From Planctomycetota bacterium (GTDB lineage Bacteria > Planctomycetota > Phycisphaerae > Phycisphaerales > SM1A02), in NCBI GenBank assembly GCA_003671075.1, contig QWPT01000011.1:1-55949 (forward strand): 55,949 nt of DNA, in the 5' to 3' direction. The notes below the pieces were generated by a model. It saw nothing but the letters and a program-made list of their open reading frames with translations, searched no databases and was not told the origin of the DNA. Made by a program: the position numbers and the translations under genes. Shown here in pieces: positions 1 to 55,949 of this stretch (position 1 is its first letter; every line of letters starts with the position of its first letter).

Positions 1-138
1 GCCGAACGAACCCTCGACGGCGGTAGTGGCGCGGCGTTCAATGGCGTTTTTTACGAGCGGAAAGAGCGTTTGCTCGAACAGCCCGTTCGCTGCCTCCCGC
101 AACGGCGTCGCGCCCGTACCGCCCGGCGCCACCGTCAT
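1..138 (-). CDS. Partial hypothetical protein (N-terminal 46 residues)
   Basis: An open frame starts with ATG at 138 and runs off the window edge. Its ATG overlaps the TGA of the ComEA-like gene upstream (ATGA), the usual coupling in this genome, so it is probably the last visible gene of the same operon. The visible residues begin MTVAPGGTGATP and contain an amphipathic stretch (LFEQTLFPLVKNAI). No family can be assigned from this fragment. Confidence 0.55.
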   Translation of the reverse strand, partial: MTVAPGGTGATPLREAANGLFEQTLFPLVKNAIERRATTAVEGSFG

Positions 139-488
139 GGAGCGTTCTTCCGACCGACGAACGCGTCGGAGCGAAGCGCCTCAAGTTTGGCACCGCCGAG
201 GCCCTCAACGCGCGCGAGATCATCGACGGTGGCGTAGGCGCCGTGAAGGGCGCGATCGGTTGCGATGCGCGCGGCAAGCCCAGGGCCGACTTCGGGCAAC
301 AGCGCGAGTTCCTCAATCGATGCACGCGCGATATCCACGCGATGACGCGCAACCGTCACACGCCGACGCGATGTCGCATCGCCTGTAGTCATGCGAAAAT
401 CCGCGCAATATCCCGCGCAGTACCCCGCGCAAGCAACCGCCCAACCTCCCAGCACCACCGCGCTCACCGCCGCATGCATGCGCGTCAT
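135..488 (-). CDS. ComEA-like helix-hairpin-helix protein
   Basis: A 117-residue protein with an N-terminal hydrophobic segment (residues about 8-30, a signal peptide or anchor with a CAGYCAGYC repeat). A tandem helix-hairpin-helix domain follows at about residues 50-110: ASIEELALLPEVGPGLAARI, then VDDLARVEGLGGAKLEAL. This is the ComEA/competence type of DNA-binding fold, normally outside the inner membrane. The start overlaps the stop of the GH10-like gene by four bases, so the two are translationally coupled. Competence genes are not nearby, so DNA uptake is only suggested. The family assignment rests on the paired G-x-G hairpins. Confidence 0.8.
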   Translation of the reverse strand: MTRMHAAVSAVVLGGWAVACAGYCAGYCADFRMTTGDATSRRRVTVARHRVDIARASIEELALLPEVGPGLAARIATDRALHGAYATVDDLARVEGLGGAKLEALRSDAFVGRKNAP

Positions 489-2029
489 GGCGCACCTCCG
501 CTGCCGACCGCTGCGCCGTGTACATCGTCATCGGGATCGGTGCCGCGCGCGTCGGCGTGGGCCATGCGCGAACGCAATTCCATCAGTGACTTGAGCACTG
601 GCTTGGCGTGACCTCGGATATCGATCAGCCCGTCGGTCGCGGTTGCAGTGTCTTGCAGCCTCGACCACCACGCGCCTTCGATCCACTTGCGCGCAAGTGA
701 AATCTGCAGCATTTCGCCGCCCCAACGCGCCTGCGACTCTGGCGTCCACGCGCCGTGCCAGCAACCGCCGTCGCCGCCATCACCCGCGCTCGGCACGCCG
801 AAACCAGAAATGAAGACCTTCAACTCGCGGCCGAGATATCCATCAAGCAAGTCGGCGATGGTGAGGAATTCGCGCGCGGGATCCTGCCCGAGCGCCTCCA
901 CCACGCGCACGCCCACTGCAAAGAAACCGAGATTCTCGCCAACAACGCGCTGCAAAAACGCCGTCGGCCATGCCGAACCTTCGGCGCCGCACCACTGCTC
1001 GGCGCCCGGTGACTGAATCTCGAGAATTGCCTTGGCGTCGCGTCGCGCATCGCGCACCGCCGCCGTCGCCGTGCGCACCAACTCGATCATGCGCTCGATG
1101 CCGTCGTGACCCCACGCTGGCAAGTTCGCGCCGCTGGCGGTGATGAAGAACGGCGTGCTCGCCTTGTAACGATCGCCCACGGCGCGCGCCTGATTCCAAA
1201 TCAGTTGACGGAACTTCTTTGCGTCGCCGTGCGCGGCAAGGACATGGTCAGGAATGCCGCACTTTCCGCCATGATCCGATGGACCGAAGTCGATGATCGG
1301 CCCGAGCACCAGCGGCTTCTTCTCGACTTGGGCCCACTTGACCCACGCGTCGATTTCCGCGAAGTCGAGTTTGCCGGCGCGTTTTTCAATGCGCCGCCAT
1401 GGCGTGCGCAACGCGATCACACCGAAGTGCTTGGCCGCCGCCGCTGCCGCGCCCGTCGGCGCAACCGATGGATCCACGCAAAGCCCGCACGCGCCCGGAT
1501 CGATGCCCTTGCGAGCGAAGCGACGCACCAACAAAAAATGCGAATGCCGTTCGGCAAGCCGCTCCGCCGCAGCCACTCCCAGCGAAATCGCCTTGCGGGC
1601 AAGCTGTTCCGCCTCGGGCGCGTCGCCGCAGCGCATGGCGGCGCGAAACGCTTCGCGCGCCGCGTCCCACTGATTCAGCGCCTCGCCACTCAGCGCGGGA
1701 TTCCACATCTGCCACGACTCGGATTGCAAAATAAACTGCTTGATCAGCCAACGCGCCACTTCAATGAACAGGTCGTAAGGCTCGTCTTGGCGCGGAAGAA
1801 AGCATGTCTGCAGCACGATGCGACCGGCGCTACCAGCGTCGACAAGGAGCGCGAGACCGACAGGCTGATCACGCTCGACGCGGCAGATGATGTGCCCGCC
1901 CTCCATGGCGACCGTTCCTGGAGTCGGGCGCCCATCGGGACCAACCAAAAACGCCGAACTCAACGGCCATGATCCAGTGGATCCTGTTCCGTCGGGGCCC
2001 TTCGGGTCATGAACGCGAAATCGAAGCAC
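485..2029 (-). CDS. GH10-like TIM-barrel protein
   Basis: A 514-residue protein starting with GTG at 2029. An N-terminal beta-rich part (about 1-110) precedes a barrel-like region (about 190-490). The C-terminal end looks like family GH10 endo-beta-1,4-xylanases: WWSRLQDTAT, then GLIDIRGHAKPVLKSLMEL, matching the usual W-x-L-x-D...GL-D-x-x-G-x-x-KP end of the barrel. I do not find the canonical acid/base NE or the nucleophile TELD; the corresponding places read TASGANLP and KVFISGFGVPS. It may therefore be a binding protein or a divergent hydrolase. No clear signal peptide is visible. It is first in the operon with the ComEA-like gene. Confidence 0.55.
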   Translation of the reverse strand: MLRFRVHDPKGPDGTGSTGSWPLSSAFLVGPDGRPTPGTVAMEGGHIICRVERDQPVGLALLVDAGSAGRIVLQTCFLPRQDEPYDLFIEVARWLIKQFILQSESWQMWNPALSGEALNQWDAAREAFRAAMRCGDAPEAEQLARKAISLGVAAAERLAERHSHFLLVRRFARKGIDPGACGLCVDPSVAPTGAAAAAAKHFGVIALRTPWRRIEKRAGKLDFAEIDAWVKWAQVEKKPLVLGPIIDFGPSDHGGKCGIPDHVLAAHGDAKKFRQLIWNQARAVGDRYKASTPFFITASGANLPAWGHDGIERMIELVRTATAAVRDARRDAKAILEIQSPGAEQWCGAEGSAWPTAFLQRVVGENLGFFAVGVRVVEALGQDPAREFLTIADLLDGYLGRELKVFISGFGVPSAGDGGDGGCWHGAWTPESQARWGGEMLQISLARKWIEGAWWSRLQDTATATDGLIDIRGHAKPVLKSLMELRSRMAHADARGTDPDDDVHGAAVGSGGAP

Positions 2030-2148
2030 GGCGCGATGCGGAATGCGGGGACGGGAGAGAGTTCAACAGTGATTTACGAGCACTTCACCGCCGTTCACCG
2101 CATTGCCTGCAGGGAATCCAACGGTCGCCAATGAGGCGCGGCGGAGTG

Positions 2149-2154
2149 TACCCT
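2149..2154 (+). promoter_or_regulatory. -10 hexamer TACCCT before purC
   Basis: TACCCT ends 8 bases before the purC ATG, with no Shine-Dalgarno sequence between. Transcription would start at or within a base or two of the start codon, giving a leaderless mRNA. Confidence 0.6.
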
Positions 2155-2162
2155 GTCGCGCG

Positions 2163-3149
2163 ATGGTTTCTTCGCTTTCGAGTCTTTCTGCGCCGCCAGT
2201 CCTTCGAACTGCGCTCGACCTTCCCGGTCGACGCGAGGGAAAGGTGCGTGATGTCTACCGAACAGGCGACGACGCATCCGCCCCGCTGCTCATCGTTGCG
2301 ACCGACCGCTTGAGTGCGTTCGATGTTGTGATGCCGACGCCGATCCCAGGCAAGGGTCGCTTGCTCACCACCATGAGCCTCGGTTGGTTTGGGTTTCTGC
2401 GTTCGCGCGCCATCATCGGCGACCATGTGCTCGGCACCGATCTCAGCGCCATCGCCGGGCTCACCGACGCCGACCGCCGCATGCTCGCCGGTCGATCGAT
2501 GCTCTGCCGCGCTGCGCAGGTGGTTCCGATCGAGTGCGTCGCCCGCGGCTACCTCGCGGGCAGCGGCTGGAGCGAGTACTGCGCAAGCGGCACCGTCTGC
2601 GCCCATCCGTTGCCGAGCGGGCTTCAACAGTGCAGCCGCCTGCATCAACCGATCTTCACCCCCGCAACCAAAGCCGAAGAGGGACACGACGAGAATGTCT
2701 CGTTTGAACGCGCAAGCGCACTCGTCGGCGCGGGCTTGATGGCGCGGCTGCGCGATCTCACTTTGGCCATCTACACCGCCGCGGCCGAGTACGCCCTTGA
2801 GCGCGGCGTGATTCTTGCCGACACCAAGTTTGAGTTTGGCTTTGCCCTCGGAGCCGATGGCCAGCCGACCGACGAGCTGATCCTGGTTGACGAGGTCTTG
2901 ACCCCTGATTCCTCGCGATATTGGCCCGCGAACGACTACGCGCCCGGCCGCGACCAAGCAAGCTACGACAAGCAGTTCGTCCGCAACTACCTGCTCAAGT
3001 TGGTTGCGCAAAAGCAGTGGAACAAGGAGCCGCCTGGTCCGCCGCTGCCGCAAGATGTCATCGACGCCACCATCGGCCGCTACGAGGAAGCGCTGAGCAA
3101 ACTCGCGCTGCCCGCGTTCAACACCAACATGACCGGAGGCTCACGATGA
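2163..3149 (+). CDS. purC: Phosphoribosylaminoimidazole-succinocarboxamide synthase
   Basis: SAICAR synthase joins CAIR and aspartate with ATP in de novo purine synthesis. The 328-residue protein has the glycine-rich N-terminus (GRREGKVRDVYRTG), the TDRLSAFDVVMPTPIPGKG signature, the VVPIECVARGYLAGSGW motif and a D-x-K-x-E-F-G-F segment (ILADTKFEFGF). It matches the longer, yeast-type SAICAR synthases. I chose ATG 2163 rather than the upstream frame extension because a TACCCT -10 sits 8 bases before it and the family N-terminus begins here. The stop overlaps the folD start (ATGA), so purC and folD form an operon linking purine and one-carbon metabolism. Confidence 0.95.
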   Translation: MVSSLSSLSAPPVLRTALDLPGRREGKVRDVYRTGDDASAPLLIVATDRLSAFDVVMPTPIPGKGRLLTTMSLGWFGFLRSRAIIGDHVLGTDLSAIAGLTDADRRMLAGRSMLCRAAQVVPIECVARGYLAGSGWSEYCASGTVCAHPLPSGLQQCSRLHQPIFTPATKAEEGHDENVSFERASALVGAGLMARLRDLTLAIYTAAAEYALERGVILADTKFEFGFALGADGQPTDELILVDEVLTPDSSRYWPANDYAPGRDQASYDKQFVRNYLLKLVAQKQWNKEPPGPPLPQDVIDATIGRYEEALSKLALPAFNTNMTGGSR

Positions 3150-4003
3150 GCGCCGCCATGAGCGCCACCATCATCGATGGCAAGGCGCTGAGCGCGACCG
3201 TGCGCGAAAAACTCGTTGCGCGCATCAAAGCTTCGGGCAGGCCGGTGCGCCTCGATGCCGTCCTCGTCGGCAACGACCGCTCCGCCGCCATCTACGCGGA
3301 GAATCAGGCCAAGACCTGCGCCGCCATCGGCATCGACTACCGCCTTCATCGCCTCGGCGACGGCGCGGGCTACGACGACATCGCCGGACGCGTGCTCCTT
3401 CTCAACAACGAAGACGATGTGCGCGCGGTGATGATGCATCTTCCGCTTCCGATCGGCATCGATGTCGAGCGCGTGCAGTCGCTCATCGCGCCCGAGAAAG
3501 ATGTCGAAGGCGTCAATCCCGCCAACATCGGCAATGTCGTCTACGGCCGCCGCAGCCTCGTGCCTTGCACCGCGCTGGCCGCCGTGGAGATGATCGAGTC
3601 GACCGGCGTTGAGTTACGCGGATCGCGTTGCGTTGTCGTCGGCGCGTCGAACATCGTCGGCAAGCCCATCGCCGTGCTGCTCATGCGCGCCGAGGCCACC
3701 GTGATCTCGACCAACAAGTTCACCCGCGCCATCGCCGACCTCACCCGCTCGGCCGATGTGCTCGTGGCCGCTGCGGGCGTGCCTCACCTTATTCGCGGCG
3801 ATATGGTCAAGCCCGGCGCAATCGTCATCGACATCGGCATCCACCGCGTGTCCAGCCCCGACGGCAAGTCCACCACGATCGGCGATGTTGCTTTCGACGA
3901 GGTTCGGTCGGTTGCAGGCTTCATTTCGCCTGTTCCTGGCGGGGTCGGGCCCATGACTGTCGCGATGCTTCTGCGAAACACCGTCGATGCCGCACTGCGC
4001 TGA
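3146..4003 (+). CDS. folD: Bifunctional methylene-THF dehydrogenase / methenyl-THF cyclohydrolase
   Basis: FolD interconverts 5,10-methylene-THF and 10-formyl-THF and supplies formyl groups for purine synthesis, which suits its coupling to purC. The 285-residue protein shows the substrate-site Y-x-x-x-K (YAENQAK), the KDVEGVNPANIG loop, the NAD(P) motif VVVGASNIVGKP and the C-terminal PVPGGVGPMTVAML signature. The ATG overlaps the purC TGA, and a GGAGG Shine-Dalgarno sequence lies 6 bases upstream. A second in-frame ATG at 3158 is a possible alternative start. Confidence 0.95.
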   Translation: MSAAMSATIIDGKALSATVREKLVARIKASGRPVRLDAVLVGNDRSAAIYAENQAKTCAAIGIDYRLHRLGDGAGYDDIAGRVLLLNNEDDVRAVMMHLPLPIGIDVERVQSLIAPEKDVEGVNPANIGNVVYGRRSLVPCTALAAVEMIESTGVELRGSRCVVVGASNIVGKPIAVLLMRAEATVISTNKFTRAIADLTRSADVLVAAAGVPHLIRGDMVKPGAIVIDIGIHRVSSPDGKSTTIGDVAFDEVRSVAGFISPVPGGVGPMTVAMLLRNTVDAALR

Positions 4004-4070
4004 ACGAGGCGATTGGTAGCATTCCCCCTTCGCTGCGACCCGAATTCACGGGGCGCCTTGAAAGGAACCC

Positions 4071-5213
4071 ATGCTCGCACTCACCTCGATTCTGACCGTC
4101 GCGCTGCTCGCCCTTCCACAGGACGGCGCCAAGAGCGTTCCCGCGACCCCGATCAAGCCCAACGAAGCCACCGCGCCCGTTGCCGCCAAGCCCGAAGTCA
4201 AGAAGCTCGGCGTTGGCGATGCCGCCCCTGCGCTGCAGTACGACCAGTGGATCAAGGGCGACAAGATCGAGGGGATCACCAAGGGCAAGGTCCATGTGAT
4301 CGAGTTCTGGGCGACCTGGTGTGGACCGTGCATCGCCATAATGCCGCACCTCACCGAGATCCAGAAGAAGCACCCTGAGGTCATCGTCGTCAGCGTTGCC
4401 GCTAGCGAGAATGGCAAGGACGAATCGTCGAAGATCGAGAAGGTCAAGACCTTCGTTGCCGGCAAGGGCGACGGCATGGGCTACCGCGTGGTCTATGTTG
4501 GCGACAAGGCCAAGATGTCCAAGCCGTGGATGCAGGCCGCCGGCCAGAACGGCATTCCCTGCGCGTTCATCGTCGACAAGGATTCGACCGTTGCTTGGAT
4601 CGGTCACCCAGCCACCATGGACGCGCCCCTCGAGCAGATCCTCGCGGGCAAGTGGGACGCCGCCGCTGCCAAGAAGAATTTCGAGAACGAGCGCGCCGCC
4701 GAAGCCGCGCAGCAGAAGGTCGGCACCTTGTTGCGCGAGGCGATGAAGACTGGCGAGTACGGCCCAGCCATTGACGCGATGAAGGGAATGCTTGCCGCTT
4801 CTCCCAACGATTCAGGCCTCGACTCGCTCAAGCTCGAACTCGTTCGCATCCTCGCTGGCCCGGCCGGCAAGCCTGCCGACGCGTGGAAGTACGCCGAGGA
4901 GATCTTCACCTCGAAGCAGGGCGACTCGATGATGATGAACCAGCTCGCCTGGACCATCGTCGACCCCGACGGCGGCGTGAAGCAGCCAAACCTCGACCTT
5001 GCGCTGAGGGCGGCCGAAGCCGGCGTCAAGGCCGCCAAGGGTGAGAACTCCGCGGTCGTCGATACGCTCGCCCGCGTTTTCTTCCTGAAGGGCGATGTCG
5101 TTCGCGCCATCGAGCTCCAGAAGAAGGCGATCGAGAAGACTCCCGACGGCGCGATGAAGACCGACATGCAAAAGTCGCTGGCGGAGTACGAGAGCGCGCT
5201 GAAGAAGGCCTGA
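4071..5213 (+). CDS. TlpA-like secreted thioredoxin with C-terminal helical repeats
   Basis: A 380-residue protein with an N-terminal signal peptide (MLALTSILTVALLALPQ), a spacer and a thioredoxin fold containing the redox motif WATWCGPC at about residues 78-85 and a cis-proline segment (NGIPCAFIVD). The C-terminal half (about 200-380) is alpha-helical and resembles tetratricopeptide repeats (NQLAWTIVDP, DTLARVFFLKGD). TlpA/ResA proteins act as disulfide reductases outside the cytoplasmic membrane. An AAAGGA Shine-Dalgarno sequence at 4061-4066 supports the ATG, and TAGCAT at 4017-4022 is a plausible -10 giving a normal 5' leader. The partner substrate cannot be read from the context. Confidence 0.85.
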   Translation: MLALTSILTVALLALPQDGAKSVPATPIKPNEATAPVAAKPEVKKLGVGDAAPALQYDQWIKGDKIEGITKGKVHVIEFWATWCGPCIAIMPHLTEIQKKHPEVIVVSVAASENGKDESSKIEKVKTFVAGKGDGMGYRVVYVGDKAKMSKPWMQAAGQNGIPCAFIVDKDSTVAWIGHPATMDAPLEQILAGKWDAAAAKKNFENERAAEAAQQKVGTLLREAMKTGEYGPAIDAMKGMLAASPNDSGLDSLKLELVRILAGPAGKPADAWKYAEEIFTSKQGDSMMMNQLAWTIVDPDGGVKQPNLDLALRAAEAGVKAAKGENSAVVDTLARVFFLKGDVVRAIELQKKAIEKTPDGAMKTDMQKSLAEYESALKKA

Positions 5214-5280
5214 TTGCCTTGCGCCGAACGGTGCGAAGAATGGTGCGCCACCCAACAGCAAACACATAGTCAGATTCCAC

Positions 5281-5307
5281 GAAGCGGGCGCCTCAAGCGC
5301 CCGCTTC
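5281..5307 (+). terminator. Hairpin terminator after the TlpA-like gene
   Basis: GAAGCGGGCGC pairs perfectly with GCGCCCGCTTC over 11 bases with a 5-base loop. No T-tract follows. The -10 of the next gene begins 3 bases after the stem, so terminator and promoter are packed together. Confidence 0.65.
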
Positions 5308-5309
5308 GC

Positions 5310-5315
5310 TATTCT
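5310..5315 (+). promoter_or_regulatory. -10 hexamer TATTCT before the DadA-like gene
   Basis: TATTCT ends 8 bases before the ATG at 5324, with no Shine-Dalgarno sequence, consistent with a leaderless transcript. Confidence 0.6.
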
Positions 5316-5323
5316 CTGCGCCT

Positions 5324-6646
5324 ATGGCTCTGGCGAACCAATTCAGCGGACCGCTCACGGCGGGCAATCGGAAGCATGTTGTTGTCGTAGGCGCCGGCAT
5401 CGTGGGCGCATCGACGGCGTGGCACCTCGCGAAGAAAGGCTTCGCGGTCACGATCGTGGATCGCGAGCCGGAATCAGCGATCGCCGACGGCGCGAGCGGC
5501 GGCAACGCAGGACTGCTGTCGATCGGCCACTATCCGCTCACTCGGCCAGGCGCGTCGTGGCGGGGAATGAAGTGGATGCTGTCGCGCACCGCGCCGCTCT
5601 ACATCAAGCCGCGACTCGACCGCGAGTTGGTCTCGTGGCTGTGGAACTTCCATCTGCACTGCAACCAACGCTACCTCGACCGCTGCATGGAAGTGCTCGG
5701 CGCGATGGGCTGGCAAACGCTCGATGTGCTCGAGGGCATGATCGAACAAGAGCGCATCGCCTGCGACTACGCGCGCGACGGCTGGCTCGATGTGGTTCTG
5801 AAGCCTGAAAACATGGCCCACGCCGAGGCAGAGGCGAAGAGCTTGGAGAAGTACGGCTACCGATGGGAGCGCATCGAAGGCGATGCGCTGCGCCGACGCG
5901 ACCCGTGCTTCACCGGCGCGGTCGCGGGCGCGATCCACATGAAGGACAGCGCCCACTGCGCGCCCAGCGACCTGATCGCCGGGCTGGTGGGCGCGCTGCC
6001 CCGTCACGGCGTCAAGGTGCGTTTCGATGCGGGCGTACGCGGATTTCGCAAGACCCGCTCGGGCGCGATCACCGCCGTTGAACTGGAGAACGGCGAAACG
6101 CTGATGGCCGATGTCGTCGTGCTCGCCGCCGGCGTGTGGAGCGATCCACTCGGACGACTCGCCGGCGTGAAGATCCCTATGCAAGGCGCGCGCGGATACC
6201 ACCTGCAGTTCGATGTGCCGGAAATCGATCCGCCAGCGGTGGCGTCGACAGGAATGGTGCTGCACGAATCTTTCGTCGCGGTCACGCCAATGATGCGCGC
6301 GGGCAAGCGTCAACTCCGAATCGCCGGCACGCTGGAGATCGGCCCGCTCGGTCAACCTTGGATGCCCGAGCGACTGGGCATGCTGCTGAAGGGAAGCGCG
6401 CCGTACCTCAACGGCGTTGATCGCATGAAGCCCGCAGGCGAATGGGCCGGCTACCGCCCTTGCACCTCGGACGGCCTGCCCGCGGTTGGCGCGGTGAAGT
6501 CAAGTCCTGGTCTCTTCGTAGCCACCGGCCACGCCATGATGGGCATGACGCTCGGACCGGTGACTGGCAAAGTGGTCGCCGAAATGATCGCGGGCGAGAA
6601 GCCGTGTTTTGATGCGTCGATGCTCAACCCCAATCGCTTCAACTGA
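5324..6646 (+). CDS. DadA-like FAD-dependent D-amino-acid dehydrogenase/oxidase
   Basis: A 440-residue FAD-dependent oxidoreductase of the DAO family. The Rossmann motif VVVVGAGIVGASTAWHLAKKG (residues about 18-38) is followed by an acidic residue binding the FAD ribose (TIVDRE). The C-terminal FAD signature is VATGHAMMGMTLGPVTGK. Overall order and length match DadA, the quinone-linked D-amino-acid dehydrogenase, although hydroxyproline or glycine oxidases of this family cannot be excluded. It stands alone between a hairpin terminator and the convergent ROK gene. Several other amino-acid catabolic genes (hutG, astA, astD) lie within 10 kb. Confidence 0.82.
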   Translation: MALANQFSGPLTAGNRKHVVVVGAGIVGASTAWHLAKKGFAVTIVDREPESAIADGASGGNAGLLSIGHYPLTRPGASWRGMKWMLSRTAPLYIKPRLDRELVSWLWNFHLHCNQRYLDRCMEVLGAMGWQTLDVLEGMIEQERIACDYARDGWLDVVLKPENMAHAEAEAKSLEKYGYRWERIEGDALRRRDPCFTGAVAGAIHMKDSAHCAPSDLIAGLVGALPRHGVKVRFDAGVRGFRKTRSGAITAVELENGETLMADVVVLAAGVWSDPLGRLAGVKIPMQGARGYHLQFDVPEIDPPAVASTGMVLHESFVAVTPMMRAGKRQLRIAGTLEIGPLGQPWMPERLGMLLKGSAPYLNGVDRMKPAGEWAGYRPCTSDGLPAVGAVKSSPGLFVATGHAMMGMTLGPVTGKVVAEMIAGEKPCFDASMLNPNRFN

Positions 6647-6672
6647 GCCGGCGGTCGAGTCGCGCTCCAGTT

Positions 6673-6750
6673 TCGCAGTTCACCCCAGCAACGCAGCTCA
6701 CCCCAGCCACGCAGTTCAGCACGGCAACGCAGCTCACCACAGCCACGCAG
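6673..6750. repeat. 18-bp tandem repeat, about four copies
   Basis: Units of the type ACGCAGCTCACCCCAGCC repeat about four times with a few substitutions. They fill the gap between the convergent DadA-like and ROK genes and run into the last codons of the ROK gene, which may have inherited its C-terminal residues from the repeat. Confidence 0.75.
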
Positions 6751-7657
6751 CGCCAACAACGCCAGCACTGTCGCCCAGTTGCGCGCGCAGGATCGGCGTG
6801 GTGAAGGAATCGCCAAATGTGTAGTGCGCGACCCGCGCGGGAACGATGTCGGTCGCCGCTTTCAGATTGCTCGCACCTCCGCCGAGCACGATGCAATCGG
6901 GGTCGAGAAGGTTCACCACATCGCCAAGCGAAACGGCAACGCGTTCGGCCCAGCGCACGATCACTGCCGATGCGTGCGAATCTCCGGCAAGCGCGGCCGC
7001 TTCGATGTCGGCAAGCGAAAGTTGGCGACCGGTGCGCGCGCGAAACTCACGCTCGACCGCGGGCCCGGCGATGTATTGCTCGCGGCAATCGATCTGGCCG
7101 CAGTAACACTGGCGCGGTTCGTGTGGACGGCCCGCGATGAGCGCCTCGATTCCAAGCCCCTGCTGCTGTCCGTGGCCAAACTCACCGCCGACGGCGTTGC
7201 GACCATCGCGCGCAACTCGGTTGATCACGACGCCGCCGCCCACGCCCGTTCCAAGGATCACGCCGAAGACAACGCCTGCGCCCGCGCCTGCGCCCGCGAT
7301 CGCTTCGGCCAACGCAAAGCAATTCGCGTCGTTGGCCATGCGCACGCGACGCGCAAGCGCAACCTCGAGATCAAGCGCGAAAGGCATGCCGTTGAGGCAG
7401 GTCGAGTTTGAGTTGCGTTGAAGCCCCGTGATCGGCGAGGCCGATCCGGGCGCGCCGATTCCAACCGGGGCATCAGCATCGAGCCGGCAATCGCTCACCA
7501 ATCGTGCGACCAATCCAACAACGGCACGCACCGTCCCCTCGTAATCGCCTTGCGGCGTGGCCACGCGCTCGCGCCAAAGCACTTCGCTCTCGCCGCGCAC
7601 AGCCGCCGCTTCGATCTTGGTTCCGCCGAGATCGATGCCGATGCGCACCGCGCTCAC
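6734..7657 (-). CDS. ROK-family sugar kinase
   Basis: A 307-residue ROK protein. It has the N-terminal phosphate loop (IGIDLGGTKIEAAAV), the catalytic MANDANCFALAEA segment, the ILGTGVGGGVVI motif and the ROK zinc site GHG...CYCGQIDCREQY (His and three Cys). The closest subfamilies are N-acetylglucosamine kinase (NagK) and fructokinase (Mak). NagZ, encoded elsewhere in the window, releases N-acetylglucosamine, so an amino-sugar role is attractive but unproven. The start overlaps the hutG stop (ATGA). The last codons overlap an 18-bp tandem repeat. Confidence 0.9.
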   Translation of the reverse strand: MSAVRIGIDLGGTKIEAAAVRGESEVLWRERVATPQGDYEGTVRAVVGLVARLVSDCRLDADAPVGIGAPGSASPITGLQRNSNSTCLNGMPFALDLEVALARRVRMANDANCFALAEAIAGAGAGAGVVFGVILGTGVGGGVVINRVARDGRNAVGGEFGHGQQQGLGIEALIAGRPHEPRQCYCGQIDCREQYIAGPAVEREFRARTGRQLSLADIEAAALAGDSHASAVIVRWAERVAVSLGDVVNLLDPDCIVLGGGASNLKAATDIVPARVAHYTFGDSFTTPILRAQLGDSAGVVGAAWLW

Positions 7658-8739
7658 CGCTCGTCGCCTTCAGGGTCGGTGCCGATGTCTGGATCAACAT
7701 CCATGTCCATGTCCACATCCATCTCAACATTTCCGTCCGTATCCTCTTCCGGATTCTGCGCGTCGAGCAAGCCGAGTGCGACTTCGAATGCGATCGCCGC
7801 GCCCAGTCGCGCTGTGTGATCGTCGATGTCCAACGCAGGACAGAGCTCCGCGATCTCAACGCCGCGCACGAGTCCTGACGCGAGAATGCCGCGAAAAACC
7901 CGCCGAAACGAGGCATCGGGCGCAATACCCATCGCCGTGGGCGCACTCACGCCCGGTGCGAATCCCGCGGCAAACACATCGAGGTCGACCGAGAGGCAGA
8001 TCTCCGCTTCGTCCACGCCGTCGTTGATCGCGTCCATCACCACATCGATGGTGTCGATGGCAAACCCATCGGCGTCGACGAGCGTTGCGCATGCCTGCTC
8101 GGCGCGAGTGAAAAGAAAACTCGTGTTGGCTAGCCGCTGCACACCGAGGGCGATGTAGCGAAACGGCGCGCTGCTGGCCTTGCACCAATCCCAAACTTGC
8201 GTGAACGCAGTCCCTGAATTGGGCCCCTCGACGGGAATGGGTCGCAGATCAAGATGCGCATCGAAGTTGATGCACGCGGGTGCGGAGCCGATCGCCCGCG
8301 CAACACCGAGAAAGTGGCCGAAAGCCTGATCGTGTCCACCGCCAAGAATCACTGGCATCGCGCCCGCGCGCACGATCTTCTCGATAGCGACGGCAAGCGC
8401 CTCTTGCGTTTCGAGCACCGTTGCGCCCGCCACAATGTCGCCGAAGTCGATGAAGGTGATGCCCTCGACCATCGGCAACGACGCCATGCACATGCGCAAA
8501 CGAGCCGGACCATCGGCGCAACCTACGCGACCAGAATTCGCCCGCACGCCCAGATCACTCGCGTAGCCAATGAAGCAGATCGTCGGATCGAAGTAATGTT
8601 CGAGCGGTTGGGTGAGATCGATGAACTGCACGGTCTGATGCCAGCGCAACAGCGCCGCTGACTCGCCATCGATGCGTCCCTGCCAAGCTGCGCGCGTCGC
8701 CGCATTCGGCGCCGAATAGAGCGGAAAGCCCGCGCTCAC
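7654..8739 (-). CDS. hutG: Formimidoylglutamase-like ureohydrolase
   Basis: A 361-residue arginase-superfamily enzyme with the dinuclear manganese ligands in order: ILGGGHDQAFGH, CINFDAHLDLRP and SVDLDVFAAGFAPGVSAP. The FDAHLDLR form is typical of formimidoylglutamase (HutG), which releases formamide from N-formimino-glutamate in histidine breakdown. Agmatinase or guanidinobutyrase are alternatives, since no other hut gene is visible. The C-terminus carries an acidic Asp/Met/Val tail (EMDVDMDMDVDPD) encoded by 6-bp repeats at about 7697-7730, absent from standard HutG. It is the middle gene of an AsmA-like/hutG/ROK operon joined by ATGA overlaps. Confidence 0.8.
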   Translation of the reverse strand: MSAGFPLYSAPNAATRAAWQGRIDGESAALLRWHQTVQFIDLTQPLEHYFDPTICFIGYASDLGVRANSGRVGCADGPARLRMCMASLPMVEGITFIDFGDIVAGATVLETQEALAVAIEKIVRAGAMPVILGGGHDQAFGHFLGVARAIGSAPACINFDAHLDLRPIPVEGPNSGTAFTQVWDWCKASSAPFRYIALGVQRLANTSFLFTRAEQACATLVDADGFAIDTIDVVMDAINDGVDEAEICLSVDLDVFAAGFAPGVSAPTAMGIAPDASFRRVFRGILASGLVRGVEIAELCPALDIDDHTARLGAAIAFEVALGLLDAQNPEEDTDGNVEMDVDMDMDVDPDIGTDPEGDER

Positions 8740-9704
8740 TTCTTACCTCCGAACACACCTTCAAGCGCGCCGCCGAGGCCCTTCACGCCGTCCTTCAGCG
8801 CGCCACCAGCGCCCTCAAGCACCTTGCCCGCGCCCTCGGTCACGCCCTTGCCGATGTTGCCGAGTTCCTTGCCGATGCCCTTGAGTGCGTCGCCCGCGTT
8901 GTTGATGCCGCTATCGACGGCGCCGCGCAGTTGGCCACCGATCATGCCGCCGATTCCATCGACCGCACCCTGCATTCCACCAAGCACATCGGAGCCGAGG
9001 CCCTCGATGTTCGCCGCGATGACGCCCTTCATGACCGCGCTGATGACAACGCCTGAAATTTCGCTCGCCAGCACATTGACCCCGCCCTTCGACGAAAGGT
9101 CACGAACCACGAGGTCGGGCAACTTCACCTCAACAACTCCATCCTTGCCGCCGGCGATGTTGCGAAGATTCACCTGGATCTTCTCCAGGCGAAGTTCCTT
9201 GATGATCGCTTCCTTCGACTCGCCCGCAGGCGGCGTTGGTTCGGGCGACGGAGTTGGCTGCGTCGGAGGCTTGTCTGCACCGGTCAGCTTCTTGAGGTTG
9301 TCAACGATCTTCTCGATATTGAGCTTGCCGTCGGCGCCCTTCTCCACATCGATGGTGAGGTTGCGAATCGCAACGCGATCAATAACGATCTTGTCGCCCG
9401 TGAGCCCAGAGAACGGCGCATCGACCTCGATCGCGCCAAGGGTCACGAACTTCACCGGCGCGTAGCCCTGCGGATTGTCGACTTCGAGCAGATCAATCGA
9501 GGTCTTGCCCGAGACAAGTCCAATCGAGACATCGTGCACGCTCGTCTTCACCCCGAGCGCGATGGTGCCCGCGGTGGCGATTCCCGCGCGTGCGATCGAG
9601 TCAAGAAACAACACTGTGCCCAGCACGAGCGCAATGATCGCCAACACCAGCACGATGACGATCTTTCGGAGGACGGCGCCGCGACGAGAGGTCGATGGAT
9701 TCAT
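8736..9704 (-). CDS. AsmA-like inner-membrane protein
   Basis: A 322-residue protein with one N-terminal transmembrane anchor ([20 protein letters not shown], about residues 14-33). An AsmA-type region follows, with repeated strands ([37 protein letters not shown]). A proline-rich linker (about 160-175) precedes a second strand region and a Gly/Ala-rich amphipathic tail built of heptad-like units ([20 protein letters not shown]). AsmA/YhdP proteins bridge the periplasm and move phospholipids to the outer membrane; this one is short. It is first in its operon, with TATTCT seven bases before the ATG. Confidence 0.75.
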
Positions 9705-9711
9705 GGCGCGC

Positions 9712-9717
9712 AGAATA
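9712..9717 (-). promoter_or_regulatory. -10 hexamer TATTCT before the AsmA-like gene
   Basis: On the minus strand TATTCT ends 7 bases before the ATG at 9704. The divergent folE promoter lies about 50 bases away, so the 78-base gap serves both operons. Confidence 0.55.
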
Positions 9718-9767
9718 CGGCGTTTGCACAGTTCTGCGCGGTGGATGCACTGCTATCCGCAAGCAGC

Positions 9768-9773
9768 TACCAT
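9768..9773 (+). promoter_or_regulatory. -10 hexamer TACCAT before folE
   Basis: TACCAT ends 9 bases before the ATG at 9783. No Shine-Dalgarno sequence is present. Confidence 0.5.
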
Positions 9774-9782
9774 CTTCGCCCC

Positions 9783-10376
9783 ATGCTTGAACCCGACATG
9801 AATTCGCCCGACGCGAAGATCGCCATGGCCAATGTGCGCTCGCTCCTGAGCTTCATCGGCGAGGACCCAGACCGCGAGGGTCTCCTCGACACTCCCCAGC
9901 GCGTGGTCAAGGCCATGCACGAGCATTTCTGGGGCTACCACGCCGATCCATTGGAGCCGCTGCAACGCACCTTCGGCGAAATCGAAGGTTACGACGAACT
10001 CGTTCTCCTGCAGGACATCGAGGTGCACAGCCACTGCGAGCACCACATGGTGCCGTTCATCGGCCGAGCGCATGTCGCCTACATCCCCAACGGCCGCGTT
10101 GTGGGGCTCTCGAAACTTGCCCGCGTGGTCGACATCTATTCAAAGCGACTTCAGGTTCAAGAGAAGTTGACCGCGCAAATCGCCAACGCCATTAACACCA
10201 CGCTGCGACCGCGCGGCGTTGCGGTGGTGATTCAAGCGCGCCATTTCTGTATGTGCTACCGGGGCGTGCGCCAACCCGCGGCGGTCACGACCACTTCCAA
10301 GTTGCACGGCTCGTTCCTCACGAATCCCGCCGCGCGCATGGAACTGTTCACGCTCCTGAGCCTAAAGCCCGACTGA
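9783..10376 (+). CDS. folE: GTP cyclohydrolase I
   Basis: FolE converts GTP to 7,8-dihydroneopterin triphosphate, the first step to folate and other pterins. The 197-residue protein has the family signatures: [19 protein letters not shown] near the N-terminus, the zinc-site segment [20 protein letters not shown] and the second ligand region [10 protein letters not shown]. It ends with a helix common to the family ([13 protein letters not shown]). I chose ATG 9783 over the longer frame because the extension overlaps the promoter and the family N-terminus begins here. Confidence 0.95.
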
Positions 10377-10414
10377 TTTGCGCCAACGCTGCGACCTCCC
10401 GCCGAATATCCAAC

Positions 10415-11971
10415 ATGTCTGAAGTCACCGCACCATCGAATTCCCCCGCCGCACCGAAGAAGATGGACGACATCGTCGCCCTCTGCCGTCGTCGCGGCTT
10501 CATCTTCCAATCTTCCGAAATCTACGGTGGAATCAACGGTTTTTGGGATTACGGTCCGCTCGGCGCCAGCCTCAAGCGCAACCTGAAGAACGCTTGGTGG
10601 AGCGATGTCGTCGAGCGTGAACTCATCGGCCCCGATGGCAACGCCATCGATATCGTCGGCATCGACTGCACGATCATCATGAACCCAAAAACCTGGGTCG
10701 CGTCCGGCCATGTGGGCGGATTCAACGACCCGATGGTCGACTGCAAGGAGAGCAAGCAGCGCTACCGAGCCGATCACCTCGTCGTGCTCGGCTCGAGCGT
10801 TGCAGGCGCGCGCCTACACGCATTCGTTGAGAATGACGACGAGCAGCGCGCACAGGCGACGAAGGCGCTCGTGCGCTACGAGAAGCGCGACGCACTCGAT
10901 CCCGCGGTGCATGTCCTTCGGCCGTTCATGTCGATCTCCGCCGAGGAACGCGCGCGCACGATGGGGCCACATGCCAAGGAAACCGGCACGCTCACCGAGC
11001 CGCGCATGTTCAACCTCATGTTCGAGACCCACTGTGGTGCGATCCGCGACGAGAACTCGCTCGCGTATCTGCGCCCCGAAACCGCGCAAGGCATCTTCAC
11101 CAACTTCTGGAATGTCTGCGATTCCACGCGCGTGCGCGTTCCTTTCGGCATCGCGCAGATCGGCAAGGCCTTCCGCAACGAAGTCACGCCGCGCAATTTC
11201 ACCTTCCGCAGCCGCGAATTCGAGCAGATGGAGATCGAGTTCTTCATCCGACCCGACACCGCCAACGAGTGGTACCAGTGGTGGCGCGATTGGCGATTCT
11301 CCTGGTGGCAGAAGATCGGCCTCGCTGGCGACAATCTCATTCTGCGCGAGCATGACCGCGACGAGCTCGCCCACTACGCCAAGGTCGGCGCCGGTACCAG
11401 CGACATCGAGTACCGCTTTCCCTTTACTGCGCCCGGATACGGCGAGCTCGAAGGCATCGCCCATCGCGCCGACTTCGACCTCAAGGCCCACGCCACCGCC
11501 TGCGGCAAGGGCGAGAAGATGCGCTACTTCGACCAAGAGAAGAACGAGCGTTACTTCCCCCATGTCATCGAGCCATCCGCTGGCGCAGACCGAGGCACGC
11601 TCGCCCTGCTGTGCGAGGCGTACACGCCCGATCCATCGCGCGCCTCTGGCGTGTTCATGAAGTTTGATCCGCGCATGGCGCCGGTGAAGGCGGGCGTGTT
11701 TCCGCTCGTCAACAAGGACGGCCTGCCCGAGATCGCCGAGCGTCTTTTCCGCGACCTTCGCAAGAAGCACGCGGTCGAGTTCGATGAGAAGCAGTCCATC
11801 GGCAAGCGCTACGCCCGCATGGACGAAGCGGGCACGCCGTTCTGCATCACCATCGACCATGATGGCGCCACCAGCTCCACCGCGACCGTCCGCCACCGCG
11901 ACACCCAAGCGCAGGAGCGCGTCGCGCTCGACCAGATCCCTGCATATATCTCGGAGCGCGTGGGCGCCTAG
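10415..11971 (+). CDS. glyQS: Glycyl-tRNA synthetase (dimeric, GRS1 type)
   Basis: A 518-residue class II aminoacyl-tRNA synthetase of the single-chain alpha-2 type. It has the RRGFIFQSSEIYGG entry motif, the WDYGPLGASLKRNL segment, YLRPETAQGIFTNF with motif 2 around AFRNEVTPRNFTFR, and motif 3 in the C-terminal catalytic part, followed by an anticodon-binding domain (FPLVNKDGLPEIAERLF). It charges tRNA-Gly in the cytoplasm. The ATG follows a stop of folE by 38 bases. A downstream ATG at residue 17 (MDDIVALC) is an alternative start. Confidence 0.95.
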   Translation: MSEVTAPSNSPAAPKKMDDIVALCRRRGFIFQSSEIYGGINGFWDYGPLGASLKRNLKNAWWSDVVERELIGPDGNAIDIVGIDCTIIMNPKTWVASGHVGGFNDPMVDCKESKQRYRADHLVVLGSSVAGARLHAFVENDDEQRAQATKALVRYEKRDALDPAVHVLRPFMSISAEERARTMGPHAKETGTLTEPRMFNLMFETHCGAIRDENSLAYLRPETAQGIFTNFWNVCDSTRVRVPFGIAQIGKAFRNEVTPRNFTFRSREFEQMEIEFFIRPDTANEWYQWWRDWRFSWWQKIGLAGDNLILREHDRDELAHYAKVGAGTSDIEYRFPFTAPGYGELEGIAHRADFDLKAHATACGKGEKMRYFDQEKNERYFPHVIEPSAGADRGTLALLCEAYTPDPSRASGVFMKFDPRMAPVKAGVFPLVNKDGLPEIAERLFRDLRKKHAVEFDEKQSIGKRYARMDEAGTPFCITIDHDGATSSTATVRHRDTQAQERVALDQIPAYISERVGA

Positions 11972-12015
11972 CGCGGAACTGGCGCGGCAAGTGGACGCGG
12001 TAAAACGGACGCGGT

Positions 12016-12041
12016 AAAAAAAGACGCGGCGCCACGTGTCT
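12016..12041 (-). terminator. Rho-independent terminator of candidate RNA 2
   Basis: Stem AGACACG/CGCGTCT (minus-strand reading, one mismatch) with a 6-base loop, followed by seven T residues. Read on the plus strand it may also stop glyQS transcription, though only three T residues follow there. Confidence 0.7.
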
Positions 12042-12133
12042 TTCCGCAACACGCGACGCCACGCCATCTGGCCTTTAGGAGCCGCACTTGTTTACGCGCG
12101 GGGACGGGATGGGATCGCCCGTTCCCTCGATAT
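12016..12133 (-). ncRNA. Candidate structured RNA 2 (minus strand)
   Basis: On the minus strand GATAAT (12139-12144) is a good -10, and a strong terminator with seven T residues closes the unit at about 12016. The roughly 115-base segment between folds into successive small hairpins: ACGGG/CCCGT at 12104-12122, CCGC/GCGG, and GCC-AGAT-GGC. No start codon with a ribosome binding site is evident. A 13-base match to 5S rRNA loop C exists, but the rest does not fit 5S. The family is unknown; the 5' end is inferred. Confidence 0.35.
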
Positions 12134-12211
12134 CGGCGATTATCCCGCGGTTCTTCAAAAAAGTGACCGATCCGCGCCGAGTTCTGCGTCACAAACGAAA
12201 GCCCGCAATTG

Positions 12212-12242
12212 AAAAAGCCCCATGCGGCCTTGCGGCCGCATG
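12212..12242 (-). terminator. Rho-independent terminator of candidate RNA 1
   Basis: CATGCGGCC and GGCCGCATG form a perfect 9-base stem around a 4-base loop (12221-12242). On the minus strand it is followed by GGGCTTTTTC, a typical T-tract. Confidence 0.85.
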
Positions 12243-12400
12243 GAGCTCGTCCCTAACAGGAAGCATGCCCTTTCGGGGGACCCTCCGTGAGGAGTCGTCG
12301 GGTCACCGCTTCCGTCGAATGCCCGAACGCTTTCGCGCCGCAGGGCACCCCGGATAGGCCCCGCACGGACATTCAACGGCGGAAGTATGGGCCGACCTCG
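12212..12400 (-). ncRNA. Candidate structured RNA 1 (minus strand)
   Basis: About 190 bases on the minus strand end at a perfect intrinsic terminator. Stems visible in the minus-strand reading are TGCCC/GGGCA (12320-12347), enclosing a CGC-GAAA-GCG hairpin; GGAAGC/GCTTCC (12259-12313), enclosing a GACC/GGTC-CTCC-TCAC-GGAG hairpin and a CCC-GAAA-GGG hairpin. Both tetraloops read GAAA only on the minus strand, which sets the direction. There is no convincing open frame. It is too short for RNase P or tmRNA and lacks the SRP loop sequences. The 5' end is a guess; it might start as the leader or tail of the astD operon instead. Confidence 0.45.
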
Positions 12401-12424
12401 ATCAAATCGCTATGAGGAGGAATC

Positions 12425-12445
12425 CCCAAAGCCACACGATTTGGG
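12425..12445 (-). terminator. Weak hairpin after astD
   Basis: CCCAAA and TTTGGG (6 bases, 9-base loop) lie 40 bases beyond the astD stop codon. No T-tract follows, so this is a weak or factor-dependent terminator at best. Confidence 0.3.
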
Positions 12446-12484
12446 TGCACGCATCAAGCGACATGCACGCGCGCGCGAACCCGC

Positions 12485-13999
12485 TCAGGTGAACAGACGA
12501 GGGTCGACCGACATGCCCTGCGCCACCACCAGCTCGCCGTGGTCCACCATGGTGGCAACCGGATAGGCGACCGAATCGACGGCAAATGCGCCTGCAGGAC
12601 GGTGATTTCCGCTGCGACCAAGGCCGCCGAAAGGCAACTTACTGCTCGCTCCAGCAGTGCCGGTGTTCCAATTCACGCACCCTGCGCGGCAACCCGACAT
12701 GAATCGACGCCACTGCTCTTCATCGCTGCTGAAGAGACTCGCCGCCAGACCAAAGTTGGTGGCATTTGCTTGTGCGATCGCATCATCGAGGTCGCGCGCG
12801 CGGGCGAACTGAACAAATGGTCCGAAGATTTCCGTCTCATCGGCGCTGCATTCAAAGCGCGCAACCTCGACCGCGCCAGGCGAGATGAAGTAGCCAGCGC
12901 GATCAAGCGCCGACGCCTCCAGCAACAACCGTCCGCGCGCGGCCAACGCCGCCTGAGCGCGAAGCACCACATCGCGCGCCTCGCCAGTAACCAGCGGCCC
13001 CATGAACGCAGGCACGCCGTCATCGGCGGCCGCAATAATCAGATTCGACGCGACCTTCAAGAACATCGGGATAAACCGATCGGCGATCGACTCCTCAACA
13101 ATGATCCGCCGCGTGCAGGTGCAACGCTGACCAGTGGTCGCGTAGCTCGCACGCACGCATTCGATCGCCGCGCGGCGAAGGTCGGCCTTCGCAGTCACAA
13201 CCGCAGGATTCGAACCGCCCATCTCAAGGGCGATCAGTCGTCCCGGCGTGTCGAGGTTCGCTTCAAGAATGCGCCGACCCACGGGAAACGAGCCGGTAAA
13301 CAGCACTCCGTCGACCTCGGGATGAGTCGCAAGCCGCGACGCAATCACGCCGCTTCCCTGCACAACATTGAAGACGCCCGCGGGAAACCCAACCTCATGT
13401 GCGAGTTCGGCCATCAACTGACCGACCGACGCGCCCTTCTCACTCGGCTTGAACACGATGGTGTTTCCCAGCAGCAACGCCGGCACGATGTGGCCGTTGG
13501 GAAGATGCGCTGGAAAGTTGTACGGCCCGAGCACCGCCATCACCCCATGAGGCTTGAAGCTGCAAATGCCAGTTTTTCCCGCGCCAGCAGCGACTTCGAA
13601 GCCCGTCACCCGCGCGACCACCCGATCTTCAAGCGTGATCGTCACCTTCTCGGCAACGATCTTCGCCTCGAGCTCCGCCTCCCACTTGACCTTGCCGATC
13701 TCGCGCGAAATCGCCGCCGCAAGTCGGGCCGCGTGCTTCACGCAAGTGTCACGCCAGCGCTCAAGAAACACGCGGCGTTCATCAAACGAAAGCGCGCTCC
13801 ATGCGGGAAACGCTCGGCGAGCAGCGGCAACGGCGTCCTCAGCGTGAGCGCCAACGGGCGTGCCTTGCCAGACGATTGCATCGGGATTTGCTGGATCGCG
13901 CGTAGTAATCGCATCACCGCGCAATGAACGAAACACGCCGTCGACATAGTCGCTCGGAGCGTGCGTGAGATACGCAGTGGACGCAAGCATTCGATTCAA
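12485..13999 (-). CDS. astD: Succinylglutamate semialdehyde dehydrogenase
   Basis: A 504-residue aldehyde dehydrogenase. It has the catalytic PYNFPAHLPNGHIVPALLLG region, the cofactor segment FKPSEKGAS, the glutamate motif LEMGGSNPAV and the nucleophile in TTGQRCTCTRRIIV. These details (the PAHLPNGH and SNPAVV forms) are those of AstD, which oxidises N-succinylglutamate semialdehyde with NAD+ in arginine succinyltransferase catabolism. It lies 6 bases after astA, and the AstC-like aminotransferase precedes both, so the context supports the call. Confidence 0.9.
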   Translation of the reverse strand: MNRMLASTAYLTHAPSDYVDGVFRSLRGDAITTRDPANPDAIVWQGTPVGAHAEDAVAAARRAFPAWSALSFDERRVFLERWRDTCVKHAARLAAAISREIGKVKWEAELEAKIVAEKVTITLEDRVVARVTGFEVAAGAGKTGICSFKPHGVMAVLGPYNFPAHLPNGHIVPALLLGNTIVFKPSEKGASVGQLMAELAHEVGFPAGVFNVVQGSGVIASRLATHPEVDGVLFTGSFPVGRRILEANLDTPGRLIALEMGGSNPAVVTAKADLRRAAIECVRASYATTGQRCTCTRRIIVEESIADRFIPMFLKVASNLIIAAADDGVPAFMGPLVTGEARDVVLRAQAALAARGRLLLEASALDRAGYFISPGAVEVARFECSADETEIFGPFVQFARARDLDDAIAQANATNFGLAASLFSSDEEQWRRFMSGCRAGCVNWNTGTAGASSKLPFGGLGRSGNHRPAGAFAVDSVAYPVATMVDHGELVVAQGMSVDPRLFT

Positions 14000-14005
14000 C
14001 CTTCC

Positions 14006-15055
14006 TCAGGACTTCTTGCTTCGACGCGGCTTCGCCTTTGACTCGGGAAGCGGCGTGAAGCCGATCATCGCGTCATCGGTTGCGCCAATCGCCTCGAGTG
14101 TTTCCGCCGCAAGCACGATCCGATCGCCAGAGATCTCATAGATGCTGCGGGTAGCGCGAAATCCGCCCCGCCCCTTGTGCGACACGAACGCTTCGCTGTT
14201 TCCCGCTGGATTTCCAGCGATTGCGCTCATCGAGACCGTTGCCTTCACCAAACCAACCTCGTCGATCTTCACCTCGAGGTACGGTCCGCCATCGAATGGA
14301 TCAACATGGCCGTGGTACTTGAATCCCTGCTTCTCCAGCATGCGCTTCGCGGGCTCGGTCTCATCGCCCACCTTGCCGATCAACGCGCGCGCCTCAGGCG
14401 GAAGCAACGATGCGAAGATCTCGCCCTTGGGCCACAGCGCAAGAAGGAACTCCTTCGATCGCGAACTGAAGAGATCGGCTTCCTTGTAGGAGAGGTTGAT
14501 GAAGCGACGCCCAAGATATTCCCAGAGCAGCGTGCCCGAGTCAGGCGTGAGCGGTCCCATCATTTCGGCCAAGATGCTCTCCGCGAACATGGCGCGATGC
14601 AAGCCGATGAAGTGAAAGCGAATCAGCGACAACAGTGAGCCAAGTCGATCGCAATGGCCACGAAATCCTGGCGCGAGAATAAGGCCGCCCACTTCGCTCG
14701 GCCCGCTGCTGTCGGTGCCGAGTTCGAGCGTGGTGTGCGTTTGACCAAGCTGAAGATCTTCGCTGTAGAACGAGCGTTTGCCCGTCTTCAGGAAGATGTG
14801 CGGATGCCCTTCCCATGACACGCAACAGAGAATCGTGCAAGTGCCGACCGCTTCGCCCGACTCAAGATCTTCGAGCACAAACATAAACTCGCGCTGTCGA
14901 ATGTCCTCGACCTCGCCAGTGAAACTGCGGCGACTGCGCCCGATCTTGGCGGCAAGAAGCTCCTTATCCGCGGGCAAATTGATGAAATGCACCATCTTCG
15001 CCAGCTTGAGCAGGGTCGGAAGGTCGTCGAGTATGGCGGGGCGAATGACAAACAT
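14006..15055 (-). CDS. astA: Arginine N-succinyltransferase
   Basis: A 349-residue protein of the AstA/AOST family, which transfers succinyl from succinyl-CoA to arginine as the first step of the AST pathway. It begins with MFVIRPAILDDLPTLLKLA and keeps the family's TELGT-type segment (HTTLELGTDSSGPSEVGGL), the FRGHCDRLGSLLSLIRFHFI helix, RFAESILAEMMGPLTPDG-like residues and LWEYLGRRFINLSYKEADL. A Lys/Arg-rich tail (KAKPRRSKKS) extends the C-terminus. It sits 6 bases from genes on both sides. Confidence 0.92.
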   Translation of the reverse strand: MFVIRPAILDDLPTLLKLAKMVHFINLPADKELLAAKIGRSRRSFTGEVEDIRQREFMFVLEDLESGEAVGTCTILCCVSWEGHPHIFLKTGKRSFYSEDLQLGQTHTTLELGTDSSGPSEVGGLILAPGFRGHCDRLGSLLSLIRFHFIGLHRAMFAESILAEMMGPLTPDSGTLLWEYLGRRFINLSYKEADLFSSRSKEFLLALWPKGEIFASLLPPEARALIGKVGDETEPAKRMLEKQGFKYHGHVDPFDGGPYLEVKIDEVGLVKATVSMSAIAGNPAGNSEAFVSHKGRGGFRATRSIYEISGDRIVLAAETLEAIGATDDAMIGFTPLPESKAKPRRSKKS

Positions 15056-15061
15056 GCTTGT

Positions 15062-16522
15062 TCAATTGGTGCGGGCGAATGACTTCGCCATGATCTCGAA
15101 CACTGGCGTGAATTGCTCTGGCTTCATCACGCCGACCGGCGGTAGCAGGCGCAAGTGATAGGGACCGTGTCCACAACTGAAGGCAATCACACCGTCCTCG
15201 AAGAGGTTGTTGAGGAGTTTGCCGATCTTCTCGCGGCTTCCGCCAAACGGAGTCAAGCGCATCATGCCGCCGGTACCAGCGACAAAGTTGCGATTGGTGC
15301 GCCCGAGCGTATTGGTCACGGGCGTGAACCACTCGGGATGCTCGGCAACGAACGCATCGGCGTGCTGCTTGAACGCAGCAAAGAGCTTGGCGTTCTTGCC
15401 GTCGGGGCCGTAGTAGCCACCAGACTGCAAGCGCCGAAGAATCGAAAGCCCAGTGGCAAACGCGCTTGTTGATGCGGCAAATGTGCCCGAGAGCAATCCC
15501 GCCTTCGGATTGAAATCCGCCGTATACAGGCACGCGCACGCCTGCGTGATCTTGCCAACGGTAACGACATCGATGTACTGGCCGAGATCCAACCGCTCGA
15601 AACAGAACATGCTTTCGGTGCGGCCGAAACTCTGCACTTCGTCGTCCCAGATGGGAATTCCAGCCTTTTTCGCCGCTTCGAACAGCGCCACAAAAAACTC
15701 GCGCGGCGCGGTGTTGAAGCCGCCCTCGCCCTGCACCAGCTCGGCGATCAGGCAGCAGTGCTGCCCCGGATAGCGATGGATGAGCTGCTCGAGATGCCAG
15801 AGCGTCATGTCGATCGAGCGCTGCACGCCCATTTCCGCGTCGAAGAACGGCAAGTAGTCAACGAGGATGTTGAGCGCAATGCCCTGTCGGTACGCGGAGG
15901 TGTCGCCGATCTGCGACATCGTGGTCGAGCGGCCCATGAAGCAATCGTGGAACGCGATGATGCGCGGCGCGGCGTTGGTCTTCTGCTGGCAGAGTTTGAG
16001 CGCGGCCTCGTTGGCCATGCAGCCAGAGTTGGTGATGAAGCAGTGCTTCATGCGCGAACTGCGCGCGGCCTCGTTGGCGAGAAACTCGCCGAACTCGATG
16101 GCATCTGCGTTGAACTGCAGGTTGCCCTGCATAATGAGGTCGCTGAGCGATCCGCGGATCGAGGCCTCGATCAACTCGGGATCACCATGGCCGAACATGT
16201 GCACGCCGATACCGTTGATCAGGTCCCACTTCACGCTTCCATCGATAAGCTCGACGAGCGGACCATTTCCGACGCCCGAGCCGAGGTACGGATAGAGCGG
16301 TCCGCGCCCGCGCACTTCAGTCGCGCGCTTGAGCCAGCGATCGAGCGTCTCCTTGAGTTCAGCGCGTGCCGGCCTCGCACCGGTCAACTCGCGCTGCTTC
16401 GCCTCGACCTCGTGGCGAATCGTGCGGATGGCTGCATCGATCGCGGGGCTTGAGTGCAGTGCGGAACCAACAGTCTGGGAAGCGGTGAGCGTCGTCGTCA
16501 TGGAGAGAATTGCCTTCTGCAA
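15062..16522 (-). CDS. Class III aminotransferase (probable AstC role)
   Basis: A 486-residue PLP-dependent class III aminotransferase. It shows the phosphate-binding ITNSGCMANEAALKL segment, the LIAELVQGEGGFN...PIWDDEVQSFGRTE motif and a PLP lysine in VVTVGKITQACA. Position immediately upstream of astA and astD argues for succinylornithine transaminase (AstC), but the sequence is not a close copy of the acetylornithine/succinylornithine subgroup and is longer at its N-terminus. The first ATG is at 16522; an internal ATG at 16501 (MTTTLTASQ) preceded by AATTCT is an alternative start. Confidence 0.82.
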   Translation of the reverse strand: MQKAILSMTTTLTASQTVGSALHSSPAIDAAIRTIRHEVEAKQRELTGARPARAELKETLDRWLKRATEVRGRGPLYPYLGSGVGNGPLVELIDGSVKWDLINGIGVHMFGHGDPELIEASIRGSLSDLIMQGNLQFNADAIEFGEFLANEAARSSRMKHCFITNSGCMANEAALKLCQQKTNAAPRIIAFHDCFMGRSTTMSQIGDTSAYRQGIALNILVDYLPFFDAEMGVQRSIDMTLWHLEQLIHRYPGQHCCLIAELVQGEGGFNTAPREFFVALFEAAKKAGIPIWDDEVQSFGRTESMFCFERLDLGQYIDVVTVGKITQACACLYTADFNPKAGLLSGTFAASTSAFATGLSILRRLQSGGYYGPDGKNAKLFAAFKQHADAFVAEHPEWFTPVTNTLGRTNRNFVAGTGGMMRLTPFGGSREKIGKLLNNLFEDGVIAFSCGHGPYHLRLLPPVGVMKPEQFTPVFEIMAKSFARTN

Positions 16523-16620
16523 GCTTGCAACGGAGCGTGGGTCCTAGCCGCGACGCTGGGACTCTGTTTTCGTCCGTTCGCTGAGGGGGGCTGTAGCCTA
16601 GATCCATCGAATTGCCCGTG
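16523..16620 (-). other. 98-base gap upstream of the ast genes
   Basis: No gene fits here. It separates the M20 peptidase gene from the aminotransferase gene on the same strand and is the only sizeable gap in the dapF-to-astD series, so a separate ast promoter or regulatory site may lie in it. I see no convincing hairpin or -10/-35 pair. Confidence 0.4.
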
Positions 16621-17844
16621 TTACGGGACGGTGACCTGACGGGCCAAAAGAACCGCCAGCATCGCCGCGCGTGGTGCCATCGAGTCGAGCTCGATGTACT
16701 CGTCGGTGCGATGCAGGTTTCCCCCGCGCGGCCCCATGGTGTCGATCGTGGGCAGCCCCTCGGCCTGCATCAGGTTTCCGTCGGAAACGCCGCCCGATTT
16801 GCCAAAGCCGACCTTCTCGCCGAGCGCCTCACCGATCGCGCGGACCTCCTCAGCGATCGCGCGAACCGCGGGAATCTCCGGCTTCGCGGGGCGGTTCGAC
16901 TCGTATTCGATCTTCGTTCGCGGCAGCGGCGCGTCGGCCGCGGTCGCGAGGGCGAAGAGCCCGCGCTGGAGCGCATCCTCGCTCGCGGCGTCCTTGAAGC
17001 GCCCGTTGCCCCATCCGCGCGCGCAGTCGGCCACGATGTTTGTGGCCTTTCCACCCTCGAGCGGACCAATGTTGACGACGGTGCCGGCGTCGAGATCGAC
17101 GAGCTTCGCGGCATCGAGAATCTTCGCCGCCAACGCATTGACCGCGCTCACACCGCTGGCGAAATCACGGCCCGCGTGCACGGCGCGGCCCACGCACTCG
17201 ATGCGGAAAGTGCTTGATCCAAGCCGCTCGAGCACGAGCGTGCCATCGGGCAGCGACGGCTCCATCGCAAGACCAATGCCCCCCGCCGCCGCGCACGCAC
17301 GCGCCTCGTCGCGGATCGCGCGCTGGCTGTGCAGGCTGCCGGTTTCCTCGTCGGAATTCAGAAGGACGGTCCACGCGGGCTTCACGCCGAGTTCGGCGAG
17401 CACCTCAAGCGCATGCAACATGCAAACGAGCCCGCCCTTCATATCGATGGCGCCGGGGCCTTCCGCGCGCGACTGCGTGGTGCGCACGAGCGTCTGGAAA
17501 GCGCCGAACGGATCATGCACGGTGTCGATGTGTCCGGTGATTAACACGCGTCGCCCGACGCCGCCGCGCGCGACCGCACGCAGCGCAACTGGTGGCGTCG
17601 CATCGGCGCGCTGGCCAGGCTGCACGATCCACGCAGGCTTGGAATCGCCTGGAATCTCGCTGATTTGCGCGCCCAGCGCCGCGAGCCTCGCGCGCATGAT
17701 CGCGCGCAAACGCACGAGACCTTCCTCATGGCCGGAGCAGGTTGGAATCGCCACGAACTCCGTGAGGTCGCGCTCCATCGCGGACGCACGCGCGGCGAGC
17801 TTCGCAGCAATCTCGCGCTCGAGCGCGGACAACGCATCAGACAT
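16621..17844 (-). CDS. M20-family metallopeptidase (ArgE/DapE/CPG2 type)
   Basis: A 407-residue dizinc hydrolase. Metal ligands appear as TGHIDTVHDPFG, GAIDMKGGLVCML, SDEETGS (catalytic and bridging acids), a lid-domain histidine in RAVHAGRDFASG, and the last ligand in GGNLHRTDEYI. The family removes acyl or glutamyl groups (ArgE, DapE, glutamate carboxypeptidase). It overlaps dapF by 8 bases, which suggests DapE-like succinyl-diaminopimelate desuccinylase; the ast genes downstream make succinylglutamate desuccinylation (the AstE step) an alternative. The sequence alone does not decide. Confidence 0.85.
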   Translation of the reverse strand: MSDALSALEREIAAKLAARASAMERDLTEFVAIPTCSGHEEGLVRLRAIMRARLAALGAQISEIPGDSKPAWIVQPGQRADATPPVALRAVARGGVGRRVLITGHIDTVHDPFGAFQTLVRTTQSRAEGPGAIDMKGGLVCMLHALEVLAELGVKPAWTVLLNSDEETGSLHSQRAIRDEARACAAAGGIGLAMEPSLPDGTLVLERLGSSTFRIECVGRAVHAGRDFASGVSAVNALAAKILDAAKLVDLDAGTVVNIGPLEGGKATNIVADCARGWGNGRFKDAASEDALQRGLFALATAADAPLPRTKIEYESNRPAKPEIPAVRAIAEEVRAIGEALGEKVGFGKSGGVSDGNLMQAEGLPTIDTMGPRGGNLHRTDEYIELDSMAPRAAMLAVLLARQVTVP

Positions 17845-18832
17845 GCTTCACTCCATCCATCATTTCAGGCATCACCCCATCCATCATTTCAGGCATCAAA
17901 CCATGCATCAATCCATGCGAAGCCAGCGTGCCCGCAAGCGCGTCGAGATCGACTTCGCCTTCGAAGACTTCAGTTGCGGCGCCAGTCATGCGCACGCTCG
18001 ACGCATCGCTCGGCCACTCGAGCTTGAGCGGGCCGCCAGGAAGCTGCGCATGCAGCGTGCGCGCGCATTTGCCCAGCAGCACGCCGGCAACGCACACCGC
18101 GCTCGCGCCCGTGCCGCACGCGAGCGTGATGCCCGAGCCGCGCTCCCATGTGCGCATCACGGCTTCGCCCGAATGCGGCCCGTACTTCACGAAGTGCACA
18201 TTGATGCGCGCGGGGAACCACGCGTCGCGCTCGAAGTGCGGGCCAACCGTCTCGAGCGGAACCTTCCACGGATCGTCGCACGCGAGAATCACATGCGGAT
18301 TACCCATCGACACCAGCGTGATATGCGGCTCGACCTTGGCCGCGTCCCACCAACCCGCTGCACCAAATCGCGCGAGATCGATCTTGTGCGCGACCACGCG
18401 CGCGTCGGCGGCGATGCCCTCGATGCGCGCAGGAATACGCCCATGCTCCAAGATCGGCGCGCCCATCATGACGCTTGCGCGGGCAACGCGGCCGTCGGCT
18501 CCGCGCTCCCACAAAACTTCCAACACGCCACGACCGGTCTCGATCCGCAGCGGATTCGCCGACACCATGCCACGATCGACCGCGTATTTCGCCACGCAGC
18601 GGATGCCGTTGCCGCACATCTCGCCTTCGCTGGCGTCGGCGTTAAACATGCGCATGCGCAGGTCGGCATCGGCACGCGTCGGCGCGCACACGGCGATAAG
18701 CCCGTCACTGCCAATCGCGAAATGTCGGTCGCTCACGATCCGCGCCGCGCGCGCGAAATCGAGCGTCGCGTACTGCGATCCATCGATGTAAACGTAGTCG
18801 TTGCCGATGCCATGCATCTTTGTGAATTGCAT
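17837..18832 (-). CDS. dapF: Diaminopimelate epimerase
   Basis: DapF interconverts LL- and meso-diaminopimelate for lysine and peptidoglycan. The 331-residue protein begins with the family signature MQFTKMHGIGNDYVYID and has both catalytic cysteines (EGEMCGNGIRC and LACGTGASAVC), PHFERD and RTWERGSG. I chose ATG 18832 because TACACT precedes it by 6 bases and the upstream frame extension overlaps the M48 gene. The C-terminus carries an extra tail with two copies of MPEMMDGV, encoded by a 24-bp direct repeat at about 17852-17899; the enzyme core ends before it. Confidence 0.95.
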   Translation of the reverse strand: MQFTKMHGIGNDYVYIDGSQYATLDFARAARIVSDRHFAIGSDGLIAVCAPTRADADLRMRMFNADASEGEMCGNGIRCVAKYAVDRGMVSANPLRIETGRGVLEVLWERGADGRVARASVMMGAPILEHGRIPARIEGIAADARVVAHKIDLARFGAAGWWDAAKVEPHITLVSMGNPHVILACDDPWKVPLETVGPHFERDAWFPARINVHFVKYGPHSGEAVMRTWERGSGITLACGTGASAVCVAGVLLGKCARTLHAQLPGGPLKLEWPSDASSVRMTGAATEVFEGEVDLDALAGTLASHGLMHGLMPEMMDGVMPEMMDGVKHV

Positions 18833-18838
18833 GGTGCG

Positions 18839-18844
18839 AGTGTA
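18839..18844 (-). promoter_or_regulatory. -10 hexamer TACACT before dapF
   Basis: TACACT on the minus strand ends 6 bases before the dapF ATG. It lies in the 17-base gap after the M48 gene, so dapF can be transcribed as a leaderless message of its own. Confidence 0.6.
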
Positions 18845-18849
18845 TCGGG

Positions 18850-20286
18850 TCAAAGCGGAAAGAAGCCCCGCGCGAGCTCCACGCCGATGACCGCCGCCGC
18901 GATCCAGCGCATCGCAACCACCAAACGATCGATGGACATCGCATCGCAATCGCTTCCCGTAAGCGTTCGCAAGTAGTCTTGCCGCCAAGCGATCGAACCG
19001 TGGCGCCAGCTCGAGCGCGTGGGCGCGACATTGTTGAGGAGCGCAACGGTTCCAAGCGCGCCCGCCATTGCGTCCACCGCCGCGCCAGTTGCGACCACGC
19101 CAGTTGCGACCACCCCAGTTTCGGACTGAGTAGGCGCGCCCGCGCTCAGAAGCTGCACAGCGTATGTGTCGGCCTGGCGCTCAAATCGACGGCTGGCAAA
19201 GCCAAATGCCACGAGCCCCAACCCGAGCACGCACGCGTCGCGCGCGAGCGCCGCCGCCTGCGTGATTCCCGCAACACTCGCCTCCGAGCTTTCCGACACC
19301 GCACGCTCGTAAATGAATTGGGCTATCGGCGTGACCATCGCGCCGGCAAGCGTCCAACAGCCGATGATCACCACCAGCATCCACGGCAGATGGCGACGCA
19401 CGACATGGCCAAGTTCGTGTGCCATCACCGCCCGAACTTGCTCGCGCGGCATGCATTCGAGCAGGCAATCGGAAAGCATCACGCAGCGAAGCCCTGGAAT
19501 CGCGCCCATCACGGCAGCGTTGGCGATCAGCCCTTCGGTCGGCCAGACCCAAATCTCGCGCACGCCGACTCCCGCACCTTTGGCGAGCTCCTCGAGATCG
19601 TCGCGCATCGGCCCAGGCGCAAGTCGTCGAAGCCCGAGCAACGGCGGCACTAGCAACGGCACCATCACAAACAACAGCACCGTGCCCGCGAGAGCGCCAG
19701 TGAATCGAGCGGGCTCGGCAAGGTCTGGATCAAATCGCAGCGCCAGAGCGCGCAACGCCTCGCTCATCACAATGGGAACAAGCAGCGGCACCAGCATCGG
19801 CACCAGCCCCGCACGCGCCTGCATCAGCACGAACGCGCTGCGTGAAGGCATCGGATGCAGCGGCGCCATCCCATCAAGCGCTCGCATCAGAGACGATTCG
19901 CGCAGGCGCTTCTCCACGCTCCATGTGGTTGCGTAGGTTGTCAGCGTCGCGGTAATCGCCAAGCCCATCAGCAGCACCGACACGCCGATGAATCCGATCG
20001 TCGGCTCCGCTGCGCGCGCCAAATCACTGCAGGCGGCGAGCGTCATCGTGCTAGTCACAACCCATCCCATCCAGCCGTTCGACCGAAACAGCGCCTCCAC
20101 GCCCACGCGGCTGGCACGATCCATCAGCCGATGCGCGTTCCATGAAAGCACCACTCCGTGAACGAGTGCAAACATCGGACCAGCGATGGCGATGAGCAGT
20201 CCCGCCCACGGCCCAATCGGCAGCAGTCCCGTGAGTTCGCCCGCAAGGAGCGCGATCGAAACCTGGACGATCAAGATCAATTGCAT
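18850..20286 (-). CDS. M48-family integral membrane metalloprotease
   Basis: A 478-residue protein with about six hydrophobic segments and the zinc-protease motif AVMAHELGHVVRRH (about residue 290). The third ligand glutamate is in SRRFERQADTYAV. The order of membrane segments and motif fits the HtpX/Ste24 family, which cleaves misfolded membrane proteins from the cytoplasmic side. Downstream of the active site is a small tandem repeat (TGVVATGVVATGA, 15-bp units at 19084-19113). It follows the lipoprotein gene by 15 bases on the same strand and probably shares its transcript. Confidence 0.88.
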   Translation of the reverse strand: MQLILIVQVSIALLAGELTGLLPIGPWAGLLIAIAGPMFALVHGVVLSWNAHRLMDRASRVGVEALFRSNGWMGWVVTSTMTLAACSDLARAAEPTIGFIGVSVLLMGLAITATLTTYATTWSVEKRLRESSLMRALDGMAPLHPMPSRSAFVLMQARAGLVPMLVPLLVPIVMSEALRALALRFDPDLAEPARFTGALAGTVLLFVMVPLLVPPLLGLRRLAPGPMRDDLEELAKGAGVGVREIWVWPTEGLIANAAVMGAIPGLRCVMLSDCLLECMPREQVRAVMAHELGHVVRRHLPWMLVVIIGCWTLAGAMVTPIAQFIYERAVSESSEASVAGITQAAALARDACVLGLGLVAFGFASRRFERQADTYAVQLLSAGAPTQSETGVVATGVVATGAAVDAMAGALGTVALLNNVAPTRSSWRHGSIAWRQDYLRTLTGSDCDAMSIDRLVVAMRWIAAAVIGVELARGFFPL

Positions 20287-20301
20287 GGAAGTACTTGCCG
20301 C

Positions 20302-21804
20302 TCAGTTCTCAGGGCGTTTCACCACGCCGAGGTCGACCACGAAGCGGTCGTAGCGGTAGAAATCAACATCGATCAGGTCGGCGGAGATAAAGGTGAAGAC
20401 GATCCCGTTGCAGCGCGTGCTGTCGGCAAAGGCGAAATCGCCAGTATGCGGGCCGGCATAGTTCGAATTGTCGTGCTTCTGCGCGTGGTTGTGATAGTGG
20501 AACAGCCCGGTGTAGAGCGCATCGAAGAGCACCTGCGGGCTCTCGTAGCGAAGGTCGCCCTGCTTGGATCGCGGCGGAAACTCAAGCAATTCGCCGGCGT
20601 TCTTGCTGTCGAGCGCGAGCACGCCGCCGAACTCAGTGGTGCGGTCCTCACTGTCGCGGTCGGACTCCTCGAAGATATGGCGCAACAGCGCCTCTTCGCT
20701 CAGAACATCAAGCGCGATCACCATCGCCGCCAGATCGGACCAGGTGGCATGCGTGCGCTGCTCGTAGAGATTCTCGGTGAATCCACTGCCGAAGCCCGTG
20801 AAGTCGGGCGAGTACTTGCGCCGATCGGCGATGCGGCGAGCGATCTCGTCGTAGAGTTCCTGATCCGAAGCGGTGAGCAGCGCGGGACGACGAAGATTTG
20901 CTGCGACTGCGATCGGCAACGACCGAACCTCAATCGCCTCGCGACGATCCTTGGGCATAGCGGCAAGCGCCGCGCGTGCAGAGTCAAAGAACGCACTTCG
21001 CGCAGGCTCGCAGATCTTGCGCACCCAGAGAATCTCTTCGCGGGTGGTGGGCAGAAGTCCAAGTTCGGTTGAGCAACGGGCGAGATCAGTGAGCAGCGCG
21101 TCGCCACGCACCGCATCGGCGTCGGCGAGCAACACGCGCAAACGCGCCGAATCGCCCGACTTCATCAGCAGTTCCCAGCAACGCGCCCGCAGATTGGCCT
21201 GGGTGATGGGATTGGACTCGCGCATGGTGCGCAGCAGTGTTGCGCTCACCTGATCCTTGCCAACGATTTGCTCCAGCGCAACGCGTTCGGGGCGGTCGCC
21301 GCGCATTTGGAAGCCAGTCGCGGGATTCGCCCACGCGCGGATCAGAGTCGGTACCAACGCCTCGATCTTCTGTTCGGCGATCATGGCGCAAACGCGCTCG
21401 CGCCAGGCGACATCGGCCATGCGCGGCAGGCTGAGTTCGAGCGCCTCAACCACGGCTTTCGGGTCAGTTTCCTGCAGCAGCTCGAACGCCTGCACCCGCG
21501 CGTCGATGGCGTAACCGTCCGAGGCGATCATCCTTCGTAGCGCCGCCTTGGTCGGTCCATCAACGCCCCGTTGGCGAGCCGCGGCGATTGCATCGAAGTA
21601 CTGCTCGCGCGCCTGACCGGGCCGAGACAGCACCTCGGCTGGATTCTGAACGCTTTCCGGGCCTGAGGTGCATGCCCCGAGGGTCATGAGCAGGCTCATG
21701 AGCAGGCTCATGATGAGGATCATGAGGAGGATCATGCGGAGCAGCGGCACGGCGATTGGGCCGAAAGCGGCGTGGGGGAACGGGTGGACTTTGGTCTGGT
21801 GCAT
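20302..21804 (-). CDS. Lipoprotein with HEAT-like helical repeats
   Basis: A roughly 500-residue protein with a hydrophobic signal segment ([17 protein letters not shown]) ending in a lipobox, TLGAC. The mature protein starts with helical, HEAT-like units ([54 protein letters not shown]). The C-terminal 200 residues have mixed composition with an [12 protein letters not shown] segment and no family I recognise. The signal segment is encoded by 12-bp repeats (21685-21735). The start is uncertain: ATG 21804 gives a positively charged leader before the membrane stretch, 21735 gives only the hydrophobic part, and the frame stays open to 21849. Confidence 0.7.
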
Positions 21805-21871
21805 GCACTGGCTCGACGGTCTCAGGGCGCGCTTTGCGGATATCGGCAAAGGCGGCGCAGCGTTGAAACCG

Positions 21872-21877
21872 TATCAT
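21872..21877 (+). promoter_or_regulatory. -10 hexamer TATCAT before the Nfu gene
   Basis: TATCAT ends 9 bases before the ATG at 21887, without a Shine-Dalgarno sequence. Confidence 0.5.
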
Positions 21878-21886
21878 CCGCACGCC

Positions 21887-22174
21887 ATGGAAGAGCAACA
21901 CGCCAATGAACCCGTTGCAGAAAGCGCCGCGCCCGATGTTGGCGAGGCCTTTCGCCGCGATGTCCAACGGGTGCTCGCGCTCATCCGTCCCGCAGTGCAG
22001 GACGACGGCGGCGACATCGAGCTGGTGTCGGCCGATACGCGCGGTCTGGTGCGGATCCGCTTTTTGGGCGCCTGCGTCGGCTGCCCCTCATCGAGCGTGA
22101 CCCTCCATCACGGAATCGAGCGGACCCTGCGAGCGCAGCTAGGTCCGCACATCCAAGTCGAAGCCGTCGCCTAG
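21887..22174 (+). CDS. NifU/Nfu-type iron-sulfur scaffold protein
   Basis: A 95-residue protein consisting of the NifU C-terminal (Nfu) domain: [14 protein letters not shown], then [27 protein letters not shown]. The CxxC pair (CVGC) binds a 4Fe-4S cluster for delivery to apo-proteins in the cytoplasm. The start is set by the TATCAT hexamer and by the family N-terminus; the frame is open further upstream but overlaps the divergent lipoprotein gene. RimO, an Fe-S enzyme in this window, would be a typical client. Confidence 0.93.
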
Positions 22175-22247
22175 CCAACCTCGCCCCCGGTCACCCGGAT
22201 GGGCGAAGGTTACGCCTCCTCATATTCGATTCTGAGAACTGATTGCT

Positions 22248-22330
22248 TCCTACCCAAGCCTTCCTCGGGTAGGCTGACTCGGTCAGCCATGTGGCAGACG
22301 GGTCATAGGACCCGGGCAGGAGGTCCCCCA
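22248..22330 (+). promoter_or_regulatory. csrA leader with competing hairpins over the ribosome binding site
   Basis: Three elements precede csrA. CCTACCC/GGGTAGG and the perfect GGCTGAC-TCG-GTCAGCC hairpin (22272-22288) lie upstream. Next, GGGTC-ATAG-GACCC (22300-22313) competes with GGACC/GGTCC (22308-22312 with 22322-22326). The second hairpin places the GGA of the Shine-Dalgarno sequence AGGAGGT (22318-22324) in its 9-base loop, the form CsrA prefers. The two hairpins share bases and cannot form together. Autoregulation by CsrA is the likely purpose. Confidence 0.6.
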
Positions 22331-22564
22331 ATGCTTGTGATCACTCGTCGCGAAGGTGAAGAAGTCGTCATCGGAGACCCGTCGTCTCCGATCGGAGTCG
22401 TGCGCATCGTTGCCATCAAGGGCGACCGCGTGCGCGTTGCTTTTGACTTTCCTCGTGCGGTAGAGGTTCATCGTCGCGAAGTCGCCGAAGAGATCCTCGC
22501 CAATCTCACGCCTGAAGAGCGACCGGTCATTGGGCAGATCCGCCCCGCCACTGAAGGTGGCTGA
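22331..22564 (+). CDS. csrA: Carbon storage regulator CsrA
   Basis: CsrA is a dimeric RNA-binding protein that binds GGA motifs in mRNA leaders and controls translation. The 77-residue protein starts MLVITRREGEEVVIGD and keeps the RVRVAFDFPRAVEVHRREVAEEI segment with the RNA-contacting arginine (VHRREV). A strong AGGAGGT Shine-Dalgarno sequence ends 6 bases before the ATG; it is partly held in a hairpin loop containing GGA, which suggests self-repression. It stands alone with its own leader and a strong terminator. No flagellar genes are nearby, although csrA often accompanies them. Confidence 0.96.
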   Translation: MLVITRREGEEVVIGDPSSPIGVVRIVAIKGDRVRVAFDFPRAVEVHRREVAEEILANLTPEERPVIGQIRPATEGG

Positions 22565-22600
22565 CCAGTTCGTACAACAGAATTCCATGAGACGCGCGGA

Positions 22601-22628
22601 GACGCGCGCGCCGATCGGCGCGCGCGTC
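22601..22628 (+). terminator. Strong terminator after csrA
   Basis: GACGCGCGCGCC and GGCGCGCGCGTC form a perfect 12-base stem around GATC, followed by TTTG. It is the most stable hairpin I see in the window. Confidence 0.85.
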
Positions 22629-22680
22629 TTTGCTTACATCGTTGCTCGACGCTGCTGCGTCACAAGACACCAACATGAAA

Positions 22681-22710
22681 GCGGCTCCGGCCCTTTCGGG
22701 TCGGAGCCGC
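22681..22710 (-). terminator. Terminator of the mraZ operon
   Basis: GCGGCTCCG/CGGAGCCGC with an inner CCC-GAAA-GGG (minus-strand reading) gives about 13 base pairs. On the minus strand TTTC follows. It lies 9 bases past the stop of the 47-residue gene, which supports that gene as the last of the mraZ transcript. Confidence 0.75.
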
Positions 22711-22718
22711 AAATCCTT

Positions 22719-22862
22719 TCAAAGCCAGCGGTCCTTGCCGGCCTCAGAGACTGCCCAGCCATCCTTGGCCAAGCGGAGCGATTCGAAGGGCCTGCGCGCA
22801 CCCGCGGTGCAGGCTTTTGCGGGATTTCCGATCGTTGCCTCAACGATCGTGCCTTGGCGCAT
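22719..22862 (-). CDS. Small protein of 47 residues downstream of mraZ
   Basis: An open frame from ATG 22862 to TGA 22719, too short for most gene finders. A GGAGGTG ribosome binding site ends 6 bases before the ATG, stronger than at most genes here, and a terminator follows 9 bases after the stop. The product (MRQGTIVEATIGNPAKAC... to SEAGKDRWL) is basic, with no membrane segment; it recalls small helical proteins ending in amphipathic LRLAKDGWAVSEAGKD. Codon use is normal for the window. The 5' coding part holds a perfect 9-base inverted repeat (CGATCGTTG/CAACGATCG, 22829-22849). I do not recognise a family. Confidence 0.65.
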   Translation of the reverse strand: MRQGTIVEATIGNPAKACTAGARRPFESLRLAKDGWAVSEAGKDRWL

Positions 22863-22988
22863 CCTTGCACCTCCGCGTCCCGCCACCGGTTTCCCGGTCC
22901 TTCGCCCCTAGTGGCTCGACGATCCGTGTCGCACCACCAGAGACTCGTTCCAATCGCAATCGAGTCCCTTCCGGGAACCGTCGCGTCA

Positions 22989-23408
22989 TCAAGCAGATCG
23001 TTTGGCGGCGCGCGTCAGCTGCCGTTCGCGATTCCGCTCCTCCGTCGTCGCGAGCTCCAAATGGTCGCGCACGCCGAGGATCACAACCTGTCCACTCAAC
23101 CCGAAGTCGTTCAAGAGCCGATCAGGGATGCGCACACGACCTGCGCTATCGAACGGCACTCGTGCTGATCGGGGAAACAAATCCCGATTGAACCTCACCA
23201 CTTCTTCTTGCGTGACCAACCCGCTCTCGAGCCGATCAGCCTGCTCCTCAAACTTCTTCTCTGGCCAGAGCCAGAGCGATCCGTTCTGTCCGGGAGCGGC
23301 GATGAATGCCTCGCCATGCCGATCCGACTTCCAAGCATCACGCAACTCCGACGGGATGGCCAGTCGTTGCTTCGCGTCGAGAGAGTGTTCGTACTCGCCG
23401 AGAAACAT
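22989..23408 (-). CDS. mraZ: Transcriptional regulator MraZ
   Basis: A 139-residue protein with the two AbrB-like half-domains of MraZ: MFLGEYEHSLDAKQRLAIPS and RVPFDSAGRVRIPDRLLNDF. MraZ is a ring-forming DNA-binding repressor of the division and cell wall cluster and of itself. ATG 23408 gives the family N-terminus; the upstream extension of the frame covers the operator. GTGGG repeats and a TATTCT -10 lie directly upstream. Unusually, no mraW/rsmH, ftsL or ftsI follows; only the 47-residue gene and a terminator do. Confidence 0.95.
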   Translation of the reverse strand: MFLGEYEHSLDAKQRLAIPSELRDAWKSDRHGEAFIAAPGQNGSLWLWPEKKFEEQADRLESGLVTQEEVVRFNRDLFPRSARVPFDSAGRVRIPDRLLNDFGLSGQVVILGVRDHLELATTEERNRERQLTRAAKRSA

Positions 23409-23436
23409 GAACTGTCGCTCCCAGTTGGACAATGGG

Positions 23437-23489
23437 AGAATACAACACTTCGCCCCACCTTTCAACACCCTCACCCACTTTCCGCCCAC
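23437..23489 (-). promoter_or_regulatory. mraZ promoter with MraZ boxes
   Basis: Three GTGGG boxes read on the minus strand at 23485-23489, 23474-23478 and 23454-23458, with 11- and 20-base steps, the helical-turn spacing known for MraZ operators. TATTCT (23437-23442) downstream is the -10. A CTCCCA/TGGGAG hairpin lies in the leader before the ATG. Autorepression is expected from the known behaviour of MraZ. Confidence 0.75.
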
Positions 23490-23629
23490 TTTGCATGAAA
23501 AAATTTTCGCCAATCCTCTAGTCCCGATTGGCTTTCTGGCTTAAGCGTCACATATTTCGAAGGTTACGACGGCGCTGGCGAGGCGCGAGTGTTTGGCGCT
23601 GCCCGTTGTTCATGTTGATGGCCCCACAA

Positions 23630-24229
23630 ATGATCTCGGATCCCACACCAGAGTTGTTGCAGGCGTTGGCATCCGTGCCCACATCGCAATTTTTGATCAC
23701 CACCGCGTTTGGCGATGTCCGCGACGGCCGCATCGTCGAGCGGGTCCAGCCATGCGGCACCCAGCCCGCCATGCTGCTCATAGCAATGGAGAAAGGCCAC
23801 ACCCTTTCCCCGCTGATCCGCGACAGCCGCACCTTCGCCATTTCGCTACTCGATCCGAACGAGCGAATGCTGCAGCGGGTCTTCGGACCCGACCGCCGGA
23901 TTGGCGATGACCCCTTCCTGACCTACCCGCATCAACGCGGCGTGCTCGGCGCTCCGATCGTCACCCGGGCAACGGCGTGGTTTGACTGCGAGGTCGTGCG
24001 CCATCTCGACATGGAGACGAACTTCGAGCTCTACATCGGACTGGTGCGCTCGGCCGGACTCGGTACCGCGCCCGCACACCGATTGAACGCTGCGCTCCAT
24101 GCGACCCGCGCACCCGATGCACGCGCCAACCGATCTAGACCCGTGATTGATCGGACTCCGGTCGCCGAGTCGCCTGTCGAGCGCCCGAGTTCAGCTCTGC
24201 CCATTCGCAACGGCGCGCGCGTTCGGTAA
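23630..24229 (+). CDS. Flavin reductase-like FMN-binding split-barrel protein
   Basis: A 199-residue protein with the flavin reductase-like split barrel: SVPTSQFLITTAFGD, then PAMLLIAMEKGHTLSPLIRDSRTFAISLL and a GVLGAPIV...WFDCEVVRHLDMETNFELYIG segment near the dimer interface. Such proteins reduce FMN or bind it. The last 40 residues are basic and low complexity. The start is uncertain: ATG 23612, 23618 and 23630 are in frame, and 23630 (MISDPTPELLQALASV) matches the usual family N-terminus best. It diverges from mraZ. Confidence 0.75.
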   Translation: MISDPTPELLQALASVPTSQFLITTAFGDVRDGRIVERVQPCGTQPAMLLIAMEKGHTLSPLIRDSRTFAISLLDPNERMLQRVFGPDRRIGDDPFLTYPHQRGVLGAPIVTRATAWFDCEVVRHLDMETNFELYIGLVRSAGLGTAPAHRLNAALHATRAPDARANRSRPVIDRTPVAESPVERPSSALPIRNGARVR

Positions 24230-24287
24230 ACCCGCGTGCACGAACCCCCGCGTGCAATAAGGCAAGGGCGCTTGCCGACAACTCGCG

Positions 24288-24293
24288 TAGGCT
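24288..24293 (+). promoter_or_regulatory. -10 hexamer TAGGCT before the amidohydrolase gene
   Basis: TAGGCT ends 8 bases before the ATG at 24302; no Shine-Dalgarno sequence is seen. Confidence 0.45.
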
Positions 24294-24301
24294 AGCGCTC
24301 C

Positions 24302-25417
24302 ATGCTTCGCCTCCCCCCCGCGCCGACCACGCTTCGCGACGATCCATCCAATCGCCTCGGTCTTGATTTCACCGCCGAGGCCGCCCGCTTTCCTGCGCTC
24401 GGCTACGGCATCGTCGACATTCATTCGCACATCAACGGACTGAGCGCGAGCGCGATTTGGGCGCCCATCGCCAAGGCCTATGGCGTGGAGAAGACATTTT
24501 CCATGACGCGGCTAGAGGATCTACCCGCGCTTCGTGAACGCTTCGGCAACGCCATCGAGTTCATCGCCGTGCCCGATTGGTACGCGGCGGACAAGCGCGC
24601 TGGTCATGGCAGCGACTTCCTCGCGCGCATCGAGAAGTACCACGAATTGGGCACCAGAATCGTGAAGTTCTGGAACGCGCCTCGCTTCATCGATTTCGGG
24701 CTTGAGGCGGGCGACAAGGACTTGCTCGCGCTGGACGGCTCGATGCGCATCGAGCAGATGAAACTCGCAGAGCGTTTGGGCATGATCTGCATGACCCATG
24801 TTGCCGACCCGGATACTTGGTTTGCCGCGAAGTACACCGACCACGCGCGCTACGGTCGCAAACTCGACCACTACACGCCGCTTCGACGCGTGCTCGACCG
24901 ATTCGCCATGCCCTGGATCGCCGCGCACCTTGGTGGCTTCCCCGAAGATCTCGACTTCCTCGACCGCCTGCTCGAAGCGCATCCGAATTTGAACCTCGAC
25001 ACCAGCGCAACCAAGTGGATGGTGCGCGAACTGGGGCGACATTCGCGCGATGAGGTCGTGTCGTTTCTTGAGAAGTGGCGCGGGCGGATCATGTTCGGAA
25101 CCGACACCGTGACCACCGACGAACATCTGCACCAAGGTGACAAGCTTTCAGAGATGGGAAAAAAGGCCGCAAGCCGCGAAAGCGCGCACGATCTCTACGC
25201 GAGTCGCTACTGGGCGCTGCGCATGATGTGGGAGGGCTCGGGCGAAGTGGTGTCGCCGATCTCTGATCCCGATTTGGCGATGGTCGAACCCAACAAGTAC
25301 ACGCCGCACGATGCACCGATGCTTCGCGGGCTGGAGTTGCCGGCGGACTTGCTGCGCGTGCTTTACCGCGACGCGGCGCTGGCGCTGGTTGCCCGCGGCG
25401 CAACGGCAATCGCATGA
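24302..25417 (+). CDS. Amidohydrolase-family protein (Amidohydro_2)
   Basis: A 371-residue TIM-barrel amidohydrolase. The first metal motif appears as IVDIHSHING (HxH), further ligands as MTHVADPDTW and IAAHLGGFPED, and the last aspartate as IMFGTDTV. This order matches the Amidohydro_2 group, which includes decarboxylases and lactonases. The substrate cannot be read. A long insertion (AKYTDHARYGRKLDHYTPLR) lies between the second and third ligands. The last 55 bases overlap, on the opposite strand, the end of the glycosyltransferase-like gene. Confidence 0.8.
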   Translation: MLRLPPAPTTLRDDPSNRLGLDFTAEAARFPALGYGIVDIHSHINGLSASAIWAPIAKAYGVEKTFSMTRLEDLPALRERFGNAIEFIAVPDWYAADKRAGHGSDFLARIEKYHELGTRIVKFWNAPRFIDFGLEAGDKDLLALDGSMRIEQMKLAERLGMICMTHVADPDTWFAAKYTDHARYGRKLDHYTPLRRVLDRFAMPWIAAHLGGFPEDLDFLDRLLEAHPNLNLDTSATKWMVRELGRHSRDEVVSFLEKWRGRIMFGTDTVTTDEHLHQGDKLSEMGKKAASRESAHDLYASRYWALRMMWEGSGEVVSPISDPDLAMVEPNKYTPHDAPMLRGLELPADLLRVLYRDAALALVARGATAIA

Positions 25418-26352
25418 ATGGAGCGGGCGAGCACGGCGACATCGGCGCCAAACAGCGTGACCAGCGGATGAGATTGGTGCGCGCCGAGTTCGATAGATTC
25501 GTGCAGAACCACGGGCGTTCCGCAAGCCAGCGCCCACAACGCCGGAAGCGGTGACATGCGCTGGGGAACGACGGCTTCGGCGAACGACCGCATGCAACTG
25601 CGGCGACCTCGACAAGCAACGGGCGCGAATTCCGCGCCATCGTGATCCATCATCGCGAGGTCAAGCGCGGGCAGGATTTCCCACGGTCGTTCAGCGCGCT
25701 CGTCAACGATGAGGCCGCGCCCGCCCGACGCGCCCGCGACAAAGTCCTGGGCCTTGGCGATGCCGACAGCGTTGGGCGACACCACCATGCGCAGATTCGC
25801 CCCCCCGACCCGCGCCATCGCAACCGCGCGGCTGGCGAAGGAAAGATCGACCCAATCCGACGGCTCTCCGGTGACGAGCATCGCGGCTTCGTGACGCGCC
25901 AGGCCGAGCTCGCTTCGAACGCGCGCGATTTGAGTTTGCGGCCACTCGACCGACGCGGGCAACTCCAACGGCACCGTCGCGCGCGAGTACGGCGATGCAG
26001 CGTTGGGCTCAGCATTGTCGTTGCGACCAAACGCGTCGCAAATGCGCTGCGCGAGCGGGCCGTAGGTCAGTCGAAGTCGCGCGCCCGTGTCGCAAGCACC
26101 TTCAGATTCGAGCGCTTGACCAACGCGCGACCAACGCCACATGCCGCCGACACGATTGCAAGTTCGCACGCTGATCGTCGAGGCGAGGCCCATCGATTGA
26201 AGCCGCTGCGCGAAGGCTGTCGGACCGAGCACGAGGACCGCATCGCCTGCGCGTGCGCTGCGGACGATCTGTTCAAGCGTGCAATCCCCGGACTCTTCGA
26301 AGCAGAGGATGTGCAGTGTTTGGTGCAGGGTGCCCGCGGTGACCGCCATCAC
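25363..26352 (-). CDS. Possible divergent glycosyltransferase (GT-B-like)
   Basis: A 329-residue cytoplasmic protein without membrane segments. The C-terminal third contains MSPLPALWALACGTPVVLHE, which recalls the donor-binding P-x-x-x-x-E-A-x-A-x-G-x-P-V-V segment of GT-B glycosyltransferases, but the glutamates are missing. An internal stretch (ARHEAAMLVTGEPSDWVDL) looks like the start of the second Rossmann domain. Activity is therefore doubtful. It is the last gene of a four-gene operon with a DUF2752 protein and two lipoproteins, coupled by ATGA. Its last 55 bases overlap the convergent amidohydrolase gene. Confidence 0.5.
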   Translation of the reverse strand: MMAVTAGTLHQTLHILCFEESGDCTLEQIVRSARAGDAVLVLGPTAFAQRLQSMGLASTISVRTCNRVGGMWRWSRVGQALESEGACDTGARLRLTYGPLAQRICDAFGRNDNAEPNAASPYSRATVPLELPASVEWPQTQIARVRSELGLARHEAAMLVTGEPSDWVDLSFASRAVAMARVGGANLRMVVSPNAVGIAKAQDFVAGASGGRGLIVDERAERPWEILPALDLAMMDHDGAEFAPVACRGRRSCMRSFAEAVVPQRMSPLPALWALACGTPVVLHESIELGAHQSHPLVTLFGADVAVLARSIHAIAVAPRATSASAASR

Positions 26353-27062
26353 TGCTTCCGCGTGCCCAGGTTCTCGCCGAGGTCGATGCGATCGTGCTTG
26401 TAGAACAAGCGCCCGATGTCGATCGCGAGTTTCTTGGCCAGCTCTTCCTCGACTTGGGTTCGCCCAGCGCGGGTGCGCAGGATGTTGGGATCACTCTCGC
26501 GAATGGTCGCGCTCAACTCGCGGCCATCGGGCATGACATCGGAGGCCGGAAACATGCGCATCTTGGCGTCGATGTCGAGCACCTTTACAAACACGGTCGC
26601 CGTCGGCCGAAGTCCCTGCGCATCGCTGCGGCCGGCAAGGTCGAAGATGATCGGCTTGATGTAGATCACCTGACTGGCGTCGAGCGCATGCGCAACCGCT
26701 TCAACCGACATCAACTTGTTGGCGTTGCCGCCAGAACCCGCACGGGCGATGGCAATGGCGTCTCGAGTAGCGACGGTCGATGTCAGCAGTTCGCGACCCA
26801 TGAGGTCGAAGGAAACCGCGTCACCAATGGAGGTTCTCAGCGCGGTGCGCGGCAGAATGTTGCGCGGATCGTCAACGAATACAACAGTCTTCTTGTTGGG
26901 AAGCGTGTACTCGGCGTCGGTCTGGCCAGGCCCGTCCACGGCGTAGGTCAGCGGCGTGATGATGTTGCACGAGGCGAGCAGCGCGCCTAAACACACAGAC
27001 GCGGCCACCAGCGCAGCGCGCGCCACCAATGAGCGGTTGGATCGATCAAATCTCTGCTGCAT
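26349..27062 (-). CDS. Lipoprotein (second of a pair)
   Basis: A 237-residue protein with a signal peptide ending in the lipobox LLASC (about residue 32). The mature part has alternating strands and helices (KKTVVFVDDPRNILPRTALR, ALDASQVIYIKPIIF, PTATVFVKVLDIDAKMRMFP) and a charged end (EELAKKLAIDIGRLFYKHD). The layout resembles the preceding lipoprotein, which also ends in a helix with LFYRH, so the two may be ancient duplicates. The fold recalls LpoB/GNA1162-like outer-membrane lipoproteins, but this is only an impression. It follows the first lipoprotein gene by 28 bases. Confidence 0.72.
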   Translation of the reverse strand: MQQRFDRSNRSLVARAALVAASVCLGALLASCNIITPLTYAVDGPGQTDAEYTLPNKKTVVFVDDPRNILPRTALRTSIGDAVSFDLMGRELLTSTVATRDAIAIARAGSGGNANKLMSVEAVAHALDASQVIYIKPIIFDLAGRSDAQGLRPTATVFVKVLDIDAKMRMFPASDVMPDGRELSATIRESDPNILRTRAGRTQVEEELAKKLAIDIGRLFYKHDRIDLGENLGTRKQ

Positions 27063-27090
27063 CAGGCTGATACTCCCAAGACCAACGGCC

Positions 27091-27792
27091 TTAGTTCTTC
27101 GGATACTTATCTTCGATGTGTCGGTAGAAGAGCCAGGAAGTGCGCTGAATGAAGAGCGTCAGCAAACCGCGCTCGATGTCCTCGGCGCGCGCGGACTCCT
27201 TGCCGATGCCTTCCTTGTCGGGAAACTTCGTGACGATGTTGGTGGTGAAAACAAACTCGTCGGGCGCGAGGCCATCGGCTTCGATGACGCCAACATTTCC
27301 ACCGGAAACGCCGTCCCAGAGGTAACTGTTTCCCGTTGGATTGAGGCGGTATTCGTAGAGATCGATGTAGACCAGCCGCTCGACGCCGAGTTCCTTGGCG
27401 ACCTCGCCGTATGGAAGCGCGCGCCATTGCGGCGTGCGGTACTGCCAGTTGATCACGGTTGCCGGCGGCAGCACCGTTGCGTCCTTCACATACTGGCGGA
27501 TGCGCACGGCGACATTCGCGGACAAATTGCTGACGACGCTCGGGTGCTCGACGAGCGTGGCGTAGTCGGCGTTGACGATGACGGCGCAGGTCTTGCCTTC
27601 GAGCCCGTCGTAGGCCGCAGGAACATCGAGTTTCTTGCCGCGCTCAATCTGCTGACCAAGCGCGCCGACGGCGCCAGCGATGCAACCGCTGGTCGAAAGG
27701 GTTGCGCCGACGATGCCGAGGGCGAGCACGCAAGCAAGCACGCAAGCAAAAGTTTGGCGGGCGATGGTGTAGGTGCGGTGTTTCATGCTCAT
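27091..27792 (-). CDS. Lipoprotein (first of a pair)
   Basis: A 233-residue protein. The start ATG 27792 overlaps the DUF2752 stop codon (ATGA); the frame continues upstream but lies entirely over the neighbour. The signal peptide (MSMKHRTYTIARQTFACVLA...) ends at the lipobox TSGC. The mature part has an EGKTCAVIVNADYATLVEHP strand-turn, an ELGVERLVYIDLYEYRLNP segment and a final helix (LLTLFIQRTSWLFYRHIEDK). Function is unknown; it shares layout with the lipoprotein encoded next. CVLACVLAL in the signal region comes from a short repeat in the DNA. Confidence 0.75.
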   Translation of the reverse strand: MSMKHRTYTIARQTFACVLACVLALGIVGATLSTSGCIAGAVGALGQQIERGKKLDVPAAYDGLEGKTCAVIVNADYATLVEHPSVVSNLSANVAVRIRQYVKDATVLPPATVINWQYRTPQWRALPYGEVAKELGVERLVYIDLYEYRLNPTGNSYLWDGVSGGNVGVIEADGLAPDEFVFTTNIVTKFPDKEGIGKESARAEDIERGLLTLFIQRTSWLFYRHIEDKYPKN

Positions 27793-28304
27793 CCGATCCA
27801 ACCGCGCATGGCCGCGGTCTTGTAGCCCCAGGCGAGAAGCGTGGCTAGGCCCAAGAGCCATGCCGCGCGCGCATTCCAAAGACGCTCGTAGACTGGCCAG
27901 AAGGTCAGGCCGGTCACGATAGTCGCTGCGGATCCGACCAGCGCCATTCCTGTCGCTAGTGCGAGCAGGCAGCCCATGGGCTGCGCGATGAAACTGTCGA
28001 TCAGGTGTCCCTTCGCCGCAAACGCGAAGGATGTGGTCATTCCGCAGGATGGGCATGGTACTCCGAAGCGCGCTGGCCACGAACACGCAGGCAAGCCGAG
28101 AGCTTCATGTGTTCCGAAACCGCGTTGCGAAGGGGCGAGAACCCATGCGATGCTCAGGAGCCCCGCGCAGGCGAGGAACACGATCGAGGCGGACGCGCGG
28201 CGGCGACGGATGTCGGCGGCGTCAAACACCGCCGACCGCGAAGGGTCGTTTTTGGCGGCAAATGCTTCGCTGGCCTGCGGAGGATGCGCATTGGGCTGGT
28301 TCAC
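27789..28304 (-). CDS. DUF2752 membrane protein
   Basis: A 171-residue protein with two or three transmembrane helices and the DUF2752 signature GVPCPSCGMTTSF between the first and second. The family is common in Planctomycetota, Bacteroidota and Actinobacteria; its function is unknown, and the CPxCG motif suggests metal binding. Translation starts with GTG at 28304. TACGCT ends 8 bases before it, so this is the leaderless first gene of the four-gene operon. Confidence 0.88.
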   Translation of the reverse strand: MNQPNAHPPQASEAFAAKNDPSRSAVFDAADIRRRRASASIVFLACAGLLSIAWVLAPSQRGFGTHEALGLPACSWPARFGVPCPSCGMTTSFAFAAKGHLIDSFIAQPMGCLLALATGMALVGSAATIVTGLTFWPVYERLWNARAAWLLGLATLLAWGYKTAAMRGWIG

Positions 28305-28312
28305 GGGTGGAG

Positions 28313-28318
28313 AGCGTA
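28313..28318 (-). promoter_or_regulatory. -10 hexamer TACGCT before the DUF2752 gene
   Basis: On the minus strand TACGCT ends 8 bases before the GTG at 28304. The divergent M19 promoter lies 31 bases away. Confidence 0.5.
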
Positions 28319-28349
28319 GCCGCCGACCGCGGGGTGCGCGCGGCTCGCG

Positions 28350-28355
28350 TACCTT
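28350..28355 (+). promoter_or_regulatory. -10 hexamer TACCTT before the dipeptidase gene
   Basis: TACCTT ends 7 bases before the ATG at 28363, with no Shine-Dalgarno sequence. Confidence 0.5.
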
Positions 28356-28362
28356 CTCGCCT

Positions 28363-29382
28363 ATGAAGTTCCCCGCCGATACAGGCCCGTGTTGGGCCGA
28401 CGCGCATCTCGACCTCGCCTACCTCGCCGTCAACGGACGCGACATGCGTGCAAGCGTGCCCGCGGACGCAGCTCATGCATTGACGCTGCCCGCGCTGCGT
28501 GATGGCGGCGTGCGGGTTGCATTTGGCACGATATTCACCGAACTCGGCGGCGATCCTGCCACTGAGGCGGTTGGGTATCGCGATTCAGACGACCTCGAAG
28601 GCGCGCATCGGGCCGGGCTGCGCCAACTTGAGTGGTACGAAGAAATGGAGCGCGCCGGCGAGATCGCCATCGTGCGTTCAAAGGCCGACTACGCGCGCGC
28701 GCTCGCTGGCGAGAGCGCGCTTGGAATCGTCCTTCTCATGGAGTGCGCCGATCCGATCCGATCGCCCGACGAAGTCCAATGGTGGCACGAGCGCGGGCTG
28801 CGCGTGGTCGGGCTTTCCTGGGGGCACGGCAGCCGATACGCCGGCGGCAACGCGCGCGCCGGCGGGTTGACACCGATCGGACGGAGAATGGTCGAGGCGC
28901 TCGATGCGCAGCGCATCCTCCACGACGCGTCCCATCTTTCGCGCGCGGCATTCGACGACCTCTTTGCGCTTTCGCCGCGCATGGTGATCGCGTCACATTC
29001 CAATGCTGCGGCGCTGATCGGCGACAACGAGCGCCATTTGACCGATGGGCAAATCGCTGCATTGCGCGATCGCGATGGATGGATCGGCCTCAACCTCTAT
29101 GGTCGCTTTCTTGCCAACCAACGGCGAGCGACGCTCGATGATTGCGTGGCGCAAGTGATGCATGTGGCTGAAATCGTGGGTTTCGCGCGGGTCGGACTGG
29201 GCAGCGATCTCGACGGCGGGTTCGATCGGATGCAGCTACCGATTGAAATCCAGTCGCCCAGCGACTACGAATTGTTGCTGTCGGGGTTGGAGCGAGCGGG
29301 CTTTTTGCAAGCGGGCGGAACGCGCGACGGCTACGCCCACGCGAACCTATCGCGGGTATTGCGTGCGAGCGGATGCCTGTAA
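28363..29382 (+). CDS. M19-family dipeptidase (membrane dipeptidase type)
   Basis: A 339-residue zinc dipeptidase. Ligands appear in order: WADAHLDLAYL (HxD), LLMECADPI (bridging Glu), then SHSNAAAL and a final segment VGLGSDLDGGFD. A WGHGSRYAGGN stretch follows the second ligand, as in renal dipeptidase relatives. These enzymes cleave dipeptides, including D-residue and dehydro substrates, on TIM barrels. No signal peptide is seen, so it is probably cytoplasmic. ATG 28363 is fixed by the hexamer and the family N-terminus. It converges with the MinD-like gene, one base apart. Confidence 0.9.
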   Translation: MKFPADTGPCWADAHLDLAYLAVNGRDMRASVPADAAHALTLPALRDGGVRVAFGTIFTELGGDPATEAVGYRDSDDLEGAHRAGLRQLEWYEEMERAGEIAIVRSKADYARALAGESALGIVLLMECADPIRSPDEVQWWHERGLRVVGLSWGHGSRYAGGNARAGGLTPIGRRMVEALDAQRILHDASHLSRAAFDDLFALSPRMVIASHSNAAALIGDNERHLTDGQIAALRDRDGWIGLNLYGRFLANQRRATLDDCVAQVMHVAEIVGFARVGLGSDLDGGFDRMQLPIEIQSPSDYELLLSGLERAGFLQAGGTRDGYAHANLSRVLRASGCL

Positions 29383-29383
29383 A

Positions 29384-30787
29384 TCAAGCCGAAATCGTCT
29401 GCACGTCGTAGCAGCGCCGACCAGAAAATTCGAGCTGACGAAGGACGCGCACAGTGGCGCCATCGATCGGTTCGAACTCACGGACTTCCTGCACGAAGAT
29501 GTCGATCGACGGATCATCGACCGAGGCAATCTCGGGATACGCCTTGCGAAACAGCCCAGAATTCTCGCTCATCCATGCGCGAGCACGCGCGAGCATGCGC
29601 AGATCATCGACGCGGCAGACAAGGTGCAGCTGACCGTTGGCCTCGACGGCGAACTCAATGCGCTCGCAACGCGGGGCAAAATGGTCGATGCGGGAAAGCC
29701 CCGCGACGAATGGCACCAACGACTCGGGCAGTCCGCCCTCGACGATGCGCGCGATGGGCGGCGCCGCCGATGGACCGTTGACGGCTGATGCGACGTAGGG
29801 AGTGCGCGGGGATGCGTTGGTGGACGCATGAGCAGCCGCGCTCACTTCGCGCAGCGTGCTTGACGCGTCGGCGAGAATTTCACGCGCTGCATTTTGCGTC
29901 GGCGCAATCGATGGCGGAGTGCGAACGGGTTCCAAGCCGCGGCCACCGCGTGGTGGGAGATCGGATCGGAATGGAATCGAGTCAGCCGCTGGCCGCGCGC
30001 CCGGGCCCTTGCGTTCGACGCGAGGTGTGAAGCGCAACGGCTCGGACGCGGTCGAGGCTGAGGACGCGGAGTAGGACGCCGAAGCCGACACCGCTGAAGC
30101 GACCGACGCCGAAACCAAGGCACGGCGCGGCGCGTGAGCGGCGGCCGTCGCGATGACTTCACAAATATGGGCGAGGCACGGAGCGGAACCCTCGAAGGTT
30201 CCACGGAATGAACTCTCCGCAGGTGCAACGCGCTGCAGTCCGCCGCGCACCGGGATGCTGATCGAGAGCGACGAACTTGCTGCTTCGCCGATGCGCGCCG
30301 CCACATGGGCGGTTTCCGCCGCGTCGGCGCCAAGGACAGCCACCGACACCGCTGGTCGCGCGCCGCCGAGCCGCTCGATGGCGTCGTGCGCAGCCTTGAC
30401 CAGACGATACGCCGCAACGATGGCCGCTTGATCGGAGCCAGTCAGCACGACGATGTCATCGGTTCCGTGGGAAATCTCTACCGGTTCGCTCTGCCGCGCA
30501 ACCACCAACCACTGCGAGACGATCGGCGCGACGGCGCGCAAAGCTTCTTCGTAGGTCGCTTGCGGACGAATCGTCGGCAGGCGGCTTCCCGCACGAAATA
30601 GCTCGATCTGCACGCAATCGCCTGATTCGCGCACCAGGCACACGGGGCCGTTCTCGCGCGCCTCGCGGTCGGCATATTGCGAAATCCACAGCGCGCTCAT
30701 CACAGGAAGATTGCCGACAAGCAGCAAGGTTCGGCGAGGCGTGAGCCATCCTCCCGGAAGCCCGTCAAACGGAGAGGCAGCCGTCAT
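29384..30787 (-). CDS. MinD/FleN-like protein lacking a P-loop, paired with ParA
   Basis: A 467-residue protein coupled by ATGA to the ParA fusion gene. I recognise weak MinD/FleN features: RTLLLVGNLPVMSALWISQ in place of a Walker A region, IVVLTGSDQAAIVAAYRLVK like the conserved TPEPTAxxDAYxLIK segment, and VSVAVLGADAAETAHVAARI like the V-V-N-x-A helix. No Walker A lysine is present. A Ser/Ala/Pro-rich linker (about 215-335) leads to a C-terminal domain (about 345-467) with mixed strands (RCERIEFAVEANGQLHLVCR). It is probably a non-hydrolysing partner of the ParA protein. The relation to MinD is inference. Confidence 0.5.
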   Translation of the reverse strand: MTAASPFDGLPGGWLTPRRTLLLVGNLPVMSALWISQYADREARENGPVCLVRESGDCVQIELFRAGSRLPTIRPQATYEEALRAVAPIVSQWLVVARQSEPVEISHGTDDIVVLTGSDQAAIVAAYRLVKAAHDAIERLGGARPAVSVAVLGADAAETAHVAARIGEAASSSLSISIPVRGGLQRVAPAESSFRGTFEGSAPCLAHICEVIATAAAHAPRRALVSASVASAVSASASYSASSASTASEPLRFTPRVERKGPGARPAADSIPFRSDLPPRGGRGLEPVRTPPSIAPTQNAAREILADASSTLREVSAAAHASTNASPRTPYVASAVNGPSAAPPIARIVEGGLPESLVPFVAGLSRIDHFAPRCERIEFAVEANGQLHLVCRVDDLRMLARARAWMSENSGLFRKAYPEIASVDDPSIDIFVQEVREFEPIDGATVRVLRQLEFSGRRCYDVQTISA

Positions 30788-32112
30788 GGAAGTCGATCCT
30801 CAGAGGCGGAAAATTCGGTGCTTTCGCTGCAAGCGCCGGGAACGACGACGACATTGACGCCGAGGTTCTCATCGCGCAGGTTGTTGTATTCGTCGAGCGT
30901 TTCCTTGCCGTCGACCACGATGCGATACGCGTGGGTTCCCGGGGCAAGCACGACGGTCGCCTCGAGGCGTCGACGATCCGCGCTCTCGATGAATTGGGTC
31001 GTCGCAGGATTCCAGTCGTTGAAGTCACCCACCACCGAACTCGCGCGACGCGAGAAAGGCAGCGAAAACACGACGGTTCCGCATAGTTGCGCACGCGGGC
31101 CGAAGCCGCCGCCGACGATATTGGCTTGACGGGTTCGCTCATTCATCGCCCGCAGTCGGGTGACGACATCGGCTGCACGGCCGCCCTCGGGCTCGCGCTG
31201 CACTTGCGGCGCGTCGAGAGGTTGAAGCGTTGATGCCGCGATCGGCGCAACTGCGTCGACTGACGCGCTTGGACCAGCAATAAATGTTTCGATCGAAGGC
31301 ACGCCGTCGCTGGCAAAATCATCGAGAACACGCGTGGATGGCGCGTGTTCACGCAGCCAGTTGGCAAGCGCATCGAAGTCGGACTCCGCGGCGGAACCGG
31401 GGGCAAACTCGGTGATCGACTGCCCGAAGCTGGCCGCGTCACGCAGTTCCTCGTGCTCGTGGATGACCATCGGCAGCAGCGCCTCTGGGCAGCGACGAGC
31501 AAGCGCCTCGACGACATCGCGCGAAAGCGCACGCCGCTCGTTGACCAAAGTTGGCAGCAGCCGGAACGGGATGTCGCGACCGAATCGGCCGACGACCGCC
31601 TCGATGGTTTGGATCTGCTTCTCAGCGCCCTTGAGGCTGAAATAGCCAGTTTCGACGGGGATAATCACCAAGTCCGCCGCGCGAAGAGCGTTGAAGGTGA
31701 GCAAGCCGATGGTGGGCGGGCAGTCGATCACGCACCAATCAAAGCGATCCTTCCACGCGGCCAGCACGCGGGCGAGGCGGCGATCGCGGTCGAAGCGCGC
31801 GGTAAGCGGGCCGTTCGGCGCCTCGAGCAGCGACAGGGTCACGCTCGATGGCGCGAGGTGCAGATTGCGCCCCACTTCCCACACAAACTCATCGACGGAC
31901 AGCGCGGCGGGATTCTCCGCCAGCATCGCATCGCCAATGGTGCGCTCGATGCGCTGATCGGGAACGCCGAGGCCCGCAGCGCAATGCGACTGCGGATCCA
32001 TATCGACGAGCAGCGAACGCACGCCATCGCGCGCCATCACTGCAGCGAGATTGATTGCGGTGGTGGTCTTGCCACAGCCGCCCTTCTGATTGACGATGGC
32101 AACAACGCGCAT
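30784..32112 (-). CDS. ParA-type ATPase fused to a glycogen-binding (CBM48/AMPK1-type) domain
   Basis: A 442-residue protein. Residues 1-260 are a ParA/Soj ATPase: deviant Walker A QKGGCGKTTTAINLA, DMDPQSHCAAGLG and CVIDCPPTIGLLTFNAL. A linker of about 75 residues follows. The last 100 residues form an E-set/CBM48-like domain: VVFSLPFSRRASSVVGDFND with W next, then VVLAPGTHAYRIVVDGK, the usual GDFNxW and Y-x-F/Y-x-VDG motifs of AMPK beta and isoamylase N-terminal domains. ParA proteins position cargo on the nucleoid; the extra domain suggests a glucan or related ligand. ParB and parS are not seen nearby. GATAAC, 7 bases before the ATG, may be a -10. Confidence 0.85.
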   Translation of the reverse strand: MRVVAIVNQKGGCGKTTTAINLAAVMARDGVRSLLVDMDPQSHCAAGLGVPDQRIERTIGDAMLAENPAALSVDEFVWEVGRNLHLAPSSVTLSLLEAPNGPLTARFDRDRRLARVLAAWKDRFDWCVIDCPPTIGLLTFNALRAADLVIIPVETGYFSLKGAEKQIQTIEAVVGRFGRDIPFRLLPTLVNERRALSRDVVEALARRCPEALLPMVIHEHEELRDAASFGQSITEFAPGSAAESDFDALANWLREHAPSTRVLDDFASDGVPSIETFIAGPSASVDAVAPIAASTLQPLDAPQVQREPEGGRAADVVTRLRAMNERTRQANIVGGGFGPRAQLCGTVVFSLPFSRRASSVVGDFNDWNPATTQFIESADRRRLEATVVLAPGTHAYRIVVDGKETLDEYNNLRDENLGVNVVVVPGACSESTEFSASEDRLP

Positions 32113-32169
32113 GGGTCGTGTTATCGGTTTGGCGGGCGGAAATGCCAGAATTTTTGCAGAACCCGCCAG

Positions 32170-33306
32170 TCACTCACCGCGGGCGGCGATGGCGGTGAGC
32201 GCGGCGTGCAAACTTTCAGGATGTTCGTCTTGCTCGATCGTGACATCGCCGATCGCGCGCGGAAGAACCAGCCGCAACTTTCCCCCTTGATTCTTCTTGT
32301 CAAAGCCCATGCGATGCTCGATATCGGCGACAGCGACCGGCGTGGGCAACCGAATTGGGAGACCGCAACGCTCGATCAGGCGCACGATCCGGTCGGCGGT
32401 TGCGCTCGGCAGAATCCCGCGCGAGACCGCGCAGGTGCAGGCGGCGTGCAGTCCGATGGCGACGGCCTCGCCGTGCAGTAAATCGAGGCCGCGCACGGTT
32501 TCGATCGCGTGACCGAAAGTGTGGCCGAGGTTGAGTTTGGCGCGTTCACTGCGCTCAAAGGGATCGCGCGTGACGATCTCGGCCTTGACGGCGGCCGAGG
32601 AGGGAATGAGGCGGTCGATGGCGGATGGGTCGCCTAGGGCAAGCAGCTCGGCATCGGCGTTGAGGTTGGAAAACAGCGGTTCGCCCACAATAATCGCGTG
32701 TTTGATGCACTCAGCGAGCCCGGCGCGCAGTTGGCGCGCCGGAAGGGTTTCCAGCAGATCGGCGTCGGCGATGGTGAGCCGAGGCTGCCAAAACGCACCC
32801 GCAAGATTCTTGCCCAGACCGCCGCCCGGCAACGCCAGATTGATGCCGGTCTTCCCGCCAATCGACGAGTCGACCATCGCCAACAGCGTGGTTGGAACCT
32901 GCACGAGGTCAACGCCGCGCAGGAAGGTTGCGGCGGCAAAGCCCGCGAGGTCGCCGAGAAGTCCGCCGCCGACGGCGATGAAGAGCCCGCCGCGATCGAT
33001 GCGCGCCGAAAGCGCGGCGTGCCAGATGTCGTCGACGGCGCGCATCGACTTCTGCGCCTCGGTCGCGTCGAGGTGGATGACGGCGACATGCGCGTGCGCG
33101 CCCGCGAGCGAAGTCGCAATGCGCCCCGCGACGGCAGAAACATTGCGGTCGATGACCAACAGCACGCGACGGTCGGCGACGGGAATTCCCGCATCGGCAA
33201 GGGTCTGGGCGATCCGCGCCGCGCCACCACGCTCGACGACGAGGCTGGTGGGAGTGGCGCCGATGTCGATGGGAATACGAATGGGCTTGCTCGAGGATTC
33301 GCTCAT
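32170..33306 (-). CDS. aroB: 3-dehydroquinate synthase
   Basis: AroB makes 3-dehydroquinate from DAHP in the shikimate pathway. The 378-residue protein has the NAD-binding AVGGGLLGDLAGFAAATFLRG segment, QVPTTLLAMVDSSIGGKTGIN, the metal ligands in AECIKHAII and LNLGHTFGHAIE, and HGEAVAIGLHAA. It overlaps the upstream 77-residue membrane protein gene by four bases (ATGA), so it is translated from that gene's leaderless message. Confidence 0.95.
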   Translation of the reverse strand: MSESSSKPIRIPIDIGATPTSLVVERGGAARIAQTLADAGIPVADRRVLLVIDRNVSAVAGRIATSLAGAHAHVAVIHLDATEAQKSMRAVDDIWHAALSARIDRGGLFIAVGGGLLGDLAGFAAATFLRGVDLVQVPTTLLAMVDSSIGGKTGINLALPGGGLGKNLAGAFWQPRLTIADADLLETLPARQLRAGLAECIKHAIIVGEPLFSNLNADAELLALGDPSAIDRLIPSSAAVKAEIVTRDPFERSERAKLNLGHTFGHAIETVRGLDLLHGEAVAIGLHAACTCAVSRGILPSATADRIVRLIERCGLPIRLPTPVAVADIEHRMGFDKKNQGGKLRLVLPRAIGDVTIEQDEHPESLHAALTAIAARGE

Positions 33307-33536
33307 GGATTGACCTCGCCGCGGGTTGCGGCCTTGCGGAGTTCCGCGAGCGACTGCGCGGCGGAGCGTTCGGACTGGGGACCACCATCGACCCGCGGAT
33401 TTCCCGCGACCTGCACGCCACGACCTCGCCGAGCCACACCCCGCGCAGCAACGGCGCGCGCACGGAACTTCAACACCGTATGCACGATGGCGAGCACGAT
33501 GACGATACCGAAGAGTGTCTTGAGCTCAGGGGACAT
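33303..33536 (-). CDS. Small membrane protein upstream of aroB
   Basis: A 77-residue protein with one N-terminal transmembrane helix (LFGIVIVLAIVHTVLKF) and a basic, disordered cytoplasmic tail. I chose ATG 33536 because CATACT ends 6 bases before it. A longer frame up to 33812 is open but runs across a tandem repeat, a terminator and a tRNA gene, so it is not real. Its stop overlaps the aroB start. Function unknown. Confidence 0.7.
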   Translation of the reverse strand: MSPELKTLFGIVIVLAIVHTVLKFRARAVAARGVARRGRGVQVAGNPRVDGGPQSERSAAQSLAELRKAATRGEVNP

Positions 33537-33542
33537 ACGGGA

Positions 33543-33548
33543 AGTATG
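33543..33548 (-). promoter_or_regulatory. -10 hexamer CATACT before the small membrane protein and aroB
   Basis: CATACT (minus strand) ends 6 bases before the ATG at 33536; the spacing matches dapF, ompH and lpxA exactly. Confidence 0.5.
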
Positions 33549-33610
33549 CACGGTTTGCGAGCGATTCACCGCATCGGCGCGAAACAGCGCCATACGGTAC
33601 CGCCTAAAAG

Positions 33611-33670
33611 AAACAGCCCTAAACGAAACAGCCCTAAACGAAACAGCCCTAAACGAAACAGCCCTAAACG
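33611..33670. repeat. 15-bp tandem repeat, four exact copies
   Basis: AAACAGCCCTAAACG occurs four times without change, with degenerate partial units on both sides (33603-33610 and 33671-33678). The unit ends abut the tRNA-Glu terminator stem, and its AAACAGCC part equals the start of that stem, so the array seems to have grown from the terminator edge. Confidence 0.9.
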
Positions 33671-33673
33671 AAA

Positions 33674-33697
33674 CAGCCTCGGCGGGTGCCGAGGCTG
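33674..33697 (-). terminator. Terminator of tRNA-Glu (CTC)
   Basis: CAGCCTCGGC and GCCGAGGCTG form a perfect 10-base stem with a 4-base loop; TTTCGTTT follows on the minus strand. The same AACAGCCTCG/CGAGGCTG core ends the second tRNA-Glu gene at 34769-34794. Confidence 0.85.
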
Positions 33698-33708
33698 CGT
33701 CGTTTAAG

Positions 33709-33783
33709 TGACCCCAAGGGGATTTGAACCCCTGTTCTATCCGTGAGAGGGATATGTCCTGGACCAGGCTAGACGATAGGGCC
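33709..33783 (-). tRNA. tRNA-Glu, anticodon CTC
   Basis: A 75-base cloverleaf on the minus strand. The acceptor pairs GGCCCTA with TGGGGTC (two G-U pairs); the anticodon stem TATCC/GGATA encloses the loop CTCTCAC with anticodon CTC. The T-arm is AGGGG-TTCAAAT-CCCCT. The 3' CCA is not encoded and must be added after transcription. It reads GAG codons. Confidence 0.95.
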
Positions 33784-33836
33784 AATTCAGCTTTTTGCTC
33801 GGGGGCTCTCACACCTAGCCGAGCGCTGAGGCGACA

Positions 33837-33866
33837 ACTATAGCAAACGCTCCGCCTTGCTGTCCA
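33837..33866 (-). promoter_or_regulatory. Canonical promoter of tRNA-Glu (CTC)
   Basis: TGGACA (-35, 33861-33866) and TATAGT (-10, 33837-33842) are 18 bases apart on the minus strand. Transcription would begin about 47 bases before the mature tRNA. Confidence 0.65.
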
Positions 33867-34021
33867 TCACGGGATGACCGCAGATCGGAAGCCGATTCCG
33901 CCATCCCTTCGAGCTCGGTTTGCGATGGTCGGTCGAGGTGCGATGACGAGCACCGATCGGCCGCGGCTTTTTTTGGCCACCACCCATCTCTGACGACGCG
34001 CAATCCGTAGGCCGCGTCCAG

Positions 34022-34027
34022 TACGGT
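34022..34027 (+). promoter_or_regulatory. -10 hexamer TACGGT before the doxX-like gene
   Basis: TACGGT ends 6 bases before the ATG at 34034. The 150 bases before it contain only a GC-rich palindrome followed by seven T residues (about 33955-33975), a possible terminator without a visible gene. Confidence 0.45.
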
Positions 34028-34033
34028 GCCGCC

Positions 34034-34456
34034 ATGATGCAACACCTTCTCAATCCGATCCCCTTCGTTCATTGCGTAACCGCGATGCTGCTGGCGATCC
34101 TCTTCCTGCAATCCGGGCTGGACAAGGTCTTTCAATTCTCTGACAACCTTCATTGGCTGAAGGGGCATTTCTCCAAGACCCTGCTTCGTCATCATGTGAA
34201 GGCAATGTTGGTCACCATCACCATCACTGAGGTTCTCACGGGAGTCATGGCGCTGGTGGGAGTTGGGCAAATCGCCGTCAATCCAGATGCGCACGCGTCG
34301 ACCACATTTGCGATGTACGGCGCGCAACTGGCGTCGATCGACATCTTGCTGCTGTTTTTTGGCCAGCGAATCGCAAAGGACTACGCCGGCGCCGCGGCAC
34401 TGGTCCCCTATTTCATCCTCTGCGTTGGCAATATCCTGGTGCTGACGCTCGCCTAA
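34034..34456 (+). CDS. DoxX-like integral membrane protein
   Basis: A 140-residue protein with four predicted membrane helices. The first carries the DoxX-type FLQSGLDKVFQF motif (usual form G-x-x-K-x-x). The others are ITEVLTGVMALVGVG, YGAQLASIDILLLFFGQRI and YFILCVGNILVLTLA. DoxX-family proteins are linked to redox homeostasis and electron transfer in the cytoplasmic membrane, but this member's role is unknown. It stands alone between the two tRNA-Glu genes. Confidence 0.78.
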   Translation: MMQHLLNPIPFVHCVTAMLLAILFLQSGLDKVFQFSDNLHWLKGHFSKTLLRHHVKAMLVTITITEVLTGVMALVGVGQIAVNPDAHASTTFAMYGAQLASIDILLLFFGQRIAKDYAGAAALVPYFILCVGNILVLTLA

Positions 34457-34513
34457 TCGTCGATCGATGATTGATCAGCGATGAGCGATGGCGGATTGAA
34501 AAATCCGCTCGCG

Positions 34514-34732
34514 TCAAGCACTCTTGGGAGCCGTCCACACTGCGGCGTCGTAACAGGCCCACAGATGCCCGATCCAGCCGCCTAATCCGAAGGTGATCAG
34601 CCACAGGATTCCCGTAGCAATGAAAAGCACGACTCCGCGTCCAGGCCTGCCTTGCAGCAATTGACCGAGGCCCGGAAGAAAAAAACTCGCGATCGCCGCA
34701 AGCACATTGCCAGATGATCCAGGTGAAGACAT
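34514..34732 (-). CDS. Small TM2-like membrane protein
   Basis: A 72-residue protein with two hydrophobic helices. The first is preceded by AAIASFFLPGLGQLLQGRPG and then RGVVLFIATGILWLITFGLG, with GGWIGHLWACYDAAV at the end. This matches the TM2-type layout (PGLGQxxxGR-x-x-x-G, then aromatic-rich second helix). Function unknown. TAGTGT ends 6 bases before its ATG. Confidence 0.75.
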   Translation of the reverse strand: MSSPGSSGNVLAAIASFFLPGLGQLLQGRPGRGVVLFIATGILWLITFGLGGWIGHLWACYDAAVWTAPKSA

Positions 34733-34738
34733 GCGGGC

Positions 34739-34744
34739 ACACTA
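34739..34744 (-). promoter_or_regulatory. -10 hexamer TAGTGT before the TM2-like gene
   Basis: TAGTGT (minus strand) ends 6 bases before the ATG at 34732. Confidence 0.4.
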
Positions 34745-34768
34745 GCGGCGACAGGTCCAACAAACAAA

Positions 34769-34794
34769 ACAGCCTCGACCAAGGTCGAGGCTGT
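34769..34794 (-). terminator. Terminator of tRNA-Glu (TTC)
   Basis: ACAGCCTCGACC and GGTCGAGGCTGT form a perfect 12-base stem with a 2-base gap; TTTGTTTG follows on the minus strand. It shares its core with the terminator of the other tRNA-Glu gene. Confidence 0.85.
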
Positions 34795-34804
34795 TTCGTG
34801 TGAG

Positions 34805-34879
34805 TGACCCCAGAGGGATTCGAACCCTCGTTACCTCCGTGAAAGGGAGGTGTCCTAGACCAGGCTAGACGATGGGGCC
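34805..34879 (-). tRNA. tRNA-Glu, anticodon TTC
   Basis: A 75-base cloverleaf on the minus strand, very similar to the other tRNA-Glu. The acceptor starts GGCCCCA; the anticodon stem CCTCC/GGAGG encloses CTTTCAC with anticodon TTC; the T-arm is GAGGG-TTCGAAT-CCCTC. CCA is not encoded. It reads GAA and GAG. Confidence 0.96.
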
Positions 34880-34913
34880 ATGGAAAGACCAAATGAAGGT
34901 CTAGGGGGGGCGG

Positions 34914-34941
34914 ATCATAGCGGCTCGCACGCTCCTGTCGA
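34914..34941 (-). promoter_or_regulatory. Canonical promoter of tRNA-Glu (TTC)
   Basis: TCGACA (-35, 34936-34941) and TATGAT (-10, 34914-34919) are 16 bases apart on the minus strand, ending 34 bases upstream of the mature tRNA. Confidence 0.65.
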
Positions 34942-34954
34942 GTTGCTCGTCCGC

Positions 34955-34960
34955 TACCCT
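34955..34960 (+). promoter_or_regulatory. -10 hexamer TACCCT before the nucleosidase-NadD gene
   Basis: TACCCT ends 6 bases before the ATG at 34967. It lies back to back with the tRNA-Glu (TTC) promoter, 13 bases from its -35. Confidence 0.6.
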
Positions 34961-34966
34961 CGCGCC

Positions 34967-36358
34967 ATGCAGGGCCAGGTCGATCCGCTTGACGAGATTC
35001 TCCACGCGGCCGAGCCGCCGCTTGTTCTCTGCCCGCTTGGGTTTGAGCGACGCGCATTTTTGCGGTTTGGCAAGTTGCCCGTGGTCACGACTGGCCCGGG
35101 CGCGGATGCCATCACCCGCGCTTTCGCCGAGCGAGACCGATGGCCGGTGCGACAACCGCGGCTGATCATTCTGCTCGGACTCGCGGGCGCGCTCAACGAA
35201 AAATACGCCGCTGGAACCGCGCATGCCGTTGAGGTTGTGCGATCTCGATTTGGCGATGCGCCCATGTTTGCGCCCGTGTTGGCGCCCATGTTGGCGCCCA
35301 TGCTGGATCAGCGCGCCGCGCCGATGCGCGACCCCGAGTGTTCCATCGTTGAATCAGCGCAGATCGTTGTCGACGCGCGCGAAAAGTCGCAGTTACGCGC
35401 ACGCACTGGCGCCGATCTCGTCGACACCGAGTCGCGGACCTTCGCTCGATGCGCAGACGCTGCGGGCATTCCTTGGGCGATCGTGCGCGGGGTCAGCGAC
35501 GATGCTTTCTGCGCCCTGCCCGCTGAATTCGCCACTTTCGTTGATGCGGCTGGCGAGACGCGCGCGACGAAGGTGATCGCGGCACTGCTGCGACGGCCGA
35601 CGCTGATTCGCACGCTGATGCGCATCGGCCGCGACTCGCGCACGGCGATGCGCGACGCATCGTTTACCGCCGACGCCCTCGGATGTCTCCAACCCATTGA
35701 CCTCTGCTCGGCGCGACATCCGCTCGTGCTCTTCGGCGGTTCCTTCGATCCGCCGCACGCCCGACACGCGACGATGCTTGCCGACGCAATGCGCGTACTG
35801 CAATCGCCGTGCGCGATTGCGATGCCCGCCGCGCTCAATCCGCTCAAGTGCGCAACGCCGCCCGCGCCGCCCGACGCGCGACTGGCGCTCTGCCGCGCCA
35901 ACTTCAACGCGAGCGTCGCCGACTTCCCCGCTGAGTTGCGGCTCTCGAGCCTCGAACTTGCGCGCCCGGGACCGAGCTACACCATTGACACCCTCGAATC
36001 GTTGGTCGCGAGGCAGCCGAAACTGCGTGGAGCGATCCGCCTGCTTGTGGGCAGCGACGCGATCCGCAGCATCGAACATTGGCACCGATGGCGCGAAGTC
36101 CTCGCGCTCGCCCGGCCGGCGGTGGTGGTGCGGCCGCCCGACACCGTCGGGCAAACCGTGGATTTCCTCGCTGATTTCGCTGCCCGCCACGGGTTCGCGG
36201 ACGCGGATTCATGGCTGCTCCCCATCCCTCCCCTCGACCTCTCCTCAACGAGCGCGCGCGCGGCGATCCTGCGCGGGGAACGCCCGACCGGGCTGGCCGA
36301 CGGCGTCTGGCGCGAAATCACCAAGCGCGGCCTTTATGGCTTCAGCGGCGCGCGCTGA
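34967..36358 (+). CDS. nadD: Nucleoside phosphorylase-like domain fused to NadD
   Basis: A 463-residue two-domain protein. Residues 1-230 are a PNP/UDP-phosphorylase-like domain: LVLCPLGFERRAFLRF, IILLGLAGALNEKY, and GADLVDTESRTFARCADAAG then VRGVSDDA, equivalent to the D-M-E-S and R-G-I-S-D motifs of MTA/SAH nucleosidase and hopanoid phosphorylase HpnG. The DxES methionine is a threonine. Residues 251-463 are nicotinate-mononucleotide adenylyltransferase: LVLFGGSFDPPHARH, LLVGSDAIRSIEHWHRW and SSTSARAAI. NadD makes deamido-NAD. A 12-bp repeat inserts APMFAPVLAPMLAPML at residues 98-113. ATG 34967 is set by the TACCCT hexamer; the upstream frame enters the tRNA. Confidence 0.88.
   Translation: MQGQVDPLDEILHAAEPPLVLCPLGFERRAFLRFGKLPVVTTGPGADAITRAFAERDRWPVRQPRLIILLGLAGALNEKYAAGTAHAVEVVRSRFGDAPMFAPVLAPMLAPMLDQRAAPMRDPECSIVESAQIVVDAREKSQLRARTGADLVDTESRTFARCADAAGIPWAIVRGVSDDAFCALPAEFATFVDAAGETRATKVIAALLRRPTLIRTLMRIGRDSRTAMRDASFTADALGCLQPIDLCSARHPLVLFGGSFDPPHARHATMLADAMRVLQSPCAIAMPAALNPLKCATPPAPPDARLALCRANFNASVADFPAELRLSSLELARPGPSYTIDTLESLVARQPKLRGAIRLLVGSDAIRSIEHWHRWREVLALARPAVVVRPPDTVGQTVDFLADFAARHGFADADSWLLPIPPLDLSSTSARAAILRGERPTGLADGVWREITKRGLYGFSGAR
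35255..35302. repeat. 12-bp in-frame tandem repeat in the fusion gene
   Basis: About four units of the type TTGGCGCCCATG encode repeated Ala-Pro-Met-Leu/Phe. The insertion falls in a loop between beta strands of the phosphorylase-like domain. Confidence 0.7.
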
Positions 36359-36364
36359 CCGCTC

Positions 36365-36370
36365 TACACT
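36365..36370 (+). promoter_or_regulatory. -10 hexamer TACACT before rimO
   Basis: TACACT ends 9 bases before the ATG at 36380, within the 21-base gap after the fusion gene. Confidence 0.6.
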
Positions 36371-36379
36371 GTCCGATCT

Positions 36380-37930
36380 ATGGCCTCCGCTTCGAACAAG
36401 CCCGAAATCGCACGCGTCAGCTTCGTCAGCCTCGGCTGTCCGAAAAACCTTGTCGACAGCGAGAAGATGCTCGGTGTACTCAAGCAGTCTGGATTCGAAC
36501 TGGTCAGCGAGGACCAGCATCCTGATGCGATCGTCGTCAACACTTGCGGCTTTCTCGAGGCGTCGAAGGACGAGTCGCTCGAGGTCATCCATGATGCGAT
36601 TCGCCGCAAGGAACGAGGCGAGATCAAGCGCGTCGTCGTTGCGGGTTGCCTGGTGCAGCGCCACCGCGCCAAGCTGCTCGAGTGGGCGCCAGGCATTGAC
36701 GCCATGGTCGGCGTGTTCGACCGCGACCACATCGTTGACGCGGTCGCTGGTGAAAAAGCCTCGGATCTCGCTGAGAAAGCGCCAAAGTATTGGATCGCCG
36801 GCAACGCGCTGCAAGCAGCATCCGAGCGCGGAATGAAGACCGTCGGCCTCACGGTCAACGGCGCCGACGGCAAGGGCATCGGGTACTTCGAGGGCGACGA
36901 GAACCGCGTGCGCCTGACGCCGCGCCACTGGGCGTACCTGCGCATCTCCGAAGGCTGCAACCAGCGCTGCGCGTTCTGCACCATCCCGTCGATTCGCGGA
37001 AAGATGCGCTCGAAGCCGATCGCGGCCATCGAGTCTGAGGCTCGCAGCCTGATGGCGTCGGGCGCGTTTGAACTGAATCTCATCGGACAAGACACCACCA
37101 GCTACGGCATGGATGTCGGATACGAGGGCGGACTGCCGGGCCTACTCAAGTCGGTCAACGGCGTGGCGCGCGAGTTCGGCGGCGGTTGGATGCGGCTGAT
37201 GTATGCGTATCCGTCGAAGTTCGACGACGCTTCGATCGATGCGATCGCCAACCTCGACAACATCCTCAAGTACATCGACATGCCGCTTCAGCACGCGAGC
37301 AATGCAATGCTCAAGTCGATGCGTCGGCACACCACCCGCGCAAACACCGAGGAATTGCTGGAAAAACTTCGCGATCGCGTTCCAGGCATCGCCATCCGCA
37401 CGACCTTCATCGTCGGCTTCCCCGGCGAAACCGAAGACGACTTCGAGCAACTCTGCGACTTCATCTCCGAGCAACAGTTCGACATGATGGGAGTCTTCCG
37501 CTATTCCGCCGAGGACGGCACGCCCGCTGGCACGATGGAGCTCGATCCCGCGCTCGCCGTGCCCGACGAGGTCAAGCGTGAGCGCGAGGAGCGGATCATG
37601 CTTCTGCAGCAGGAAATTGCCTTTGAAAACGCCAAACTGCAGGCCGAGGCCAAGGCGCAGTTCGATGTGCTCATCGAGGGTTCTGCTGCGGGCAAGGCGA
37701 AATCGCGCGCAACCACGGGCGTGGGCAAGGGCGGCGCGCTCTACACCGGGCGCGCATATTTCCAGGCACCTTCGATCGATTCGCTCACCTATGTTCAATC
37801 GACCGAGAAGCGATCGCCCGGCGAGTTGGTGCGCTGCACCGTCGTCGACGCCAACGGCTACGACCTCGTCGCCGTGCCCACCGATGAACTCGAGAAACGC
37901 GTGTCGCTTCCCGTGATGCACCGCCACTAA
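36380..37930 (+). CDS. rimO: Ribosomal protein S12 methylthiotransferase RimO
   Basis: RimO adds a methylthio group to an aspartate of ribosomal protein uS12. The 516-residue protein has the N-terminal cluster cysteines (FVSLGCPKNLVDSE, NTCGFLE, VAGCLVQRH), the radical-SAM cluster SEGCNQRCAFCTIP and a C-terminal TRAM region. RimO-specific features are SLGCPKNLVDSE and PSIRGKMRSKPI. It is longer than average (about 440) because of an insertion at about residues 130-165 (WIAGNALQAASERG) and an Ala/Lys/Gly-rich stretch before the TRAM domain. nagZ follows after 17 bases. Confidence 0.95.
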   Translation: MASASNKPEIARVSFVSLGCPKNLVDSEKMLGVLKQSGFELVSEDQHPDAIVVNTCGFLEASKDESLEVIHDAIRRKERGEIKRVVVAGCLVQRHRAKLLEWAPGIDAMVGVFDRDHIVDAVAGEKASDLAEKAPKYWIAGNALQAASERGMKTVGLTVNGADGKGIGYFEGDENRVRLTPRHWAYLRISEGCNQRCAFCTIPSIRGKMRSKPIAAIESEARSLMASGAFELNLIGQDTTSYGMDVGYEGGLPGLLKSVNGVAREFGGGWMRLMYAYPSKFDDASIDAIANLDNILKYIDMPLQHASNAMLKSMRRHTTRANTEELLEKLRDRVPGIAIRTTFIVGFPGETEDDFEQLCDFISEQQFDMMGVFRYSAEDGTPAGTMELDPALAVPDEVKREREERIMLLQQEIAFENAKLQAEAKAQFDVLIEGSAAGKAKSRATTGVGKGGALYTGRAYFQAPSIDSLTYVQSTEKRSPGELVRCTVVDANGYDLVAVPTDELEKRVSLPVMHRH

Positions 37931-37947
37931 GGCGAAAGGGCGCCCGC

Positions 37948-38934
37948 ATGAACGCAAGAGACGCAGAAGAGCTGGTTCGCCCGCTGCTTTGGATCGGGTT
38001 CGCTGGAAAAATTCCGCCGCCCGAGGCGGCGAAGCTTGTGCATCAAGGCGTTTCTGGCGTGATTCTCTTTGCGCGCAATGTCGGAACGCGCGACGAGACG
38101 CGCGCGCTTATCCGCGAGCTCAAGGCCATCGCGCCTGGTCCGCTCTTGCTTTCGGTTGACCAGGAAGGCGGCCGAGTGGCGCGCCTCACCGAAGGATTCG
38201 AGCGATTTCCCGCGCTGCGCGACATGGGCGCGTTCGGCGTCGACGAAGTGCGCGCCATCGGTAAGCGCCTCGGTGCGCAAGTGCGCGATGCTGGCTTTGA
38301 CATCAACCTCGCGCCCGTAGTCGATGTCGATTCGAATCCCGCGAATCCCGTGATCGGTGAACGCTCGTTTTCGCGCGATCCACACGTGGTTGCCGCACTG
38401 GGCGGCGCCATGATCGAGGGGATCGAAAGTGAGCTTGCCGCCTGCGCCAAGCACTTTCCTGGCCACGGCGACACCGACAAGGACTCGCACTACGACCTGC
38501 CTCGGCTCTCGCACGGCCTTGAGCGCCTGCGCGCTTGCGAGCTCGTGCCCTTCATCGCCGCGGTCAAGGCGCGGGTGTCGTGCGTAATGACTACCCATGT
38601 CGTCTTCGATGCGCTTGACCCTGGCACACCAGCGACCATGAGCGCGCCCGCGATCGATTTGCTGCGCGGAGAACTCGGTTTCGGTGGAGTCTGTGTGAGC
38701 GACTGCATGGAAATGAAGGCAATCGCCGAGCACTTTGGCTGCGGGAATGCCGCGGTGCGTGCCATCGCCGCCGGCGTCGACACGCTGCTGGTCTCGCACA
38801 CCGCCGACACGCAGCACGAGGTGATCGCCTCGTTGGCCGCGGCGGTGGTCGATGGCAGGATCGCCGAGGGCCGTGTCCGCGAGGCGCGCATCCGCATCGA
38901 TCGGCTCGCTCGGATGCACGCGCGACAGATCTAG
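37948..38934 (+). CDS. nagZ: Beta-N-acetylhexosaminidase NagZ (GH3)
   Basis: NagZ removes N-acetylglucosamine from anhydro-muropeptides during peptidoglycan recycling in the cytoplasm. The 328-residue single-domain GH3 protein has LLSVDQEGGRVARL, the INLAPVVDVDSNP segment, the family hallmark KHFPGHGDTDKDSHYDLP with the catalytic His-Asp, and the nucleophile aspartate in GVCVSDCMEMKAI. The length is typical. It is cotranscribed with rimO. The released sugar could feed the ROK kinase encoded at 6734-7657. Confidence 0.94.
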   Translation: MNARDAEELVRPLLWIGFAGKIPPPEAAKLVHQGVSGVILFARNVGTRDETRALIRELKAIAPGPLLLSVDQEGGRVARLTEGFERFPALRDMGAFGVDEVRAIGKRLGAQVRDAGFDINLAPVVDVDSNPANPVIGERSFSRDPHVVAALGGAMIEGIESELAACAKHFPGHGDTDKDSHYDLPRLSHGLERLRACELVPFIAAVKARVSCVMTTHVVFDALDPGTPATMSAPAIDLLRGELGFGGVCVSDCMEMKAIAEHFGCGNAAVRAIAAGVDTLLVSHTADTQHEVIASLAAAVVDGRIAEGRVREARIRIDRLARMHARQI

Positions 38935-39061
38935 GCCAATCTGGGCGCGGAGGAAGGGACGAGAACAACCGCGCTGCGGCGCATCCCCCACCGTTCTTGG
39001 ATGAATCCGAACAAGCAGGCGGTCAGGTTGCCGTCGCGCCCATTCGAATCCGCAGGTCGGC

Positions 39062-39067
39062 TACACT
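39062..39067 (+). promoter_or_regulatory. -10 hexamer TACACT before lepA
   Basis: TACACT ends 11 bases before the GTG start at 39079; this is the widest spacing among the leaderless candidates. Confidence 0.5.
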
Positions 39068-39078
39068 GCCCGATTCCC

Positions 39079-40884
39079 GTGAAGATCCGCAACTTCTCCA
39101 TCATCGCCCACATTGACCACGGCAAGAGCACGCTGGCGGACCGCCTCCTTCAGGAGACCAAGGCCGTCTCGGCACGCGAGGCCCGCGCGCAGTTCCTCGA
39201 CTCGATGGATCTCGAGCGCGAACGCGGCATCACCATCAAGGCCTCGGCCGTCACGGTGAAGCACACCTACAACGGCGAAGAATACGAACTCAACTTCATC
39301 GACACGCCGGGCCATGTCGACTTCACCTACGAAGTGTCGCGCGCGCTCAAGGCGTGCGAAGGCGCCGTTCTGGTCGTCGACTCAACGCAGGGCGTGCAGG
39401 CGCAGACGGTCGCAAACGCGTACCTCGCCGTCGCTGGCGATCTCACCATCATTCCCGTCGTCAACAAGATCGACCTTCCCGCCGCGGATCCCGATGGCGT
39501 CGCAATGGAAATCGAGCAGGTCTTCGGCTTTCCCGCCGAGGAATGCATCTATGTCTCGGCAAAGACCGGCCAGGGAATCCACGCGCTGCTCGACAGCATC
39601 TGCGAGAAACTTCCCGCGCCGAAGCCGCCCGTTACCAAGAAGCTGCGCGGCCTGGTGTTTGACGCCAAGTACGACGAGTACCGCGGCGTCGTGATGTATG
39701 TGCGCGTGTTCGACGGCAACCTGAAGCAAGGCGACAAGATCCGCATGATGGGAACGGGGCGAACCTTCTCCGTCACCGAATTGCTGCGTTACACGCCGTT
39801 TCCCGTCAAGGTCAAGGGTCTCAACTACCACGAAGTCGGCTCGGTTTGCGCGGGCATGAAGACCCTCGGCGATGTGCGCGTTGGCGACACCATCACGCTC
39901 GATCTCGATCCAGCCGATGTTGCGCTTGAGGGCTACGAAGAGCCAAAGCAGATGGTGTTTTGCGACTTCTATCCGTCGAGCGCTGACGAAGACGGCAAGA
40001 AGTCCGACTTCGAGCAGATGCGCGAGGCGATCGAAAAGTTGCATCTCAACGACGCGAGCTTTACTTTCGAACCGCAGCATTCCGAGGCGCTTGGCTTTGG
40101 TTTCCGCTGCGGATTCCTCGGCCTGCTGCACATGGACATCGTGCAGGAGCGCCTTGAGCGCGAGGGCGGCGTGTCGATCGTGCAGACTGCGCCCACGGTT
40201 TCATACATGATCGACCTCAACGACGGCACCGAGCTGGAGATTCACAATCCCGCCGACCTGCCCGATGCGTCGAGGATCAAGGCAATTCGCGAGCCGATCG
40301 TGAAGATCGACATCATCTGCCCCAACGAAAACATCGGCGACCTGATGAGGCTTACCGAATCGCGCCGCGGTGTGTTTGTGGCGCAGGAAATGATCAGCGA
40401 GATCCGGCAGATCCTGAAATACGAAATGCCGCTCGCGGAGATCATCTACGACTTCTACGACAAGCTGAAGTCGGTCACCCGTGGCTATGGAACGATGGAC
40501 TACCACATCACCCATTTCCGCGAGGATCGGCTGGTGAAGGTGCTGATTCTGGTGAACGGCGAGCCCGTTGAGGCGCTCTCGCTCATCTGCCATCGCGACA
40601 GTGCCGAACAGCGATCGCGCGTGATTCTCAGCAAGCTCAAGGAGCAGATCGACCGCCATCAGTTCGAGATCCCGCTGCAGGCGGCGATCGGCGGCAAGAT
40701 CATCGCACGCGAGTCGATCAAGGCGATGCGCAAGAATGTGCTCGCCAAGTGCTACGGCGGCGATATCTCGCGCAAGCGCAAGTTGCTCGAGAAGCAGAAG
40801 GAAGGCAAGAAGCGCATGAAGCAGATCGGCGCCGTGTCGATTCCGCAAGAGGCGTTTATGGCCATCCTCGATCAGGGTGACTGA
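39079..40884 (+). CDS. lepA: Elongation factor 4 (LepA)
   Basis: LepA is a ribosome-binding GTPase that back-translocates or helps initiation. The 601-residue protein starts with GTG (VKIRNFSIIAHIDHGKSTLA, the G1 box) and shows DTPGHVDFTYEV (G3), NKIDLP (G4), the LepA-specific effector region SMDLERERGITIKA and the C-terminal RRKLLEKQKEGKKRMKQ-like end. The upstream frame reaches 39001, but the family N-terminus and the TACACT hexamer support 39079; the usual LepA length is about 600. It stands alone. Confidence 0.96.
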   Translation: MKIRNFSIIAHIDHGKSTLADRLLQETKAVSAREARAQFLDSMDLERERGITIKASAVTVKHTYNGEEYELNFIDTPGHVDFTYEVSRALKACEGAVLVVDSTQGVQAQTVANAYLAVAGDLTIIPVVNKIDLPAADPDGVAMEIEQVFGFPAEECIYVSAKTGQGIHALLDSICEKLPAPKPPVTKKLRGLVFDAKYDEYRGVVMYVRVFDGNLKQGDKIRMMGTGRTFSVTELLRYTPFPVKVKGLNYHEVGSVCAGMKTLGDVRVGDTITLDLDPADVALEGYEEPKQMVFCDFYPSSADEDGKKSDFEQMREAIEKLHLNDASFTFEPQHSEALGFGFRCGFLGLLHMDIVQERLEREGGVSIVQTAPTVSYMIDLNDGTELEIHNPADLPDASRIKAIREPIVKIDIICPNENIGDLMRLTESRRGVFVAQEMISEIRQILKYEMPLAEIIYDFYDKLKSVTRGYGTMDYHITHFREDRLVKVLILVNGEPVEALSLICHRDSAEQRSRVILSKLKEQIDRHQFEIPLQAAIGGKIIARESIKAMRKNVLAKCYGGDISRKRKLLEKQKEGKKRMKQIGAVSIPQEAFMAILDQGD

Positions 40885-40897
40885 GTCGTGTTTTTTC

Positions 40898-40946
40898 GCT
40901 GCGACTTTCGTTGAAGCCGCCAGCGGTTTCAACCTCTTCGCAGCGG
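40898..40946. repeat. 49-base imperfect inverted repeat between lepA and ompH
   Basis: CGCTGCGA (40898-40905) pairs with TCGCAGCG (40939-40946), and GTTGAAGCCGC with GCGGTTTCAAC (one G-U) lies inside. It sits between the convergent lepA and ompH genes and probably serves as a two-way terminator. Confidence 0.7.
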
Positions 40947-41023
40947 TGGTATGGGAATAGCCAAACGCGTCGCCCACGCCAGAGCGAGCGGCCGCAGCCG
41001 TGAGCGCTCAAAACACGCCGTTT

Positions 41024-41743
41024 TTAGATACCGAGCGCCTTCATCACTTCTGGCGTGATGTCAACTTGCGTCGGGTACTTCAGCAGCGTGCGCGCGCGGA
41101 TGCGGTCGATCGCCTCGGCTGATCCCTTGGCTTCGAACGGGTCGGCGGTGGGCTGAAAGCGAAGCACCAAGTCGATCGACTCCTTCTCGCTGACGGTCTC
41201 AACTGCCACGACCAGCTCGCGATAGGAAGCTTCGAACTGCTCGGCGGCAAGTCGGTCGCTCTCGGCGCCGATCGACTCGCGGAACATGCGGTATTCCTGC
41301 TGCAACTGCTGGAACGCTGCCTGACCTTCGGCTGGCGGCGGACCACCAGGAGCGACGGGGAACTTGGCCTGGATGTCTTCGGCGCGCTTCTGGAAATCAG
41401 CTTCGCCCTTCTCGATCTTGTCCTTGATCTCGTTGCGCTTCTCGGCGTAGCTTGCGCCCTCGAGCAGCTTCTTCATCACCTTGTCGATGTCGACGGCGGC
41501 AACGCTCCACGCACGATTGGTGGCGCGGTCGCCCCAGGCGATGTGACCGTCCTTGGCACTGACGCGCAACGCGTCCTTGCCGGCCTCGGTGGTCAGCAGC
41601 AGCGCATCGGCGGGGCCGAGATCGTTGGCCAACGGCAGGCCCGCCATCGCCATCGGCGTGACCGACGCGCGCAATGCGAAGATGAGCGCAGCGCAAGAGA
41701 GTGCGAGTGAGCCGGCGACGATGAAGCGGTCCGATTTGAACAT
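41024..41743 (-). CDS. OmpH/Skp-like periplasmic chaperone
   Basis: A 239-residue protein with a signal anchor (FIVAGSLALSCAALIFALRA) and a long coiled-coil middle (EKRNEIKDKIEKGEADFQKR, FQQLQQEYRMFRES), as in Skp/OmpH. The end (YRELVVAVETVSEKESIDLV) matches the family's last helix and strand. OmpH proteins escort outer-membrane proteins. The neighbouring lpxA agrees with envelope biogenesis. I chose ATG 41743 because TACACT ends 6 bases before it. Confidence 0.82.
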   Translation of the reverse strand: MFKSDRFIVAGSLALSCAALIFALRASVTPMAMAGLPLANDLGPADALLLTTEAGKDALRVSAKDGHIAWGDRATNRAWSVAAVDIDKVMKKLLEGASYAEKRNEIKDKIEKGEADFQKRAEDIQAKFPVAPGGPPPAEGQAAFQQLQQEYRMFRESIGAESDRLAAEQFEASYRELVVAVETVSEKESIDLVLRFQPTADPFEAKGSAEAIDRIRARTLLKYPTQVDITPEVMKALGI

Positions 41744-41749
41744 CGAACG

Positions 41750-41755
41750 AGTGTA
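41750..41755 (-). promoter_or_regulatory. -10 hexamer TACACT before ompH
   Basis: TACACT on the minus strand ends 6 bases before the ATG at 41743; it falls in the gap directly after lipB. Confidence 0.6.
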
Positions 41756-41756
41756 C

Positions 41757-42455
41757 TCAGGACCCGAGCATTCGTGCGGTCTCGCCCACGAACCACGCAC
41801 AAACCCGCGCCTTCACCGCATCGAGGGTGGGCGCGGCCTCACCAAGTTCCGCGTCCATGCTGGTGACGGGTCGCTGCAATCCGCACGGCACGATGAGGTC
41901 GAAATGCTCGAGGTTGGGCGCAACATTCAGCGCAAATCCATGCAGCGAAGCGAAGCGCGAAAGTCGAACGCCGATGGCGGCGATCTTGCGCTCAGGTACG
42001 CCGTCCGCGCCGACCCAAACACCCGTTGCACCAGGGTCGCGCAGGCCCGCCAACGCGTCGTGGGCAAGAGTGTCGATGATGCACTGCTCGAGCCAGCGCA
42101 CATACGGATGGACCTTGAGACCGAGCCGCGAAAGATCGAGAATCGGATACGCCACCAGCTGTCCGGGGCCGTGATAAGTCACATCGCCACCGCGGTCGGT
42201 TTCGATGCGCTCGATGCGGTGACGCGCGAGCATTTCATCGCTCGCGAGTACGTGCGCGGCGGCGCCGACGCGTTTGGTGACGGTGATGACGGGCGGATCG
42301 TGCTCGAGCAAAAACACGGTCATGGGAGTGCGTTGTTGGCGGCCGGCCACAAGCTGCTCGTGCGTCTCGCGCTGGAGTGCAAGTGCGTCGGCGTAGGTGA
42401 CGCGCCCGAGGTCCACCACGCGAAGTTGGTCATGTTCGGCGAGCGTCTTCACCAC
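41757..42455 (-). CDS. lipB: Lipoyl(octanoyl) transferase
   Basis: LipB moves octanoyl from acyl carrier protein to lipoyl domains. The 232-residue protein has LRVVDLGRVTYADALALQ, LLEHDPPVITVTKR, RGGDVTYHGPGQLVAYPILDL and RKIAAIGVRLSRFASLHGFALN. The catalytic cysteine is in LIVPCGLQ. No ATG fits the family N-terminus; GTG codons at 42455 and 42452 follow TACGCT (42461-42466) by 5 or 8 bases and give the correct start. The longer open frame up to 43316 is only the shadow of lpxA. It diverges from lpxA. Confidence 0.92.
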   Translation of the reverse strand: MVKTLAEHDQLRVVDLGRVTYADALALQRETHEQLVAGRQQRTPMTVFLLEHDPPVITVTKRVGAAAHVLASDEMLARHRIERIETDRGGDVTYHGPGQLVAYPILDLSRLGLKVHPYVRWLEQCIIDTLAHDALAGLRDPGATGVWVGADGVPERKIAAIGVRLSRFASLHGFALNVAPNLEHFDLIVPCGLQRPVTSMDAELGEAAPTLDAVKARVCAWFVGETARMLGS

Positions 42456-42485
42456 GCGCAAGCGTACGGCGCGAGCATGATTCCG

Positions 42486-42491
42486 TACAAT
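42486..42491 (+). promoter_or_regulatory. -10 hexamer TACAAT before lpxA
   Basis: TACAAT ends 6 bases before the ATG at 42498. The divergent lipB -10 (TACGCT) lies 19 bases away, a compact back-to-back promoter pair. Confidence 0.65.
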
Positions 42492-42497
42492 CGCGCG

Positions 42498-43424
42498 ATG
42501 CCGAAGATCCACCCGACCGCCATCGTTGAGGGCATGAACACGGGCGACATCACGCTCGCCGACGATGTCGAGATCGGCCCGTATTGCGTGCTGCGCGGCA
42601 AGATCGAACTTGGGGCTGGCACGGTTCTCATCGCCAATGTCCATCTGCAGGGACCGCTGCGCATGGGTGCGGGAAACGCCTGTTATCCCGGCGTTGCCAT
42701 CGGCTTCGCTCCGCAGGACAAGGGCTTCCATCACGCCAAGGACGGCGCGGGAATCGTGATCGGCGATGCCAACAGCTTTCGCGAACATGTGACGATTCAC
42801 CGCGCGACCCGCGACGACCGCCCCACCCGCGTCGGTGATCGTAATTTCTGGATGGCCTGCTCGCATGCGGCCCACGATGTTCAAGTCGCGAGCGACTGCG
42901 TGTTCGCTAACAACACGCTCTTCGCCGGACACGCTGAGATCGGCGACCGCGTGGTCACGGGCGGCGGCGCAGGCATTCATCAGTTCACCCGCATCGGCCG
43001 AGGCGCAATGATCGGCGGGCTCTGTGGCGCGAGCAAGGATGTCTGTCCGTTCCACACGGTGACCGCCACTAATTATGTCGGCGGCTACAACCGTATCGGC
43101 ATGCGCCGCGGCGGCGCGAGTCCGTCGGACATCGAGATGGCGCGCACGATCTACGGGATTCTGGTGCGCGACCGCAAGCCATACGCCCAACGCGTCGCCG
43201 CTTTGGAGGCGCTCGCAGGACATCCGATTGCCGACGAGTACATCGCGTTTGTGAAGGCATCGAAACGCGGAATCGCCACCCGACACGGCCGCGCGACCCA
43301 TGCGCGCTCGGGGCAAATCGCAGGTTCAGACGCGGGTTCGGAAGCGAGTTCGGACGCCAGTTCGCGCGCAAGTTCGCGCGCAAGTTCGCTCGCAAGTCCA
43401 TCCTCCCCCACGAGGACAACGTGA
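42498..43424 (+). CDS. lpxA: Acyl-ACP--UDP-N-acetylglucosamine O-acyltransferase
   Basis: LpxA catalyses the first step of lipid A synthesis. The 308-residue protein is a left-handed beta helix with hexapeptide repeats starting IHPTAIVEGMNTGDITL. It has the GFAPQDKGF segment (usual QDxK), the catalytic His region FREHVTIHRAT, and HAAHDVQVASDCVFANN. After the helical C-terminus (about residue 265) it carries a 40-residue Ser/Ala/Arg tail (SSDASSRASSRASS) from 12-bp repeats at 43330-43396. The presence of lpxA indicates a lipid A outer membrane. It is followed by two GTGA-coupled genes. Confidence 0.93.
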   Translation: MPKIHPTAIVEGMNTGDITLADDVEIGPYCVLRGKIELGAGTVLIANVHLQGPLRMGAGNACYPGVAIGFAPQDKGFHHAKDGAGIVIGDANSFREHVTIHRATRDDRPTRVGDRNFWMACSHAAHDVQVASDCVFANNTLFAGHAEIGDRVVTGGGAGIHQFTRIGRGAMIGGLCGASKDVCPFHTVTATNYVGGYNRIGMRRGGASPSDIEMARTIYGILVRDRKPYAQRVAALEALAGHPIADEYIAFVKASKRGIATRHGRATHARSGQIAGSDAGSEASSDASSRASSRASSLASPSSPTRTT

Positions 43425-44290
43425 CAGCCAACCGAACCAGTGGCTTGCTGTTCGACGCTGACACGACTGCGCTCGCTGGCGCGACCGTCCTCGAATTCGC
43501 TGTGCTGGGATCGAGTTCCGCAGGCAATTCCTCGGTACTTCGCCTGAGTAGCGCCCACGCGTCGCGACAGATCATCATCGACGGCGGCCTCTCGCCACGC
43601 GCCACCCGCGGCTACCTTTCCGCACTCGGTTTCTCCTACGAAGCGACCGACGAAGTGCTCTTCACTCACTTCGACCACGACCACGCTAAAGCGGGCTGGG
43701 CGCGCGCGGCGTTGCGCGACGGTGTCCGACTGCGCTGTGCGCGCCGGCATCTTCCCCTGGCACGCGCGCGCGGCTACCCCGATGTTTGCATCGAGGCATT
43801 CGACGCAGACGGCGACGGCTTCAACCTCGGCGCGATCCGCGTGATTCCCTGCGAAACTCCGCACGATGACGGCGCGACCGTGTCGTTTCGTTTCGATACT
43901 CCCGCGGGAAGCCTCGGTCTCGCTACCGATCTCGGTCGTGCCTCGAGCACGCTCATCGAGTCGTTGCGCGGCGTTGATGTGCTCGCCATCGAGTCCAACT
44001 ACGACCGAGCAATGCAGCTCTCGTCGAACCGGCCCGAGTTTCTCAAGGATCGCATCATGGGCGGAAAGGGCCATCTTTCCAACGACGAATGCATCGACGC
44101 GGTGCGGGCGATCGCCGCGCCGCGCGCGCCCGGGCACATCGTGCTGCTGCACCTGTCGCGCGAATGCAATTGCCCTGACCTCGTACGCAATCTTTGGTCG
44201 CGCACGCTGCCCGCGCTCGAGCCCAAGCTCGTGATCGCACACCCATTTCAACCGACCGAACTCATTCGCCTGCGCCGAGAGCAGTCGTGA
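43421..44290 (+). CDS. Metallo-beta-lactamase fold hydrolase (WalJ/YycJ-like)
   Basis: A 289-residue MBL-fold protein. The metal motif is LFTHFDHDHAKAG (HxDHDH; the usual first form HxHxDH reads HFDHDH here), preceded by FAVLGSSSAGNSSVL with the glycine-rich strand seen in YycJ/WalJ. Later ligands fall in IPCETPHDDGATV, LATDLGRAS and LLHLSRECN. YycJ-type enzymes act as double-strand DNA 5' exonucleases. It starts with GTG overlapping the lpxA stop, so it is translated by coupling. Confidence 0.85.
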   Translation: MTANRTSGLLFDADTTALAGATVLEFAVLGSSSAGNSSVLRLSSAHASRQIIIDGGLSPRATRGYLSALGFSYEATDEVLFTHFDHDHAKAGWARAALRDGVRLRCARRHLPLARARGYPDVCIEAFDADGDGFNLGAIRVIPCETPHDDGATVSFRFDTPAGSLGLATDLGRASSTLIESLRGVDVLAIESNYDRAMQLSSNRPEFLKDRIMGGKGHLSNDECIDAVRAIAAPRAPGHIVLLHLSRECNCPDLVRNLWSRTLPALEPKLVIAHPFQPTELIRLRREQS

Positions 44291-45093
44291 GCCAGCTCGA
44301 GCCGATCGCGTGGATCGCACTGGTGGCGCGCTGGGTGGAGATTGCTCGAGCAAGTCGTGCTATTCCTGCGGAAAATAGCCGTTTGCGCGAAACCGTCGCC
44401 CCGCTCATCGCGCTCGAGGCGACCACCGCCGCTCTAGGCGAACTCACGCGTTTGCCCGAGAGCGAGCGCGCACACGCGCGTGTTCTTGCCGAAATCACCG
44501 TGCGCAACTGCGCCGCCGCATTCGATCGGCTTTGGAACGATTGCGACCCGAGCGCCGATTCAGATCCGCGCGCGGAGGACTTCTCCCGTCTGCTCGACGA
44601 CGCGCTCGCTGATGCGCAGCGCGCGCTGCGTTGCGCCATCTACGCGGGGCTTGAGGAACTCGTGGTCGTTGGTGAGGGCGCGTACCAAGTTCCCGCGCTC
44701 GCGCTTCACTTCGGTGAGACCGATCCTTCGACGCACCACGGCACGCTCGCCGCCATGGCTCCCGGCTCCATCGCCATGCCCAACGAACCCGTCGCCTGGT
44801 GGTGCGGCCGACCCGCCCCAACCGTCGACGACCCGCGCCTCGACCGGCGACTTGCTGATGCGCCCCGACAAGTGCATCGCACCATCGACGAAAGCGGTCG
44901 CTTCCTCCGTGATCGCATGGTGTCGATATTGCAGGAAAACGAAGGTGATTGCGCGCCGCAGGCGTTGCCCCTGCTCATACCGCTGCTCCTCGATGGCACG
45001 CGCATCGGCAGATTTCTTCATGGACAAGACGAGTTACTCGCAATGCAGCGTGCTGCGCTGGCCGGACGCGCGACCATTCCCGTCGAGCCCTGA
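44287..45093 (+). CDS. Hypothetical protein in the lpxA operon
   Basis: A 268-residue protein starting with GTG that overlaps the preceding stop codon (GTGA). It is mostly helical, with no signal peptide. Recognisable stretches are VARWVEIARASRAIPAENSR and the tryptophan-rich EPVAWWCGRPAPTVDD, then a helix ending LLLDGTRIGRFLHGQDE. I know no family. Its coupling to lpxA and the MBL gene suggests a housekeeping role that I cannot name. Confidence 0.65.
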   Translation: MSQLEPIAWIALVARWVEIARASRAIPAENSRLRETVAPLIALEATTAALGELTRLPESERAHARVLAEITVRNCAAAFDRLWNDCDPSADSDPRAEDFSRLLDDALADAQRALRCAIYAGLEELVVVGEGAYQVPALALHFGETDPSTHHGTLAAMAPGSIAMPNEPVAWWCGRPAPTVDDPRLDRRLADAPRQVHRTIDESGRFLRDRMVSILQENEGDCAPQALPLLIPLLLDGTRIGRFLHGQDELLAMQRAALAGRATIPVEP

Positions 45094-45133
45094 ATACACC
45101 ACCAGATTCGCTCCACAGCGCCGCCGCCTCCGC

Positions 45134-45139
45134 TACCCT
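45134..45139 (+). promoter_or_regulatory. -10 hexamer TACCCT before purF
   Basis: TACCCT ends 10 bases before the ATG at 45150, with no Shine-Dalgarno sequence. Confidence 0.5.
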
Positions 45140-45149
45140 CCGTGCCTCG

Positions 45150-47069
45150 ATGTCCGATGCACTCACCCACGAATGCGGCCTTGCCTTCGTTCGACTCCGT
45201 AAGCCGATCGCCTGGTTCCAGCAGGAGCGCGGCGATGCGCTGTGGGGCCTACGCAAGCTCTACCTGCTCATGGAGAAGCAGCACAACCGCGGCCAAGACG
45301 GCGCTGGTATCGCCTGCGTGAAGTTCGACATGCCTGCGGGTGATTCGTTTCTTGAGCGCGAGCGCACCGCCAAGCGCAACCCAATCGAGCGGCTCTTCGA
45401 CGAAGCGCTCTCACCCGCCGCCGAACTCGGCGAAGCCGAAATGAGTTCGCTCAGCGAAACTGCGCTCAAGCGCAAGTTTTCCCTTCTCGGCGAGGTCCTT
45501 CTCGGCCACCTTCGTTACGGCACCCACAGCGGCAATTCCAGCTCGATGTGCCACCCATACCTTCGCCGCTCCAACAGCGAGTCGCGCTCGCTGGCCATCG
45601 CGGGAAACTTCAACCTCACCAACTCGGCCGAATTGTTCAGCAAGCTCGTCGACTACGGACTTCATCCAGTTGGCGACAGCGATACTGGCGTGGTTCTCGA
45701 GAAAATCGGCTATTTCATCGACCGTGAGCACGCGCATCTCGAAGCGACCATGGGCGAGGGCTCGTTCCTCAACCTTGCGGGCGCGCTGCTGATGACTGAG
45801 GTTTCGCGTCAGCTCGACCTTGCCCGCGTCCTGCGCCGCGCGACCGAGCACTTCGACGGCGGCTATGTTTTTGCGGGAATGCTCGGCAACGGCGATAGTT
45901 TTATCTGTCGTGATCCAGCCGGAATCCGTCCGGGCTACTACCTCGTCAACGATGACTGCATTGCCGTTGCCAGCGAGCGCGCCGCCCTTTCCACCGTGTT
46001 TGACACCGATCCGCGCGACATCGAGGCGATCCCGCCCGGCCACACGCTCATCATTAAGAAGTCAGGCGCGTACTCGATTGAGCGCTTCGCCGAACCGCTG
46101 CCGCTGCGCCAGTGCACTTTCGAACGCATCTACTTCTCGCGCGGTAATGACCCATCGATCTACCGCGAGCGCAAGCAACTTGGGCGCAACCTCGCGCCGC
46201 GCGTGGTGGATTTGCTCGGCGGCGACCTCGACCACGCGGTGTTCGGATTCATCCCGAACACCAGCGAAACCTCGTACTACGGCCTGATGGAAGCGCTCGG
46301 CGAAGCACGCCAGCACATGGCGGGCGAGGTGATTTGGAAGCAAGTGCAAGCGGGCACCGCCACGCGCGCTTCGATCCTCGCGGCGCTCGATGGTCGAGTG
46401 CGCGCCGAAAAAGTCGCGCAAAAAGATCAACGCCTTCGCACCTTCATCACCCACGATGCCGCGCGGCGCGATCTCGTTAGTCACATCTACGACATCACTC
46501 GCGGGACCGTGCATCCCGATGACACGCTCGTGGTCATCGACGATTCAATCGTGCGCGGCACCACGCTGCGCGAGTCGATCATCACCATGCTCGCGCGGTT
46601 GAATCCCAAGGCCATGATTGTTGCCAGCGCCAGTCCGCCCATCATGTATCCCGACTGCTATGGCATCGACATGAGCCAACTCGGTCGCTTCATCGCGTTC
46701 GAAGCGGCGGTGTCGCTCGCGCGCGACCATGGCCAGGCGGCTGTGCTCGATGAGATCGAGGCCAAATGCATCGAGCAGGCGGGGCTCGCCGCCAATCGGA
46801 TGAAGAACCAAGTCCGCCTGCTCTACGACCTCTTCAGCCTCGCTCAGCTTGAGGGCAAGGTCGCCGAGCTCATCCGCGCACGGTCCCTGACCTGGCGGGG
46901 CGAGATCAAATTGGTCTATCAGTCGGTCGACGGGCTTCGTTCCTCGATGCCCGATTTCACTGGCGACTGGTACTTCACCGGCGAGTATCCAACCCCGGGC
47001 GGTTATCGGGTGCTCAACACGGCGTACCTCAACTGGCGGCGTGGAGCCGAAGGCCGACGAGCCTATTAA
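45150..47069 (+). CDS. purF: Amidophosphoribosyltransferase
   Basis: PurF makes phosphoribosylamine, the first step of purine synthesis. The 639-residue protein starts MSDALTHECGLAFVR, so the nucleophile cysteine follows an 8-residue propeptide; HNRGQDGAGIA and GHLRYGTHSG are glutaminase-site motifs. The PRPP-binding loop is VVIDDSIVRGTTLRESI. It is about 150 residues longer than E. coli PurF, with insertions after the first active-site loop (about 60-110) and near the C-terminus; Bacteroidota have similar long versions. ATG 45150 is set by the hexamer and the motif. The frame upstream overlaps the hypothetical gene. Confidence 0.93.
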   Translation: MSDALTHECGLAFVRLRKPIAWFQQERGDALWGLRKLYLLMEKQHNRGQDGAGIACVKFDMPAGDSFLERERTAKRNPIERLFDEALSPAAELGEAEMSSLSETALKRKFSLLGEVLLGHLRYGTHSGNSSSMCHPYLRRSNSESRSLAIAGNFNLTNSAELFSKLVDYGLHPVGDSDTGVVLEKIGYFIDREHAHLEATMGEGSFLNLAGALLMTEVSRQLDLARVLRRATEHFDGGYVFAGMLGNGDSFICRDPAGIRPGYYLVNDDCIAVASERAALSTVFDTDPRDIEAIPPGHTLIIKKSGAYSIERFAEPLPLRQCTFERIYFSRGNDPSIYRERKQLGRNLAPRVVDLLGGDLDHAVFGFIPNTSETSYYGLMEALGEARQHMAGEVIWKQVQAGTATRASILAALDGRVRAEKVAQKDQRLRTFITHDAARRDLVSHIYDITRGTVHPDDTLVVIDDSIVRGTTLRESIITMLARLNPKAMIVASASPPIMYPDCYGIDMSQLGRFIAFEAAVSLARDHGQAAVLDEIEAKCIEQAGLAANRMKNQVRLLYDLFSLAQLEGKVAELIRARSLTWRGEIKLVYQSVDGLRSSMPDFTGDWYFTGEYPTPGGYRVLNTAYLNWRRGAEGRRAY

Positions 47070-47340
47070 GTAGGCCAATCGGCCTGAAACGCGCACCGTC
47101 ACGCGCATCACCGCGCACACCGTCATGCGTATTGCCGTGCGTATTGGAAGGTGCCTCGCCGTGTGTCTTGACGGGAGCCGCCGTTTCCGTTCTACTCTCC
47201 CCTCCCCCAAAGGGTCCCGTCTGACGGGCCACCTGATGGGTATAGACGGCGCATGGGCGCCGCCGAATTCGATCGATCCCGGCTTGTCTCGCTGCAAGAC
47301 TGCAGAAAACAAGTCAATCCCGTAGGAAACTGGAAGAACC
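47070..47340 (+). other. Gap between purF and rpsD
   Basis: A small hairpin (AGGCC-AATC-GGCCT, 47072-47085) lies just after purF and may end its transcript weakly. A region of degenerate CGCAT/CGTATTG repeats follows (47095-47150). CCCGT-CTG-ACGGG and GGCGC-ATG-GGCGCC hairpins, then TATAGA (a possible -10 at about 47240), precede rpsD. No gene is seen here. Confidence 0.4.
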
Positions 47341-47940
47341 ATGTCGCGCTATCTCGGTCCGAAGGTGAAGCTCTCGCGCAAGGTTGGTGTCCCGGTCGCG
47401 GACATCCCAAAGCACACCTCGAAGCGCCAGCTCACCACCCCTGGTATGCACGGCTTCCGCGGTCGTCGCCAGAAGGACTACGGCATCCGCAAGGATGAGA
47501 AGCAGAAGGTTCGCTTCCACTACAACGTCCTTGAGCGACAGTTCCGCCGCTATATGCGCGAAGCAGGTCGCCGCCCGGGTAACACCGGCGAAGTGCTGCT
47601 GCAGCTGCTTGAGCTTCGTCTGGACAATGTCCTGCGTCGCGCTGGCTTCTCGCGCACCATTTGGGGCGCCCGTCAGCTCTGCGCGCACGGCCATGTGCTC
47701 GTGAACGGCAAGAAGGTTGACCGTCCGTCGTACGCGATTGAGATCGGCGACATCGTCACCCTCCGCGAAGGCATCCAGAAGCTCGCCCGCGAGCAAATGG
47801 AGTCGATCCCGGGTCATCAGGTTCCAGGCTGGATCGCCGTCAACCCGTCCGAACTTTCGGCGAAGTGCGTTTCGATGCCGACCTCGGACCAGATCCCGTT
47901 CGATGTGAATACCAACCTGATCGTCGAGTTCTACCGCTAA
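47341..47940 (+). CDS. rpsD: 30S ribosomal protein S4
   Basis: uS4 is a primary 16S rRNA binding protein and assembly factor. The 199-residue protein begins MSRYLGPKVKLSRKVG, has the QKVRFHYNVLERQFRRYM segment and the S4 RNA-binding motif RLDNVLRRAGFSRT...GARQLCAHGHVLVNGKKV, then the typical ending VNTNLIVEFYR. It has no zinc cysteines. Unlike in many bacteria it is not in the alpha operon with rpsM, rpsK and rpoA, but alone after purF. Confidence 0.97.
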   Translation: MSRYLGPKVKLSRKVGVPVADIPKHTSKRQLTTPGMHGFRGRRQKDYGIRKDEKQKVRFHYNVLERQFRRYMREAGRRPGNTGEVLLQLLELRLDNVLRRAGFSRTIWGARQLCAHGHVLVNGKKVDRPSYAIEIGDIVTLREGIQKLAREQMESIPGHQVPGWIAVNPSELSAKCVSMPTSDQIPFDVNTNLIVEFYR

Positions 47941-48021
47941 TCGCGGGACGAAGCACCGAGTGAAGCCCCGAGTCCAAACTTTGGGCGAATCAAGTCAGGC
48001 TGACTCTAGACCGAAACACCG

Positions 48022-48048
48022 CGAGGCCGGAGCATTGCTCCGGCCTCG
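48022..48048 (+). terminator. Rho-independent terminator after rpsD
   Basis: CGAGGCCGGAGC and GCTCCGGCCTCG form a perfect 12-base stem around ATT, followed by TTTCTTT. Confidence 0.9.
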
Positions 48049-48119
48049 TTTCTTTCCCACTCGCAACTTTCCGACGAAACCTGTTGCTTCTTTCTGTCCC
48101 GAGCACCGCGGCTTTCCGA

Positions 48120-48125
48120 TACCTT
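48120..48125 (+). promoter_or_regulatory. -10 hexamer TACCTT before the PpiD-like gene
   Basis: TACCTT ends 10 bases before the ATG at 48136. Confidence 0.45.
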
Positions 48126-48135
48126 TCAAACGACC

Positions 48136-50064
48136 ATGCTTAAGTTGCTCCGACAGTACAACCAGTGGATCCTCGTGGTAGGCGGAACTCTTCTGCTCAT
48201 CGCGTTCCTTATGCCGTCCGCAATCCAAGGGCTCGCGCGTCAAAGCGCTGTGTCCGGCGCCCTTTGGGCGACTTACCGCGGCGGTGATGTCACCGGCGCG
48301 GACCGCGACGAGGCGCAGCAGGAACTTCGCGTCATTGAATTGATGCCGAATCAGATCCTCTCGTTCCTCGGCGCTGACAAGGACCCAGCCCATTGGTGGC
48401 TGCTGGTGCACGAGGCGACCGAGGCCGGACTCGTTGGCGGCGATGGCGATGGCGTCGCAGCTCTCGAGCAGATCGCGAGCAACGCAAAGATCGCGCCCGA
48501 ACAAGTGCTCTTCAATCTCGCCCGCGCAAGCGGCAGCAATCGCGATGTTGTTCTCGCGGCGCTCGCCAAGGTGCAGGGCGTTTCACGATTGGTCAATCTC
48601 TCGCTCAATGTCGATCGCGTAAGTGACCGTCGGCTCAAGCAATCGGTCGCGCGTTCGCTGCTGGCCGTCAGTGGCGACATGATCGTCCTCGACGCGCGCT
48701 CGAACAGTGTGATCGAAGCTGCTGCGCCGAGCGATGACCGTTTGACCGAACACCTGAAGAAGTACGCAGACACCGTTCGCCCGGCCGACGCACTCATCGG
48801 CGCGGATAAGTTTGGCTACCGCATTCCCGATCACTTCAAGGTCGAGTGGCTTTCCATCTCGAAGTCCGCCGTTGCTGCGAGCATGGCCAATTCGCCCGAG
48901 CTCACCACGCTCGCGCTCAAGAAGCGCTTTGCCCAAAATCCATCCAAGTACGGAGGAGGAGCTGGCGATGGCGCCAACTTCGCCGCGCTTGAAATCGCCG
49001 TCCGAACTGCTGTGACCGAGGAATTGGTCAAGGCCCGCATGGACGAAATCGCAAAGTTCGCCAGCGACCAGCTCGGCCTCGCCCAGCGCACGCTCAAGCG
49101 TGACGGCAGCCACTTCGTGCTTCCCGCCGAGTGGTCAACGCAGATGCCACAACTGCAAGCGCTTGCACAGACGATCGCTGCTGAGTTCAGCATCTCCGCG
49201 CCGTCGTATCAGTCGAGCGGCGAAAGCTGGATCAGCACCACCGAACTCGCAGCCATCCCCGGACTGGGCACTGCAAAGACGGCGAAGTTTGGCACGCCAC
49301 TCTCCGCTCCTCAACTTGCCGCAGTCGCCAAGGAACTTTCCACGCCCTCGATCGCCACGCCATTCCAGGTGAACATCGCGAGCCCCGCGATGATCGCTGA
49401 TGGCGGCGACGCGTACTTCTTCCGCATGATCGCCGCCGAAGCGTCGAAACAAGCCGACGACCTCGCGGCCGTGCGCGCGAATGTTGAGAAGGATCTCATC
49501 GCGCTCGATCGCTTCCAGTGGCTCGAGGCCAACAAGGACGCACTCGCTGCCGAGGCTGCCCGCGATGGCATCCGCGCCGTTGCGACCAAGTACGGAGTGA
49601 AGGTCGAGTTTGCCAAGGATGTCGCTGAGGCCAACGCACAGTTCATCCAGTACGGCATCCGCATGGGCGCTGGACTTCCGTCGCTCAACAATGATCCGAA
49701 GGCGATTGCGGCCATCATCGAGAAGGCGGCGCCGATTGCGTTTGCCGCCGATATGAGCGCGATTCCCCTTGCTGATCGCACCATCGCCGTGGCAGTTCCC
49801 GACAAGCTCTCGCTGGTGCTGATGCAGGTCACCGCGAAGACCCCGGTCACGGAGGAGAAATTCTCCGAGCTCGCAAGCGCCTTGATGGGACAGAGCGGCT
49901 CGCGCTTGGTCAATGTCACCAGCGATCCGACGCTCGCGATCGACCCGAAGTCGCTGTTCGGTTTCGATGCACTCGCGAAGCGTTATTCGTTCAAGCCGAC
50001 GCGTGAGAAGGATTCGCCCGCGATGGTCAATGAGCCCAATCCCCCGCTTGACCCCGCAACCTGA
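48136..50064 (+). CDS. PpiD/SurA-like membrane-anchored folding factor
   Basis: A 642-residue protein with a single N-terminal anchor (QWILVVGGTLLLIAFLMPSA, about residues 9-28). A long helical periplasmic part follows, similar to PpiD and SurA N-domains (VTGADRDEAQQELRVIELMP, DRRLKQSVARSLL). I do not recognise a parvulin domain, so peptidyl-prolyl isomerase activity is unlikely. The C-terminus (VVEEKFSELASALM-like) is again helical. In this topology PpiD assists release of exported proteins at the Sec translocon. A tRNA-binding protein gene follows 14 bases later. Confidence 0.65.
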   Translation: MLKLLRQYNQWILVVGGTLLLIAFLMPSAIQGLARQSAVSGALWATYRGGDVTGADRDEAQQELRVIELMPNQILSFLGADKDPAHWWLLVHEATEAGLVGGDGDGVAALEQIASNAKIAPEQVLFNLARASGSNRDVVLAALAKVQGVSRLVNLSLNVDRVSDRRLKQSVARSLLAVSGDMIVLDARSNSVIEAAAPSDDRLTEHLKKYADTVRPADALIGADKFGYRIPDHFKVEWLSISKSAVAASMANSPELTTLALKKRFAQNPSKYGGGAGDGANFAALEIAVRTAVTEELVKARMDEIAKFASDQLGLAQRTLKRDGSHFVLPAEWSTQMPQLQALAQTIAAEFSISAPSYQSSGESWISTTELAAIPGLGTAKTAKFGTPLSAPQLAAVAKELSTPSIATPFQVNIASPAMIADGGDAYFFRMIAAEASKQADDLAAVRANVEKDLIALDRFQWLEANKDALAAEAARDGIRAVATKYGVKVEFAKDVAEANAQFIQYGIRMGAGLPSLNNDPKAIAAIIEKAAPIAFAADMSAIPLADRTIAVAVPDKLSLVLMQVTAKTPVTEEKFSELASALMGQSGSRLVNVTSDPTLAIDPKSLFGFDALAKRYSFKPTREKDSPAMVNEPNPPLDPAT

Positions 50065-50078
50065 GTTCGCAGCACATC

Positions 50079-50540
50079 ATGAGCAACGAACCTCTCCCCG
50101 CGATTAAGTTCGAGGACTTCGCGAAGCTTGATCTTCGCGTTGCCACGGTGCTCAGCGCCGAGCCTCATCCCAACGCCGACAAACTCCTGAAGATCCGCCT
50201 CGACGATGGCACACCCGAAGGGCGTCAGGTCTGTGCGGGCATTCGTGCCTGGTACGACCCGGCGACGCTCGTTGGCAAGCAAGTCATCATCGTGGCCAAT
50301 CTCGAGCCGCGCCAATTGCGCGGTGAAGTGAGCCAAGGAATGATCCTCGCCGCGAGCGACCTCAAGCCGCTGGCAGAAGTTGTCGCAAACTCTGGTGACG
50401 CAACTGTTGGTGGCGCAACTGTTGGTGGCGCAACTGTTGGTGGCGCGAGGCCAGCCACCGCAAAGCCGAGCGATGACGAGCGCGATGTCGTCGTGCTCAG
50501 CGTGCAGAAGCCCGTCAAGGCTGGCTCGCGCGTCAGCTGA
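50079..50540 (+). CDS. tRNA-binding-domain protein (CsaA/MetG C-terminal type)
   Basis: A 153-residue protein made of the EMAP-II/OB-fold tRNA-binding domain: IKFEDFAKLDLRVATVLSAE, HPNADKLLKIRLDDG, VCAGIRAWYDPATLVGKQVI and VANLEPRQLRGEVSQGMILA. This is the module found at the C-terminus of bacterial methionyl-tRNA synthetase and as free CsaA. Three copies of ATVGG (15-bp units at 50401-50445) and a linker interrupt the last segment before the final strand DVVVLSVQKPVKAGSRV. No MetG gene is in the window. Confidence 0.88.
   Translation: MSNEPLPAIKFEDFAKLDLRVATVLSAEPHPNADKLLKIRLDDGTPEGRQVCAGIRAWYDPATLVGKQVIIVANLEPRQLRGEVSQGMILAASDLKPLAEVVANSGDATVGGATVGGATVGGARPATAKPSDDERDVVVLSVQKPVKAGSRVS
50401..50445. 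repeat. 15-bp in-frame tandem repeat, three copies
   Basis: CAACTGTTGGTGGCG occurs three times in a row and encodes ATVGG repeats in a loop of the tRNA-binding protein. Confidence 0.9.
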
Positions 50541-50558
50541 TGCAAATCGAAGCGAGCG

Positions 50559-51980
50559 CTAGAGCTCGTCGAGTTCGCTCGGAGCGGACGGAACCGCTGG
50601 TTTCGCGCCGGAATCAATGCGTTCCTGCCGCAAGATCTCGGCGTCGTGCATGCGCCAACCATCGCCCTCTGCGCCAACCACGAAACGCCCGTCGTATTCG
50701 TTGGTTCGATCATGCGCGTGTCCCCAGTGCGTGACTCGGCCATCGACCTGCCAACGCGCTGCAACAGTAAACGCGGGCACGCGACGCCCGCCGATCTCGA
50801 TCTCGCCTTGGCTCTCAATACGCGTTGTGATGGGACGCACGGCAACCACGCGACTCATCGCGCCGCCCTCGTCCTCCATCACCAGCGCCCGTCGCACCGA
50901 AAGATAGGTTTCCTCGAGAAGCGCGCCAGAAACGCTGCGCGCGAGTGCGTCGTAGGTCGTGCGCTCGTCGTCGTAGTCGAATGCTCGATACATGTTTCCG
51001 TGCAGGGTTTCGAAGATGGTTTGCGCGGCGGCATCGGAAACTCCCACCGGCGCGCGCGTTCCCCAGGCAAGAGTGGCCGGACCACTCGGGCGCATCACCA
51101 GCACGATCGCCGCCGCCACGAGTCCCGCGCCCAGTGCAACCCGCGGAGCACGCCGCGCCATGGCCGCCGCAACGAACGCCACCACGAAGACGCCGATCGC
51201 CATGGTTGCCCACGCAGGAACGAGCGGCTGCGCCACGGGCGGCGTCGGCACGGTGTCTAGTCGTGCATCGATTCCACCGGTCGGTCGCCGCCAAGTGAAT
51301 CCTGGTTCGGAGCGCGTAAACAGCAACTGCGAGCGCAATCCGTCGGCAGTCCACTCCGCTGCGATTTCAAGCGGCGGCTTCGACGCCAACACGCTGAGTA
51401 AATCGGGCGGATATGCGGGCCAAACGATGGAAATCTCGTTCGGCGGCGACTTCAGCGGATAGACGAGCTCGAACGAAACCTTGCGCAGCCCACGCCAACC
51501 GCTCGTGGGAAACAGCGGCAGCAGCACTTCGTCGGGATCGTTGACGGAGAGCTTGCCGACAACTGGTGCGACCGTGAGTGCGTCGATGGAAACCGGCATT
51601 TGCGCCGCGAAATAGCGAACGAGCATCGGCGACAGACGGGCGAGCTCGCTCGGATCGATGCGTTCGCTGTCCTCGCGTTCAAACACCAGCAGCCAGTCGA
51701 GGAAGACGATATTCATCGCGATTTCGGCGACAAACGCTTCGCGCTCGACGCGAAACTTGAGATCGCAGTGCGGCCCGTCTTGGGGATGGCGCGATGATTC
51801 CGCGCGATTCGTCGGCATTTCGAGCGAGTTGCGCGATGAGCCCGCAGTCGCCGTGGTAAAAACGCACAACGCTGCGGCAACCGCAACAGCAACCCACGCA
51901 GGAGCACACCATGCCAACGACCACTGCCTCCCCGCTTTCGCGCACGCTTCTCTGGGCAATCTTCGGAGGATCGTTGGCAT
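50559..51980 (-). CDS. Hypothetical exported membrane protein
   Basis: A roughly 470-residue protein with an N-terminal hydrophobic segment (WVAVAVAAALCVF), a beta-rich extracytoplasmic part, two central membrane helices (WATMAIGVFVVAFVAAAM and ALGAGLVAAAIVLVM) and a C-terminal domain (HGNMYRAFDYDDERTTYDAL... then FTVAARWQVDGRVTHWGH). Families are not recognised. Its start is unclear: ATG 51980 gives a positively charged leader; TTG 51917 with GGGGAGG nine bases upstream is the alternative. With either, its 5' end overlaps the start of the divergent M28 gene. It converges with the tRNA-binding protein gene. Confidence 0.65.
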   Translation of the reverse strand: MPTILRRLPREACAKAGRQWSLAWCAPAWVAVAVAAALCVFTTATAGSSRNSLEMPTNRAESSRHPQDGPHCDLKFRVEREAFVAEIAMNIVFLDWLLVFEREDSERIDPSELARLSPMLVRYFAAQMPVSIDALTVAPVVGKLSVNDPDEVLLPLFPTSGWRGLRKVSFELVYPLKSPPNEISIVWPAYPPDLLSVLASKPPLEIAAEWTADGLRSQLLFTRSEPGFTWRRPTGGIDARLDTVPTPPVAQPLVPAWATMAIGVFVVAFVAAAMARRAPRVALGAGLVAAAIVLVMRPSGPATLAWGTRAPVGVSDAAAQTIFETLHGNMYRAFDYDDERTTYDALARSVSGALLEETYLSVRRALVMEDEGGAMSRVVAVRPITTRIESQGEIEIGGRRVPAFTVAARWQVDGRVTHWGHAHDRTNEYDGRFVVGAEGDGWRMHDAEILRQERIDSGAKPAVPSAPSELDEL

Positions 51981-53866
51981 TCCCCGCCATTGTGGCGACT
52001 CCACGCGCGCTTGCACAGGATGCGCCCGCCGCCGCCACCGCCGCGACCACTCCGCAGATCCACAGCGTCATCGCCGCATCTGCGCCCGATGTCCAAGCCT
52101 TCAATGAGCACCTGATCATTCTTGCCAGCCCATGGATGGAGGGGCGACTCCCGGGAACCAAGGGCATGGAGCGAGCGATGGACTACATGGAGGCGCAGTT
52201 CAAGAGCGCGGGGCTCGAGCCAGCGTTCCAGCCTTCGGATAGCTCGGCGAAGAACTTCCGCCAACCATTTTCGCTCGGCGGCAAGCGCGAAGTCGTTGAG
52301 GAATCGATCAAGCTCAACTGCGCCAACGGCGAGAAAACGCTGGACGCTGGCACCGATTTCAAACTCACTTCACTCGGCACGAGCGGCAGCGGCAATGGCG
52401 TTGTCGCCTTCGTCGGCTACGGCATCGAGAACGGACCCGAAGGCTTCACCAGCTTTAGCGAAGGCCACTCGCTCGAAGGCAAGATCGCGATGGTTCTGCG
52501 CTTCGAGCCGATGGATGAGAAGGGTTCCAGCCGGTGGTCGGGCGGCGAAGGTTGGTCGGGCCGCGCTGGGTTCCAAGGAAAAATCGCGGCGATTGCCAAG
52601 CGCAATCCGTCGGCGATCATCGTGGTGAACACGCCGGGCGCGAATGATCCGCGTGTCAACAGCCTTACCGCCGGCGGTGGCGCCACCATGGCCAATGTGC
52701 CCGTGTTCATGATGTCGACCAGCGCGGCCGAGCAACTCGTCTCGCGCTGCGACGCCAAGCACTCGCTCATGGAATTGCGCAAAATCGCGGACGAGATCAA
52801 GGCCGGCCAGCCCATGAGCTTCGACCTCGGTGGTCCTGATGCGACGGTCGCCGTGGTCGGACGCACTGAGGAAAAAACGGTGAATGCCGAGAACGTCGTC
52901 GGCGTGCTTCCTGGCCGCGGCGCGCTCGCTCATGAAGTCATTGTGATCGGCGGCCATCTTGACCACCTCGGCATGGGCGACTTTGGCTCGCGCGAAGGCC
53001 CAGGCAAGCTGCATCCTGGCGCTGACGACAATGCATCGGGCGCCGCAGGAATCATCCTCCTCGCCTCCAGTCTGAAGAATGATTACGCGGCGCTTCCCGC
53101 CGAGCAGCCCCTGCGCACCGTGCTCTTTATTGGCTTCAGCGCCGAGGAAAGTGGCCTCATTGGCAGCCGCTACTACGTGGAACACCCGATCTATCCCATC
53201 AAGGACACCGTCCTGATGATGAACTTCGACATGATCGGTCGCGTGAAGAACGGACGCCTCAGTGTTACCAACTCGCCAGATGTGAACGGATTCATGGACT
53301 GGGCCCAACCGATCTACGCCAAGAGTCCGCTCACGATCATCAAGTCCGAGGGACGCGGCGGCGGCGGCAGCGATCACGCGAGCTTTCAAGCGGTGGGCGT
53401 GCCGATCCTCTTCGCCATCTGCGCAGACTTCCACGCCGACTATCACACTTCGCGCGACACCATGGATCTCATCGACCGCGAGACTTCCGTCGAGGCGGTT
53501 CATCTTTGGCACAACCTTGCGCTCAGCATGGCGCAGTTGGACAAACGCTTCACGATCGATGAAAAGTCGGGCCCGATGCGCACGCAGCCGATGAAGGTTC
53601 GCGCGGGGCTTCGCACCCGAGAGAGCGAAGACGGATCCGGTTTGGAGATCGTCGATGTGACCAAGGACGGCAGCGCCGACAAGGCGGGAATTCGCAAGGG
53701 CGACAAACTCGTCAAGTGGAACAAGATGGAAATGAAAGACCGTCAGGCGTTCGTCGATGATCTTCGCACACAAGATCCGGGCGCGAAGGTGCAGGCGGTC
53801 GTGCTGCGCGACGGCAACGAAATCACGGTCTATGTGGAGTTGCAAGCGGCGAAGGAAGGTCAGTAG
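51911..53866 (+). CDS. M28-family zinc aminopeptidase with PDZ domain
   Basis: A 651-residue secreted peptidase. A signal peptide (to about ALAQDA, residue 38) is followed by a PA-like insert (about 140-270). The M28 catalytic domain has the co-catalytic zinc ligands GGHLDHLGMG, HPGADDNASGAAG, IGFSAEESGLIGS and FDMIGR, and a last His in GGGSDHASF. A PDZ domain closes the protein (GLEIVDVTKDGSADKAGIRK). A CAGGAG ribosome binding site 7 bases before the ATG supports the start. The domain order matches planctomycete M28 peptidases that cleave N-terminal residues in the periplasm. Confidence 0.92.
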   Translation: MPTTTASPLSRTLLWAIFGGSLAFPAIVATPRALAQDAPAAATAATTPQIHSVIAASAPDVQAFNEHLIILASPWMEGRLPGTKGMERAMDYMEAQFKSAGLEPAFQPSDSSAKNFRQPFSLGGKREVVEESIKLNCANGEKTLDAGTDFKLTSLGTSGSGNGVVAFVGYGIENGPEGFTSFSEGHSLEGKIAMVLRFEPMDEKGSSRWSGGEGWSGRAGFQGKIAAIAKRNPSAIIVVNTPGANDPRVNSLTAGGGATMANVPVFMMSTSAAEQLVSRCDAKHSLMELRKIADEIKAGQPMSFDLGGPDATVAVVGRTEEKTVNAENVVGVLPGRGALAHEVIVIGGHLDHLGMGDFGSREGPGKLHPGADDNASGAAGIILLASSLKNDYAALPAEQPLRTVLFIGFSAEESGLIGSRYYVEHPIYPIKDTVLMMNFDMIGRVKNGRLSVTNSPDVNGFMDWAQPIYAKSPLTIIKSEGRGGGGSDHASFQAVGVPILFAICADFHADYHTSRDTMDLIDRETSVEAVHLWHNLALSMAQLDKRFTIDEKSGPMRTQPMKVRAGLRTRESEDGSGLEIVDVTKDGSADKAGIRKGDKLVKWNKMEMKDRQAFVDDLRTQDPGAKVQAVVLRDGNEITVYVELQAAKEGQ

Positions 53867-53873
53867 TCCGCCG

Positions 53874-54569
53874 CTACAACATGCGCAGTTCGTCGCGCAA
53901 AATCGCCGCCAACTCGTAGTTCTCCGCGACGATCGCCGCGCGCAGTCGAGCCTCGAGTTCGGATCGCTGTGCTGGCGGTAGTTGTGGAACCAGTGCGTCG
54001 CGCATGGACCGCAAAGCCACCACATCGCTGAGCATGTCAAAGCTGTCGGCGATGCCAATGGAGTCGGAGGCCTCGCGCAGTGCGCGCAATCCCGCCTCAA
54101 TCGCAATGGCGGCTTCGCGGGCGCGACCGGTCGACATCAATGTCGAGGCGGCACATCGCGTACGCAGAACGAGGACCGAGAACCTCGCTCCCTCAGCCCA
54201 CTCTCGTTCGACCGAGAGCCCGCGCTCGATCATGAGCTCCGTCCCTTGCAGGATGGAATCGGCATCGCGCCCAGCGCGCACCGGATCGCCAACGGCCAGG
54301 AATGCAACGGCGCGCTGCTGCAGCAGCCCTAATTCAAGCCGAAGTGCCGCAGACAGTTGCGCGTCAAGAGCGCGACTGCGTCCGTGAAGTATGTCGGCAA
54401 GAACACTGGCTGCGCCATCGGGCCGACCATCGCATTCCATCTGAAGAACGCCGAGTTCGATACGCACCTGCAGCAGTTCCCGCCCATCGTCACCGCGCGC
54501 AAAGCGGGCGTTGACGCGCCCCCGCTCGAACTCGAAGTCGTGAAGGAAATCGGTGAGGTCAAGTGTCAT
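53874..54569 (-). CDS. UVR-domain protein with helical repeats
   Basis: A 231-residue protein. Its C-terminal 40 residues form a UvrB/UvrC (UVR) motif: [20 protein letters not shown] followed by ILRDEL. The middle is helical, with TPR-like pairs ([40 protein letters not shown]). The first 45 residues have a short beta-type segment ([20 protein letters not shown]). UVR motifs mediate contacts in UvrB-UvrC and in McsA/ClpC. The binding partner is unknown. Its gene converges with the M28 gene and diverges from the sigma factor gene. Confidence 0.75.
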
Positions 54570-54962
54570 AGTGGATTCTTAACCGATTCATCGACCTTCC
54601 CAAACGGAAAGTTCGGTCCACTTGGCATGATCCAACATGATCTGCCGCAAGTGGCTGTGTATGCTTTCAAGAGTTGGCAGGGCCGTGCCGACAGCCATGC
54701 GGAGGTTGTGATCCGAGGTCAGTTCGCAGTGTGTTTCGATGGTTCGCCATCGCAACGCAAAGTGCGTGAGAGTCCCGCCCACAGGGAAGTGCGGCGATCG
54801 AGGGAGCAAGCAAGGACGAAGCGCATGATGCGCGGTCGGCCTTCGTGGCGTTGTGTCGTTGACGCCCACGGCTTTCTCGCGCTACGGGGACTTTTACTCG
54901 CTTTGAAAGACTGCAAGCTGACGCGGAGCACCAGTAGTTCGCACTCTGTTCGCGAGGATTCA
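54570..54962 (+). other. Leader region upstream of the sigma factor gene
   Basis: 393 bases without a convincing gene. A UUCG tetraloop hairpin (CGATGG-TTCG-CCATCG, 54737-54752) is the only clear structure. The sigma gene has a GAGGA ribosome binding site and no adjacent TANNNT, so a long 5' leader from a promoter within this region is likely. Confidence 0.4.
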
Positions 54963-55895
54963 ATGGGTCGTTCGTCACTTCAATCAGACCTTCACCTCTA
55001 TCTCAAGCAGATCAACGAGGTTCCGCTTCTGAACGCAGAAGAGGAGAAGGTTCTGGGCTGGTGCATCATCAATGACAACGACTCGGCCGCCAAGGACCGA
55101 ATGATCCGGGCGAACCTACGCCTGGTGATCTCCATCGCAAAAAACTATGTCAACCGCGGCCTTTCGCTGGCGGATTTGATCGAGGAAGGCAACATCGGGC
55201 TTATCCGCGCGGTCGAGGGTTTCGATCCGGCGCAGGGTGCTCGCTTCTCGACCTACGCGTCGTGGTGGATCAAGCAGGCGATCAAGCGCACGCTGATCAA
55301 CGCGGTGCAGCCGATCCACATCCCGGCGTACATGATCGAACTCATCGCGCGTTGGAAGGATTCTTCGCGCCGGCTTGAGGAACAGTTCGGTCGACCGGCC
55401 ACTCTAGAAGAGCTCGCCAGCGACCTGCAGATTCCCATTCGCAAGCTCAATGTGGTGCGCCGCGCCGTGCGCGCTTACAACGCGCCCAACCAGTCACCTA
55501 CGGGCGATACTGGCGAAGGCGTCGAGTTGCACGAGTTCTTCGCCGACCATCGCCAGACCAAGCCCGAAGAGTCGGTCACTCGACGCGAGGAGTTTCGGCT
55601 GGTGCTGCAGCTTCTCGAGGAAATCGACGAGCGCGATGCCCGCGTCATCCGCCTGCGCTACGGCCTCGAGGGCAAGGAACCGCTCACGCTGAAGCAGATC
55701 GGCCACGAGGTCGGGCTCACCCGCGAGCGCGTGCGCCAGATCGAAGTCGAAGCGTTGCGGCGCCTGCAGCAGAAGATCACCGATGAAAGACCACTGCGTT
55801 TCCTGCGGCAAATGATGCAGGAACGCACCGAAGAGCCGCGACCGACGCCGCCAAGAATCATCCCGATTCAGCGCCGCGATGCTCGAACCGGTTAA
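54963..55895 (+). CDS. RpoD-like sigma-70 family factor
   Basis: A 310-residue sigma factor with regions 1.2 ([19 protein letters not shown]), 2 ([38 protein letters not shown]), 3 (a [16 protein letters not shown] stretch) and 4 ([20 protein letters not shown] and [19 protein letters not shown]). Region 1.1 is absent, as in many non-proteobacterial primary and group 2 sigmas. Whether it is the housekeeping sigma cannot be settled; a candidate for recognising the extended TANNNT hexamers found here. Proline-rich tail. The start is ATG 54963 with GAGGA five bases upstream. Confidence 0.92.
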
Positions 55896-55949
55896 CGCAA
55901 GCGCATAGGAAACCGAGACACGCCGACGGCGGCGCTCGGCAACAACAAA
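55896..55949. other. Window end
   Basis: The final 54 bases after the sigma factor stop hold no recognisable feature. Confidence 0.3.

Follow-up and report, generated by a model that had tools for sequence, protein, structure and literature searches.

ParA/MinD ATPases place chromosomes, plasmids, flagella, chemoreceptors and carboxysomes via separate, very diverse partner proteins, and the CBM of the AMPK beta subunit couples a kinase to glycogen. On the ATPase side, the closest counterpart of the locus described here is Soj/ParA of the chromosomal ParABS systems; in McdA/McdB and the other ParA/MinD cargo systems, as at this locus, a dedicated gene other than parB accompanies a ParA-type ATPase, and FlhG/FleN has the nearest fold and profile to the partner protein of this locus. 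On the glucan side, the plant chloroplast protein PROTEIN TARGETING TO STARCH (PTST), by the account in PMC4339375, is a non-enzymatic protein in which CBM48 brings another activity to the glucan granule; we use PTST as an analogy only; it contains a coiled coil where the protein described here contains ParA.

The window, that is, the complete 55,949-nucleotide stretch of planctomycete DNA analyzed here, encodes on the minus strand a 442-aa protein (P0001; 30784..32112, stop codon included) in which a ParA domain is fused to a CBM48-type domain. The reading frame starts with ATG, contains no internal stops and has exactly these bounds. The preliminary description of this DNA, which noted the motifs GDFNDW and YRIVVDGK (starting at residues 362 and 396, respectively), placed ParA and CBM48 in one open reading frame, and the Pfam search confirms this: in addition to a CbiA match, an intact AAA_31 domain covers residues 1-176 (E 6.8e-43), and AMPK1_CBM matches residues 359-420 near the C-terminus (E 4.4e-6), with 27.2 bits barely above the gathering score of 26.8. 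The profile of the fusion family matches ParA chains with a best E of 2.9e-70 and AMPK-beta CBM chains with E 2.8e-13. A frameshift between two genes, envisaged in the same description, and an assembly join are both ruled out because 104 of 110 orthologues carry the same fusion. The preliminary description gave the architecture as not known from any described family, and no account of it appears among the literature matches listed, for the most part 10-20 of many.

The ParA domain (approximately residues 1-255; 31348..32112, minus strand) is delineated by Pfam, profile and Foldseek matches and by conserved residues. It is mostly confident in the AlphaFold2 model of P0001, and the top five Foldseek matches are all Soj/ParA (E 7.8e-22 to 3e-20; TM to target 0.86-0.89), indicating that the ParA fold is present. 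The deviant Walker A motif KGGxxK[T/S] with the signature lysine, by which ParA/MinD ATPases are recognized, is retained throughout: K10 and K15, together with D37, D39 and Q41, are identical in 110/110 orthologues, and the motif reads KGGCGKTT in 104 of these and KGGSGKTT or KGGVGKTT in the other six. The deviant Walker A, the ATPase residues and the best PDB and Foldseek matches are thus shared with Soj/ParA, whereas the CBM48 arm, the pseudo-ATPase partner and the generally unlinked parB set the fusion apart. In 1wcv and 8ray, positions 219 and 222 (P0001 numbering) are occupied by Arg, in contrast to Phe and Lys in most relatives and Glu at both positions in the window copy. Compared with McdA/McdB, the ATPase described here carries a fused ligand-type domain and has a pseudo-ATPase as its partner; moreover, the Walker A motif of McdA, as given in PMC9178275, is SGGQGKT, without the signature lysine that is found as K10 in every member of the fusion family.

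The linker that follows (approximately residues 256-336; 31105..31347, minus strand) is mostly disordered, with pLDDT below 50 at 279-313 and 326-335, and includes a predicted helix (313-329) that surrounds a conserved SRAAELVxRAR-type segment in an alignment of 24 of 30 loci (A1, from which five loci without the CBM and a near-duplicate were dropped). In a subsample of pairs, the mean pairwise identity is 0.59 for ParA, 0.50 for the CBM and 0.22 for the linker, so that the conservation of the CBM is close to that of ParA and far above that of the linker.

The AMPK-beta/CBM48-type domain itself (approximately residues 337-426; 30835..31104, minus strand) is identified by Pfam, the family profile, residue counts and a predicted beta domain. 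As called for in the preliminary description, the structure was predicted, and the C-terminus of the AlphaFold2 model is a confident all-beta block with strands within 338-424 and pLDDT of 80-92 over 341-420. Evidence for the putative E-set fold comes from the sequence profile and these predicted strands; the fold search covered the whole model, for which the best 50 Foldseek matches are ParA/MinD-type chains only. Taken alone, the CBM segment of the window copy matches AMPK-beta-type chains weakly (yeast SIP2, E 0.16; AMPK beta, E 0.6-1.7). At the level of the family the signal is clear, with AMPK1_CBM present in 37/37 and CBM_48 in 35/37 members of an alignment of P0001 and 36 of the 79 full-length loci (A2; E 1e-3). 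The equivalents of AMPK W100 and W133 are kept in 103 and 100, respectively, of the 104 CBM-bearing orthologues, all of which have Arg in place of an AMPK Lys that we take to be K126. The counterparts of both tryptophans are described as required for glucan binding in PTST (PMC4339375). Given the retention of the two stacking tryptophans, there is good support at the family level for the proposed glycan-binding arm, but less for the window copy, in which the first tryptophan (W367) is present and the second is replaced by E404. The second tryptophan is also absent in three relatives. As judged by sequence, any binding of glucan by the window copy is probably weak. The resemblance to AMPK beta accordingly comprises the profile match and, in most relatives, the glucan-binding tryptophans; it does not extend to the host protein, here a ParA ATPase, nor to the second tryptophan of the window copy.

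The fusion is widespread in the class, which we assign as Phycisphaerae from named relatives. Of 198 class genomes, 124 match the fusion profile, each of them once, and in 99 of these 124 a single aligned stretch runs through the CBM. The 110 orthologues, a subset of which (48) was used for tree construction, combine sets of 30 and 80 loci, and because some entries are the same record (such as L016 and L064), they do not represent 110 independent species. Outside the class, the matches listed show ordinary ParA scores only; these are the best 80 of 571 matches in the profile search of genome contigs, so fusions may also occur outside the class. The plasmid matches to the CBM come from eight Streptomyces records, none covering 80% of the query, and the five rows listed are annotated as 'isoamylase early set domain' proteins. 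A viral origin was rejected, with no match beyond residue 314 in any of 44 viral loci. A role in defence seems improbable, the one PADLOC match being weak (E 6.7e-4) and confined to the Walker region. Among the carriers of the fusion is Poriferisphaera heterotrophicis ZRK32 (L057), described in PMC10945688 as a cultured organism that divides by asymmetric budding.

The predicted partner gene (P0002, 467 aa; 29384..30787, minus strand), recognized from its reading frame, FlhG profile, VIA-align match, model and adjacency, overlaps the stop codon of the ParA-CBM gene by 4 bp (ATGA). In the model, an N-terminal FlhG/MinD-like fold without a P-loop is followed by a disordered middle and a C-terminal alpha/beta domain; the missing P-loop and the extra C-terminal domain distinguish P0002 from FlhG/FleN. 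An LFL[ST]-type motif at the N-terminus of the partner is a candidate activator peptide. The likeness to FlhG (profile match to 4rz2, E 8.3e-14; VIA-align match to 4rz3, Z 11.6, rmsd 3.7 over 161 residues) derives from PDB profiles and folds, with Foldseek and VIA-align lists dominated by the ParA/MinD domain. Only three of the 56 partners contain the Walker A pattern G-x(0-4)-GK[ST] (at residues 42, 48 and 514), and none of the 28 rows of alignment A3 (P0002 and 27 of 34 long partners; three more, shorter than 380 aa, were dropped) has a P-loop at the strand-1 loop. Comparison of the partner and fusion profiles with hhalign gave a weak result (probability 4%). The partner lies directly downstream of the fusion in all 19 loci of one set, including the window, and in 37 of 80 loci of the other, several Sedimentisphaerales loci (L080, L083, L090, L127 and L135) also being among those that have it; no partner was found beside the remaining 43 of the 80 fusions, some of which are cut by contig ends, and hence the partner is not obligatory. 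A MinD/FlhG-type protein with a P-loop is encoded elsewhere in the same genome (L003). On the other side of the fusion, across a gap of 57 bp, lies aroB, the gene for 3-dehydroquinate synthase (32170..33306, minus strand; Pfam DHQ_synthase, E 2.1e-39). In 10 of 19 loci it lies no more than about 3.3 kb upstream, other lineages having other genes there, and it is probably a mere neighbor outside the ParA-CBM system.

The window's own family appears to be a derived form. Outside this family R193, R198 and K222 of ParA are kept in 92, 96 and 92 of 100 sequences, respectively, in contrast to 1 (the window copy itself), 3 and 0 of 10 inside it; the window copy retains R193 and R198 and has E222 in place of the conserved Lys. 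Given these replacements, canonical nucleoid binding is doubtful in the window's family. Four members (L010, L015, L024 and L035) lack the CBM domain. The partner gene adjoins the CBM-less ParA of two genomes (G155 and G185; L055 and L056), which implies that the CBM is not what holds the partner there. Judging from these comparisons, both the CBM and a number of conserved basic ParA residues are undergoing loss in this family. It may be viewed as a derived system that retains the ATPase residues and, in the loci examined, an adjacent partner, while the second glucan tryptophan or the entire CBM would be disappearing along with some basic residues. The preliminary description contained neither the pseudo-ATPase partner nor the missing second tryptophan, nor the losses of the CBM and basic residues in this family.

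We tentatively favor, at somewhat less than an even chance, a reading in which ParA uses a tethered CBM that binds alpha-glucan to position or sense glucan, the pseudo-ATPase is a regulator and the window copy is derived. Under this reading, the arm that recognizes the cargo or acts as sensor would be part of the ParA-type ATPase itself. Its ParA half would dimerize on ATP, a cycle suggested by the intact deviant Walker A and switch residues. In most relatives, the CBM, on a flexible tether of about 80 residues, would bind alpha-glucan, for example glycogen, as suggested by the conserved stacking residues. By binding the nucleoid or itself in an ATP-driven manner, the protein might then spread, hold or segregate glucan particles, or the ATPase might be linked to a glucan store. 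Where present, the pseudo-ATPase would be a regulator or adaptor of ParA, contact being suggested by the recurrent adjacency and the MinD/FlhG fold without a P-loop. The positioning of glycogen suggested in the preliminary description is a putative role.

A glucan sensor rather than a positioner, in which the ATPase or its partner would respond to sugar or glycogen on the CBM and, by analogy with AMPK beta, link division, growth or some other process to carbon status, is a serious if somewhat unlikely alternative. It would account equally for the conserved binding residues of the CBM and for a pseudo-ATPase partner, a typical regulator, and that no glycogen operon was seen nearby is what a sensor would predict; the long disordered linker, however, fits tethering better than tight allosteric coupling. 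Against the favored reading, no recurrent glycogen gene was seen beside the fusion in the neighborhoods examined. GlgA (PF08323) matches are found in 58 of 198 genomes and GlgB (TIGR01515) matches in 90 (21 above the cut-off), and many genomes with an intact CBM lack classical matches to one or the other, which also counts against it. In its favor, alpha-glucan metabolism is common in 55 chosen genomes, 50 of which have GH57 and 42 phosphorylase-family matches. Phosphorylase is absent from 8 of 11 genomes of the window's family versus 5 of 44 elsewhere. CBM integrity is associated with phosphorylase (16/21 versus 3/9; Fisher p 0.04), but with only 2-3 independent pairs on the tree once kinship is counted, this association gives no independent support, and co-loss of the two was discarded as proving nothing.

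It is unlikely that, at least in the window's family, the CBM serves to dock the partner or a different cargo protein as an E-set protein-protein interface rather than to bind sugar. The four CBM-less members and the copies without the second tryptophan would be compatible with such a role; yet elsewhere both tryptophans are kept in at least 100 of 104 sequences, and the partner remains beside the CBM-less ParA of G155 and G185. An envelope or exopolysaccharide role like that of BcsQ, the ParA-like protein of cellulose export, with the CBM holding nascent or imported glucan, seems very improbable: the Pfam model CBP_BcsQ matches 37/37 members of A2 at E <=1e-3, the window copy above the cut-off, but this model appears to catch ParA proteins generally, the NCBIfam equivalog TIGR03371 is missed (102.2 versus 157.85 bits), the Walker A motif is KGGCGKTT rather than the RGGVGTT given for BcsQ in PMC9178275, and no cellulose gene was recognized near the fusion in the neighborhoods examined. 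A second chromosome- or plasmid-partition ParA with an accessory CBM is more improbable still, even with Soj/ParA as nearest relative and, in G078, a ParB some 4 kb away from the fusion and on the opposite strand: in the 34 genomes of the order that were searched, ParB is present in 32 and lies within 10 kb of the fusion in G078 only, the window's genome has ParB on one contig (C1), the fusion on another (C13) and a second ParA without a CBM, and two or more ParA-type matches at E 1e-30 occur in 28 of the 34, all of which argues against plain chromosome partition.

With a recognizable ligand-binding module joined to the ATPase, in an arrangement that much of the class has conserved, the cargo or signal can be guessed and tested. 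More tentatively than the reading favored above, we consider it possible that a class-wide system of a ParA motor, a glycogen-binding module and a pseudo-ParA positions or partitions glycogen, or ties the nucleoid to the stores; this would be the first ParA with a carbohydrate cargo, and the window's family would have partly lost the glucan and DNA contacts, with the machine reused otherwise. The literature matches listed include no work on active management of the place or inheritance of a sugar store in bacteria. Glycogen binding by the module would raise the possibility that bacteria actively control the location of their sugar store or its inheritance.

The protein under study is encoded by a single open reading frame of 442 residues (30784-32112, minus strand), in which Pfam recognizes an AAA_31/ParA domain at residues 1-176 and an AMPK1_CBM domain at residues 359-420, the latter 0.4 bit above the gathering score; the preliminary description, which placed a ParA ATPase and a CBM48-type domain in one protein, is thus borne out. 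The evidence for the CBM becomes strong once relatives are added: the CBM segment of the window protein alone matches AMPK-beta-type PDB chains at E-values of 0.16-1.7, whereas the fusion family profile retrieves AMPK-beta CBM chains at 2.8e-13 and ParA/Soj chains at 2.9e-70, with AMPK1_CBM present in 37/37 and CBM_48 in 35/37 aligned members. The structure predicted with AlphaFold2 consists of the ParA domain, a disordered linker and, at the C-terminus, a confident beta domain (residues 341-420).

Within the class Phycisphaerae, 166 of the 198 genomes are matched by the fusion protein at an E-value of 1e-30, a count that takes in ordinary ParA, and 124 are matched, once each, by the family profile at 1e-85. 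The alignment extends through the CBM in 99 of these 124 genomes. Among the remaining 25, the CBM appears in some as a separate stretch, with G028, G075 and G008 reaching position 414-416 of 442; it is present in G125 (locus L018) and absent from G155, G177, G197, G185 and G102 (loci L010, L015, L024, L025 and L035); and six genomes of family f15, at about 299-318 bits, may not be true members of the fusion family. The scan of named genomes was confined to the best 80 of 571 relatives; in 79 of them the match extends to residue 429-433 of the 433-residue query, and the remaining one (L077) is cut by a contig end. The labels among these 80 are Phycisphaerae, Phycisphaerales, Sedimentisphaerales, Planctomycetota and similar, with one Actinomycetes. 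The latter, a metagenome-assembled contig (L103) carrying the fusion and a short partner match, falls among Phycisphaerae in the ParA tree, and its bin is probably mislabelled or mixed. Among the matches listed for 294 genomes of the phylum, 21 class members score 349-651 bits, and those outside the class reach at most 270 bits, none extending into the CBM columns. As far as these samples go, this distribution makes the fusion look like an ancient trait of the class, kept in single copy.

In line with the preliminary description, which knows of no described family with this architecture, no account of it was found among the matches listed in a full-text search on ParA/CBM48, glycogen granules, AMPK1_CBM/PF16561, McdA/FlhG and Phycisphaerae glycogen, most subscription papers and all preprints being outside its scope, and the architecture is not described in the literature searched. 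CBM48 is not mentioned in the available portion of a Phycisphaerae genome survey (PMC11266412), nor is glycogen in that of a paper on multiple ParA/MinD ATPases (PMC10241942).

Conservation was assessed in 110 orthologues (30 + 80 loci, some being the same record), with the CBM residues recounted by motif. The ATPase residues K10, K15, D37, D39 and Q41 are identical in all 110. The CBM is present in 104, of which 103 retain tryptophan at the equivalent of AMPK W100 and 100 at that of W133, and all retain Asp407. Arginine occupies in all 104 the place of an AMPK lysine that is visible in the CBM alignment and that we take to be K126. In the accessible part of a study of PTST, its tryptophans correspond to those of AMPK and are required for glucan binding (PMC4339375). 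Over a subsample of pairs, the mean pairwise identity of the ParA domain is 0.59 and that of the CBM 0.50, against 0.22 in the linker; selection therefore acts on the CBM and far less on the linker. The residue patterns support a predicted ATPase and an ancestral glucan-binding site in this family.

The adjoining gene (29384-30787, minus strand) overlaps the fusion gene, its start falling within the stop codon of the latter (ATGA). A homologue of this partner follows immediately downstream, in the same orientation, in all 19 wide-neighbourhood loci, window included, among them L055 and L056, where the ParA lacks a CBM, and in 37 of the 80 named loci, with Sedimentisphaerales represented (L080, L083, L090, L127 and L135); it was not found beside the fusion in the other 43, which are of mixed other lineages and some of which end too near the fusion to judge. 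In the cultured Poriferisphaera heterotrophicis ZRK32 (locus L057), the fusion is intact and the partner is absent downstream; that region instead contains several prepilin-like ORFs on the opposite strand. The partner has no meaningful Pfam match, its C-terminal domain included. Its profile matches FlhG (8.3e-14) and FleN (1.7e-8), and its model matches FlhG by Foldseek (8e-6), the N-terminal domain aligning with FlhG 4rz3 at Z 11.6 and rmsd 3.7 over 161 residues. The P-loop is missing from the expected strand-1 loop in all 28 aligned partners; three of 56 sequences show a P-loop pattern at other places. A short N-terminal motif, L-x-x-LA-x-LFL-[ST], is matched by a simple pattern in 44 of the 56, four of these matches (window, L040, L053 and L054) falling at another site, and is visible by eye in several sequences missed by the pattern; the window partner has a divergent form. 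The motif may be a binding peptide, and we propose that the partner is a putative regulator of the fusion ATPase. The partners of ParA/MinD ATPases are stressed as extremely diverse in the available part of one paper (PMC10241942).

That the fusion is a second chromosomal Soj was rejected as the main reading, given a CBM-free ParA elsewhere in the genome and a usually unlinked ParB. The window's genome encodes a further, CBM-free ParA (L001/L037), whose motif is KGGVGKTT and beside which no ParB was recognized, as well as separate MinD/FlhG-type and Mrp-type proteins; its ParB is on a different contig from the fusion. At least two ParA-type matches at 1e-30 occur in 28 of the 34 genomes of the order, and ParB lies within 10 kb of the fusion in one (G078) of 32 ParB-bearing ones, about 4 kb away on the other strand (L142, contig C27). 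The CBM-free ParA (L037 4436-5830, contig C31) has a long Ala-rich C-terminal tail.

The window copy has E404 where the second tryptophan stands, as does its genus mate L008. Elsewhere in its family, both tryptophans are retained in L017 and L018, proline replaces the second in L009 and L020, the first is also gone in L009, and the CBM is absent from L010, L015, L024 and L035. L025, from a neighbouring family, has no CBM either. A tree built from 48 ParA-domain sequences requires at least three switches between intact and non-intact CBM. L009, L015, L020 and L024, whose CBM is lost or degenerate, have exceptionally long branches for the ParA domain, a pattern that would fit relaxed or altered constraint. 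Among the 10 family members, R193 survives in one (the window copy), R198 in three (window copy included) and K222 in none, compared with 92, 96 and 92, respectively, of the 100 other sequences; nine of the 10 carry Glu at position 219. The 218-223 stretch is PRNVRL in solved Soj and ParA chains, and the basic residues of Soj around it presumably contact DNA. The simplest reading is that in this family the ATPase is kept while surface contacts and the glucan site are changing, with the window copy, a partly degenerate or repurposed member, having gone some of this way.

No glycogen gene was recognized, by eye, in the clusters recurring beside the fusion. The minus-strand ORFs at 25363-27062 and 27091-28086 have no Pfam match, two of them looking like lipoproteins by eye, and their neighbourhood, with an M19 dipeptidase (28255-29382), is common to L039, L044, L046, L054 and L055. 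Of 55 chosen class genomes, 50 contain GH57 and 42 a phosphorylase-family match; classical GlgA occurs in 58 and GlgB in 90 of 198. Three f17 genomes without a fusion-profile match have no GH57, but two of them carry phosphorylase along with a GlgA-type match and a GlgB match below cut-off, so the fusion is not required for glycogen metabolism. Comparing CBM integrity with phosphorylase gives 16/21 versus 3/9 (Fisher p 0.04) but on the tree yields 2-3 independent pairs only (median sign-test p 1), and we count this association neither way. The ParA-CBM architecture is real and spans much of the class, often with a pseudo-ATPase partner, and we infer that the fusion may position or sense glucan.
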